Assembly: GCA_950295325.1 (NCBI GenBank)
Contig: OX485806.1
Location: 25,358,001 to 25,422,000, forward strand
Direction: 5' to 3'
DNA length: 64,000 nucleotides
Source of the DNA: Polytrichum commune
Taxonomy: Eukaryota; Streptophyta; Polytrichopsida; Polytrichales; Polytrichaceae
Under the pieces are notes generated by a model. The model searched no databases. It was not told where the DNA came from and saw only the letters and a list, made by a program, of their open reading frames with translations. How positions within the stretch are numbered: position 1 is the stretch's first letter; each line of letters begins with the position of its first letter. The position numbers were made by a program, and so were the translations under genes. Shown here piece by piece: positions 1 to 64,000 of this stretch.

Positions 1-69
1 GATATTTAAAAAAATTATTTGAATTGTCAATATTTATATATACAATATTAATCATATTATATGTTGTTT

Positions 70-1190
70 TGCATTCAGGAAACTTATCATGAAATCAATA
101 TTTGTTCATTTCTTTGGACTACATGAATTTCTTTGTAGTCCTACTCTTAGCCCTCGTTTGCCACCTTATGCAGAATTGGTAGCAATACACTTGGCTAATG
201 CTCTAGAATCATCATATGATTTTGGTCACGATTCAGATATTTTACACAATATGATTACTTTGAGACTATAAAGAGTGACACATCTATTAGCTGTGATAAA
301 TCATGAAGTGCATTTGTATTACTTAATTTATTTGCATTTGAGTGACCTTCATTGTGTTTTCCGACACATTTTGATATTATATTTTTTGATTCATTGGATG
401 ATTGGATTTCAAATATTTGTTTGTTTGCAAACAATTATCTTCATTTACTAGGATGCACATAGAAAGTTCTTTATAATTTTTTTTAAACATAACAATTAAA
501 ATGAATCATTCACATAAGGGACATTATTCTAGGAATTAATTTTTAATGAAACAAATTTTTAACCTTTAGATCATTCAATTGATGGTGTTACCTTTATAAT
601 GTATTCAAATGGTATTACATTATATAATCACTTATGCATTTTTTCCCATATATATAGGTATATGCTTTGGTTTTGCATAATATAATATAATATAATATAT
701 ATTTACATAATATATTGTATAAAAATATAATATTAGTTGTATTTTTGTTTTTTTACATTCAAGTGTTCTAGGCTCATGGACCTAAGCTCACCACTGATTG
801 CTTTTGGACTTAGGCTCATTTGAAAGTGAGTAAGTTTTAACACAATTGTTGATTCAATTCATCCATTTCATGAAATTCATTGGTTGATTTTTATTTCTTC
901 AAACTTATTTACATATTTAATCGATTTGATTTCAGGGATACGACTGGAAAGAGGAAATGTCTTCCAATCTTGGGCACATAGACAATTCCTACGAAGTCCA
1001 AGCTATAGCCCGCGTAACCCATCATATGCCAAGAATGTTGCAGTTGCAATGTTAAATGTCGAAGATTCAGATCCAAATGAAGAATCTTCCTATAGTTCCA
1101 AAATTAATTCACAATGTATAGGTATTTAAATATATATATATAGATGACGAGGCAGAAGATAGTAAAATGTGCAGTGCTACTAGCGATGAA
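70..1190 (+). pseudogene. Two paralogous exon-like coding blocks of an unknown protein
   Basis: Two short open blocks, about 80-270 and 935-1130, each follow a TTCAG splice-acceptor-like site. Both encode the same pattern: a hydrophobic/aromatic stretch, then FL-x-SP-x-x-SPR-x-P-x-YA-x-x-VA, then an acidic Ser-rich tail. They look like a duplicated exon, or two exons of a repeat-containing protein, separated by an AT-rich stretch of about 660 bp that resembles an intron. A further acidic block (DDEAEDSK) follows an AG at about 1,143. I do not recognise the family, and no clean donor site joins the blocks. They could be the last exons of a gene starting left of the window or a decayed copy of one. 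Confidence 0.35.
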
Positions 1191-1249
1191 TCAATTTGGT
1201 ATACATTGGATTTCATGTTGTTTATCCTCCCCACCCTTCTTATTACTAA

Positions 1250-1690
1250 ACCCTAAAATCAAAAGTCTTTAGGCCAAAATTCCACGGTTATAGGATACTA
1301 GTGGCCCTATTACCAAATATTTTACCTTCCTCACTGCTCAGAAGTTACCGCTCATTGCTCACCACTCATTGCCCACCGCTCACAAGATAGTACTCCCCAC
1401 TGGAGAACGACGAAACAAGGTGTGTTGATAGACAGATGATGCGGTTGATTTGAATGTTGACAAATTAACGAACGTGGGGAAGGAAGTCAAGGTTGTAGCT
1501 GAATCTTCAAGGTCTTTGTTGTTTCTCGATAGGACGAGAAGATTATAGCCACATCGACGTTCGTTGATGGAGCGGATGAAGGACCGAACAATTTGCTATG
1601 TTGATTTACTTTGATCGGGACCACCTCCATCAAGAACGGACGATGAGTTGAAGCCACAAGCATCAAGGAGGTTGGCACAACGGAAGTAGA
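1250..1690. other. Intergenic DNA without recognisable gene
   Basis: No coding block with family resemblance on either strand. There is a short imperfect run of 'ctcattgctcaccactcattgcccaccgctcac'-like triplet phrases near 1,340-1,385. Only short frames are open. Confidence 0.4.
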
Positions 1691-2870
1691 GTTGATAGAA
1701 AGAGAAGGAATGTTAGATTGAACATGTAATGTTCAACGGAGCGAAAAACACATGACATAGTTGACTATTGTTATGCAACATTCTTAAGGGAATAAAGATC
1801 ATCCATGAGATTATATTACTTATGGCAAACAATTGTAAGTACACATGAGGTCCACAAATGGCCACAATTATTAAGGCACAATGTAGTACTAGGCCGAGAG
1901 GAATTCTAGGAAGTAGATTGTGTCAAGAGGCCCCCTCAAGAATGAATTTGACCTCATTGAAGCTAAATGTTTGAGCGTGAATAAACAAGTCAAAGTTAGG
2001 ATCTATATTGGAAACCTTGACAAAGATAAAGTAGAAGTGCTAACAATGCATAAACAAATTTCACTTGCAACCGAACCTTGATATCATTTCTTTGAAGGCC
2101 GGGCAATTACACTCGGGTAGAGAGTTCACTGTGAGTTGGTTAACTGATTGTATAGGTGCAGGCTTGGACTGCAACATGATAACAGAACCAAATCCAAGGC
2201 GGGGAATCATAATTACCATCAAGATGGTTCCGTCCATAACTCGTGTGGACGAGACCATCTGCATTTGTTTTGTTGATGGTGTGGTGGCGGACCGTCACGG
2301 GGCTTGGACTGCCTAGAAGCAAGGTAAGAGTCTAGGTTGGCTGGAACATCCACACCAGAGAGGTTGAGGGGAGGAGCGGAGGTGTTGAAGAGGCGAGTTG
2401 GTGTGATGTGTTTTTTTTGCGAGAATTGAAAGCCAGCATTTTTAAGCTACTGGATCTTCAGACAAGTGAGATTGGTACCAAACTTGACAAATCACACGGG
2501 TGGGATTGGAGGTCTATTTTGGTCAGCAGAGAAATTGTCGACTCACTTGTGACGCGAGCCCTTGACACAACACTTAATGTCGTCCGGGAAAAAGAATAAC
2601 TTCTCGATTTTAGGTGTTGTAAATTTGTAATAGTTCCAAACTCCAAGGTATGTCGGGGCAAGAGTGCTCTTGCCGTTGGTGATGATTTTGGTAGTGCATT
2701 TCTTCTTGGTGGCCACATGCATGGCCCAACATGCATTGGAGGAATTATAAGGAACACGAGCAATATGCTAGAGGTTCTTGTCCACTTTAGATTTTTATAC
2801 AGCAATGACCTGGCGAAAACCAAGACCTCTAGCACAGAGAAAGAAGATATTACAACGTTGTCTCTCATAA
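1690..2870 (-). pseudogene. SWIM zinc-finger / MULE-type transposase fragment (decayed)
   Basis: Read on the minus strand, the stretch around 2,061-2,150 encodes VNSLPECNCPAFKEM, the first half of a SWIM zinc finger (C-x-C ... C-x-H). Downstream (2,055 towards 1,900), after frame breaks, comes a region reading YFIFVKVSN-x-DP-x-x-DLFIHA and FSFNEVKFILEG. This is the layout of SWIM-domain proteins derived from Mutator-like transposases, which are common in plant genomes. Upstream, 2,868-2,458 is one open frame of 136 codons with no domain I recognise, possibly part of the same protein. The second SWIM half (CxH) is not intact and several stops interrupt the frame, so this is a relic. SWIM domains bind DNA or protein through zinc. 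Confidence 0.55.
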
Positions 2871-2949
2871 TATTGTGCTACTACTCCAAGTCTTCACACC
2901 AATTATATCTAGAAGTGTTAGAGAAACTAACACTTAATAATATTACATT

Positions 2950-4455
2950 TTAATTAAAAAACAATTAAATTATTTGTTCAAGATTGAGAGTTTGCCGGAA
3001 ATGAGATAAGGTTGATAGAAAAATATTCAAACCTTCTAGAGGTGGAAGTCCGAAATGAAAAATAATTGAAGAAAAAGTTGAACCCTCATTTTAAAGGGAT
3101 CACCTCAAATAGTGGAGGTAAGCTTCTTCCGCAACTTTTACCCCACCGTCCATCCAATTGACTCAGTATGACATTCATCACCGTTCATTTGTTTCAAATA
3201 TTTATTTTGAAATTTTAATTACATCGTCTTTCATCCGACAATTCTTCATTCATTATTGATTTTGTTATGTGAAAAGATACTTGTCACATAAAATCTTACA
3301 TCATCGAGGCAAATTCTACTAATTTAAAGGTTATAATCAATCAATAATTTGTAAAATCAATTTGCCTCAACCCGTTCAATTGTTTTGGCATCTTGTCACC
3401 TCGGATCCCCTGAAATTAGCCTTTGAATCAAATGTCATGGTCATTGAACCAAATTACTCTCTTATCCATCCATCTTAATCCTCTTATGACGTACATTGAC
3501 TTGAATTTAGCCTAAACAACATATCATTAATTATTTGGCATCTATTTTTTAGGTTCTCATCTATTTAAGTTAATTTCCATACCTAAAATTATCATAACTT
3601 TTATTATAATTTTGTTTTTAATCCTTATTTCTTATAATAATAAACTTTATCAACCAAAGAGTCAAATAAACCCTTCACAATTGAAGTCAATGGTTATTTC
3701 AAATACAATTCACATTTGTATTTTATTTTTAAATTGAAGTGGAAGTAATCTACTATCTTCCAAAGAGATGGAAAATGCTCCATCTTGAGCACGAAAAGCC
3801 TCATTGATATCAACATTTTTTTATTAATGCGATTGGATTTTCCAATGAAATAAATCCCATAATGTCTTCTACATGGTTGTCAATTTGTACCAAGTGTTAA
3901 ATCCTTGTTTGGCCAGGTGTTGGAATAATAAGGTTGCTTTTCTAACTAACCAAGACGAGAATAGGTGGACAAGCCAATGTTGAAAGAATATAATAAACTT
4001 GAGAGCGTATAATTCTATCGAAAGTTTTCCAAATTTGGCCAATAAGATATGATAGGGTAGTCAAAAAATGCACTTTGACATAAGACATATGCATCTTCAT
4101 ACCCTTCTCAAAGGCTTTCTAATAAGGGTTTTCCAAGTCACCTCCCAAAATTTCAGTGCCATACGTGAAAGTAGGAAGCACTAAAAACCTTGAATAGGTG
4201 AGATTTGAGCTCCCAAAATGACATCAACTACCACTTCTTCCCTTAAAGTTCTCATCAACCCTTTCATCCCTACAATCACTCAACTGTTACTAGATGGCTG
4301 AAAGTAAGCATGTGAATAAAATCCCATCCCAAGATATATGTATTCATGGGTGACCTCAATTTGGTCCTTATTCAAATAAAATGTCTCTTGGTTCAATCTC
4401 CTGTCATCGTGGCCAAATATCATGATTTTAGTCTAAAATAGATTGACTTCAAGGT
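2950..4455. other. AT-rich intergenic DNA
   Basis: I see no gene, RNA or structured repeat. Only short frames are open and none resembles a known family. Confidence 0.4.
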
Positions 4456-4456
4456 T

Positions 4457-4879
4457 AAGATAGAAATACCCAAACCAGTTAACCACCCTCTACCCGTGTA
4501 CTAGATCGTTGTCATAATAGTGAAGTGCCATTTCTAAAACCGATCATGGCAAGGTGACAACTTCAATGCATGTACACTTAATGTAGCCAATGGGAGTCAA
4601 GTTTTAATGTACTCATGAGGTAACCAATTTAGGCGATGTTCTGTATGGAAATGCGGATTAGCTTGTTCAGTGTAGGCAGGATCTAATGAACGAGTAGGAG
4701 GTTTACGAACTTTCCACTTTGAAAATTTGTAGAATTTTTTGTGCAGGGCAAAAAAATATGAAACAATTTGCATTCTTAATGAATCCTTCTCATCTATCTT
4801 GGAAATTTATCTCATGATTATAAGACCATTTGTTCAATGCAAATCACCTTATTTTCACAGGTTATGGCATTTCTACCTT
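4457..4879. mobile_element. MITE-like repeat, family A, copy 1
   Basis: About 420 bp, clearly homologous over its length to 53,717-54,148. Both copies begin with a form of AAGGTAGAAATRCC and end with its inverse (GGTTATGGYATTTCTACCTT), giving terminal inverted repeats of about 20 bp. It has no coding capacity, so it is a non-autonomous DNA element. The superfamily is not determined because I cannot fix the target-site duplication. Confidence 0.6.
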
Positions 4880-4959
4880 AGAAGAAGTGCAAAACTTATA
4901 GCTCGTTCAAAGTCTTTGTAGGCCTGCGCCTGATGTAGAGAGTAGAACAAGTCTACGAG

Positions 4960-5260
4960 TTCTATCAACCCAACTTACCTTTAGTTCATCCACTTTGGTA
5001 TTTCCCACATCCTAACATCTTGTAATGAAATCTTGTCATGGATGCTTGCAACTTGGATAGAAAATCACTTGGTGACGGCAATCGAGGATTGTAAATCTAC
5101 AATGCCCAAATTGTTTTCACAAGGAATGACAAGTAATATTGGGATTACATACAGTGCCAGTGACATTACACGGGTGGGTTTCGATTGGTATTGAGCAAGA
5201 CAAATAGAATCGGTGATACTAAATACATTGTTGAGTGCAGTGGATCACATGTTTACATGA
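4960..5260. repeat. Dispersed foldback-family repeat arm
   Basis: This stretch shares diagnostic phrases with 30,440-30,760, 57,000-57,360 and both arms of 62,035-63,000. Examples are 'acaaggaatgacaa', 'attgagcaagacaa' and 'gatactaaatac'. It is one arm of a dispersed non-coding repeat. Just beyond it, at about 5,303-5,332, is a 15-bp tandem duplication (catgagctatgt). Confidence 0.5.
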
Positions 5261-5299
5261 GATGTTAAATATATAGCACGTCTCCAAATGATCAAACTG

Positions 5300-6415
5300 T
5301 CATGAGCTATGTCATGAGCTATGTCATTTTCGACAGCTACGTCGAGGGAAAAAATCACAGGGACATAACTAATTTTGAGCACCAGCCGATCAATTTGAGA
5401 CGTTTGGAACACTAGGGATTAAGTACAATATGATCGCCTGTGTATACAACGATTGAGTAGGTTGTAGTGTATGAGCAACAACGTTACTGCAAGATCTACA
5501 CACCACAACCAGAAACAAACCCCAAAAAATAAAACGAAAAGCCATCCGGAAATCATATAGTTGGCACGGCAGCAGAAACAACCAAAACATTGACACCAAA
5601 ATTCAAAAATATGCTGCAAACCTAGAGAGGTCCACCAAAGGCCACAGTCAGATTCAAGTGTGTTGTTGAGACATCATTACACAATGTAAAGAAGGCAGTC
5701 AAAATTCCCCTCCACACAGAATACTGGTACATGAAGATAAGGAGACACTCCACCTTGGAAAGACATGTTTGTACAGGAAGCTGACAATCGGAAGGATCAG
5801 TGGTCAACCAACTGAGACTCCCTCCATATCATGACCAAGAGTCCTTTCCATCCTGACAAACACAATGCTTCCTGTGTAAACCTGAAAAATAAGACCAGGA
5901 GAGACACTTAGCATGTCTTTGAATATAATCTTCGACACTTTATCGAAAGGCCCAAGATTTTCCATCTGTCCCATTGGCCACACAGCAAGCAAAAGCCAGT
6001 GCATTTCAAATTGTTTCGAGAGCTGCAATGGGTAGTAAAAGGGTAATCTCTGCAGACTCGAATCTGTGGGTTGCCCCAAGATTAACAATGTAGATTGTGG
6101 CTGCATGGTGGTTGAGCTTGCATCTCACTCACTGCTTCAGCAGTGATCACTGGCTTACAGCAGCACCGCAACTCAACGCTCGTTGTTGAAGGTCCCCTGA
6201 GGCCCAACTAAACTCCACAAGTCAGCCTTTGTGACATGTGCACAAAATATGGAAACTCCAGTTTTCCCCAACTATAGTAACAACAACTTGGTGGAGGCCA
6301 ACACTGTGAAGACCACACAACTAGAACGTACTACCTTTTAAGTGCACAATCCAACCATCTGTGGTTCGCCATTTACACGCTTGGACACAGAAACATCCCA
6401 GAAAACTGACCTTTG
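5300..6415 (-). other. 3' flank / probable 3' UTR of the MOS1 homologue
   Basis: No recognisable coding sequence. The stretch from about 5,620 to 6,415 is less AT-rich than the outer flanks and lies directly downstream of the MOS1 stop codon, so part of it is probably 3' UTR. The minus-strand frame at 6,106-5,804 (100 codons) has no family resemblance and is best read as untranslated. I could not fix a polyadenylation site. Confidence 0.35.
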
Positions 6416-9400
6416 CTACCCTGCAACTTGACTGGGCACTGCCCCACCTGTTGCATCAATTACCAAGCGTTGCTTGGTAACAGGTGGTTCTCGCCGATGC
6501 TCAACCTCTGTGTTTCGAGCTCCTGTGCGACCCCCACCAAACCGCCCCCTACGACCATGGTTGAAGTCCCTTCCACGAGACACAGGAGGGCTTCCACCTT
6601 CCCCAGTCCAATGTCCACTATCTACTTTAGGACTTGGAATAGCCATTGGGGCTGTTTGCTGAGGTGCCTTGCTCTGATGTTGCCCTGAAGATTGCTGTGA
6701 ACCTTGGGAATCAGCTGCCTCTTGCTTTTTGGATTCATTTCTGCCAGACTGGGAAATTGGTAGATCCCTATCGGATGCATGGGTCCGTGAAGAACCTGCA
6801 CGATACCCATCATGGGCAGCAGTTTGCTGCCAATGGCTCTGGCCTCTTTGAGGTGCACCAGAGGGCCTCATTTCATGCTCTCCCTCAAACCTTCCACGCT
6901 GATGAGAGCCATGTTCATTACTATCAGTAGACTGCTGGTAGTCACCCCTGGAGGATTGCTGGTGCTGGTGCTGGTAATGTCTTTCACGAGGCATAGGCTG
7001 ACCAGGCTCCTTATGTGCTGGTGCAGTCACTGACTTGTTTTGTGGATGTGGCCCAGCAAAGACTTGCTGATTGGGTGCCTGTTCCCTTTCAGACACTTGC
7101 TGCCTGGGATGGTTACCTCCGCCAGTGCGATTGGGCTGGTGAGGGCCAGAATTTTCAGATGGGAAAGATCCATCAGCCGGTACACTAAAATTGCGAGAGT
7201 GTTGAACTGACCCCTGCTCGTGCCCTTTGTTCTTTGAGAAACGAGGGTTTTGTCCTTGCTGATCCTGTCCCCGTTGAGCAGGTGCAGAGGTGGGCCGAGG
7301 CGGTTGATAAGGTTTTTGGTGAGCTGGCTGCTCCCTCTCTGGCGCATGAAGAGGATCTGGAACAGAAACCTGGGTTGGAGTTGGAGCTGGCAGCCCCTTA
7401 GTAGGTGCAGGGTTAGATGGGGATGTGATCTGAGTAGCCTGAAGAGCAGCCAGTGGTTGATTTCCAGGTCCCTGGTTTCTTCGAAAGGGAGGATGTCCTC
7501 CAGACTTCTGATCGGTCCTTGCTGGTTGATTTCCAGTATCCCCAGTAGCAAGACCACTAGGGTGTGATGAAGACGAATCTTTCACATTTTCAGAGCCTCT
7601 GTCATTTCCAGAGCCACGCTGACGCCATGCCCCATGAGGCCTCTTGCTCGCTGGATCAGCTTGTTTGGCATCATGGTTCAATTTGGCTTCCACAGATGAT
7701 GACTGTTTGGCTTCTGGGACATGGATAGTTTCTCCACTATTAGCAGGACTAGGGGGAGCAGCTTGTGTGTTGGTGTTTAGGGATGTTTGAGTATGTCGCT
7801 GAGAAGAGGGTGCCCGTGCTTCAACAGCCTCCAGGTGTTTCAGAACAGGTTTAGGGCTGTAACGCTCCAGTTCTCCTCGTTTTACAGGAGCTTGAGCTGA
7901 CTGCTGTACAGCACTTGACTCTTCTTTCGGCTGTTCACTAGTTCGGGTGTCAACACTGTCTGCCTTGCTGCCTCCCCCAGCTTGGGGAGATCTCACTGGT
8001 GCCCACACCATGCTGTCATTAACGTGCGATTTGTCTGCTACTCGTACATCCTGTGATCCCCGGTCGCCACGTGCTGGACGCCTAGCACTATGACCCTTGC
8101 GCTGCACGCGTTTAGTAGGGAGATCTCCGTTGGTTGAAACTGCAGATTCTTCATCACCAGTCAAAGCATCTCCTGACAGATTGACATTAAACAAGCTCGT
8201 TGTATCCTTGCCAGAATCTGCACGAAGTAAGATTAAATTTGAGTCAACTGGAATGTCACTTCCTGAAGAGCCATTTGTGTGAAGTTCGGCAATTATGTCA
8301 CCAAACTGTATGCCTTCTCCAGAAATTGGACCTTCTTGTGGAATTTCTTTCAGAGTCCTCCTATTACTGCGTTTACTACTAGTCTTCTTGCGTGAGGTGC
8401 TGCTCATGGTCACTTGACTTGCGTGATCTACCAAATCTGTGTCTTGTGATGCTGAAGCTCCAATATTCCATCCCCCATTGTCAGCAAACATGGGAAAATT
8501 CACTTGGTCTGCATCGTCCAGCCTCACAACTATCTGCTTTTTCTCTGGCCTGCCCCTGTGAGATCTAGGCTGCTGCTGTGCCTTCACCTGTTGACCATGC
8601 AACTCAGGCTGTGCCACAGGAGTGCTCAGAAGAGGAGCAGCAGTTACGGTTGGAGCGGGAAGGATTGCAGTTGGTTGGGCTACAGTGCCATTCATTTTTC
8701 CTTTTGTGCTTTCAGCCATGGCTACAGCTACAGCCGCTTTCCGGCCATTGGCCTTCCTGTCACGTTCTCGTTTGCCATGCTCATTGCGTCCACTGCCTCG
8801 ACTGGTGCTGCTACTGAAGCCAGTATCAACCACTGGTTCATTGTCGAGAGGTAGTGGCTGCTCCAATGTTGAAACATCATCTTCAGGTGTTGTCTTTAAG
8901 GTCTCCACGAGGGTCTCATCAGTGGTCGATACATGTGCTCTTCCTCTTCGATCCAGCTCTTCCAGCTTTGCTCTGGCCTTCGCCTTCTGCTCTTTGATCC
9001 TTTCTTCCTCCTCCTTCTGCAATTGCCTTGCTCGCTGGGCAGCAATTTCCTTCATCTTAGCCCGCTGCAATAGTCCATTTCCTGAAATTAACTAGAGGAC
9101 AATAACTCCACAAATATGACAAATAAAGGTACAGGCCTTACCCAAAGGAGTAAAATAGCAGAAAAGGCAAGAGGACACCAAAGTGCACAATATCTACATC
9201 AAGATCTGAGATACCATAAGTTCCCTCTATGCGCTTGCAATTTCAAAGACACCAGGATATATTAGATGAAGAGAAAGGGCGCACCTGTGCATCAAAATCA
9301 TATGGATCAGGTTGCAATGAACTCTCAGATTCTGGAGCAGTGTTGTCTGAAGAATCTGTGGGTACTGGAGTAGCTTGAGCAACAACTGGTTTTATAACTG

Positions 9401-12400
9401 GTGCTGGGGCAGTAACCAAGGGACGTGGACTTGACTCTGCCAATGGAACCTTAGGTCGCCACTCTTTCTCCCCATCATGTGAAGAGGCCTTGGCCTTGGC
9501 TTTTGTTCCATCTTTTCCCACACTGTCGTGGACTGCAGGGGTTAGGACCCCGGACGCATTCAATGCTCCAGTATCACCAACAACTGGCTCAATTCGAGGA
9601 CTATCTACACCACTTACCCCAGAACGTCTTATATTACGCGGTTTCTCACTAGCTTTCTGACTCTCAGTCTCTGAGGCAGGAGGAGAGGGTACAGCAGCAA
9701 ACTTATCTTGACTGGGAGGGTGTGAAACTTCTGGTGAAGGTGCAACCTCACTTGTTGCAATGCGTGGAGCATTTCCAAGAATACCAGGTTTTGTTGTCTT
9801 TTGCTGACCAGACCGTGAAGGATGTACACTTGCAGCAGCTGGGCCAATAACCTCTCTGTTGTTGTTATTTTCAGCTCTCCTGCTACCTCTTTCCCACTTT
9901 CCAGACATTTCTTTGGTCACTACCTTTGCCACAACTTCCTTGTCCACAACATTTAACACTTTTCTCTCAGTCTGATCCCTTCCTTCTGGAACTTCAACAG
10001 CATCATTAATCTTGATTGTAGGGGTGGATACATCTTCCTCAAGTTTCAAGGATGCAATAGTTTCAGGTTTTGGCCCAACTATCACCTTTGCCTGCTCCTC
10101 ATCTTTTGGTACTTCCAGGTCAACGATATTCTTGTCATGTTTACTGTCCAACTTTACAGTATCTTCATGCTTCACTTCTTCAACAGCAGTCACCTCAATC
10201 TGTGCTGGAGCAGGAGACTGCTTTCCTGAGGTATCTGATGATGGGAGTGGAATCTCCTCCTCAAATACTGGCTTGGAGAAATCCATCGGCTCATCAGATG
10301 CTCCCCAGTCACGATGACCAGCATGATGACCACTTGATCCCCCTCTATGAGACTGCCGGTGACTGTCAGTAACAGGATTTGCAGACTGAATTGCTGCACC
10401 CCTCCGATTATCACCAGCATCCTGACTTGGAGCAGGACCACCAGTAAATCTCTCACTGTAACCCCTTCCTTCTTTATGACCAGGACCTTCTTTGTGGAAG
10501 TTAGGACCTTCATGATAACCTTCTCCCACAGAATCATTCCGATCTCGTACATTGTTGTTTAAAGGATGCCGAGGCCCTTGGTTCATGCCTCCGTGAGGAT
10601 AACGTCCAAAAGCTTCAGGAGGAGGACCCCTGTGCTGTGGATATCCACCATATGGCCCACCCCCCATGCCTAACATCATTCTTTCTGATTCCTCCATCCC
10701 CTGGTAATTTGGAGGTCCATAGAAACCATCATAAGGACCTGGACCTTGATACATATTTGGCCTCAAGGGATGCATAGGGCCAGCAGGCCGGAGCAAGGGA
10801 CCTGCATTGCTATACATATCACCATGGTGACCATAACCACCAGGACCTGGCACTCCACGACCATAAGGTGCAGGCCCAAGACCAAACCGTGGTTGATGCA
10901 TAAATCCAGGTCCATCATGAGGAAAATGACCAGGCCCTGGAGGAGGTCCATACTGGCCCACAGGTGGAGCACCTCCTCGGCGCCAACTATCATCTGCTGG
11001 ACCACCTAAAGGAGGAGCATCACGCCTCCAATTATCAGCCTGAGACAACTGCCCACCATGCAAGGGCCTTGGAGGTGGTCCCTCCCTGTGCCAGTTGCCC
11101 TCTGATATTGGTGGAGGACCTTGAAAAGGAGCAGGCTCCCTTCTCCATGAATCCATTGCGCCCCGGTCCTGGATTCCATAATTCTCTGTGGGAGGAGTTG
11201 GCAATACTTCGTCTGCAATCATTCCCCGTCAACCAACAAAGGGCATTAGCGTTGCTGTAAAAACTGCACATAATACAAACAAGGCTCCCACAAAGTCCAT
11301 GTAAGACATATCGCAGAAAAATCTCTTGATCACTCCAAACCATATACAAGCTTTACCCAATAGGATCATCTAAAGCCAATCAGGTATAGACCTACCATGA
11401 GGACCAGGTGGTGCATGTGACCACGTCTCTTCTGAAGCTGGCACTTTCTCTTCAACTGAGCCCCCTCGCTCTGGAACAGAGGTTCCTGTCCAATCAATAT
11501 GGACACTGTTATGAACATCTGCCCATTCCAAACGTTCTAAGTTGGACAAGGTTGTCAAAAATGAATTGCATAATACCATTAGGGTGTTGTCTTGGTTGTT
11601 GACTAGAATACATGAATTGAAATGCTTCCGAGATTACAAGATATTGAAAACTAGGACTTTCAAGGCCATAATAAAGGATTATACTCTTCATATAGAGCTC
11701 CTACTTTTAAATGATCCCCCAAAAGATATTTTTGCAAAGCATGCATTTTAATCCAGAAGAACCCAAAGTAACTACCTGAGACTAACCACTCACCTTGCTG
11801 AGGGCGAAGGTCTGGATTTTTCTCTGAGCCCAATGTCGGGAAGTCTGTCCTTGTTAGCTGGAAACGAGAAACCTGGTGCGGCTCTTCTCCCTGAAAAAAA
11901 AAACAACCCCTTCCCCTATCAGATACTCCCCTCCTGCTGATATTCAGAAACTCAACCAAAGACAACAGAATCTCTGCGAATATCAAGAGAAAATTTGCAA
12001 ATGACAAGAAGATCCAGAGCAATTTTCAAAAACCAGATCAGAAATTGACAAGAACATGACTTGGAAAGCTGGCAAATGGATCTAATTACTTCAGGAATTC
12101 AGAACACAATCTTCAAAGAACCTTCATGCAAACACCTTCAGAATCTCTCTAACCTCCTTCAAAAGTATAGCTTACCAGTCTGCGGGGAGCACCAGAAGTT
12201 CCCCATGCTGGCGGAGATGGATTGGCAGATTCTCCAAATTGAGAGAGATTAGAAAGCGATCGTGATGTGTCGGCACTCCGCGGCCGTGATAGTGGCACTG
12301 AAGTTTGCTGTGCCTGCCCCAGAACTCCAGAAGCGGAAGCCGGCCTTGCACCCCATGCACTGTTGGAATTTGCAGTACTTGAGAAGGAATCAGGTGATTG

Positions 12401-14372
12401 CTGTGATTGTCCAATGCTGCCCGCTGATGATGGACGGGTACCACTCCCTCCTGAAGTAGGACGAGCACCACTACCTCCTGAAGTTGGTCGTGGTAAATTT
12501 GCTGGACCACCCACACCTGCACCTGTGCCTGCCGAAGCTGTCCCTGATTTTGCTCCCCAAGCACCACTACTAACAGGTGGGGAAGATGCTGGTGGTGGGT
12601 TTCCCCAAGCACTGTTGCTGGTTGGTGGTGACCTTCCCACAGATCCCCAGCTCACACTTCCCCTGTGCGACAAGTCACAAAGATAAATTATCAAGACAGA
12701 GCCAACTGCTCTAAATAGTGGCAACAACCATAATGCATCAGTAGAGTATCCGCCCATCAGAACAGGTAAAAGGGCAGGACATTTATTTTATTTTATTTAA
12801 ATACATATATACATACTCAAGTTATTCAACTTCATGATACACCAACATGATGTATGATATTATTGTTTAAAATGAGATTGTTCTTTACACATACCCTACT
12901 GTCTTTTCCAAGGTACTGTTTACTGCATGTATATAGTATTACCCTCAACATACTATCCACATCTAACTCATGGAAGTCAAAAGTCCGGGTGCTTTCCCAC
13001 CACAAAAACCAAGAACTCCAACACTTGACCTCCATGCCTTGCAAGAGTCGAAGATCTAAATGCACAATGCACGTATGATTGCAGACATCTTCAATACAGA
13101 TGGACTGATGCAGATTTGTATTTCATTTATAGAGCTCCAAGATAGCATTTAGAAAAAACCAATATATTTACCTTGGTACAATCTCCACGTTAGGATCAAG
13201 TCCCCGATTCTCCAACCTGGAAGGGATTCCAATTGGTCGTAAGACTGTGCACCAAACAATACCAGCACTTCAATCTCAATAGAAGATACTTAACTGCCTT
13301 CAGCCTGGGCCATCCTAAAGCAGTGTGCCCTAACCTAGAGGAGACCATGAAAACTATCTGCAAGATCAGGAGACAGTTGTATATTCAGCACAATCGTAAA
13401 AATAATCATACCGTTGACTTGGTAAGTTGATAGGCTTAGGTACTGCAGGTATCTTGCCCAGCACTTGCATACCCCTTCGAGCCGAGCTCCCCCTGCAAAT
13501 CACAACAAAATGAACGGGACATCAGACTTGTCCTTTCCTAACTCTAGAACCTCAAAGTAGAATTGCTTGCCAGCATATAGCATACACAAGTAACTATGCA
13601 ATAAAAACATTGTTAAGCTCCCACTGTCCTACAGTCCTACTAAGATGCATTCACTTTTCTCCTTCTACAGCATCCACAAAACCCTGCAGCAGTTAAGTGC
13701 CTAAGAAACCCCAGCTGTTTCACAAATACCAGTAAACTCCGATAGGCCATGGTGGATTAAAAGAGTCCTCTCCAAGAAGGGCTGGAGAGGGGAAGGCAAA
13801 GGCAGGTTCACAAACCATAGAATCTCCAGTGTCCCAATAGAAATGGGAGAATAGAACGATCCAATAGTTCTTTACTATCGAGAGGCTGTACAATCTCGAA
13901 TCCAACACTAAATGTACAATTGAAAGTGCTTTTGAGAGTCACCCTCGCTGCTTATGCAAAAAGACGACACTTGGTGGCAGAACATTACTAAAGTCGAGGC
14001 ATCTAAACTATCTGTACATACTGCCACGTTTGCTTCTATACTTTTATGCCCACTGGCCACATCACAATTGTGTGCGCCAAATCCAGAAATCGAGATGGAG
14101 GTTATTTCAAAATCTTCTATTTGCAGAACATCCAGGGTACACATGGCGCCTATTGGATATAGCTTGGCCTTCTGTCTCTCCTTTCAAGAGTTACTTGCCG
14201 TGCCACAAGACAATGAATAAACAAGCCTCTTCAATTTCTGATTGTCCTTGTGAACCGATAATTCCAATCCAGGAATCAGACACAGAGAGAAGAGGGAGCG
14301 TGAGAGAGGGAGGGAGGAAGGGGAATGTGGGAAAGGCGTCGCAAAAACACACCTCCTCTCGCCCGTCAACAT
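6416..14372 (-). CDS. MOS1: MODIFIER OF SNC1 (MOS1)-like BAT2-domain protein, 8 coding exons
   Basis: I place coding exons at 14372-14353, 13492-13412, 13216-13172, 12662-12176, 11890-11794, 11485-11396, 11212-9285 and 9091-6416. All have GT-AG borders and matching phases, giving 5,424 nt, or about 1,807 aa plus TAG. The start ATG opens MLTGERR and leads into a stretch closely matching the N-terminus of Arabidopsis MOS1: GKIPAVPKPINLPSQR, then NRGLDPNVEIVPRG and SWGS. This is the BAT2 N-terminal region, about residues 1-250, which also contains RPRSADTSRS and DFPTLGSEKN. Residues about 275-480 are Gly/Pro/Tyr-rich. A charged helix (QRARQLQKEEEERI ... KLEELDRR) lies at about 925-965, followed by the conserved VWAPV and ERYSPKPV motifs and an RGG-like C-terminus. 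The protein is longer than Arabidopsis MOS1 (about 1,400 aa). MOS1 acts in the nucleus on NLR immune-receptor and cell-cycle gene expression. Less certain are exon 6, which could begin upstream at about 11,522 in the same phase, and the last acceptor, where 9081 also looks good but breaks the frame. Confidence 0.9.
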
Positions 14373-15975
14373 GGTTCAAGCTCGTCTTGCCTGCAGCAAG
14401 AAGTGGAATACCAACTCCTGCTCTAGTTCCTGGAATATATTCTGCAGCAACAACATACGTCAGCTATTGCAACGAGATTGATTAGTTATATCCCCGACTA
14501 TCATCCGATGCCTTGCATAAACAGATTATGCTCTGAAAGGCTAGATAAGATGCACCCCACACAATTGTTCACAAGAGAACTGATGCAAGATTCATCACCC
14601 AGACTAGAGTTAGAGTACGGCCTCACCCTCGTGCAATTTTATAAAAACTTCATTGAGCCATTACCTTCATCGGTAATATTAGCAAAGCTGCCCCTACTCC
14701 CCATTGACATCATCATCAAATCCACAGAGCAGGTACAAATCCGCATAAACAAATTATATTGACTCAACTCATACCATCGCAGCAAAGAGGTTTCCTCTCC
14801 ATTTCCACAGCGATGGACAACAAACGTCCTAACTTTCAAAACGCTCGGCTCAGGGCTGGTTACGTAAGCAACCGTACTGGACGTCAGAATCAGGCCTAAG
14901 TTCCAACAAACCTCATCATCCCATACAATTAAAACACAAATTCTTCAGTTGGAAAACCAACCAGTGAGCAACGATCATCCAAATCACCAGAGTTCCAAAA
15001 GGATGCCAAATTCGCGCTCAAAAATCTCTCTTAACATCAAATAAAAAGGGAAAAAGTCATTAAGATTTGGCGCCAACAATGGACTCTGTAGCACTCATAT
15101 ACCCAGACGATATGGGCTCCAGCACGATGAATACAATATCCTTAAATTACAAGAATAGGACTCATGTAACAATAATAACGAGAGTGGCCCCTCGATAATA
15201 CGGAACAGGCAGAGTGCCGACATAGGAACTACAATATACTATACTATACTACACTCCTGTCTTTCAAAATATGGCAAGCATAGTCGTGTCGCGCGATGAA
15301 TAGAACCGGGCCACACGTGAACCTATCCACGGCCAAACTCGCCAAATTTCAAAAACCACCGCGATCAACTTAACATACACACACACACAACATACGGCCG
15401 AAAAAGCTTCCGTTCCAACACAAGAGCCTACCGCCACACGCACGTCGCATCGCACCGCCACCAACCCCAACCCCAACGCTGAAACCCTAACATGCACAGA
15501 TAGACTCCACAGACCCTAAGGGAAGAAGGGAGGGGGGGTGGGGAGCCATACACACATACCTAACTGCATTAAAATGCCGTTCCTGAAGGTTGCTGGCTGC
15601 AGATCACGAGAGGCGCCCCCCTGCCGCGCCCTTTATGGTACACACACAGGTCGATGCGAGGGTTTGCCACCCTAGGCACCACAGGTCACGGCTGGAGATG
15701 AAAAAAGAAAGCGGGGGAGCGGGAGAAGATGGAGTGGCCGGTGGCCAAACTGTGAGAGAGCAGCGCTCCGGCTAGCTAGCTAACCAGCTAGGGAGAGGCG
15801 ATGGCGATGGAGGGAGGAGGGAGAAAGAGAGAGGGAGAGGGAGGGAGGAAAGAGGGAGAGAGAGAGAGAGAGAGAGATGGGGGGGGAGAGTAGAGAGAGA
15901 ACAGGCAGAAGGAAGGAGGAGAGACGAGAAACAACACTCGCAGGCCTTTGGCTCTCCGCCATTCGGCAACCGGTG
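14353..15975 (-). other. 5' leader of the MOS1 homologue, probably with a 5'-UTR intron
   Basis: The start-codon exon is preceded by a pyrimidine-rich acceptor ending CTGCAG at 14,391, so translation probably begins in the second exon. A good donor, GTTAG|GTATGTG on the minus strand, lies at about 15,560, implying a leader intron of about 1.2 kb. The inferred non-coding exon lies in the markedly GC- and CT-rich stretch at 15,570-15,975. It carries a (CT)n run (minus strand) at about 15,845-15,876. A telo-box-like AAACCCTAA lies at 15,482-15,490, within the inferred intron. The exact transcription start is not visible. Confidence 0.45.
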
Positions 15976-16110
15976 GTCGGCGGTGGTGATCGCTGCGAGA
16001 CGCAAGGGTTTCTCGATTGGGAGGGTGCGGGTGGCGACCGGTGGGCGGGAATCCCGACCGGGGGGCACGCTTGGACGTGAAGCAACCGAATACTAGCCGC
16101 TCCCTTCCCT
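15560..16110 (-). promoter_or_regulatory. GC-rich, GA/CT-repeat promoter-leader region of MOS1
   Basis: Base composition changes sharply here, from AT-rich flanks to a CpG- and GA-rich block at about 15,250-16,110, as expected at a housekeeping-type plant promoter. (GA)n at 15,845-15,876 and further GAGA/GGAGG runs are typical of GAGA-type plant core promoters. No clear TATA box is visible. A minus-strand frame at 16,068-15,772 (98 codons, rich in Ser-Leu from the CT repeat) would be an upstream ORF only if transcription starts beyond 16,068. Confidence 0.45.
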
Positions 16111-17210
16111 CTTCTCTCTCTCTCTACCTTTGCCTGCTTGCCCATGCTTCTTTGGGGCTCTCCCATAGGCCACAACGCTCTTTCCATGTCCCATGAACTT
16201 TGAGGGTCGATGTTTTTGCTTGCGTGAGGATGAGTGTCCGCATTCTTCTTAACAATAGTATTTTCCGTAATGCCATGTCTTTTCCTCAAGGAAATGTCTC
16301 TTCCTTTTATCAAGTTGTAATTGATTGTTGAGTTTCGGCATCCATTGGTTTTTAAAATAAGCAGTTGGTCACGAGAGTGCTCTACCCTAGTATTATTTTG
16401 CACATGTGGCCAGTTGTGGTTGGCTATCCGACCAAGATCAAATTTTGGCTCATTTTAGATTCCACTTTATATCATTGGTTACTTATAATTGGGTTCCATT
16501 TGAAGGAGCGAGTTACCAACACCATATGTGGTTGGTTCTACTCGGCTAATATCAAGTTTTGGCTCATTTTAGAGACCACTCCTAGGTCTTTTCCCACGTG
16601 GCATAGCCAATAGAAAAATCAATGTATGGGGGGGGGGGATTGTCTCACTGTATATATACACGTACTAAACAAACATGGAACTTAGAGGTTTGTGTTTGCA
16701 CACAAGTCCCCTTGGTCAAATTAGCATGTTGAGGATCTCTATATTTTTACCCTCCACGGTCCATATCATAACAAGAAAAACTTCCTTTATAACACTTGCC
16801 TAGCTTACACACATTTCAACCGATATTTTGCCAATTCAGACTTGATTCATTTGTAACTACACCTTCTATATCTAATATTGTGGCCCACTCTAATTTTTCA
16901 TATCACAATAATTTTGGTCAACGTATTTTTTTCTTGACCCACACCATGTTTGAGCCCATAATGTTATGTGTTCAAATCTAAGATTTAATTTTAAATTTTA
17001 AACAAAAATTTGAGTTCTTGTGATTGAAAACATATATTTTCATTACAATATCGATATGTTATCAATATTCTATCATTTTAAGAATAAATATTTAAAGTGT
17101 ATTAAACGCGTATTAAACCACAAGCCACCGTAATCTCAACCCACACACAAATTACAATGGGCCAAGGTATTTTCTATCCACGGCTCACATTAACACATGT
17201 AGATAGTGTA
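16110..17210. other. Intergenic DNA with a degenerate direct repeat and a G tract
   Basis: At about 16,410-16,590 the phrase 'ggttggyt...caagtttTGGCTCATTTTAGA..CCACT' occurs twice, about 120 bp apart, so it is a local tandem repeat. An 11-base G run lies at 16,628-16,638. There is no gene. Confidence 0.4.
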
Positions 17211-17214
17211 GTTG

Positions 17215-17705
17215 TCGGATATGGATCTCCTTTCAAAAACAAGGAAACGGTAGAACCGTGAGGCTCTGTCCTTTCTTATGAAAGACTACAACTGTAATTG
17301 TCCAGTTTGCTCATTCCAGTTCATAGTTGTTTTCTATATCTATAACCAAAACTTTCTTGATTGTGTGCATCATTTTCTCAAATGCAGGTCAACGATTGAA
17401 GCTACCAAAACTAAAATTCTGAGGTGACGTGGCCGCTTGAGAGGGCTGCATTTCGGGAAGAGGCTATAAGCCTCTTCTCGGTAACTATACTTAACTAGGA
17501 GTTTTTCAATACATTTTAGGAGAAACTATAATTAACTATATATATAACACTATAGTTAACATCCACATTAAATAAAATGGACCAAAAATAGCAAGAACAA
17601 GAAACGTCCAAGTGCGAACGCAAAGTGGTTAGAAAAATTGCTCTTGAAACAGAAAAGTCGATGCATAGTCTTTGTCCTATAGACAAAGCCAATAAGTGCA
17701 ACAAA
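17215..17705. repeat. Dispersed repeat, family B, copy 1
   Basis: Homologous to 55,640-56,110. The shared blocks are 'acggtagaa.cgtgaggctctgtcct', 'ccattaaataaamtggaccaaaaatagcaagaac', and 'gaaacagaraagtcratgcatagtctyt'. In both copies the middle carries 'actatagttaac' palindromes. There is no coding capacity, so this is a non-autonomous element of unknown class. Confidence 0.6.
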
Positions 17706-17719
17706 ACAACCTATTCGGT

Positions 17720-20700
17720 TTGTATTTGCACATAATTACAACCAGGTTAACCGTGCCCCCTCCTCTCTTCCTTTTACCCCTCTAGAATATTCTCCAAGGC
17801 CCCATGAATATTTGCTTCTATTCGACCTCAAAAAAAATCGCACTCCATGTGTTTCATGATATTGAGATGAAGGAACAAGCAATGGTGTTTAAGAGTTTGG
17901 AGTTCGTGGACTCCAACATTTTAATTTTATAGTTTAGAAATATAACCATTCACACATAAAATGAAAGGGGAATTGTTACATACAAGCGTACCTTAGCATC
18001 CATCCAAATTTAGGAATGTTTCATCCATAGGTTGTGTGATGAAATGATCATGATTGGATCGCCTATATGAAGCTCGAGTGTTTTTTTTCTTCTTAACCCC
18101 TAGCTTCCCATGCCCAATTTTCCTCACATCTGCTCGAAAATGTGACCTCAATTTCAGCGACCGGAGTTGAAGATCTAAAGTCTTTTTGACAAAACCAACT
18201 ATATAAATGTCTGTAGACTAAAGTGACTACTCAGAGGCCGTCATTTAACCGTCAAAGTTGTGTTACATAAGATATTATAATATAAATGTTGACATTGGTC
18301 TTGAGGGGCAACAATTTAGAAATGAAATTAGGGTTGGCTTTTTTTAATCATCAAACCTCCACTCAAATCATCTCCAAATGATAAAATGTCACCCTCGTTC
18401 AAAAGAGGGGCAATATGCCTACTCAAATAAGCTCACAAATCTTGAAACCAATATTTTATGATTTTTTGGGAAGCCTTGCAATTTGAGGCATCGATGCCCC
18501 AAATGCACACCTTCCACATGTATTTACACCCACTAACACATGTCCAACTAAAATTTTTGAAGGTGGATGTTTATCGTATGTTTCATTTGAGTGTCATGCA
18601 GAACTTTAAATCAACTGGGAATCATTTGCACATAGGGATCAGACAATTAAAATGTTTAGGATATGCTACCCATAAACCGCATATGTGATAAATGTCAAGC
18701 ATGCATTTGTGGACTGGTTCCATTGTAAACTAGTTGAGAGGATACTCCCATATTGAATTAATCCAAAGATAGCTAACTTTGTTGAATCGTAATTATCCAC
18801 TTCACGACATAACAAACATGAACAAGAACAAGAAGAGTGATCCATAAGCCATCCGAACTGGTGTCAAAGGAGTCAGGGCAAACTACTCGCAGCTAGGTTA
18901 TGGTCACATAGGACATTAGGAATAAACATGCAGAAGTGAAGTGAACAATGGAGTTTAATTTGTTGCCCATGTTGTTGTGGTTGTTATCGTTGTTATTTTG
19001 CAATGTGATATTCACTATATGCACATGCAAACCTCGTGATGATTTCACTCTTGGTAAAGGGTCAACATTGCACTCTTTAAGAACAATCATATGAAATCTA
19101 TGTATTGTTTATAAGGAGAAACATGAATGCGTACGCTTATGAAAAAATAAAGGGTCGATTTTTGGTAAGTTATTCTTTAGCCATAAACAATAACTATGGG
19201 ACAAGGGCATAACTTCTCAAAGAAGGGCCCACATTAGCGAGCCTAACTTAACACCACCGTTCTCCCTCTTTAGTATGACATGTTTGAGAAACACACAAAA
19301 AGTCGTACTATTGAGGTGTCGTCTTCTCATTAATGTGACAAATGGCATAAAGTTGTCGTCCTACCAAGGGAATATAAAAAAACACAAGTAATATGAGCTT
19401 AAATATATATACAACGAGTTTAAGCAATATAGATGGTATGAAATAATAACTTATAACTCCAAACAAATACAAATATTTTCAAGAACTCTTAAAATAAGAG
19501 TCTAAAGATCTTTGGTGTTGCCTATACAAGTTAGCAACTGTCAATTTAATCTAAATTCCCTACTAACTTTTGAAAACTAATAATTTCATTAACACCAAAT
19601 ACAAAGAGTTCTCTAATAGGAAACTAGACAACAATGGTGCATGACATTTAGCATCGCTAAGCTTTCTTGTAGGTGGAGCAACATCATCCACATCTACCAT
19701 AACATGGTTAGGCGTTAGACCAGTCTAACCCTAAACATGTCCATTCTACACTAGTAACCCTAATTCTCATTAAGTTCCCAATGATAAGCGAAGTTCCCAA
19801 GTTGTTCTCAAGTGAAATTGGATGTATTTTAGATGTACATAACATAGATGAAAGGAATTTTAGCATTAACCACCTCTTTAATATGACAAAATGGAGATTC
19901 TGAATGTCGCATTATCGAATGTCGCAGTCATATAAAAGAGGGAGTTCTGAACTGAAAACTTTGGTCTCACAAAAATGTGTCGTAAAATCGAGGGTGTTGT
20001 ATAAACGAGTGTTGTATTAACGAGGTTAGATTGTATAAGGAATCGGCCTCTTTCGGATGATATTTACTTATGAGTTCTTTGCTATTCTCTTCCTTTCTTT
20101 GCATGGCCCCGGCATTTACAAGGGACATGTGTTTTTGTAAGATATTGAAGGACAAAGGCGGTGCTTTTAAAGTCAACCACATACATTTTCATATCATGTT
20201 TTTCAAGTTGTCAAGGTCAATATCGAGTAGTTTCAAATCACGAAGCAATTTGGGACACAACAAATGAAGGCATGTCATGGTAAAAGAATGTGCAAGTTGC
20301 AAGTCCAAAATGCAAAGAATTGGCTCTTGTGGACATAAAGCGATACACATAATTGTGTCATTAATGGCAAATTAATATGTCGAGACCTAAAAGGCAAGGA
20401 GGCTATGAAGTTGGAGTTTGTTTTAGCTACACACACAACGAGTACACAAGTAGTGGTTCGTATAGGTAATCCACCTTCTTGAAGTAGAAGGTAGATACTT
20501 AAAGTGGCTACATTTTCAACATTTGTCACTAATCGCCGTCCATAACATTACTAAGCAACTACATGATTTGTTTATTTCAAAGAAAGAGGTTGCAATCGAG
20601 AAAACTTTTATAATTTATAGTTGTTTGTTGAAAGGTTCATAATTCACATCACGAGTGCTCCCCATAAACATGGAATCCCACAATTATAAGAGGATTATGC

Positions 20701-21690
20701 TCATGTGATACATGGTCCCAAGGAACGAGCATATAATTCAGCCAAAGACTTGTGTAATGTTATATATTAACAAGGGGACGGGTATACGGTCCTTAAGTCA
20801 TGGGCCTCGAACACAATAGACGTGGAGGGAGTTGAATACGGCCCCCGACATTACACATATCTAGTAAATTGGCGGAGGCAAAATTGGAACGTATAAATAG
20901 CAACACGTTGAGATAACATCCTAAGATCCCAATTAATGCCACAATAATTGCACCTTTCAGGTTCTTATTTAAAAAAATTAGGACATGTATGGTTCAAACC
21001 ACTACATTGCTTTAGGGTGTTAAGTGTCACATGCATAATTGTGTCACTTACCCTATCTTGAGGCGTATGTTAGGTTAGATTGAAGATTAATAACTTCGCC
21101 GTAAGTGTGACCTCATGACACTTGGTGTTCAAGTGCGCTTACTAATATCTTGGCATGAGCATGTTCAATAGTGCTATGAGGTGCATGCCTATGTTACACA
21201 ATGGTTTACAAGTTGACTAAAGTGTACACAAATGACACTTGCCATTAGTATGCTAAAGAATATACTCTTCTTGAGTCTTGAAACGTAAACACACGACACT
21301 TGCCATTAGTACGCTCAAAATCATCTTCCCATTGCATACTAAAACACATGACTATCATCTAAAGTATCCCAATGTGCTAGTCTAAATGTCATAATGTAGA
21401 TAGTTTTTCACTCAAAGAAGTATATTATGTTGACGAATGGGATCATATTGGCAATTAGTGGGCATGACACTTTAAGACCTCTAGACATCTAGTTTAGGCC
21501 CTTTGCAAGTAATATACGTGACACTAAATACCATAAATGGTGTAGTACAAAGCAGATTGTCACATAAACTAAGCATACAAATTATAAGATATTTATAGGT
21601 GTAAGTTGAGCATAATATATATGTTATACACCACTATTTGGATAATTTATAAAATTTTAAAAGTGGATATTTTTTTAAAACGGTCTCATA
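17720..21690. other. Long non-genic AT-rich region
   Basis: No recognisable coding sequence. The region is built of degenerate, self-similar phrases such as 'tgtcacatgcataattgtgtcac' variants near 20,340 and 21,020, and 'cacttgccattagtaygct' near 21,240 and 21,300, consistent with old repeat debris. Confidence 0.4.
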
Positions 21691-21697
21691 TCTCTCC

Positions 21698-21702
<5 letters not shown>

Positions 21703-21749
<47 letters not shown>
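21703..21749. repeat. (CT)n microsatellite
   Basis: An almost uninterrupted CT dinucleotide run of about 47 bp. Confidence 0.95.
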
Positions 21750-21939
21750 ACACAATTTTGGGGTAAGTTTGATGCCACACATTTTTTGTACAATTTTTGA
21801 TGATAAAAATGAGTACGTAAAAAATGTGATGGCTCACACTAAACATGGGTGTGAAGAATCTTTCTTAAAATAACTATGATGTCTAAGGTAGACATGCCTA
21901 AGTCAGTTACCTATCGATCTTAATCGAACACCTATGTTT

Positions 21940-22270
21940 TAGTGGTATGTGGTAAGGGGTGGCTCCAGGAATGGATGTGGGAAAGACACATGTTTACACA
22001 AGATTCGATGATGAACTCAATGTATGATAACCATTCTAAGTTCAACATTCAACATAATTGAGGAGACCTGTATGACCAATCAATGAGCACAATAATCCTC
22101 ACTTTGATAATGAACGAGGTGTTCATACAAACTTTGTAAATCATAAGGAAAGCAACTACGCCCTTGATTTGGATTTGCCAACCACCTTGTAATAATTGCA
22201 TGTTTCATATCATAGAAGAAGTGAGCTAGACGAAAAGAGAAGAAAGCAACCATTTAAGACCCATCAAGTT
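21940..22270. repeat. Dispersed repeat, family C, copy 1
   Basis: About 330 bp, homologous to 33,760-34,105 and 52,120-52,440. Common blocks are 'tggtrtg.ggt..gg.gtg.ctccaagaatgga', 'cactttgataatg', 'gttcatacaa', 'ttgcatgtttcatat' and the ending 'ttyaagaccca'. Non-coding. Confidence 0.6.
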
Positions 22271-22469
22271 TATTGGGAATTTGAGACATTCTATGAAAAG
22301 AAATGTTGTACCTTGCCTATTACATGACGTAGACCCACAAGCAACCACGAACATGAAACCAACATTATGTCTCACAATCATACATTTGGGGACCCAAAAT
22401 GACCTAAAGCATGACGAGGCCCCACGAATGGCATTGCATAGCCACCACACCATCACACACGTGTCCTTT

Positions 22470-24260
22470 TAAAATTGCTAGCAATTTGTGTGGGTTACTA
22501 TGTATTTCAATGCTTATTAACCCAAACAAAAGCCAACTTTGAGAACTTTGAATTCCAAGATCTAAGATTTAGGGTTTCAGTATTAGAATTAATTAAACGA
22601 AAATGTTCTCATCAATGTCAATCGAGAAATTGATATCCATGAATAAAAAAGAATGAAATAAAATTTGTATGCATCTTAATGCATTGGGCTCAAGTACCCC
22701 TTTTCATGTAAGAAGTTGGCCTTGGGAGCTCAAGGGCCTTCTTACTTGTGGTGGCCCTTGTGGAATGTCATCCCACCACATAATGCAACGATACTAAACC
22801 GTTCATGGTATGTAGTGTCACGTGCACTATTTGTTGCGAAGTAAGTGATACTATTACGCATGTGAAACTAAGCATCATAAATGGTGTAGTTCATGGGATA
22901 GAATGTCCTTGCAAACCGCTTTGAATTCCTTTAAACACTTGTGGCTCTACACTAAGTACCTTGTTTCCATGGCATTAAATTTAGCTTGTTGTGTTGATTG
23001 GAGTGGTCTCTGACTTGTCGTGTAACACCAAGTATCATGTGACACCCTATGCACGCTAATATTTGCACTTAGGTTGCATGTGCGAATAGGTTGCCTCTTA
23101 CCAATGCAAATCACCTTGGGTCAAAATCAACTCACATGCACTTATAATTTTGTTTACTCATCCATATAGCAAGCACGAGTAGAAAAAACAATGCATGTTG
23201 TTATTGTGGTAATAAATATAGTGAATTGTGTAGATTGTTCATAAATGAGCATGGGTCGACCTAATTGCACATATCAATGTAGTTGCCACATATGATCGCA
23301 AGACGATTGTGTGGGTTGATGATCAATAGTGTGGGCTACGCTCAATCACATGCTTAGTGTAGTATTATAGATAGATAGATAGATAGATTGTAAAGTTTTT
23401 GTTCTAAATGAAACAAAGGCGTTGGATTGCATAGGAGGCTCCACTTGTCATGTGTATATTATAGGCATTGGGGACACAATACCCCACAATTTTGGCATTC
23501 CTATAAAGACATCTTTGAAATCTTGTTGCTTAACCCCTAATTTCCCAAGGCTATGAAAGGGTTGTTTTGAGTGCATGCACTCCATTTGGTTGTGCAATTT
23601 TCATGGACAAGTTATGAGATGAAAATGAGCTTTATCCTTATAATCTTGAAACATGGGAGACGAGCTATTTTGAGGGGGGAAATGGGCATGAATAACACTT
23701 TGAATTGTTAGATTACAACAATTGAAGGAAGGGATGCGCAAGAGAATGCCATGTTTTTAATCCCCAAAGAAGACATTTGACTAATCAAAGTCATGCGGAA
23801 AATGAGTGGAATGCTTGTGTGATCCACCATATGGGGACAATTCAACACTTGAGCACCTCCACAAGTTCTCATGCCGAAATGTGCATACCACTATAGGCCA
23901 GCCCCGTGCATTTGGAGTGCCTAAATTGTCCCATATTTTCGACCACATACATGCAAAGAATCCCAATAAAATCACATAGTGTCCAAATGTTACAATAAAT
24001 GGTTAATATGAGCACAAAGGTCGTTTTTACATGAACATCAATAATTATTTCAATTTTACCACAATAAACATCACCAATGTTCATGTAAAATTTGCAATGG
24101 AGTGGCAATCATTGATTGGAGTCAACACCCTCACATGAGCTCCCAAGACAACAAAAACATGACTGCTTCCCCACTTTGACATTTTTTTCCCCACATTCTA
24201 ATCATCTACAAATTGCACGACTCATGTGTCTATGGATAGATGTATGTGTGTATTTATGTG
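22470..24260. other. Non-genic region with a (GATA)n tract
   Basis: No gene seen. A short (GATA)n microsatellite lies at about 23,368-23,390. The stretch 22,800-22,920 echoes 21,480-21,560 ('cataaatggtgtagt'), indicating older repeat copies. Confidence 0.4.
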
Positions 24261-24271
24261 TGTATTTACAA

Positions 24272-24437
24272 ATAACATTATTCATATCCATAAAAATGTT
24301 TTACAGGATTAACAATATTCCATGGAATATTCATCGATATTCCCCATGTTTAATCTGAATGTGGGGAACATTCAGGAGTGTCTTGTGGAATATTGTTAAT
24401 CCCACGTAACATTGTTATGGATTTGAATAATGTTATG
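24272..24437. mobile_element. Hairpin MITE, family D, copy 1
   Basis: Near-perfect long inverted repeat. The left arm, 'aacattattcatatccataa' followed by 'ggattaacaatattcca' and 'atattccccatgtt', is mirrored by 24,355-24,437. The short loop includes 'aatctgaatgtgggg'. A shorter relative with the same core is at 33,453-33,540. No coding capacity. Confidence 0.7.
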
Positions 24438-24439
24438 CA

Positions 24440-25655
24440 TGTACATGTGAAAACGTGTGAACAAAATTATGAGTATACATGTCCATATGTCTTGGGATCT
24501 TGGATCTCTTCCAACTTGTAATTGGAAACGAGGCCTATAAGAAGCAAGTCTAAAATGGACATTTTTCCCTTTGCACCCACCTCTCATAGGACATGAAACA
24601 CACAACAAGTATGATGAGATGTTGAGGCACTTGCACATCATGCCCAGAGACACTCTCCTCATACTTTTTAAACCTTGTATGAATATCCTATCCATTGCCA
24701 AGTGAAGTTTCTTTGAGGTTTTTTAAATGGTTTGAGGCCCCTCCCCCAAGTTATGTGGATTATTATGTCTAAAATGGTTAACCAATTTTTTAACATATAG
24801 TCCAATCTCCTTCAATGCATGTCTCTTTGTTATCAGTTCTCATATTCACAATTGACCATTGACCATTCAAATATAGATGTCCATTTTAAAATCACACTTT
24901 GAATCAAACACATCTACCTTAGTTGATCCTATTGATCATGTCTACACAATGAGTTAATAAATGACTAAAGCGTCTTTCCAAAAATGCTAAATCAAAGAAC
25001 TAAATCACCCTATCCACGGGCAACTTCGTATGGGAGATTTTGATAAGAGTATGCACCGTAGTTTCATACGACTTGGGAGACGAGAGTTGAACTTACAAGT
25101 TTTGGGAGTTTGGAGTAATATCTTGTGATTTTTTGAAGCGAAATATCACAACGACAATGTCAAGATGACCACTCTACATTTCCTATTGAGATATCTAGCA
25201 TACTTTAATTGGGTTTCTAGATGACCTAATTTGAGATATTGTAAAGAGATGGTGGCAACGATAGCAATAAATATCACATGTTCGAAACCCATAAATATCA
25301 CAAGCGGTTTTGAGTCCAAAATGGGTCATCTAAAAGCCCCCTCACAGAGTATCCATAAATACATAATGCAAAGTATTTGACACAATCAAATTGTACGACG
25401 TATGTAAGGAAGTTCAAGTCTAGATAAAGACTTCATTTTTTCTTGATTTGCAAGATCGCATGTATGAGTCAAAGTATGATTTGGATAACATTGGAGCATG
25501 TTTAGGGGAGGTATAAAAAATGTCATGTCACATATCCAAATTAAAGGCCATTGATGGATCCTCATGGGAAAATGAAAACTAAACAAACAATTTATCCAAT
25601 ACAAGATTGTTATATTCTATTTCACCTTGATGGAATTTAAAATTAAAATTGTAAA
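24440..25655. other. Non-genic AT-rich DNA
   Basis: I see no gene, structured repeat or RNA here. Confidence 0.4.
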
Positions 25656-25659
25656 GATA

Positions 25660-25972
25660 TTTTGTTTCACACTATGGTTGTCCAAGTCGAGAGGTTGTGG
25701 AATTGAATGGCCAAACTTTGTTGAGAGTCCAAAGAAATTGGCTAAAAATAGCCAATAAAATATACAAATTGGAGTCTTCAGTTGGGCACAGTGTGAAGCC
25801 TTCAAAGTCCAAGCCCAAAGTCCAAAGGAAGAAGGAGCATCTCACTTTATTCCTTGTTCAAAGCAACCCCTCCAATCTAATGGTCAAGATCTTGTCAATT
25901 ATTTATTTTTATTTTTTTTATGGAAAAAAATTCAATGGCGTCTTGACCTTCGGCCATAGTGTGAAGCAACCC
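25660..25972. mobile_element. Harbinger-like MITE, inverted and shortened copy
   Basis: The ends read TTCACACTATGG on the left and CCATAGTGTGAA on the right. The interior shares 'ccaagtcgagagg', 'atggccaaa' and, in inverse orientation, 'aatrgcyaataaaata' with the better preserved element at 34,652-35,217. It has no transposase. Confidence 0.6.
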
Positions 25973-25979
25973 TAAGCCC

Positions 25980-27780
25980 TCAAACAAAGCCTCAACATTC
26001 CTTGGCCATTTGATTATGAATTTTGGGGACACTATGGATGTCTACTTCATAAAGTAGCTCGATTTGCAGTCAGGTTACCCCTTCATGAACCACTATTTTT
26101 GTTCTATTTTGTCTTCTTGTAATTGAAATCCAAAATTACATGTATAAAAATAGAGAAACACACAATGATAGCATGGATATAAAAAAACATCATGACTCTA
26201 AAAAGATTGTCAGTAATTGTAAATGTTTATTTTCAAAATTATCAATTTGAGGCACCTAGAACTTTGAGATGAATGATCAGCCCGTGTTTTTTTTAAAGTG
26301 TTTACTAACACTTTAGGTTTGTATTGCTTCGTTACCTTCTTGTTTGTTTGAATGTCACCTAAAACCACCATGTATCTTCAAAACAAAAAAATATGGTCCT
26401 TTTTGCATGTGACCTTATTGCACCTAATTTGGTGTCCTTTAGGAAGATCTAAAATTCATCAATTTTCTTGATTTTACATGCATTGTGATATCTATGTTGA
26501 TGTCCATAGGTTGGATTGAACTATGTTTCATCTTGATATATATGTTTGCACACTAAAGGCATTAGTGTTTTTTCTCTTTAACAAGGAATATGCAAGTGTG
26601 ACAAATCACAAATTTCTCTTTAAACATTTAGAAGGAAAAAATTCAACATAAATCAAAGTCACAAAACACTTTTAGGTTCAGTCAGAATACTATTTAAGAT
26701 ATAAAAAAGAGTATCATTTTCTTATATGTACAAGTAGTTGTATTGTTTAGTTATTTCAAAATGTTAAAAAAATTGATAGTTTGAATGTGTGACATTCTTT
26801 TTGGGTAACCCAACCATGAATGTACCCTAGTCGAGACTTGCCTTGAAAAATCACCAACCATAAGTTCAGACAAAATCTAATATAAAAGAGCCCCAAAAGT
26901 AGAGGTGGCCTTGGTGTAGAACGTTGTTTTGAGATCCCCCGTTAGAGCATGGGAAAAATATCAACCCTATGAATTTTGCTCAAACTACATCAAGATAAAT
27001 GGACATGATGTATTATAATTGCATGTTATCTTTGTATCAAAGAATTGTTTTTCCTCGAGCCCTTTCAAAACAACCTTCATGGACACATATATTAAAGCAC
27101 GATCACTTGTCATATAGCAAACTCAATGGTTGAGTTTTATTTTATTAATAAGCTTTTCAATACAATGGTTTTTTAATCCCAAACTCTAGTTGTTGGCCCT
27201 AACTGCAATCGCCCACCCCAAAATTATGATGTCAATATTTTAAAGGGCAACTCGAGTGCATGAAACTAATTTTTTTCCTTGTCCAGTTGCCCGATTCTTT
27301 TTTCTTTCTAGAAGCTCAGTTGCTTGCTATAGAAAAATTTGCATGCTTGCTTTATGAAAAAAACCACAATTCCAATAACAAATCCAACCTTCAATTCAGA
27401 CATAATTCCACCTACATTCAAAGGCACCTTTAAAAAATTGAAAGGCACTCAACATTCTATAATTAATTATGAGCATAATGAAGCAATCAAACACAAAAAA
27501 ACAACAAACAAAGAAATTAGAGTGAAAATTGATGGTTGGTGTCATTCAAAAACAATTGAGCAAATGTTGTAAATGCTATTTTTGTACAATTGCCTACCTA
27601 AAGTTAAAGAAATTGATATGTAACATGGAAGTCTACAAGAATACCACAAAAACATCCTTAAAACAAAAAAAACAAGATACAATTCATGTCAAATAAAGAC
27701 ATATGATGTTCACCATGGCGACCTCCTTATGCTTCGGCACATTTCTCACCGCAAAATTGAATGTCTTGTGTGTCTTCAAC
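25980..27780. other. Non-genic AT-rich DNA
   Basis: No recognisable gene. The frame at 27,339-27,572 is Lys/Asn/Thr-rich with no family resemblance and is probably chance. Confidence 0.4.
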
Positions 27781-27789
27781 AAATGAGTC

Positions 27790-29110
27790 CTCAACCCATC
27801 ATGAATTACGTCTCTCTTCACACTCTTGCTCCCAATCGTGATCACACTCATGCACATCATTTTGGATCAATTTTTCTTCCATAATAATGTTACCACCCAC
27901 TTCATTCAGATTGATCCTTGTATTGAGTGTTCCAAATCCAACCAACATAGTAGCTTTTTGGCGTAAACTAATCGCAAAGGTGTGAACCAAATAGTTACTT
28001 TATAAGCAATGCAGTAAGCCCATAATGCTTCCAACAATTTGCTATCCCAATCAATCATAGAATTTTCACAAGGTCTCATTATTTTTTTCTTTCAATTTGA
28101 CTATTAGCTCATGGTTGATATGGTGAAGGAAGATGATGTCTAATTTTATATTTTTATGTTAGTTCCTAAATAACATCATTCACTAAATGGGTTCCACAAT
28201 CACTCACTAACTCTTTTGGGCAACCATAGTGTGTTGAAATATCTTCTTTCAAGATTTTGGCTACTACATGTTTATCATCTTTTCGAGTGGCTTCAGTTTC
28301 TGTCCATTTCGTTACTACCATAATATATTAATATATATTTCATGACTACTCGTAGGATTTATGGGACCAACGAGATCAATTCTCCCTCTTTCAAATGGTG
28401 CAAGAGTTAATACGAGTGTGAGTGATTGCAAAAGGGTCATTTCATTTGCCTACTTTGTAACAAGCATCACATTGTCTTGTGCAAGTTGTGTAATCGTAAA
28501 CAAATGTAGGCCACCGATAACCACTTTGTAATATTTTCATAGCAGCACCATCTCTTGTAGAGTGTCCTCGTGCCACATTATCATGACATTATTTTAGGAT
28601 TAAAGGTATTTTAGACATGGTAACACATTGATGTAAAACAACATCTTCTTTTTCGTATACAAAGTGTCATCAGTGATTGTATAGGGCATTGTTTTAAAAA
28701 TCAATCGATAATTTTGTTTTTCTATAAAATCATGAGAAAATTTGTCACTTTGAGAGATTTAATTGTTTATGCATATTCCTTAGGGATCACATCTATATAG
28801 AATTGTGCATTTGGAAATGAGCCAACAATGGCTTTAATCCAAATCCTTCATTTAATCTTGACATTAATTTTGATCATCATTAGCATGCCTTTTGCTTGGT
28901 CTAACTTCAAATATAAAGTTGAATTCTTGCAAAAATAAGATCCATCTTACTATCTGTCCACTTAGTTGAGGTTTGTTAATCATGTATTCCAACGCATCGT
29001 GATCCACACGAAAAACAAACTCAATACTCAAGGTAATGACAAAACTTTCATATTAAGAAAATCATACCCAAGGCTTCATGTTCCATGACAATATAATTTC
29101 GTTCAACTTG
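27790..29110 (-). mobile_element. Ty3/gypsy retrotransposon pol remnant (RNase H - integrase)
   Basis: On the minus strand, several frames in series match gypsy Pol in the correct order. The RNase H C-terminal part is at about 29,050-28,860, with a VDHDALEYM-type motif and a PSKRHAN-type ending. The integrase zinc-binding region is at about 28,580-28,450, with a cysteine pair in CTRQCDAC. The integrase core, at about 28,410-28,190, retains a VTKWTE-type block and a HYGCPKELVSD-type block. Frequent stops and frameshifts show it is dead. I could not locate LTRs. In Ty3/gypsy elements these enzymes degrade template RNA and insert the cDNA. Confidence 0.8.
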
Positions 29111-29129
29111 TACTAATTGACAACTAGCA

Positions 29130-30435
29130 ACATAGATGGGATGATCATGACCTTTCTCGTCTTTCATTGGACTCTTAGATGTCAACACCGATCACATCTA
29201 AAAAACCATGAGGTAAAAGTCTCAAGCAATTTCTCTTGCTTCTTATGCTTGAATTACAAACCCTTCTTGCACGAGGGATATTTGCCTTTTCAAAATCATA
29301 CATCATAAAACACAATTCTACGTTGCAAGCTTGTTTGTTCAACATCCATGAAACAAAGTCAAGATTCACATCCATACGGTTGAACATTCTATGTCAATCC
29401 ATGAGCTCTAGATAAGTGCTCCCATTGGATCTTGCACAAATTATCCAAACACTTCTCCCTAGACAATCTTGACATAATATTACACAACTACTTGGTTGCA
29501 TTATGTGGGACCGTGTACCACATAAGTGTAACTCACCTTTGATTTGAGATTCCCCATTTACGGGAAACACTCAGGTTGTTTACTTTGAACTGTTCAACAA
29601 GCAACTGTAAACTTTATCATAATTTCTTAATCGGAACCTTGTTCTTTGGAAAGAGACCATCATGTAGCTACTTGGTAATGTTATGGAGCCCATTGAAGTC
29701 ATTGTAAGGGTTAAAATGATGTTATGTACGTGTGTGTGAGAGAGGAGAGCTTGCAATGAGTTTTCTTGAAAGTGGAAGCGAGGGTGAATCACTATAATCA
29801 TGGCATTTCTTTAAGTACGTACCATAGTTCTCTAGCAATTTGGGCAGAAAAATAACTAATTTGAAAAATTATGGGAAATTAATTTCGTTGAGTGTCCAAA
29901 AAAAACAAACACATTCAAAGAGTGCCTATATCACAATAATGCAAGCGCATTCACTGGAATCCAACAAAGTAGCATCAAATCAAAGAAAAATTTGTTGCCA
30001 AGCAAAACCATGACATACAAGTAAAAGACAAACTTTGGAGTAAGGAAAGTTGGTTAAGGGAAGTGTTTAGGTTAATCGTAGCCGCCATAGATGAAATTAA
30101 GAAAATCATCCATGAACTATAGAAATGGCTTGGATAAATGTCTAGCTTATTTTAAATTGCATTTTCAATACATCCAATTTTAGACTATTATGTTACGGAT
30201 GGCTTAACTTACTTTTGCATTTTAATAAATTGTTAGGCAAAAAAATGCCCAAGCTGCTAGAAAGCTAGGATAACTTAGAGTAAGGCCAAAAGACAATTTA
30301 CCCAACTACTCAGGTAATTATACTTGCGGTTTGGGTCCACATTCAACTGCAACTACTCTAATTGTTGTTGTATTTAGTGTCATATGGTATTTATCTCACT
30401 ATGATACCTTTTCCAATGACTTTTTTTTCTTATGA
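29130..30435. other. Flank of the gypsy remnant, no gene
   Basis: No recognisable coding sequence. It may include further degraded retroelement sequence, but I cannot support a specific call. Confidence 0.35.
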
Positions 30436-30439
30436 ATAA

Positions 30440-30760
30440 GTTTACAACACATGTCATGGATGATTGGGATTTGATTGAACTTCATATCGATTATTTAAAC
30501 AACATTTGGTATATTATGTGTCCTAATAATTACGTACTAACAAAAATTGTCAATATATGATTGGAATTTGGATGAGAATTCACTTAGTAAGTGCCAATAA
30601 TTGCAACATTGTGAAATTATGATGCCCTGTATTCTTCATAAGAAATGAGAAGCATTGTTAGGTTTACATTTAGTGTTGGTGACACTACACATGTGGCTTC
30701 CAATTAGTTTTGAGCAAGAGAGACAAATCCGGGACACTGAAGACACACTATTTAATGTAT
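30440..30760. repeat. Foldback-family repeat arm
   Basis: Shares the phrases 'gttaggtttacatttagtgttggtgacac' (split here by substitutions), 'ttgagcaagagaga' and 'gggacactgaa..cac' with 62,800-63,000 and 4,960-5,240. Non-coding. Confidence 0.45.
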
Positions 30761-30899
30761 TGTGCTACTCCGTAAAGTCCCTTCTTTGAGATTATATATA
30801 TTGAAAGCTTGTGAGCTCGTCATGTTTTGGATCCTATTTTGAAAGTTGGTTGAAACTTCTTGGATTTGTTTTGCCATCCCAAAGACTTTGAGAACATTT

Positions 30900-33410
30900 C
30901 AGGTGCCGACATAAGGTGTGTCCATGGGGCTCATACCCCCAATTCCTGGATCAACCTATGCAAGGTTAACTTGGCTACCCGTCCTAGTATGGCAAGTCAT
31001 AAATATGGTTTCCAATAGCTTGACACCACTCTTTGAACATGCTAATTTTAAGCCTAAAGAAAACTTGGGAGACTTTTTGATTACGCTCTCAAACTCATTT
31101 ACGATATAAGCCAATTCAACGGGAGTTGGATCCCAAGACTTTGAGCTCATCTCCATTATCCCACTATTACTCACAATGTTTATCATTTCAAAAGTGTTCG
31201 CATGTTGCTATTGTAGTTAGTTTTCTGGCTACAAATAAAACCCAGGGAATCACTCAGGGAAGACTTAAAAGGTGATTGTAATGATATCTAGGTGTCTCAA
31301 ATAGGATTGATTAGGTAAATGATGGGTTTATTACACTTCATTTCGGATTTGGAATTAACATTTAGATGAGAAAAGTGTAATAAAAGTTAATGTATCTCTC
31401 AATAGCAGTACATGCAATAATAGCAGTCACTCACCTCACTCTAATTTCCCAAACAATAGTCTGGCAGTGGGTTCATTTAATGTAGACATTAGTGCGGTGC
31501 ACAAGCATAGGCACAGCCATAGTCAATTGTCATGTATTTGTAGTACCAATTTGTTTTCTAATTCCAGAGGCGAGGGCCCTCTGGAGAAACCCATGGTCTT
31601 TTCCTTTATTAATCCTTTTAATGTAAATTGAAATGTCCGTCAGTAATCCTTACAAGGTTGGCATGTATTCCTTAATTAAATAATTTCATTAATGCGGCAG
31701 TCCGACAATTGTCTTTGGTTACTTACTTTGCCACCGCAAAAGATAAGCTCATTGCCCTGTTGCTTGCAACATCACTCTTTGATATCACTCTTAATCTCAA
31801 GTGAATAATTCATAATGGAATTCAATAATTAATCATTTGATTATCCTTATGAGAATTCGGTGATTAATATTAATTTATCTGTCAATTAATTCAACACAGA
31901 AGTTACCGTCCTGTAAAGGTTAAGTCTATTGATGTTCGGCTGGATCACTCCCGGCTCCAAGAGACTCCACAGGCAATGGACTGGGTCTTCTGTCCTTTCG
32001 GTTCCACCAGAGCTCCTCAACAGTCTCCAAATGGCAACTCCAGAGAGCCGCTTCGCCTCCAAAGGGTAGGTTGTGGTATAAACTTCGGTTGAGACTATTG
32101 ACCACACAACGTCAAAATCACCGGCACCAGCACTCCGGCGATTGTCCGACTTTCTGCTTTCTTCAATCGGGTTTCTCTCCAGACTATGGCGAAAACAACA
32201 ACAATAACTTACAATCTCTTTGTTCACGTGAAAACTAGATTCCAGACTTTGCTCTTCTTCGGCATAGTGATTCACAATCAAATTTGATCTTTTAGTGCTT
32301 TCACAATTCGGTTGATCACTCAAACAACCTCGTCCTCAAATCAGCACAAGCATTCTAATTTGCTTGTACTCCCTTTAACATGCCCACATCTCAGACTATA
32401 GCAAACAATAACGACCTCTCACTTTCCCTGTGAGGCAGGAACTAAATTGGATTGCAGACAATAGACAAAATCTGGTGCACAATAAAGTTGATTGCCGAGT
32501 TAATAATTCACTTCCGAATGGACCTTGCAATCCTCCTCTGAGCTCTTCTACTCAGACTTTAAATAGGTCAAATCTCACACCAGATTATCGACCAAGGAAA
32601 CTTTTCAAAGTGAGTCCACTCAGGAATCCCTCCTGGTTCAACTTTGTAATTTCCTTCTTGACTGGTTACACAATTAGTCAATAGAATTCTCAAATACACC
32701 TGCCACCGATACACAGTTGAATGATAGACAATGGAAAGCTCTCTTTAACACATACAAGGAGGTTTCAATGACCCTTTAACAATCACTGTTCTCACAACAG
32801 ACAATGGATCCTTGCCATACAAATTCAAAGAAACCTTAAAAGGTTCTGATCACTCAAGAATCCGATCATGGACATTGCAAAACAAATCCAATTATCTCTG
32901 GACACAATCCTTACTCAAGATAATAGATGATGGCACAATTGGCCGAATAGAATTATATTCATCAAAGACAATAGCATATCAAATCGCCAAAGAAGAGAGT
33001 GGTAGTTCTCTCAAGTGAGGTTCAGGCTATATACTTTTACTACGAGAATCCAGGGATTGCACTCCCTCAAATCAGACCATAGCCCTACATATCAAGAGTT
33101 TCTGATATCTCGAGATAATAGCCTAACATTTGCATTCTAGTTTGATATTATCAGGCTATTGTCCTACCCTATTCACACTTAAATCTGAAATGACTATGGA
33201 AAACCAAAAAATATGGACGACAGCTATGATCAACGGACTAGAGATAAACAATTTTTGGATTTTAGTGTAATTTCGTCTAAAAACAACATCTTTCTCCTAC
33301 AATTTCTCTCTTATGTTCTGGTCTTGAAATTCTCTCTCGGTGCTACAAATTAGCTACAAACGAAATAAATTTAAACCAAAACAAACTACACCCACCCACA
33401 ACCACCTCAA
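30900..33410. other. Non-genic region of distinct composition, self-similar
   Basis: Less AT-rich than its flanks, especially at 31,880-32,700. Short phrases recur with drift, e.g. 'ccagactatggc..aacaacaataac' near 32,180, 'cagactatagcaaacaataac' near 32,392 and 'cagaccatagccc' near 33,078. The longest frame (32,323-31,886, minus, 145 codons) lacks family resemblance. This could be a decayed LTR or an old repeat array. I see no terminal repeats that would prove it. Confidence 0.3.
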
Positions 33411-33452
33411 CTACATAACATTATTTAAATACACGCGCTTGTTCTGTGAAAC

Positions 33453-33540
33453 TAATAGTATTCCAGGTAGTATTCCCGGATATTCCCTACATTCAGACTG
33501 AGTGTGGGGAACATCCATGAATACTACCTGGAATATTGTT
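33453..33540. mobile_element. Hairpin MITE, family D, copy 2
   Basis: A compact inverted repeat, 'aatattccaggtagtattc'-type arms around the core 'acattcagactgagtgtgggg', related to 24,272-24,437. It is about 90 bp with no coding capacity. Confidence 0.6.
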
Positions 33541-33759
33541 ATATACTTACACATTGGTATTGTACTTCGTAGTGGGAAGAGTACTTGGTGTTGTGGTTAT
33601 CGTCAATGCCGCCCCAAATCTCTCCTTAATGTCTAAAAAAAGAGGTAAAGAAATTAACCTACACCCATCAACCAGATGCCACCGTGGTTGTGATTGTGGT
33701 TGAGTGTAAGGTAGATTTGGCTAGTTCAATGCTTGATCTTAAACATACATCTATATTTG

Positions 33760-34105
33760 AGCGGTGTATGGTTGGGTGTGAATTCAAAAATGGACACCAA
33801 AAAAAACATGTGTCAAGAAGAGATTGGACTACATGTTAACAATTAGTTAACTAATAATCAACTTAATTTGGGGGGGGGGGGGAGAGGGTAACCTACATAA
33901 TCTCATAATTTAAAATCTCATAGAAAATTCACTTTGACAATGAACATGATATTCATACAAGCTTTCAAAATAATGAGGAGAGTGGCTATGTGTATGATGT
34001 GGAATTGCTAATTATGTCACACTTGTTGCATGTTTCATGTTATCCTACAAGAAGTGGGTCCAAAGACAAAAATGTCCATTCAAGACCCACTTACCTTAAT
34101 TCTTA
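33760..34105. repeat. Dispersed repeat, family C, copy 2
   Basis: Aligns with 21,940-22,270 and 52,120-52,440. This copy carries a 13-base G tract at 33,870-33,882 absent from the others. Non-coding. Confidence 0.55.
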
Positions 34106-34651
34106 TCTTCCTAAAGCGTATTGTGGTTCATTAGATCATCTAGAAACTAAGTTCTAACCTCAATTTCTATTGTACCTAAAAGTGAAGTTGTTTGCTAATG
34201 ATTTAAAGCTCACATTAGTATGGTAGCGATATTTCATAATTTTCATGATTTGTTTATGATCAATTTAGAATCATGAAATTTCAAGAAATTGTGATAAACA
34301 CATGTAATAAAATCATAACGTATAGTCCAAATTTTCAAGATTATATCAAGAATCGATATACACATTGAGGCCAAAATAAGAGTCCATAATAAATTGGCAA
34401 TTCTCAATCAAAGTGACTATAAGGTCTGATACATAATAACGTATCAACAATGGGAAAAAGTTAGTTCATTTTGTTACTTTTAAAATCTTTCTTGAACAAG
34501 TATGTTTTCATATTGGAATGGGATCATCACCATGGATAAGAAAATTTCACGACCAACACAAATGATACTCATTGTGACCTTCCTAGATGTATTGACTTGC
34601 AAGAGACGTCCATAAGCCCAAAACGGGGCCTCTTAAGAAATTAAGGGTTAA

Positions 34652-35217
34652 GGGGTTCACACTATGGCCAAACTTCGAGAGGAGAAGCGTTTGGACCATT
34701 GAAAATGCAGAAATGTCCAAAGTCCGTCCTCTCGGTCTTCACACTAGAGGCTGAAGTCCAAAGGACGTCGCCTCCAAAAGAGCCTAGGTGGCTGCACTTT
34801 TAGGAAGTTATGGCGCCAAGAGTTCGGCCTCTCGAGCAAAGTTTGGGTCGAGCAAAATGCTCGACCCAAACTTCCGTCGAGAGGCCGAACGTTTTTTTTC
34901 ATTAAAATATCAATCATTAACAAGATCTTGGCCATTAGATTGGAGGGGTTATTTTGAGCAAGGAATAAAGTGGGATGCTCCTTTGGGTTTGGACTTTGGG
35001 CTCGGCCTTTGGAGGCTTCACACTATCGCCGTCCAAGTCGAGAGGCCGTGGAGTTCATGGCCAAAGGTTAGGACTTTGGGCTTAGCCTTTGGAGACTTCA
35101 CACTTTGCCCGGCCAAAGGCTGCACTTACTATATTTTATTGACTATTTTTAGCTCATTTCTTTGGACTCTCAACAAAGTTTGGACTTGACTTGGATGGCC
35201 ATAGTGTGAACCGGCCC
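34652..35217. mobile_element. PIF/Harbinger-like MITE with TAA target duplication
   Basis: The ends are GGGGTTCACACTATGGCC and the inverse of GGGCCGGTTCACACTATGGCC, flanked on each side by TAA (34,649-34,651 and 35,218-35,220). TAA/TTA duplications and GGGCC-type ends are hallmarks of PIF/Harbinger (Tourist) elements. The ends resemble those of the 3.6-kb element at 44,430-48,040. The interior contains a strong nested hairpin (34,822-34,890). Overlapping open frames are palindrome by-products. Confidence 0.8.
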
Positions 35218-35423
35218 TAAGATTGGTGTGTTATGTTAATAGATTGGTTCACGTGACTTGTCATATAAGATCAAGTGTCATGTGACGTCCTCTCTAGTGA
35301 GAGGTAACCAATAAATGTGAGTCGATGATGAATAGTGCAGGTCACACTAACCCATAAATTAAGTGTAGTATAACGGATTCCCTTCTATTTTTACATATCG
35401 TACATAGGCCACTTACCGCTCAC

Positions 35424-36252
35424 AACCACTAACCGTGCACTTTACCGTGCACTTCACCGTTCACTTTTAATCTCGACCATCCAATCTCCGTGCTTCCATG
35501 GTAATTTTGAATCTTTTTATGATTGAACAGTTAAGGAAATTGAAGTGGGAGCTCAAAAATGTTACATTTCAAGATTTAGAAGCAAATGCAAAGAGAATAA
35601 GCATCAAACAAACAATATTGATGCTCCAAGGTGGATCAATTTTCTCGTCAAATTCCAATGACAAGTAAGACAATATTTTCAATTTGATTATGTAAACTTG
35701 ATTTTTGCTTCATTGTATGTCATGTATGTTAGTATGTCAACCTCTCAATTTTTACAAGCATTATTGATTTTCAAATATTCGATTTTGTATGTTGTTACAG
35801 GAACAATGTCCATCAACAAGAAGACCTTTCCAACATCTTGAAGATTCCTTCATTCCCTAAAGCTTCTAGAAGAAAACCTAAGAATCCTAAAAGATTGAAT
35901 CCTCATGGAAAATGCTTAACTTCACAAACATATACTTTGGGAAGGCAAAGAGTTGCAAACGAGTTGGAAGATGAGTTTAACAAGCAAGAAGAGAAGAAGC
36001 AAAGAAGAGCAAACCTTGCAAAAGCGAAGAATGATGAAAAAATCTGGAAGCAGCTTGAAAGGGAGAAGGTAGCAGAATTGAAGAAGAAAGAAAAACAAAA
36101 ATGCCCAACAGAAAATAAGGTTGAGAAAAAACAAGAAATGAGGCTTAAAAGCCAACAACGTCCAACAGTCGTGTTTGCCAAAAAAAAAGAGCTTCTTTTG
36201 TAATGCCTCTAGCAAAAGTTGAATGAACATTGATAGTGCACGGTTAGTGGTT
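35424..36252 (+). mobile_element. Inverted-repeat-bounded unit with CACTA-like subterminal repeats
   Basis: AACCACTAACCGTGCACT at 35,424-35,441 is exactly inverted at 36,235-36,252. The left end carries further copies of 'accgtgcactt' in tandem up to about 35,465, and another 'gtgcacggttagta' lies at 36,437-36,450. Ends starting CACTA with subterminal short repeats suggest an En/Spm (CACTA)-type non-autonomous element carrying the reading frame at 35,530-36,203. I cannot find the expected 3-bp target duplication, so the class is uncertain. Confidence 0.45.
35530..36203 (+). CDS. Lys/Glu-rich C-terminal fragment, possibly of a pogo/Tigger-type DDE transposase
   Basis: Two exon-like blocks share one frame across a clean GT-AG intron. 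The first follows an acceptor at about 35,529 (reading LRKLKWELKNVTFQDLEA...) and ends AA|GTAAGA at about 35,664. The second starts after TTACAG at about 35,801 and runs to the TAA at 36,203. The product ends in a highly charged coiled-coil (RRANLAKAKNDEKIWKQLE, then KKKEKQK). A GKCLTSQ stretch followed by this type of basic coil resembles the tail of plant and animal CENP-B/Tigger-like transposases, but I see no DDE core. It may be a captured or decayed gene fragment. No start codon is evident in the first block. Confidence 0.4.
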
Positions 36253-36612
36253 AAGGTAGTTAATTTCCAATGCCCAATACAGTTGTATAAAGAACTATGA
36301 AAAGGTCATGATTTTTCAATAAAAATTTCCATTTTGCTTTTCAACACTAATATTAAGTGAACCATTAATTTAATTCAAATACCAAATTCGGAAAATTTTG
36401 CTACCCACCTCAAAAAATAAAACATCAAAGTCAAATGTGCACGGTTAGTAGCATGCCTACGATAGTACTTACAAAACAAGTTAGGGTTTGGTCCCGCGTC
36501 ATCGAGCCGCTGTGAATGAGACATGTGTGGCCACAGGCAGATCCTACACCGTCGATGCACGTGGCCTCATCCAGCGGGTCGTGGCTATTGTGTTGTCAGG
36601 GAGGATATGGAA

Positions 36613-37273
36613 CAGAGTTCGGGAAGTTTTTGAAGCCTTAGTGGCTAATTGCCAGTAGTTGCTACAAAGGGTCGGATTTTTTCCAATTTACATCGGCAAC
36701 AGCCGGTCTTTTGTAAAATCAATCGGCCAATTGCCTATATTCTCATATTCTCATTGGCCAATATCCGATTAAATGGAATTCATATCGGCACTAATTGTTT
36801 TAAAAATGTATGAAAATTTATTAGAAATCATTTCTTAGTACAAAATCTTGAATAAGTGAAAAGAAAAGGCATGTTCAAAACTTTAAATTTGAAGAGTTAA
36901 TATCCTTGGCAGGAATTGAACCTAGCAATGCCTTCACCGCTTGAAGGCCAAGGGTCCCCCAATTCTTCATAGAAGCAATTGGATTTGGTCATGTAAAGGT
37001 TGCATAATTCAAATGGTTTAAGGTTTAGGGTACTTCCTCAAGTGCATCATCAGATGCCCTAGACAAATAGCGCTATGGATGCTTCCGGCTGAAATCCAGT
37101 AACTCACAAGAAGAATCGGCTACATTTCCGGGACATCTTCTGGTTCATTGGCTAATTGCCGGAAGATTGAAATTACAGTCAGATTGCCATCCGATGGTTG
37201 GAAATTTGGACCGGCCATGAGGGGAAATCCATCAGCTGGTAATGAACTAGCCGTCGGTTTTCCCCGAACATAG
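36613..37273. mobile_element. hAT-like non-autonomous element, copy 1
   Basis: A 661-bp unit beginning CAGAGTTCGGG and ending CCCCGAACATAG, so the ends form an imperfect inverted repeat around GTTCGGG. It is flanked by TATGGAA on both sides (36,606-36,612 and 37,274-37,280). It is about 95% identical by eye to 38,416-39,075. Because each copy has its own flanking duplication, they are independent insertions and not LTRs. The 7-8-bp duplication and CAG-start end point to hAT. No transposase is encoded. Confidence 0.8.
36904..36953 (-). ncRNA. 50-nt tRNA-like fold without anticodon arm, copy 1
   Basis: Read on the minus strand: CCTTGGC (acceptor strand), CTTCA-AGCGG-TGAAG (D-like arm), an 8-nt linker, AGG-TTCAATT-CCT (T-like arm matching the Pol III B box GGTTCRANYCC), then GCCAAGG, which closes the 7-bp acceptor-like stem. 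It lies inside the hAT-like copy 1. Whether it is transcribed is unknown. Confidence 0.4.
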
Positions 37274-37284
37274 TATGGAACCAT

Positions 37285-38280
37285 GGCCAGCGTGGCACGG
37301 GGGTCGAGGATCCGTGTCAGGTTGCGTCTGCGGCTCACCTGCCGCGGTCTCTCTCTCACCTCCTCGGCTCTCGGTTTGATTCCCCTTTCTCCTGCCAGCT
37401 TCCGATTTTCCCTCTGACCTCTTGTGTAAGTATATCAAGAGAATCAAAGCAATGTGTTAACTAGGAGCATATTGTGATCTTCGTGGCCCTTCATTTTGTG
37501 ATACAGATTAGCCGCTACCAAACAATCGTCATCACTTGATGATGTCATGGGTTCACCACCATGAATACCCTAACCCATTTGCTTTATGGAAACCCAATGC
37601 ACAAGCAACGACCACAGACCCAGAATCGGCAACCTTCTTTGAACGTTCACAATGTTCTTCTCTTCGCCATTTCTTGGCTCCATTCTTACTACGAGAGGCA
37701 TCATGCAGTCTCCTACGAGCTCCTTTGAATTCCCTGCTGCCACCTTCAAGAGCTGTGTAGTACGAGGAAGGCGAGGAAGACAACGTTCATGCGAGGGCTT
37801 CAAGGTAGGGAGGCAGGGAGACAGCAACAGAGAGTCCACAAGCAAATGGAAGCAAGCTAGTCAATCTTCGTCGTCTTCTTCTTCTTCTTCTTCCTAAATG
37901 GGAGAGAAGGAGGAAATTTTATGATGAAAGTGGAGGGAAACCTCGAGTGTCGAGTTCATCATCAAGATTCTCAAGTGACTGGTCGGGGTTTAAGGGGGAC
38001 CAAAAAGGAATTCAACAGCAGCAAGCCATACTCGCAAGACTCATTGACAGGAGATATGGTGGTCCGAGGGATCGCACAACCGCCGGTGGCGATCCACAAG
38101 ACAAGTTTCGTGATGGTGGAGATGTGCAAAAAAGAGAATCTGGAAATTTTCGACCAAGAGGTAGAGCGTAGAGGAGAATTGAAACCTGGCAGGAGAAATG
38201 GCGATCAACCCGAGAGCTGAGGAGGTGAGAGAGACCTGACGCAACCTGACGCGGATCCTCGGCCGCCGTGCCACGCTGGA
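37285..38280. mobile_element. Inner inverted-repeat unit enclosing captured coding sequence
   Basis: The segment 37,285-37,400 (GGCCAGCGTGGCACGG..., GAGGATCCG, CTCTCTCTCACCTCCTC) is mirrored at 38,184-38,280. The two arms are about 80-90% similar by eye over 100-140 bp. The loop of about 780 bp has more balanced base composition than the surroundings and contains a gene-like coding stretch. This resembles a Pack-type element, meaning a non-autonomous transposon carrying a host gene fragment. Confidence 0.5.
37652..38171 (+). pseudogene. Captured coding fragment with transit-peptide-like N-terminus, frameshifted
   Basis: The frame 37,652-37,897 starts MFFSSPFLGSIL..., is rich in Ser/Arg with few acidic residues like a chloroplast transit peptide, and ends in a poly-Ser run encoded by a TCT/TTC microsatellite. 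Directly after the run the coding sense continues in another frame (up to 38,171) with a sequence including QQQQAILARLIDRRYGGPRDR. Length change in the microsatellite therefore probably broke one original frame. I do not recognise the parent gene. It sits between the inner inverted repeats, consistent with capture by a transposon. Confidence 0.4.
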
Positions 38281-38415
38281 CCCCATCCCAGAGTCCAGGG
38301 AGTTCTGTAGAGAAAACGGCTAATTGCCGAGCTTTCTGGAGGTGGCTCGGATTTTTCAATTTTTACCCGGAAGTGGGTCTAGAGAGTGCAAAATTTATCG
38401 GTTGAAAGCCCCCAT

Positions 38416-39075
38416 CAGAGTTCGGAAAGTTTTTGAAGCCTTAGCAGCTAATTGCCGGTAGTTGCTACGAAGGGTCGGATTTTTCCCAATTTACATCGGC
38501 AAGAGCCGGTCTTTTGTAAAATCAATCGGCCAATTGCCTATATTCTCATATTTTCATTGGCCAATATCCGATTAAATGGAATTGATATCGGCACTAATTG
38601 TTTAGAAAATGTATGAAAAGTTATTAGAAATCATTTCTTAGTACAAAATCATGAATAAGTGAAAAGAAAGGCATGCTCAGAACTTTAAATTTGAAGAGTT
38701 AACATCCTTGGCAGGAATTGAACCTAGCAATGCCTTCACCGCTTGAAGGCCAAGGGTCCCCCAATTCTTCATAGAAGCAATTGGATTTGGTCATGGAAAG
38801 GTTGCATAATTCAAAAAGTTTAAGGTTTAGGGTACTTCCTCAAGTGCATCATCAGATGCCCCAGACAAATAGCACTCTGGATGCTTCCGGCTGAAATCTA
38901 GTAACTCACAAGAAGAATCGGCTACATTTCTGGGACATTTTCTGGTTCATCGGCTAATTGCCGGAGGATTGAAATTACAGTCGGATTGCCATCCGATGGT
39001 TGGAAACTTGGACCGGCCATGAGGGGAAATCCATCGGCTGATAATGAACTAGCCGTCGGTTTTCCCCGAACATAG
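38416..39075. mobile_element. hAT-like non-autonomous element, copy 2
   Basis: A 660-bp sister of 36,613-37,273 with the same ends (CAGAGTTCGG ... CCCCGAACATAG). It is flanked by a perfect 8-bp duplication GCCCCCAT (38,408-38,415 and 39,076-39,083), the length made by hAT transposases. No coding capacity. Confidence 0.85.
38706..38755 (-). ncRNA. 50-nt tRNA-like fold, copy 2
   Basis: Same 50-nt module as at 36,904-36,953, within the second hAT-like copy, with all three stems intact. Confidence 0.4.
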
Positions 39076-39275
39076 GCCCCCATTTTCCTAATGTATTTAG
39101 GCAATTAGTCAACATTTTTTTTTCATTTATGCAATTTCTGAAAGGTCTAAAGTGGGGCCGGTTTTATATTTTGGTGGTGGATGTGTCATTGTCATTTATT
39201 CTTTCATTTTTTTCAAGTTCTTAGGATTAAATAATGTGGGCATTCACTCTCCATTTTTTTTTGTCTAAATAGTAT

Positions 39276-39325
39276 CTTTAGCAAGAGTTGAACCTGGCAA
39301 AGCCCCTACCATATTAGGGCTAAGG
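39276..39325 (-). ncRNA. 50-nt tRNA-like fold, divergent copy 3
   Basis: Outside the hAT-like copies but inside the same mosaic. Minus strand: CCTTAGC, CCTA-ATATGG-TAGG arm, 9-nt linker, AGG-TTCAACT-CTT arm, then GCTAAAG. The length is again exactly 50. Compared with copies 1 and 2, the acceptor-like stem has a G-C to A-T pair swap (CCTTGGC/GCCAAGG to CCTTAGC/GCTAAAG, one mismatch), and the D-like arm is changed on both sides. Confidence 0.35.
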
Positions 39326-39939
39326 ATTTAGCCTTCGGAAAATACAAGCACCACAAAAGGGTCCAAGTATTATCCAGAGGCTAGTTAGTATTAAAAAATC
39401 ACGAAATTTCTAGAACTCAAAAACTCATAATGCAAATGAAAATGCAAGCTCCACCGCTATGGAATGGAAGCTGTGGCGGGAAGCAAGTAACCTTAAACCA
39501 CAAGCCACACTAACCCTAAACCACAAGCCAACAAGGCATAGTCTCCAACTATGCATAGTATTGAAAAAATTATCTAAAATATATATATTTGGGTGGCTGC
39601 CCGCCGTGAGAATAAATTTTCAATTGGTAATTTGCCGTGAATACTCTAGGGCAGTTTGCCTTAATGCTGGAATTTTTTTTCTAATCGGCCCATTTCCGTA
39701 AACCTTGATTTTCTTCCGGAACCCCTTCCTAAACTTTCGAATTGCATTCGGAAATTCTCAAAATCAACTGGCTAGCTTGTAACTAACTGCCGGCACTACC
39801 CTTTCATTGCCCTGTCCTCCCCTGACAACGCAATAGCCACGAGCCGTTGGATGCGTCCCCACGCATCGACGGTAGAGATCTCTCTGCCCGCGACCACATG
39901 GGCCTCATTCACAACGCCTCAGTGACGCGGGTTTGATCA

Positions 39940-40900
39940 TTGATTTCTAATTCTGGGTTGCTTTAGCACTCCCAACTCTGAAATTCAAGCTACAAATATT
40001 AAAAAGATTATGACAGAAGCTTTTGAATTTTGGCCTCACATAATGAAAGGCATGATGCTTAGCGATGTTATGACTTTTGACATGGGCATAATCGACTGTT
40101 AAAATTGTGGATTAGGTTTTATGTCAGTGTCCGAGGAGATTTTTGGGCAATAATTGGCCTAAAAACAAAGACCAACAACCAATCTCGTCCATGTTGGTAT
40201 TATAGGTACCCTAGTGAACATTAGATGGACCTAGTCGACTACGGATGCCTCGACCTTACTATTGACATCTCTATGTTTTAAAATTATTTATTTAGTTAGT
40301 TTAATAATTGATTTACAATGTATTGTCTAAATTTATCTTGAATAATTGGTAGTTAACCCCTGATAGCATGAGGGGTCAAAAACCAAAATTATAGGGATTT
40401 CATGGACCAATTGATGTGGGGCGGGAGGGGGATGTTGCATGTCCAAGTTGCCCCACATGCCTGAAGGACTACAAACTGCCTATGCCTATGTTTGACTGAA
40501 TGTTGGGCAAGGTCTCCATCGTATTAATTGAACCCTATGAAGGTCAATTCACCTCCTACCTTGCCAACCATGTCTTACCTTGCCATTTACACACAACCTT
40601 ACCTCGCTAAAGCTCAAACAAATCACAAACCCTGACGTTCACCGTTAACAACATTTATAGTTACTTATTGTTAGGAATTTTTTATCGCTATAAAATGTGA
40701 AGGTACAATGTAGTCCAAATACCAACAATGAAGTGCTATTGTTCTATGGTATATGTCATGGGAACTTCATATATGTGAAATTATGTAAAATCACACATAT
40801 GACATTCGTGGACTTCAAAAATGACTCAAGTAAATCTAGGAAATAGTATTACATATATTGATGTCTTGGCTATTTACATCTTTAGTGAAGTTGGGGCACC
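39940..40900. other. Intergenic DNA, no gene seen
   Basis: No open frame of interest and no structured repeat recognised. Confidence 0.4.
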
Positions 40901-40905
40901 TACCG

Positions 40906-42030
40906 CTAGTTGCCTACCAATGCCCCCCTCCAATCATTTTGAGATAGGAAATGAGTATTAATCCAACACTCCCCTATACATATCCTTTGCCCCCCGCATT
41001 GTGGGCAAGTCACTTGCGTTTTTGTTTTACACACCACACATCTTCGCGTAAGTTTCTCTAATTGGAGCATGGACTTGGATTGTGGTTGGTGCATAAACAT
41101 AAGTATTAGACTTTGACCTAACCCACTTGCTTGCCAAAACTTTCGCTATCTCCAGTTGGAATTGCAAATGGGTGTAGGGTTTTTCTTCCAATCTCTCAAC
41201 CTTTTTCTTGTGAAGAATCCACATGTTGATCGTTGTAATGCCCAAAAGGGGGAAAACATATGTTCCCACCACTTGTGGGTGCACACTTGACACAAATATA
41301 AACCCCTAAGGTGGTATGCTACATCCACCCCCCGCGTATAGGTAGTGTACTCTAGATGGACCAAAGACGTTGCTACATCAACCTTTTTGCTACCCATCCA
41401 TCTAGGAACTACGCATGGGGGGCCTTGTTGGGGTATGTGTGTGTGGACAAAAGGAGAACATGTTTTTATCCACCCAATGAACAGTTGACATCCTCTTTGA
41501 AGAGTGCGTCCTATACTCCATTGTGCCTTGTGAATTTTTTCCCATTGTTTTTTGATTGACAACACCTTGGGTGACTTTATCCAATTGGCCCGGATGGTAC
41601 ATGTGACATAGATACCTATTTTAAACAAATCCCTAATTAAAGGAACCAAGATAAAAAAAATTGTCCATGAAAACAACATGGTTTCTACCACTCAACCATA
41701 CCATACTATCTTTCACCACTTTGGGTCCCACTTGAGCGTCACCTTTTGTGGAATATTTTCATATTTGGTAATAATGTATTTTTTACCTGCACATATATCC
41801 ATGTCCATGCATATTTATCCACAAAATATGCGAGGCATCAAACTTTGGTGGTTCGTTTGCATAGTTTGTTGGAAAATATTGCCTCACGACACATTATGTC
41901 CCTTTGTATCCTATCATCATTTCATCGGTCGTGATTTTTTCTCCCAAATTTCATTATTTCTCGATCTCTCCCTGATCTCTTTCATGGGCCATGAAATTTT
42001 ATGCAATTTGTCACATCTATCATGCCCATA
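40906..42030 (-). mobile_element. piggyBac-type transposase remnant (DDE_Tnp_1_7 + Cys-rich tail)
   Basis: Minus-strand blocks are in piggyBac order but in shifting frames. About 41,960-41,790 carries a DDE-region block (MMIGYKG-, RQYFP-type). A following block contains DLFKIGIYVT-TIRAN (about 41,640-41,570). Then comes TRGVDVA-HLRGLY (about 41,340-41,300), the GVD-AD motif that precedes the C-terminal helices. The block HKWWE-MFS is at about 41,270. A cysteine-rich C-terminal domain, CVVCKTKTQVTCPQCGG, sits at about 41,035-40,985. PiggyBac enzymes cut and paste DNA at TTAA. The stops and frameshifts make it inactive. The ends with TTAA were not identified. Confidence 0.8.
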
Positions 42031-42419
42031 GTTGATTCCTCAGGATGACTTATTTGGACCTGCAAACATCAAGTAATGGTATCAAAACAAATCCTCATCA
42101 TTATAGATGAAATTAGTATACACCATAAAAATATGTTATCCCCCCCCCCCGATACAACCTTGCACATGTGTCGCAACCCTCGCTAGCCCCCTTAACAATC
42201 TTGATCATTTTCATTTCTAGCAAGGGTCACGAATGCTAATCCTTCACATTCCACCATGCGAATGGTTAGCTCCCCATACCACGGACCTTATAGTTCATAA
42301 GAGGGGAACCGACTCTCCTACTTTGCTTTCAAGACTCACCCCTTAATCGGTAACCAATTCTTTGATGTGGACTTTCATTCATAAAAGTTCAATCTAATGT
42401 TGATCATCGGGTTGCCGGA

Positions 42420-43350
42420 GCAACACTATAACAACCCGAACCATACTAGGCACCTATGTCCTCACATTGGGCCAAGGCTCATAAAGGCCGTGCCGTTTGG
42501 CCTTGGGTGAGTTCGACCACACCACCTCACCTATATAAGCCTCTAGGACTTCTGGCAGGGCCCCTACCCCAACGTCAAGAAACCTTTTGTCTCTCTACCA
42601 AGAGTTGGGACCAAGTAGACATTTTCCCTTCGTTGTTCAAGCTGGAAACCCCTTGCAGCTTCAGACCATCATAACTTCCTTGTTTGATATCTGATGCTAA
42701 CAAACAACCACTCCATCTTCATTTATGCTTCACATAGATGCCGATGAACTCCTCACTTGCCCCGTTCGGGCAAGCATTGAGAAAGTTATGCATGTTCAAA
42801 CCTTGGCAGTCCCAGGAGCCTCTCCCAGGCCACTATTGTACCAGGGCGTTGTCTCGGGACAACGCCCCACTCAAATTGCCATATCTCCTAGCTCACACCT
42901 CCGATTGAGGTGTTCTTGGGCATTCTAGAATCTACACGACATAAGCTACTCAGAACTGATGGTCTTACCCTTGTGCCTCTTAGTCTTCATGGGCGGGAGG
43001 CGTTCCCAACGCCCGGGGCCCTCACCCACACTAGGATCACTTGGGCCCTCTCACCAATGGCGACACAAGTCCCGAGTGACACTATGGGGTCCCCCTTGTG
43101 CCCATGGTGTTTTGGGCACTCCTCATGGAGAGGTGCGCTACAACATGGGTTGTGTTTTGTTCCCATATACAAATTGATGGCCATGTATACTTTGAACTCC
43201 ACAACTTTCAAGGGTCTCCAATTCTTCCCACCCGTAATAGTTGTCCTCCCATGCAATGTTTCACTTGCATATTGATTAGACTTATATGCTATGGGGCGTA
43301 GTGTATTGTGGACCCACAAACTATCAAATAATTGACTCAATGTTGGCATG
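42420..43350. other. GC-richer block with TATA-like motif and palindrome (possible solo LTR)
   Basis: Richer in GC than its flanks. It contains CTATATAAGCC at about 42,531-42,541 followed by a C-rich leader-like stretch, and a perfect hairpin GGGCGTTGTC-TCGG-GACAACGCCC at about 42,844-42,867. Overlapping open frames on both strands (e.g. 42,910-43,275 plus, 43,349-42,987 minus) have no family resemblance. A promoter-like motif in an otherwise non-coding block fits an old LTR, but I found no second copy in the window. Confidence 0.3.
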
Positions 43351-43970
43351 TGCCAATATGTCTTACTGCCATCGTGCTTGGGTCATAACCAACACACATT
43401 TTTGTCCATGTGGCATTTGCATACAATTATTTTAAAGCAAGTGCTATAATTTTCTTGCCATATGATTTGGTAGAGGCTTGTGAGGCAGAGGCTTTCTCCT
43501 TGTTGGTTGGCTGCAAAATGTGAACCTACCCCTTTGCACCATCCTCTCCCTCGGCAATGTTCTCCACTCTCTTATTGTTGTCCCCATCATAGTCCTCCAT
43601 TGCAAACTCTAGCCGCCACACCCATCATCCAGTTCGTTGTAACTTGAATACCGTAACACCATAGCATGTTCCTTCATAAATAATTCCCAAAAAAAAAACG
43701 TAAAAAAACAGAAATTACAGGCAAAGAGAAACGAATAACTCTCAAATTATACTGTGATAAAAACGAAAAGACAAAAAATCAGGATTAGGATAATGACTTA
43801 GGTTTAAACAAGTTGGGCCGCCATAAATGGATGAAAAACGCAATTAGGATGAAATTTCTGCACATCTTTCCCACCCTAATCACGAATGATTTTTAATCCA
43901 ATAAATGAGAAGACGAATTTCAAAAAAATCTATTTTTGGAATGCGAACCTTATTTTTATTAAAAAAATTA
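43350..43970. other. Intergenic DNA, no gene seen
   Basis: AT-rich with poly-A stretches near 43,690-43,710. No coding resemblance. Confidence 0.35.
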
Positions 43971-43977
43971 AATATTC

Positions 43978-44070
43978 GTGCGGCAGGTGGCGAACCTGCT
44001 ATGGTGTTACGGTAGTGGAAGGGAGTCCTCAACCTCGTCCCCCTCAAAGCCACTACCATTTCAGCCAACC
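43978..44070 (-). ncRNA. tRNA-derived-like sequence (possible SINE head)
   Basis: On the minus strand TGGCTGAAATGGTAG fits the Pol III A box (TRGYNNANNNG). About 70 nt later GCAGG-TTCGCCA-CCTGC forms a perfect 5-bp T-like stem with a 7-nt loop. GGTAGTGG/CCACTACC also pair over the middle. An acceptor stem and a standard anticodon arm are not evident, so this is not a functional tRNA gene. It could be a degenerate tRNA or SINE. Confidence 0.3.
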
Positions 44071-44950
44071 TCAACATTTGGAAGAAAATATTTTTCTTGC
44101 TACAAAAATAAACTGCACAATATCGTGCTTTCATCCCAAAATGCAACCAAAACACATGTCACTTTGAGTCTTAGGTCAAGAAACTCATCTCCAACCATTC
44201 CTAAATTCCATCCACTGATATATGCACTACAATGGACTATCAGGCCTCGTAAAATTGTGTTGAGGAAAACGAGGAAGAGCACTCTCAAAACTTGGATTTT
44301 GGGACTTTAATCTATTTAGGGAGGATTTGCAAACCACTATAGAAGTGGGGCCATGTCACTAGGGTGCCCTATGAGCCCGAGGGCATAAACAATATAGTCC
44401 ATGGGGCGCCTTTGGTGAATGCATGGTAAGGGCCGGTTTACACTACGGTGGAGAAGGCCTCCGGTCGGTCAAGAATGCTTGGCCAAGACATGGTTATATG
44501 AGGCAAATGGTGGATGTGCCGGAGAAGAATTAAAGGCAATAAAATATTTCTTAAGGAGTCTTGACCAGTTGAAGTCTAAACACCTAGAGGAGAAGTCCAC
44601 CGGAGAAGTCCACCGGTGAAGAGAAGTTCACCTAATGGTGAAGATTTTTTGTGATAAAAAACCATAATTCTCTACATTCACATTGTATCAAAAGATTTCA
44701 ACAAGAATTGTGTTCATAAGAATTGTGTAATATAATGTTCAATTTTATTCAAAAGATAATGAAAATTGCCAAATTGCCAATTGTCAAGTTTGGCCCATGT
44801 AGGAAATAAATGTCTCCTTGGGTGTTTAAGAATGAAGAGGGGAAAACCCATACACATTGGACAAAGCACTACTCTTTGGTATTATTTAAGACATGCTCTC
44901 CTCTTAATCATCCTCATCAATTTCTCTTTTCTTATCTTTGATCTTCAATC

Positions 44951-45313
44951 ATGGATAATCGAAGAAGAGAGATTTTGTGCTCTCTTATGATCTTTATGGT
45001 TTTGAAGTATTTTATCATTTCAACTATGGCGATACAAAAAACCATCATGTATCACCATAATGCTTCAATTATGATGATGGCATATTTTTTGTTTGGGAGC
45101 AAGGAGAGGGTGGTGTGGAAATTTGACCGGCCAAGTGGATATGTGTCACAATTTCTTCTTGGATCATATAATGCAAAAATGTTCAAAGATCGTGTACGGG
45201 TGAGTAAGCCTACTCTTTTTTTATTTATGTCATTTGCTTGGACCCATGTTGAGCAAGAAAGATACAAAATTAAGACTATTGCGAAAAAAAATTGCACAAA
45301 AAAAAATTGCTAA
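44951..45313 (+). pseudogene. Harbinger-type transposase N-terminal exon
   Basis: A 120-codon frame starting MDNRRREILC. Its distal half reads YNAKMFKDRVRVSKPTLF, matching the 'F-K-x-x-x-R-V-S-K/R-x-T-F' block found in front of the DDE nuclease of PIF/Harbinger (HARBI1-like) proteins. The frame ends in a Lys-rich tail just before the (GA)n tract. The nuclease core with its Asp/Asp/Glu residues is missing downstream, so it is a truncated relic inside the 3.6-kb element. Confidence 0.6.
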
Positions 45314-45328
45314 GGAGCTACTACAACA

Positions 45329-45351
45329 GAGAGAGAGAGAGAGAGAGAGAG
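45329..45351. repeat. (GA)n microsatellite
   Basis: A pure GA run of about 23 bp, mirrored in type by 47,689-47,709 at the other side of the unexplained 2.3-kb interior. Confidence 0.9.
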
Positions 45352-47688
45352 CTAAATAATCTTGTCATGATTATCCTCTAGTCAGAATAGGATAAGTTAT
45401 GTTAAGTTAAGTTATCCATCTGGTAGAGTTATGTCAAGTAGACATTAAAGACAACATACATCCCCTTTCGAATGGGGTCTTGATAGTCAGATGGTGTTTT
45501 CTTATACATGTCTCTTTTTGTCAACCTCGTAGAGATTGGTAATCTTTTTGTCCCTGGTAACCACACTTTATTAGGAAGAGTATTCACGTATTGAAGTCAA
45601 TAGTGGCTTCTTGTCGATCACTCATTCTGGTTTCTCCTCACCCTACAGACCTGAGGGCGCTGAGTAGCAACTAGTCCCACATAGTCATCCTTCTTGAAAT
45701 AGAGTATAGTTAACAGCATATGTTGGCACTATTTGGGTGTGACATCACTGTGTAATTTAGACGTACACCTCAAAAACACTTTAAATGCTGGATCTATGTT
45801 CCATCCTTGTTGTTTTGACTATCTTTACATGTTTCATACTACATGTACGAAGTATACGAGTAGTTGTAATTCTACAACAGTTCTATAGAGTAAGAACAAG
45901 ATTGCAGACAGATCCTGTAAACGGAGCCATGCCGTTTCTTGTTGATTCTATCAACAGAACATAGTGCTTACCCGGTTATACCTTATTCCTCACAGAAAGG
46001 TATCGGGTTATAATAATTTAGAAGGGGCTATGCTTCTACTGCTCAGTAAACCAATATCAAGTATGTAAGTCTTCACATCTTTTAGTTACACATTACAGAA
46101 GTACCTCATTCCCGTAAGTCCAGGGGAATACTTAGGGTGTGATCCATACGTCCTAATTCCATTCCTCACTATCCCAGTTAGTCAATGTTACTTCGAGCAT
46201 CAAACACTCTGTTAGTCATATAAAATGAACACCAGTATTATATTGTAGTTGTTCCCCAATGCTATAATTGTATTTTTATCGAATGATCATACTGTTCATG
46301 AAGAATCTGTAAATCCAGAGCAACAAGGATTGCCCATTTCCACAGGTCGACTATATGTAAGTATACGTATAGTCCTGTTAATCCAATATATCTCCCATAT
46401 GAATTATAAATCATATCTACTGAAATATCAGATGGGTCTATGGTAATTCCTTCGTCATCGGGTTATTTCTTTTGTTAGTCCCACGTAGCATAATCTTTAT
46501 ATTTCGTTTAGGCAACGCATCATTGAGTTCCTTCATCAGGATACTGTAGTAACATATACTGAAACGATTCTCCTCATACGGACCATTTTGGACTGCAAAT
46601 GGCCGTATCCCATGAGAGTTTTATTTTCTCCTCTGACTCGGTCAGTATGACTTCATACAGTACCAATTCTCTCATCTTACAGATAAACAGCCTTATTGTA
46701 TTTGACGTTCCATTGTCACTGTTAATTGTTACTGGTAGTAGCAATCATGTAGGTAGTAAATCAGTATATGGCTACCTTATTCAAATAACCAGAACAGGAA
46801 CGTTATATTGATTACCCGTCTGTGAGATCAAGAAAGATATGTAGAGAGTATATATTGTTTTTCAATCAAGAAAGCTAGACTCATGGTAGTAATTCAAATT
46901 TCAATGAGAAATTTCTTGTAACATCGCCATGAGTGGACAATTCTTCGAAGGGTGCTCAGCACTTGTAGAAGAGGTCCTCACCTATGCCCATGCTCCCCAC
47001 AATTACCATAAAGTAAGTTAGTAGAGCGTACAACAGGTGTCAACGGACCTTCATACTTGTTATCGATGTCAACAAGTCTATGCATCCTTCTTGGAACTTA
47101 ATATGATATAATACTCAATAACATCTACATATCTTTGCATATATTTGCAAACATTTTCTTGACAATGGAATTGGGAGAAATCAGATAGTGGCTAGATTTT
47201 TGCAGTATTCCCATTCTTTCTTCCAATGTCATCTGTAATTCTTTTAGAAGAACACCTTGAATTCACTGTCGGGTGCACTTTTCTTGCTCATTTTGATGCA
47301 CTCTGCTTGCACTTAGGACTCGAATGGACCCAGCTTTCAGAGCAGATACGACTACTTAGGCAACAGTTATTCAAACTGCTCAAATACTGTCGTAAGTATG
47401 TCTCAGTTTGTGCAGAGATGAACCATCCTCAAAAACCTTCAAAGTTTACACGCTCATCTTGCATTCACTCCTACTACATGCGTCAGCAGAGACTTAACAG
47501 AGCACTGAGGAACTTTCTTGCACATCTCTCTTTATGGCCAGACTGCTTTAGTCGAAGGTGACTCTATGTATGCAGGCGTCACCAGTACGCCGTGGTTTAT
47601 ATTGATGTTTTCTGTCCATTTCTTGGGCAGCCCGTAAGAAATTTTTCCGGAGCCCGTACTTGCAGAATTACAAGAAATAGAGGTAAGT
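45352..47688. other. Unexplained 2.3-kb interior of the Harbinger element
   Basis: No transposase motif on either strand. The longest frame is 47,226-47,561 (plus, 111 codons, Leu- and His-containing, no recognised family). Codon-like order is poor elsewhere. It may be a secondary insertion targeted at or expanded from the GA repeat, or rapidly decayed element sequence. Confidence 0.35.
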
Positions 47689-47709
47689 AGAGAGAGAGAG
47701 AGAGAGAGA
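47689..47709. repeat. (GA)n microsatellite
   Basis: A pure GA run of about 21 bp. Confidence 0.9.
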
Positions 47710-48044
47710 AGCTTGCCAACACCTTAGGTTTTGAAAAAACCAGATCTGAAATCTACGGTCCATATCTGTTTTTGAAAATTAATTTTTTATTGAGTTGGGC
47801 TTCTCCGGCCTCTTGAGGCCGGACAAGAAACTCCTCCTCCGGAGAAGCCCAACTCCAAAAAGTGCCACCATGTAGGCGGCCATGTCATTTTATCATCCAT
47901 GAGAAAAGTTCACCACCATTGTTTTCTTCACCTAGTGTAAACACCCACCGGTCAAGAGTTGCATTTTCGACCAATCACAATTGAGAAACGCCCTTTTTTT
48001 CATGACCGGTGGACTTCTCCACCGCAGTGTAAACCGGCCCTAAT

Positions 48045-49850
48045 AATTGGAGCCCATGCAATTGGGGCTCAAATGCCGGCTAGAGGGTTGTAGGCTTGGT
48101 TTAGGGTTTAGGGTTTAGGCTTGGTGGAAAAGGTGGAGTTGGTTCAAGTTTGCTTCACACTATATTTGAGGGACCAATGGAGTACGTGAATGCAAGATGG
48201 ATGTAAAATCTATTTGCAGTCCTACGTGGCATCAAATGGATCATGTTTCATGGTCATTTGGATAATTCTTGAAAACCACCTCTTGGAAGTAGACCAAACA
48301 CAAAATTGAGATACCATGGCACTCCGAACTCTTACAACCGTTGATTCTAAAATCTCAAACTTGGTTATGTAGTTTCTCGAAGAGTGTGAGAGTATTGTGG
48401 TTGAAGCTCACATAGTGAAGTGCCACACATGGAGTTATTGATGCTACCCAAAATGCTATCTATGCAAAGGGGTGGCTTGTAGGATCTCATCATTATGGAA
48501 TCCCCCGCAAATAACATTACGGAACTTTGCCAACAATGTTACATGTGCTCCACAAAGAAATGTGTAGGCCCAATAAAGTGAAATAAAATAAAATAGATTA
48601 TGATGAAGTTTATGTGTGGATGCCAATAATCTAGATGAAAAGATTGAACGACCTCATTTGTGAGCATAAGGTAAATATCATTGTTATTCTTCACATTTAA
48701 ATTGAGTATGTTATTATTTACAATATGTAGTTGATTTTTGCATATTGTGATTTCATTTAAATGTTATTTGATCTTGTATGATTGTATTTTTTTGAATATT
48801 GGATCCACTTGAAACTTAATCATGAATATATTAATACAACCATCTCATTTTTTTGCAAAATTATAGTGTACTAATGTAACCGGGGTGGCTATTTTCATAA
48901 TGGGAACAAATGAAAAACATTATGCAACTTCAAGAGTTTCACCAAGCACAAAAAATCGACGACACAACACAACAAGGCACACTGGATGTGAATCCACATA
49001 AAAAATGTATGTCCCACAAATATTGACAGAGCTGTAGAAGTAATATGCTAACCTCATTTACATCCAATATTCTTTTTAATATATGGTACGATCTTTCTTA
49101 TGCCCCATCCCCACCTGACTTTAGCTAAGCCTAAAAGTTGGTTCTAAAAACACAGCCTTCACACCATTGACATTTATTAGTGCCGACCCTAGTTGGCAAA
49201 TGATGTGGCATGGTTTAAAAGTGGAGGTTTTAAGCCTCAAGCACCGACCCTCCCATTGGTACCTAGACATGAGGCGAGAATGTAGGACCTTTAAAAGTGT
49301 CGCCTCCCGCCCTTGTGATTGGTTGCTTTTTAGTCTTAGCTATGAGGGCACGAGGAGCTCTATTAACAAAAATCAATGGTAGATAGATGACTAATGAGGT
49401 CTTTGGGGATGGGACAAAAACTATCCAACATTTCATTGCTCGGTAGATAAAACAATGAACATGTGTGAAAGCTACTTAACTAAAAGCTACTTGAAAATCT
49501 CCGAAGCAAGTTCTTGTAGGTGCAGTAGGAGAGCCGGATGCCTCCGCTTGAATTGAGGGAGCTTTACCTAGGTTTAAGGATTTTTTTTGGTTATTTGGTA
49601 CAGTCAGGTGTGGATTGGGCATTATGTGTCTCAATACATGTTTATTGTTAATTTGTATTCTAAATTTTGCATATTTCGATATTGTGTTTGCTTTGGAATC
49701 AATTGCAAATTTATTTTGCACAAAGGACACTTTGGACATGTTTATAGGTCAATGTAGGATGTCTTTTTCTTATCTTTGCATCCTTTGGCCATTCATCATC
49801 TTCAAGAGAACTTGCATAACATGAATAAGGCGAACTCAACAGTTGTGCCA
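48045..49850. other. Intergenic DNA with a short interstitial telomere-like repeat
   Basis: Just outside the Harbinger right end, about 48,099-48,119 is three units of the plant telomere repeat TTTAGGG. The rest shows no gene. The stretch 49,080-49,300 has some phrases in common with 56,170-56,380 and may be another dispersed repeat. Confidence 0.45.
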
Positions 49851-49859
49851 ACTCGAAGT

Positions 49860-51690
49860 AGGTCACCAATTTTGTAGCAACAAGTAGAGCCTCGTGAAAG
49901 GGTTTCCTAAAGGTTTTCTCCTACCCCAAAAGAGGTACCTAATTTGGTTTTTTCTATGCAAAAATATGGGCTCGTGAAGGATGATGTTTGGGCCAACATA
50001 CACTACCAATTAGATAGTTAGAAGGAGCATGAATTGGTTATTTATTTTGAAGCTTACGATCATGACAATGAAGACCGAAAAAAATGTCCTTTTGTACTCG
50101 TCATGTAGAGAGATTGGATATGAGAATTTAACATGCAAATTACATGAAAGTCGGCCTATGTGATTCACAACATATTCAAAACCAACCAATATGGTCTACC
50201 ATTGTATGTTGCAATGTGTCCAAACAACTGCGGATATGATATGCTCATTTTTTTTTAATGTTTTGTTCAAAATATTAATTGAACGGTCATAAGGCAATAG
50301 TGTTGAGGCACACTTTGCAAGCAATGTTTGAAATAACAGGGCTTGTTAGATCCAATACAATAGTGATTGACAAGAGTGCAACGGAGCTCAACACTTCACA
50401 ATAATGATCAATGATGACCTTTGGCGTTGGATGAACAACATCTTAGGTGGTGAGTGAACCAAATGCAAATTATTTTTGTGTTGGTTTTATGGTAAAAAAA
50501 CATGGAGGAAGCATCTTGTGTTCCATGTCACTCATCAAGATAAGAAAAACAAAATTGTATTGTGATCTGTGTAGCCTTTCAAAATATCTCATAGAGATCC
50601 AATTCAATTCAAAATATGATGAATTCAAAAGTACGTTGTTGGGATATTGCCACGGATATTGCAAGTGTCATGACATGTGGCCACGATTCAATTGTTGATA
50701 CAAAAATGAATTTGTTAATGAAACAAATCTTGTGGAGAGGTTGTGGCATTTATAAAATACAATTTGCTTGATTAAAAATGCATTGGTGTTTGGATTAACT
50801 CATTTGGATGCCTCATAGGTAAGTGTGATCGTTTTTATTGATATTTATAATTGTTATAAGATAATTGTAAATAATATAAAATATTTAGATAATATCAATA
50901 TTGGTTCATGTTACATCATTATATTTAATGTTCATACAACCTAGGACATGAATTCGGGTTGGAGGCAGTACATTGATAAAACACTAGATGTATGCAAATG
51001 CAGCAAATGCTTTATAAAACTAGTTAACAATGGTAAAGAGATAGACAATTCACAATCCACTTTCAAAGAGCTAATGCAATAATAGAGAGGATGAAGTCTG
51101 ATCCATCATATAACTTCCATGTTATTGATGATGATATGAAATTTCTCATATGTAGCCGAACAATACTTGAGTGTAGGTATGCATTGAATTCAAGCAATGA
51201 ATGTTGTGAGTGTGAAGATAGAGTGTCTATTTGCAAGCATTTGCCTTCAAACCTCAATTCATTCATGGACGCATCTCTTTACCTCGCGCTAGTAGCAATA
51301 TCACTCTAGTTCAAGCCAATGTGTCGAGGACAATGTTTGGGCATGGGAGGCCATCGAAACCAAATAACAAGGATATAGTTGTTTCAAGTGCAACCACAAG
51401 TATCTCATAAACATCATGTATTTATATTACACTATGATTTTTTGAGGTTTATATGTAAGATTTTTAGATTTTTATAAAATAACATAATGTTAAATTTTCC
51501 AACTTTATAGTATGTAGGACCACCACTAATTAGGAGCATGACATTGGCACGACCACAAACCGCAATGGAGGCTTGGCGACGACAATCGGTGGCTCCGAAG
51601 TGGAAGTGGATACAACTTCCTAAATCGTAGAAGTGTAAATGTTATGTTTGTGGAGATCACAACATGTTGTGTGAGGGGGAGCAAACCAAA
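49860..51690 (+). pseudogene. MULE-type transposase with SWIM zinc finger (decayed)
   Basis: On the plus strand, broken frames follow the order of Mutator-like transposases. A block reads GLPLYVAMCPNN (about 50,190-50,230). A block resembling the second catalytic Asp region, TIVIDKSATELN, is at about 50,358-50,395. Cys/His-rich sequence follows at about 50,640-50,700. A SWIM finger, CCECEDRVSICKH, is at about 51,200-51,242 in the frame 51,091-51,309. After it a CCHC-like block (CYVCGDHNMLCEG) appears at about 51,636-51,675. Many stops show it is inactive. Confidence 0.7.
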
Positions 51691-52119
51691 TAATGTCATA
51701 ATTGTGGGAACATAATTATAAGGGTTGAGCCTTAATTTGGTTCAATTGGGATGGACATTTCTAATGTTGGGAAGATGGTAGAGCTTTAGAACATGAACAC
51801 TAATATATGTCAATTGGAAAAAACTCGTCTATAACTTCTCAAAAAATTGAAAAGATGCACATTCTTACACCATTCTAATTCAACAAAATAGTATCTCCAT
51901 CTCCAAGATTACCTTACCTGATGGATATATTGGATTTGCTTGACAATGTAATGTAATCAAATTATTTAACATTCATTCATAGTATCACGTACTTGAGTCC
52001 ATTTAGTATGTGCAATTATTGAAATTACAAGGAACAACCTTGTAAGCCCCTGATTGCACTTGCTTGCATCTAACATAAACAATCCTTATTCATTTACTTT
52101 GCTTAGTAGGACGCTTGTA

Positions 52120-52440
52120 TTTCAGTGGTATGCGGTTTGGTGTGACTCCAAGAATGGACATCAAAACGACACGTGTTTTTAAAACAATGTACTGCATGTT
52201 CAAATTGTAATAACCACTTTAAGTTCAACAATCAACATAATTGAGAGGACACGGAACCATTTAATAAGCAAAAAAAAATCCTCACTTTGATAATGTATGA
52301 GATAATCATACGAGCTCCAAAAATTGTGAGGGAAGTTGCTACGCCCTCAATGTAAATTTCCTCAGCATCTCATGCTAATCACACATTTCATATCCTAAAA
52401 TAAAGTAGGCTAGTTGTAGTAATGATTTGAGACCTAGCCT
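52120..52440. repeat. Dispersed repeat, family C, copy 3
   Basis: Aligns with 21,940-22,270, including 'ttaagttcaacaatcaacataattgag' variants and 'ctacgccctcaatgtaaat'. Non-coding. Confidence 0.6.
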
Positions 52441-52579
52441 CCTTAAGGGCCCCCTCCATTTGACTTTACCTGCGCAATATCTAGGGTTGTGAGGTGTTTA
52501 ATTTACCCACGTTTCTTACATGCTTGGGTAACTATTGACTAGCCTACCTGGCCTAAAAGCTAGCTTCTACCTCCGACCA

Positions 52580-52972
52580 GTGTTCAAGATTGAAGTCTTC
52601 AATGCCCTTCAAACACGATTTGGCCCTTCAAATCCAACCCGTCTCAAAATAGCCCTTCAAAATGCAACCCCAGATTGAAAACGAAGACGTCACTTGAAGT
52701 CCTCAATATAATCTGTCCACCACAAGAACCAACAAGCACAGGGCATTGTCACTACAAGAAGTGGAGTTAGATCGTTGATTCTTAATTCTTCACATTGTAT
52801 TAGAAACATGTACCGTATAATTCATGCACAAGTTTAATATGGGTTTTGTATTTCATTTCTATATTCTTGGATCGATGTCTTGGATTTGAACCAACCCTTC
52901 AACTAAAGAGTTGAGATTTGAGAGCCCTTCAAAATGAAACTCATATGAGGTCTTCAATCTTGAACACGGCCC
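52580..52972. mobile_element. Short TIR element with CCGACCA flanking duplication
   Basis: Starts GTGTTCAAGATTGAAG and ends with its inverse (CTTCAATCTTGAACAC plus GGCC), flanked by CCGACCA on both sides (52,573-52,579 and 52,973-52,979). The interior repeats 'gcccttcaaa' several times. A 7-8-bp duplication suggests a hAT-like MITE. No coding capacity. Confidence 0.75.
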
Positions 52973-52979
52973 CCGACCA

Positions 52980-53715
52980 TTGTTCAAGTTTGGAGTGTGC
53001 ACAATGTGAAGGGCTTCAAAATAATCACACTTCACTCAAACTTTCAAACTTTTTTGCAACACTTCACAAAAAGAAACTTGATATTGGTTGTTTTGTATTG
53101 AATATGAAAATAATATGATGTCTCACTATATTGAAGAAGTACATGCAATCAAATGATGCACTGAGATTATTTCGATTCCCCACATAATGCACTTAATCAT
53201 CATTCAACTCCAAAGGCAAAGCCCTCCGGTTTTTTGGTCGATTTCCAAGTGTCAAAAGTTCTAGCCCCATCTATATTTTCCATCGGAAGACCGCATAATG
53301 ACACTCACATCAATGCATCCAATGTTTCAAGTTTCAATCGACTTCTGCAATCACCCTTCCCTTAATTCTGTTTGGAATATCCACGTTCACATATAGCTAT
53401 GTTGCCAAGCCGAAGTTGCAGTCAGTGCCGCGTCGAAGTTGCAAAGTTGAAATTGCAGGAGTTATTGGAATTCAGAAGTTTCAGCTAGAGTGCCAAGATT
53501 GGAGTCCAACCGTGTTTCTATTTGCAAATTACGGTATTTTGTGACATGCAGCTTTTGGAGAAGTCTTCACTATGAAGTATGGAAACTTTGCAGAGCACAT
53601 TTTTGTGAAGTGCCCACCCCCCCCCCCCCCAAAAAAAAAATTTTTTTGAGGGCCAAACTGGCATTTGACAGGTGTTGAAGAATTCAATCATGAACACTAC
53701 CTCCCACCCTGGATG
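52980..53715. other. Intergenic DNA with a C14-A10-T7 homopolymer block
   Basis: No gene. Successive homopolymers C, A and T occupy 53,617-53,647. Confidence 0.45.
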
Positions 53716-53716
53716 C

Positions 53717-54148
53717 AAGGTAGAAATGCCATAACCCGTTAACCACCCTCTAGCCATGCACTAGACCGCCATCATAATGGTGAAGTGCCATTTCTAAAAT
53801 CGATCATGGCTCAGCAACAACTTTAATGCGTGTACACTTAGTATAGCCAATGGGAGGCAAGTGTTAATGTACTCATGAGGTTACCGATTTCGGCGATGTT
53901 CTGTATGGAAATGCGGATTACCATATTCGGTGTAGGGAGAATCTAGTGAACAAGTAGGGGTTTGGACAACTTTCCACTTTGAAAAATTGTAGCATTTTTT
54001 GCATAGGGCAGAAAAATATGAAACAACTTGCATTCTTCATGAACCCTTCTCGTCTATCTTGGGAAATTATCTCATGATTGTCAGACCAGATCTTCAATGC
54101 GAATGAATCACCTTGTTTAATTTTCACGGGTTATGGTATTTCTACCTT
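53717..54148. mobile_element. MITE-like repeat, family A, copy 2
   Basis: The best preserved copy. It begins AAGGTAGAAATGCCATAACC and ends with the inverse of that sequence with one or two changes. Internally it matches 4,457-4,879 ('gaagtgccatttctaaa', 'ggcgatgttctgtatggaaatg', 'ccttctcrtctatctt'). Confidence 0.7.
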
Positions 54149-54257
54149 AATTAGTGAGCAGGAGCCAACTTCGAACGCTATTTCTAGTGCAGGACTAAAG
54201 ATGTGAGCATGCTACGAATTCTTTGGCCATTCAACGTTGTCAGTTAATGGTGGTATC

Positions 54258-54636
54258 CAAGTGAGTATATAAGATAACACTCATACATGTTGCGATAAAG
54301 CAGCAATCAACTGCCGCTTCCCTTGCCAGTGACATCGCCCAGAGAATCTCCCAACGGGGAAAAAAAAAACACACTTTCCTACTTTAAAATGAGAAGACGT
54401 TCTAGAATTCCACTTAAAGCCTCCCATCAACTGCACAACTAGCTCCTCCGATGGCTAATCCATCAAGGTCGTACGTGGGGATTTGGTGGTGCTCCTCATG
54501 TGCACAATGTAGACAACTTGCTGAACATTCCTCTCCGAACTCAATGATTTATGTATTTTTTTCCTGCTTTGGTTGTTCAAGCTTCTTCGATCCATTCGCA
54601 GACCGATCCACTTGCTGTCAAGACATGGGTGCATAA
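54258..54636 (+). other. TATA-like motif upstream of a 61-codon Cys-rich frame
   Basis: GAGTATATAAGATA at about 54,257 is followed, about 190 bp on, by ATG at 54,451 opening a 61-codon frame rich in Cys, Ser and Trp (IWWCSSCAQC...) that stops at 54,636. The intervening leader has more balanced base composition than the flanks. There is no family resemblance, so it may be chance. I list it because promoter-like and coding-like signals coincide. Confidence 0.15.
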
Positions 54637-54639
54637 TTT

Positions 54640-55635
54640 CTAGAAATTACTGAAGTTAGAAGTCTAGTCTGCGTGAAAGGCTTCGGTGAAACTTTCTTGA
54701 TGAGTGGCTGGCTTGCACATACACTATTCAAGAGACCTACGATTCTGCCGAAGTCACAATATGTGGCCACTTGGCTGCCTAGTTTCACTTGATCTTTCGT
54801 TGTCTTGGCTCCTCCTGCCACCGCAAGCAACTACTTTGCTCACATATCATTGACAGTCTCTTCAAATCTGAAGTTGGTGTCTACTACATTGGAATTGCTG
54901 GATTTTCAAAATATAGATACATGATCTTCACACCATCTAATTTAAAGACTCTCAAGTGTTGGATGATCAGGTGCTGGTTGATTTATAGGTTGCCAATTAC
55001 AAGCCTCTGTTAACTGAACCAGCAGGGGTAGAGAAATCAGAAGGTTTACTGGAGTCATCTGGTAGGCCACATTGTGAGACAAAACACCCAAAACAAATTC
55101 CTTTGAGCATCAGTTTGTTTCTGTGTACGAGCTAACTAAATCGGTGTTTTAGTTGCCGATATCTACAATATATGTATATATTTCGGTCAAGATTGCTCAG
55201 TATCGTGAGGATTTTTCAATGAGTTTGTTGGGTTTGACATCATTTGTGCTTCACAACGTAGAGTAGAGCGATTAATGGTAGGCTGTGACAGTGTCGAATG
55301 CGGCCAACTATGAAACAACAAGCACCGACCGACTACTTCGAGCTGAAAACAATATGTTGAACCCTGTCGAGGAGCAATGAAGGTGAAATCAAGAGGGAGG
55401 GGGGGAATTACTAACCGCGTGAGGACGTTTGCAGGTGGTATGATTGAAGCCGCTTTGGTTGCAGGTGCTTCAAGTTCGATTTGCAGTTGTTTTGAAGTAG
55501 GTAATGATATTTAGTGGTGGAGAGAGCAAGCTCAAACTGGGAGATTGCTTTTGGCACAAACTAGGAGAGGTTGAGAAGGTTGCGAGAAACCATTGCTTTT
55601 AGACACGACCTGGCCAACCTCAAACTCAAAAACAA
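54640..55635. other. Intergenic DNA, no gene seen
   Basis: Composition is more balanced than the outer flanks, but no frame shows family resemblance or splice structure I can support. Confidence 0.35.
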
Positions 55636-55639
55636 ACCA

Positions 55640-56110
55640 CAAGTAGGAATATAGATGAAAACCAGAAAACGGTAGAAACGTGAGGCTCTGTCCTCTCTTA
55701 TGAAAGACTATAATTGTAGTGGTATATTTTGCTCATGTCAGTTCATGGCTATTTATTATACCTATAACCGACTATAGTAGTCAATCAAATTTTTTCCAAT
55801 ACATTTTAGGGAACAACTATAGTTAACTAAATGTATATAACTATAGTTAACTACATTTTTGGGCATGTCAAATCACAAACAATTATAATTACGAAAGGCA
55901 ACTAGTTAACTAAGAGTTGAATTTGTTTGTTAGTTGTCCAAGGTATGCAAACTTTCACCATCCACGTTAAATAAACTGGACCAAAAATAGCAAGAACAAA
56001 CGTTCAAGTGTGAACGCAAAATGGTTAGGAAACTTACTCTTGAAACAGAGAAGTCAATGCATAGTCTCTATCCTACAGACAAAGCCAATAAAACCACAGC
56101 TGAAAAATAT
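55640..56110. repeat. Dispersed repeat, family B, copy 2
   Basis: Homologous to 17,215-17,705, with the interior expanded by a further 'caactagttaactaagag' segment. Non-coding. Confidence 0.6.
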
Positions 56111-56114
56111 CCCG

Positions 56115-56995
56115 AACTGAACCACATAGTGTGTGAACAACCCCAGCCCTACAAAGTGGGGTAGGTTTAGGCTTCAAAAACACAACACCCTAAAGTCAGG
56201 TGGGGCTGATGCTTTACCTTTGAGCTTCTTCCCAAGCCGCAGGCCCTGCTTAAAAGTCCAGCTAATTAAGTACTCAATCCTTACTTGAAGCCACCATAAT
56301 GAGGGAGGGGGCCAGTTCTTTTGTGGGCCTGTCCCTAAAGCCTCTGCCCGCATCCGAGTCCAACTGCCCGGGCTCCATTCATTACCGTTCATTCAGCTTA
56401 ATCAGTTTGAATATGTATGTAGACTTGTGCCACAAGTAGACGGCATTAACTAAACTATTATAAACTAAACAAACTAAATACAAGTTTCGTTGTAGAATGA
56501 CAAAAGACCTTTTCAAATGGTAAGTCACGTACATTCTAACCTCAATGTTAATGAGGATTTGGTAACATTTTTTACTTCCAAGTTCATTACATGCTTTATT
56601 TGCCAAAGATTCACGTGTTTTCGGTTTCACTTCAGGATTGAAATCCTGGTCAATTGCTTGTTTACTAAGGGGAAGGTGAACGTATATATTGAAATTTGGG
56701 CCTTCAAGGTGTAATGCACTCAATATGTGATTTGTGGACAAGCGGCATCCAAGAATGCAAGGGTGATTTCTTTATTTTTTTTAAACAAAATTGGGTGGGA
56801 TGGGCAACAATTGTCAATGAAGATCAAAAAATTTGGAAAAATTTGGTGGAGCTGCTTGGGGGTACTGGATCATAAGCCCAGGCCTTGAGACCCCTCCCCC
56901 CCCCCCCCCATGATGGGGTCATGACTTGGCCAATTGGGGCCTACCCAAATGGCATGAGCCCTAGCCCCAACTGGTAGCAACTAGGTTACAAGGTG
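56115..56995. other. Intergenic DNA, C14 tract
   Basis: No gene seen. A C run lies at 56,896-56,909. The stretch 56,170-56,380 shows weak repeat resemblance to 49,090-49,290. Confidence 0.35.
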
Positions 56996-56999
56996 CAAA

Positions 57000-57365
57000 G
57001 TTGCACTATATATTGTATTCAATGTCACCGATTCTATTGTCTTGTTGAATATTTGTAAACTACTTGTGTACTGTCACTAACACTAAACAAGAACCTAACA
57101 TTACTTGTCATTATTTGTGAGCAAAAGAATTTGGGCTTTATAGATTTACAAAGTTGCAATTACTTTCACTTATAAGATGGTTTTGTCATCCAAATATCAA
57201 TCATCCATGAAAATATTTCATTACAATAATGTTAGGATGTTGAATATACCAAACTTTGTATCAATTTAATTACGGAAATGTAAGTTGGAATGACAGTACT
57301 TGTAAACTTATTCATAAGAAGTGTCATTAGAAAAGTTACCATACAACACTAAATACAATATTTAG
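57000..57365. repeat. Foldback-family repeat
   Basis: Contains 'ctatatattgtattcaatgtcaccgatt', 'cactaaac.agaacctaacattacttgtcat' and 'catccatgaaaatat' blocks shared with 62,040-62,300. Non-coding. Confidence 0.55.
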
Positions 57366-57369
57366 TTTA

Positions 57370-58865
57370 GTTCACAAAGCCCAATCTCAGTGGAGACAAA
57401 TCAAGGCTGGCATGCCACCTAGCTATTTCTACCAGTTGTATGTTTGGTATACAAGGATGTCTTTCATCAATTTATATTTCCATGAACACATGATAAATCC
57501 AGCCTGAATCTAGTGGTAGCATCAGGTTTAACTTTACAGGCACAATTGCTCTCATATGTCTAGATCCACCAATCTTCACATGGTTGCCTCACCAACCTGG
57601 TAGAGTAACAACTTGCAGGCACCTGGAGCTTCATGATAACTAGGTAAACTCATCGATCTTGTAGGAAGAGTCTATTGTAAAACAAACCCCATTGCAGTTT
57701 GAAGGCTGATTCATTGCATTTGAATATTGGACCCCACTGGATTTATTCCAGATCCCTGATGCCATTTACAGCGAGAAATTGTCTAACAATTATCTAAAGC
57801 TATGTAGGCTATTGAATACATTTTCAACCACGACCCACAAGACTCACCTACAAAACCAAAGGTTGTAGAAAAAAATGATTTGATATGAAATTCCATTCAA
57901 TAAAAATTACAAATTCACCTGAACATTTGACTATCAGTTGAGGTCACAACTATTCCTGGATACAGAAAAATTAAATTGACCATATAAGGAGAAGAGACGG
58001 TAGACTTCACCAAATCCATGCTTCAAATTTTGAAGAGAGAATGTTCCATTGAAGATGCACTCTCATTTCCGCCAGTCCCTCTCCAACTTTAATCACATTG
58101 CACAATGATATTGCTCAGACTTTCTAAACAATGATTAGTACTGGGATGAATCCTAGAACCTGTCCAATTTTCACTTACGTAGTATTGACAATGGCTACTT
58201 CAATTCGTTCTTCAATGCCACCTTGGCTACCTTGCATAATTGAATAAACATACACTGATAATGAGCATGGAAAAGGATGTTTACTCAAATACTAACCTTT
58301 CATTGTACAAACAAGTGTGACACAAGCATCTCACGGCCAAATTATAAAAGAACACGTAAACCCCTTCATCCTCAAGGTGTGGGGGGGAAGAATTTTATAC
58401 AACTCAAGATGGGAGCTCCAGCCAGAAAGGGAAAACTCTCTTCAGCCGAAGACAACAGGGCTGTCAAACGCTCCAATCCCCAAGGCTGCAACTAAGTTAC
58501 AAATGTGCTTGGCATCGGCAATCAGTTGAGGAAGTAGCCTAAAAATCTGCCTGTGGCATTTGCCTAAGGCCACCATAACATGGGCTCTCCACATCTCAAC
58601 TATGGACAAGCTCCAGGCCTTAGACAAAACAAACGAGAAACAAAACGCTTCTCTCTGTCACAAGCACCGTGACCACTCTAGCACAAAATTAACTTTGCAA
58701 CATTCTCATACCTAAACAATTTTCTGATTCCTACCAAGATATGAATCTTCTAAAAAAAATCCAATTATCATACAACCTGTCAGCTTCTATGAGTAGAGGA
58801 CCTCAAAATTCATGTACAGGATTGAATATCAGGGAAGAAAGGAAAGGTTTGGAATATGCTTAAAT
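57370..58865 (-). other. Probable 3' UTR / flank of the coiled-coil gene
   Basis: Repeat-poor, moderately balanced composition, directly downstream of the stop at 58,868. An AATAAA signal on the minus strand (tttatt on plus) occurs near 57,738. No convincing coding sequence is seen. The short frames near 58,280-58,630 lack family resemblance. Confidence 0.3.
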
Positions 58866-58867
58866 TG

Positions 58868-61168
58868 TCATCCATCTCCCTGGGCAGCTTCTTCCCTGTG
58901 TATTCTATCCTCTTCCTCCTTGTTGTAGATTGCATTCAATTGTCTCTCAAGCTGCAAGAGTATCAAATTAATTTCATCGTTAATAGTCATGTGGTCTAGC
59001 TACATAGACCACACTCTCACAACCATTCTAACTCCTAGTGGCTTTGTCTACCAAGCACTCCAGGCGTAAGTTCAAGATTTTACCCCACACTAAATTTCCT
59101 TCAGTAAGGTAGATCCATTGGTAAGTGGGCATTCTTGATTAAAAGTTAACTAACCGAGTTATTCTTCGATTTCATCATCTGATACTCCTCCAAAAGACTT
59201 GAATATTTGCCCTGCAATTCAATGATTTGTTGTTGGAGATCCTTTTCCCTGTCACTTCCACTATCCACCATCTGAAATACCAATATGACATAGGTCACCA
59301 AAGATGTCAGTGGTTCTGAGGTTGAGCCTCATAATTTGATATCTCCAACTACATTTCTGAGGATGCCAGTGCCTAAAATATTTCCCAGGAACAAGCACAG
59401 CTACTTGTTCATAACTGTTAAGATCTTCAGTAGACCCCCTTTGGTAGAGTGTGAGGAAGGATTATGTTTAAGGGATTGATCATCAGAAACTCCTCTATGT
59501 GATCAGCATTCCTGTGTGGCAGTCATTCCCTGCCCTCAGCTCTGCTTAGATTGGAACACAGCAAACCCCTAATGACAAAAGAAACTTCAAGAGGAGCATA
59601 ATGGAGAAATGATCAGGCAAATATATGCTTACTGCATAATCACTGCTGATATTTACACATGAGCTTCGGGAACTCCTTGCACCATTCATCATGCAAAGAG
59701 CTGGCACAAAACAACATTGCAAAATCAGAAGAGCAGTACACACCTGATGCTTGGAAGACCTAGTTTTTTCCTGATACAATTAGTTAATGATCCAAAGTGT
59801 TTGAAAGTTGGAAATATTTGCAATTTACCCCAAAATACACCTCAAGCAAATTTCAAACAGAAAAAACTCTTTCTATTTCTATAGATAACAGAAAACACAT
59901 TAACACCATATCCTATAGGAGAACATAACAAATTCAGCTACCCATGTCTATAAGCAGAATAACATACAGAACAGGAACTTCTCAATGTAGTCATTGGAAC
60001 ACATCAATCCCTCTGAATCCCAACTCATTAGAGTGAAAATCATATCGTCACCCTCCCTCGTACATATAACAGGATACGTTTACAAATTGTGTCTCTGGCT
60101 GGAACAAAGTACAGAAGAAGAACACTTACGGTCAGATTCATTCGGATTTATGCAATTCATGATGTGCATAAGAGCATCCTGTAATTAACAAAAACGGTAA
60201 AAAACCAATTCTTGTCAGGTGATGCACAGAAAGTCATGTAGTCATACTAAGCAGGACCACAATACAGGCATGGAAAATGATGACCCAAGTTCAACAAATT
60301 GGTCAAATTCATTAAGTATAGAGAGAGAGGACCTCAACAGCACAAGAATAGAGAGCTATTGGAAGACATCGGACAGGAGAGCAAGAGACAGCACATGCTA
60401 CATATCCAAGATAAGGAACTATAACTCGTGTTAAGAGGATCACATACATGTTGCATGACTGCAAGTTGCAGAGCATTCTGCAAATGAGGTACTATAGCCA
60501 CAACAGGTACGGAGGCGCTGTTGAGATTTGATGCAGATGAAGATGCTGGAATTGGTAATTGCTGCTGAGACCCCTGCAGCAACCACTTCACTTATAAATG
60601 GAAAATAGGCATATGCCAGGACATGACCCACCTTGCATGCAATAAGGGCCTAACCAAATTTGCACAGGTGGCTAAAGTGCTTTTGTAGCAACCCGCATGT
60701 TGTGATGTAGATTTGAACACTGAGCAGACCTTGCAGTGCTGCGACAACCTATGTGGACAAAGCAAATATGTTTGGAAGTATTTGATATACAATAATTACA
60801 GTTCTAATAGAGAGAAATTTGCTAGACACAAGAAAGTGCATCAAAAGCATACAAAGAGGAAGGTGACCTGGAAACACCTGTCACACTGTCACATTTGCAG
60901 GCGAAATTCGTAATTAGGCGACCATCTGAACCGACTCAGCCGGTAACCTGCCAGTCGGAGCCAGTCGTCTCCCGCCACACAGGTCTTTTGCCACCAATTT
61001 GGAGGTCCCCGAAATCTACACGTGAGCTAATTCCTTACGACCTAAAATCCACGTAGCGGAAGATATCTGGACAGACCCTAACCCAGGTGAAGATTTAGAG
61101 CACAAGGAAGGTTCGAAAAGCTTTCGAAGGCGCTACGTACTTGAAGGGAATGTTATCGCCATCGCCAT
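58868..61168 (-). CDS. Small coiled-coil protein, six exons, family not recognised
   Basis: Proposed coding exons are 61168-61141 (ATG, reading MAMAITFPS), 60590-60448, 60178-60130, 59700-59633, 59271-59155 and 58951-58868 (TGA). All borders are GT-AG, phases agree throughout, and the total is 489 nt (162 aa). The middle reads PVVAIVPHLQNALQLAVMQH then DALMHIMNCINPNESD. The last two exons form a heptad-like coiled coil (DLQQQIIELQGKYSSLLEEY ... LERQLNAIYNKEEEDRI). The exon-2 acceptor at 60,590 is chosen for phase. A stronger-looking CTGCAG at 60,574 would need an extra upstream exon that I did not find. I know no function. The gene is arranged head-to-head with the plus-strand gene at 61,502. 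Confidence 0.65.
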
Positions 61169-61501
61169 CGGTGCTGCGACGTTTGCTTGCAAATTTCGCG
61201 TAGTTCGTTTCTCTTGCATTGTCTCTGTGATTTGATAGCTCGGTTTGTAAGTGTATTTGCTATGCTATGATCTAAGAGGGCTTTTTTTTCACGTCGCTTC
61301 TTTTGGAGAGACGAAGTAGAAGAGCAGGAAGGGTTTCGTTGCGGAGGGGAACTCTTAGTTTTCTCGATCTTGGTTGCTGGTGCATTTTCGTTAGGTTGTA
61401 GATGTGGTAAGGTTCTTCTGTGTCGAGCGGAGGTGAAGGACGGTGGAAAAGAAGTGCCGGGAGGCATAAAGAGGCATCAGAAGGGGTTTCTTGGAGAGAC
61501 G
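61169..61501. promoter_or_regulatory. Divergent (bidirectional) promoter
   Basis: Only 333 bp separate the ATG of the minus-strand coiled-coil gene from the ATG of the plus-strand gene. The stretch is less AT-rich than its surroundings and contains no repeat. Both 5' leaders must fit inside it or overlap. No TATA box is clear in either direction. Confidence 0.5.
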
Positions 61502-61786
61502 ATGGTAGGATTGAACCCTTCCAAATTTTATGGAAGAGTTCTCCCTCGGCCGCGCATATATTGTGATGTTAAGTTTAGCGATGCGAGAGTGGACCCCCCA
61601 GAAGGTGTGAATGCAGCTCTGTTGGAGTGGGCTGGCGATGCGAACTGGAACAGAGGAGGGACTTCTAGTACGCGAAAGCGAATGTCAGGGAAGGTGGAAG
61701 GCTGCATGAGTAAGCTGCGGGCCATGGACGAGAGCGACGACGAGGAGGACCCGTCACCGAAGAAGCCAGCCAAAGATCTACCTTAG
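61502..61786 (+). CDS. Conserved small plant protein of unknown function (94 aa)
   Basis: A single open exon from ATG at 61,502 (MVGLNPSKFYGRVLPRPRIY) to TAG at 61,784-61,786. The ATG at 61,502 is preferred to in-frame 61,370, because the longer N-terminus is Cys/Gly-rich leader-like sequence, while LPRPRIYxDVKFxDxRVDPPE looks like the start of a conserved domain. Further blocks are VNAALLEWAGDANW and RKRMSGKVEG. The C-terminus is acidic then Lys-rich (DESDDEEDPSPKK). I have a sense that this pattern recurs in plant proteins without a name, but I cannot name a characterised family. No signal peptide or membrane segment is seen. Confidence 0.7.
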   Translation: MVGLNPSKFYGRVLPRPRIYCDVKFSDARVDPPEGVNAALLEWAGDANWNRGGTSSTRKRMSGKVEGCMSKLRAMDESDDEEDPSPKKPAKDLP

Positions 61787-62034
61787 TTATCTCAATGCTT
61801 CCAAAGCCCCGACCCTAAATGATGCCCCCAATGAGCCCAAAATGTCAATTAAATGGATGAACATGGTAGATGTTCTTCAAATGCCAATTACTTCACCCAT
61901 ACAAAATTTTAGCCCAATTGGCCAAGATCTACTATGTGAAATTGGGTAACCCACCTCCTCTCTACATGCACAACTAAATCTATCGAAAGATTGAGAATGG
62001 CCCAACATAACAAAGTTGTCCACTTGAAGGCCAC

Positions 62035-63000
62035 ACTACAAGCCAACAAATTCACTACACTATATATTGAGTTTAGTGTCACCAATTATGTTTGTCTTGG
62101 TCAGCACTAATTGGGAACCGATCGTGTAGTGCCATGAACACTAAACGAAAACCTAGCATTATGTGTCATGCCTTGTAAAGTGAGGGCATCATAGATTCAC
62201 AATGTAAATCCGATTACTATCACTTAGTATGTGATCTCTAATTCAAATCTCAACCATCCATGAATATATTACATGCATTACTAGAATGTTAGGATACAAA
62301 ATATATACCAAATTTTTGTTTCGATAATTGACATGGATTTCATGCAAATTTCGATCTACCGAATCAATACTTGTGTTACCCTAACTTTACTGTTCTCAAA
62401 TTTGTAGATATGAGTAGAAATTCGTATGAAATATTCATGAATATTTGATTGAAATATTCATGAAATGCTTTTTGGGGCAATCCGCTTAGAATTTGTTTCT
62501 CTTCATAAGGAAAACAATTCCCCGCTATTACTCCCCGCTATTACTCCCCGCAAACACATGCAAACTTTCTCAATTTAACTGTTATAAATGTGTCGACCTT
62601 ACTTGATCCTAAACAAACGAGAACTACACTAAATATGATACTTAGTATCGTATTGTATTTAATATCACTATGGTAACTGTTTGGGTGACATTTCATATGA
62701 GAAAGTGCACAAATATTGTCATGGATGATGGACGAGTTCATGCATTGGCCAAATCCCTACCTTCTATTGTCAGCAACTTGTGATGAAATGTTGTCATGGA
62801 TGTTTGAAATTTGGTCGAAAAATCACATACTAAGTGAGAGTGATTGCAAATCTATAATCCCAGGAAATACTTACAAGGAATGACAAATAATGTTGGGTTA
62901 ACATTTACTGTTGGTGGCAATATACCGCAACTTAAAAATTAAAATTAGTATTGAGCAAGACAATTAGAATGGGTAACACTAAATATCATATTTAGTGTAG
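62035..63000. mobile_element. Foldback-type repeat with ~250-bp inverted arms
   Basis: The left arm, 62,040-62,290, runs from 'actatatattgagtttagtgtcacc' through 'cttagtatgtgat' to 'catccatga'. It is mirrored at about 62,790-63,000 with scattered changes. The centre carries 'actacactaaatatgatacttagt', itself semi-palindromic. No transposase. Single arms of this family occur at 4,960, 30,440 and 57,000. Confidence 0.65.
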
Positions 63001-64000
63001 ACATACATCAATCACCCGTGAATCCTCCACCATAACCTCGTCTTCCCACCTCCCTCTACAAACTAAATTGTCAACTATTCCCCTTGGACCCTTATAGCCC
63101 ACCTTGCAAAACGAAGGCAATACACCTATCCTACAACTTGGTAACACATGACTAGGGTCGGAGAACATGCTCACATTCATGATTCTATGCCCCCCCCCCC
63201 TCTCCCTTTAACCTTGAAATTGGGTTAGGACAAGTGAAACCCCCAAAAGTTGCATGGCCTAGAGTACCATTGATGGGGTGAGGGGTCGTTGCACAATTCA
63301 CTTGTTTGTTGGTTAGTCCTAGTCCGGGCACATGGTCTCATTAGACGGTGCAACCCCCATCCCACATAAAAAAATCGCTATGACATTTTTTTAATTTGTT
63401 TTTTTTTCTCTCGCCTTTCCTTTAGGTATAAATTCAAAATACCTTTAGAATTTAAAATATGCCTCAACAAGCATTAGACTACGTATAGTTCTAAGACGTG
63501 TTTGTGGGATGATTCCCTCAAGTTCCCCATTGGCATATATTTTGAATGTATTGTAAAAGTATTTTACTCGACTGTACTATAAGGTTAAATAACTCTGTAG
63601 ATGCAATTCACTAATATAAACACATTTCTATATGAGGTAAGCTCGTGGGGGGGGGGGGGGGCGATAGTCACTCCCTCTTATATTAATGCATGCACGTGCG
63701 CTCAGACCTATTTATCGGGGGGTTATTTGCCTTGTAGATAAGATTATAAGATATGGTATTTTTCAAAATAAAGGTAAATGCTTGTATTATAATACACCCA
63801 ACCAGTAATCATAAATTTTGGGGGGAATCATTTAAAAATAATTTATTTTACTTGTACCGCCAAAAAATTTGGAAAAAAGATTGCAATTCAAACAACGCGT
63901 TGGAATTTTCCCTCCCTGCACGTAGGTAGAGAACATGAACTCCACGTTGGATACGTAGGTTTAGTAACGTTCAAACCAACCAGCCTGCGAAATCATTCAG
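63000..64000. other. Intergenic DNA with C11 and G15 tracts
   Basis: No gene seen. C run at 63,190-63,200 and G run at 63,647-63,661. The right edge is AT-rich and not interpretable. Confidence 0.4.

Follow-up and report, generated by a model that had tools for sequence, protein, structure and literature searches.

A conserved RNA element of ~120 nt is part of the 3' UTR of the transposase gene in one plant hAT lineage. This element consists of a UACUAAC heptamer, followed by an imperfect hairpin of ~55 nt and then by a tRNA-like cloverleaf of 54 nt. The hAT MITE derivatives of the type present in the window, which is the whole 64,000-nt stretch of Polytrichum commune DNA analysed here, inherited it. 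Its base pairing has very probably been kept by compensatory changes, which would represent selection on structure at the RNA level. The pattern of conservation suggests that the hAT transposon probably uses this tRNA look-alike to control the end or the fate of its mRNA.

The sequence-only reading described three minus-strand copies of a tRNA-like motif, 50 nt each, and all three are present at 36904-36953, 38706-38755 and 39276-39325. The unit of 50 nt is too short, however, because the conserved element comprises 54 nt of cloverleaf, the upstream hairpin and UACUAAC, ~120 nt in total. The features of the three copies and of the elements carrying them are as follows.

36614-37273, minus strand: hAT MITE family A copy 1, with an 8-bp TSD TATGGAAC at 36606-36613 / 37274-37281
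36904-36953, minus strand: tRNA-like motif copy 1, in MITE family A; covariance model R1, with family A left out of the training, matches 36898-36990 (42.7 bits, E 2e-7)
36955-36988, minus strand: short hairpin of unrelated sequence directly upstream of copy 1, assigned by homology with copy 2
38289-39809, minus strand: hAT derivative family B, host of copy 3, with ends CAGAGTCC... / ...CATTG and an imperfect 8-bp TSD
38416-39075, minus strand: hAT MITE family A copy 2, with an 8-bp TSD GCCCCCAT at 38408-38415 / 39076-39083
38706-38755, minus strand: tRNA-like motif copy 2, in MITE family A, identical to copy 1; the covariance model matches 38700-38792 (40.3 bits, E 7e-7)
38757-38790, minus strand: short hairpin directly upstream of copy 2, assigned by its fold
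39270-39390, minus strand: whole element of lineage B (~120 nt, with UACUAAC, the hairpin and the tRNA-like part), which holds copy 3; covariance model R1, 132 bits, E 1e-26
39274-39327, minus strand: 54-nt tRNA-like cloverleaf (39276-39325 plus the two outermost acceptor pairs), consensus helices 2-5
39330-39382, minus strand: upstream imperfect hairpin, consensus helix 1, with 19 pairs, 7 of them with two-sided changes
39384-39390, minus strand: UACUAAC heptamer at the 5' edge of the element, 13/13 in alignment A2

Copies 1 and 2 have the same sequence, and copy 3 matches both at 35 of 50 positions without gaps. The swap of G5-C46 for A5-U46 in the acceptor-like stem of copy 3 and the two-sided changes in its D arm, both of which had been pointed out before, are found. 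Copies 1 and 2 provide no independent evidence, because both are located in copies of one MITE family. When folded alone, copies 1 and 2 reach a z-score of only -1.8, and copy 3, with a z-score of +0.6, does not fold into a cloverleaf. The evidence for the structure is therefore comparative, not energetic, since the folding energies of the single window copies are uninformative. In the assembly (408 Mb, seven large contigs), pattern searches detect the 28-nt core of the motif 1,285 times at up to 3 mismatches, compared with once for a reversed-pattern control, and this difference excludes a chance origin of the motif. A pattern search for the GGTTCGA variant yields few true members.

The two copies said to ride in a hAT-like element are indeed both located in a hAT MITE of ~660 bp (family A), of which the assembly contains ~770 copies. 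MITE A copies 1 and 2 are ~95% identical across ~660 bp, and both have the 8-bp TSD (TATGGAAC and GCCCCCAT) and short TIRs (CAGAGTTCGGG) by which the hAT superfamily is recognized. The terminal inverted repeats of copy 1 are (C)AGAGTTCGGG / CCCCGAACATAG, also given as CAGAGTTCGGG / CCCCGAACATAG. Motif copy 3 does not lie beside the same element, as had been thought, but within a different, related hAT derivative (family B), which is split by MITE A copy 2, such that family B blocks of 339 bp and 128 bp flank the inserted 660 bp. The alignment between families A and B starts only at the first base of the motif, and family A has its own short hairpin upstream. In family B, the C-terminus of a hAT transposase is still encoded by an open frame. 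This end scores 21.1 bits against Pfam Dimer_Tnp_hAT (PF05699, C-terminal dimerisation; cut-off 21.4, E 2.7e-4), and a match to DUF4371 is weak. This part of the transposase is intronless, because one relative contains an uninterrupted frame of 506 codons.

The entire mosaic is enclosed by a long imperfect inverted repeat (window 36493-36601 and 39820-39931). It may sit in a foldback-like or other long-TIR element, because the inner ends of this repeat are located within ~12 bp of MITE A copy 1 and of the end of family B. A second pair of inverted repeats (37287-37411 and 38173-38279, 85-93% complementary) bounds a unit of ~1 kb that separates MITE A copy 1 from family B. Elsewhere in the window, the minus strand of 6416-12787 contains G/Q/P/S-rich open frames of up to 891 codons without a Pfam match, which probably represent one host gene.

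The position of the motif relative to the transposase gene is constant. A protein search of the genome with the transposase C-terminus gives 151 matches, and the motif is located downstream of the gene in 28 of the 30 best of these. Twenty more-diverged relatives, whose transposase C-termini are 66-84% identical, were chosen by protein match with their 3' UTRs unseen. All 20 have the motif on the sense strand, ~75-250 nt past the coding match. The covariance model gives 0 matches in eight members of other hAT lineages obtained by a PF05699 search. The independent sequences all come from one genome and represent about five lineages.

Each element has a single copy of the motif, which is confined to one end, lies ~300 nt short of the 3' terminus and is always sense to the gene. 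This arrangement argues against a DNA-level role, in which hairpins or inverted repeats would serve transposition as subterminal transposase sites or as a cruciform, and the tRNA loop identities would make no sense for DNA. Such a role would account for the survival of the motif in non-coding MITEs, and among the copies of MITE A, 401 of 771 (52%) have an exact match to a 30-mer of the motif, compared with 275 of 764 (36%) for one control 30-mer from another part of the MITE. The latter result hints at a slower change of the motif within MITE A, but the signal is weak, because it depends on a single control stretch and on copies with shared subfamily history, and subfamily structure may explain the difference. 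A DNA-level role is very improbable.

The boundaries of the element are marked by its conservation. Inside the element, lineages B, C and D show an identity of 0.73-0.78, whereas the 60 nt upstream and the 160 nt downstream of it are no more alike than shuffled sequences. In the E lineage (L093), part of the upstream flank is still shared with B and D. Compared with mononucleotide shuffles, whole elements from four lineages fold with z-scores of about -5, -5, -8 and -2. The UACUAAC heptamer is invariant and single-stranded in 13 of 13 elements. UACUAAC is the consensus of the branch point and of SF1/STAR-type proteins. At the 5' edge (L061-L110), it is only 1-2 nt away from the stem, and the AG is too near for ordinary splicing.

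The alignment of 13 diverse elements contains 38 pairs. In this alignment, 92.7% of the cells are paired, and 11 of the 38 pairs show two-sided changes. The number of double-change cells is 36, compared with a mean of 11.8 for shuffled controls and at most 2 for slid structures. RNAalifold, unaided, predicts 32 pairs, 10 of them with compensatory changes. The covariation was compared with phylogenetic noise by an R-scape-like null, in which the parsimony changes of each column are redistributed on a FastTree tree in 2000 replicates. The means of this phylogeny-aware null are 3.8 pairs, 6.5 cells and 75.8% paired, and the observed values of 11, 36 and 92.7% are attained in 0 of 2000 replicates each, although the fraction-paired statistic is favoured because the structure is derived from the same sequences. 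This result agrees with the selection on structure that the sequence-only reading had proposed as one of two explanations. The hairpin carries 25 of the 36 compensatory cells, more than the cloverleaf. When the cloverleaf alone is examined, in an alignment enlarged by family A and five more copies, it contains 17 such cells (1/2000 under the null), 91.6% paired cells (0/2000) and 6 pairs with two-sided changes (45/2000). Examples of compensatory changes are AUCCUUG/CAAGGAU versus AUCUCUG/CAGAGAU and AAGG-UUCAAAU-CCUU versus CAGG-UUCAAAU-CCUG.

A neutral remnant, in which an old tRNA-derived insertion is inherited by descent and the paired changes come from phylogeny, would agree with the descent of all copies from one hAT lineage and with the decay and weak folding energy of the window copies. 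The phylogeny-aware null does not reproduce the observations in any of its 2000 replicates, however, and the flanks of the most distant lineages have fallen to shuffle level while the element retains an identity of 0.69-0.78. We therefore regard a neutral remnant as extremely improbable.

The covariance model distinguishes members of the family from background. Members score 38-132 bits, whereas pattern-enriched decoys (1.2 Mb in total) reach 19.6 bits at best (E 0.2). The score of 132 bits is not blind, because the element of copy 3 (L031) is among the 13 training sequences of R1. The model trained without family A recovers both family A copies of the window (E 2e-7 and 7e-7). Among the loci listed when viral and prokaryote collections were searched with the pattern, the model finds no relative, and the matches listed are due to chance.

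The cloverleaf resembles a tRNA in several respects. Its acceptor stem of 8 bp and T stem of 4 bp (helices 2 and 5) form a stack of 12 bp with an uninterrupted 3' strand, as in tRNA. The T-loop is UUCAAAU, with UUCAA in 13/13 (tRNA criterion UUCRANN), and GG is present in the D-loop in 12/13. The anticodon arm is only a stub of 2-3 bp with a 3-nt loop, and thereby differs from the 5 bp and 7-nt loop standard for tRNA. The linker of 8-9 nt noted earlier forms this stub hairpin in most relatives. The cloverleaf has no linker between the acceptor and D stems, the tRNA linker bases U8 and R9 are missing, and the element encodes no 3' CCA. The spacer between the hairpin and the cloverleaf is 2 nt in 13/13. 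ARAGORN detects 0 tRNAs in the 64-kb window, Rfam at the gathering threshold gives no tRNA match in the window, and Rfam at E<=10 gives neither a tRNA (RF00005) nor a mascRNA/menRNA match in 11 relatives. The only Rfam matches concern the upstream hairpin; they are weak, miRNA-like and far under their cut-offs. Identity as a tRNA was rejected, as tRNA models do not recognize the cloverleaf and the anticodon arm is reduced to a stub. The cloverleaf may have a remote tRNA ancestry.

The other explanation offered by the sequence-only reading, descent from a structured Pol III transcript, finds no support: the T arm is B-box-like, but there is no A box at canonical spacing and no consistent T-run terminator, and the acceptor-stem changes lie outside the promoter boxes. 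In a related reading, the T arm would serve as a B box, either recruiting TFIIIC or driving short Pol III transcription from the 3' region of the transposon. The sequence GGTTCAAATCC comes close to the canonical B box, and an exact B-box match is present in 9 of 13 elements. However, an A box at canonical spacing is found in 0/13, T-runs soon after the cloverleaf occur in some lineages only, and compensatory changes extend to the acceptor stem and the upstream hairpin, beyond the promoter boxes. A Pol III/TFIIIC function is accordingly most unlikely. Identity as a SINE or Pol III gene was rejected on the same grounds (A box 0/13, no consistent terminator).

By analogy with known substrates, the 3' end of the transposase mRNA is quite possibly made by nuclear RNase P (PRORP), alone or together with RNase Z, with the cloverleaf as the substrate. 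The cloverleaf would present a tRNA elbow, formed by the D-loop GG against the T-loop UUCRA, on the 12-bp acceptor/T stack. Host nuclear PRORP, perhaps together with RNase Z, would then cut at the 5' edge of the cloverleaf, 2 nt past the upstream hairpin (before column 66 of A2; in copy 3 between 39328 and 39327), and release a tRNA-like RNA of ~54 nt. Because the cut would fall 2 nt past the hairpin, the mature mRNA would end with a stable hairpin and a 2-nt tail, without poly(A). PRORP exons are present at three loci in this genome, which, together with its TE content, looks plant-like. Every form of RNase P measures how far the elbow is from the acceptor 5' end, and PRORP, which replaces RNP RNase P in plants, reads G18-psi55 / G19-C56 (PMC10941002). 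AtPRORP1 cleaves a pre-tRNA without the anticodon arm at high efficiency, but not one without the D-loop (PMC4975455). Plant PRORPs also act on mitochondrial mRNAs, where they cut tRNA-like structures at the ends, and on such a structure within a nuclear tRNA-snoRNA precursor (PMC10941002). The fit of the cloverleaf to PRORP is specific, but it is an analogy, because the linker bases U8 and R9 are missing. That the cut by PRORP and RNase Z yields a non-polyadenylated, hairpin-ended transposase mRNA and a small tRNA-like RNA, possibly evading poly(A)-dependent surveillance and RNA silencing, is conceivable but rather unlikely.

Cleavage by RNase P requires neither UACUAAC nor the hairpin and explains neither of them. 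The main rival is for this reason an mRNA that is uncut and polyadenylated, in which the element acts in the 3' UTR on stability, export or translation, with the tRNA mimic binding a tRNA-binding protein and UACUAAC binding an SF1/STAR-type protein. The invariance of single-stranded UACUAAC and the surplus of compensatory cells in the hairpin favour this possibility, and indicate that the entire two-domain unit is kept, not the tRNA part alone. Protein binding to an uncut mRNA does not in turn explain why the features of an RNase P/Z substrate, namely the T-loop, the D-loop GG and the exact 12-bp stack, are kept, and we consider it possible but somewhat doubtful. Several non-processing functions of a hAT 3' UTR would leave the same sequence signature.

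If processing of the cloverleaf by tRNA enzymes is correct, this element is, as far as the literature coverage permits one to tell, the first case of a nuclear DNA transposon with a tRNA-like 3' element, and it allows one to test whether selfish DNA makes non-poly(A) mRNA ends with tRNA-processing enzymes. A literature search conducted without most subscription papers found no report of tRNA-like elements in hAT transposons, so that the novelty is provisional. The element is available in hundreds of copies in one genome with several natural compensatory variants, and should be a good minimal substrate for PRORP studies, because it naturally lacks the anticodon arm.

Known systems resemble the element in part. 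tRNA-derived SINEs also carry a B-box-like T arm in a repeat, but the hAT element differs from them in lacking an A box, a consistent Pol III terminator and target-site duplications of its own, and in its fixed position inside the hAT transposon. ENE and double-ENE elements have reportedly been described in plant hAT transposons (Tycowski, Shu and Steitz 2016), and are likewise conserved RNA structures in the 3' UTR of intronless transposase genes. ENE hairpins bind poly(A) through U-rich internal loops. The hAT element differs in that no such hairpin is detected in 8 UTRs by a simple, uncalibrated scan, whose sensitivity is unproven because it was run without a positive control. We know of no tRNA-like domain in the ENEs of plant hAT transposons. 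The TLS of plant RNA viruses is another case of tRNA mimicry in a 3' UTR, and PRORP has been modelled binding and cutting the TYMV TLS within the pseudoknot (PMC10941002). The viral TLS is located at the 3' terminus of the genome, whereas the hAT cloverleaf is internal and has ordinary acceptor pairing.

The closest systems are those in which a tRNA-like structure is cut from an mRNA or a long RNA. The t-elements of plant mitochondria are tRNA-like structures at mRNA ends that are cut by PRORP and RNase Z (PMC11658184, PMC10941002). They are mitochondrial and homologous to tRNA genes, whereas the hAT element belongs to a nuclear transposon and is not recognized as a tRNA. Identity as a mitochondrial t-element was rejected, as motif copies are distributed over all seven large contigs (42-78 Mb each). 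mascRNA is excised by RNase P and RNase Z (PMC11658184). Like mascRNA and menRNA of mammals (MALAT1/NEAT1), the hAT element combines a tRNA-like cloverleaf, placed 3'-terminally in a Pol II RNA, with a degenerate anticodon arm and a structured element before it. It differs in its location in the transposase 3' UTR of a plant DNA transposon, in the plain hairpin and UACUAAC upstream, with no U-rich triple-helix (ENE-like) site in the uncalibrated scan, and in giving no Rfam match, for which reason identity as mascRNA/menRNA was rejected. By analogy with these systems, we tentatively propose that the hAT element works like mascRNA/menRNA or the mitochondrial t-elements, in a nuclear DNA transposon.
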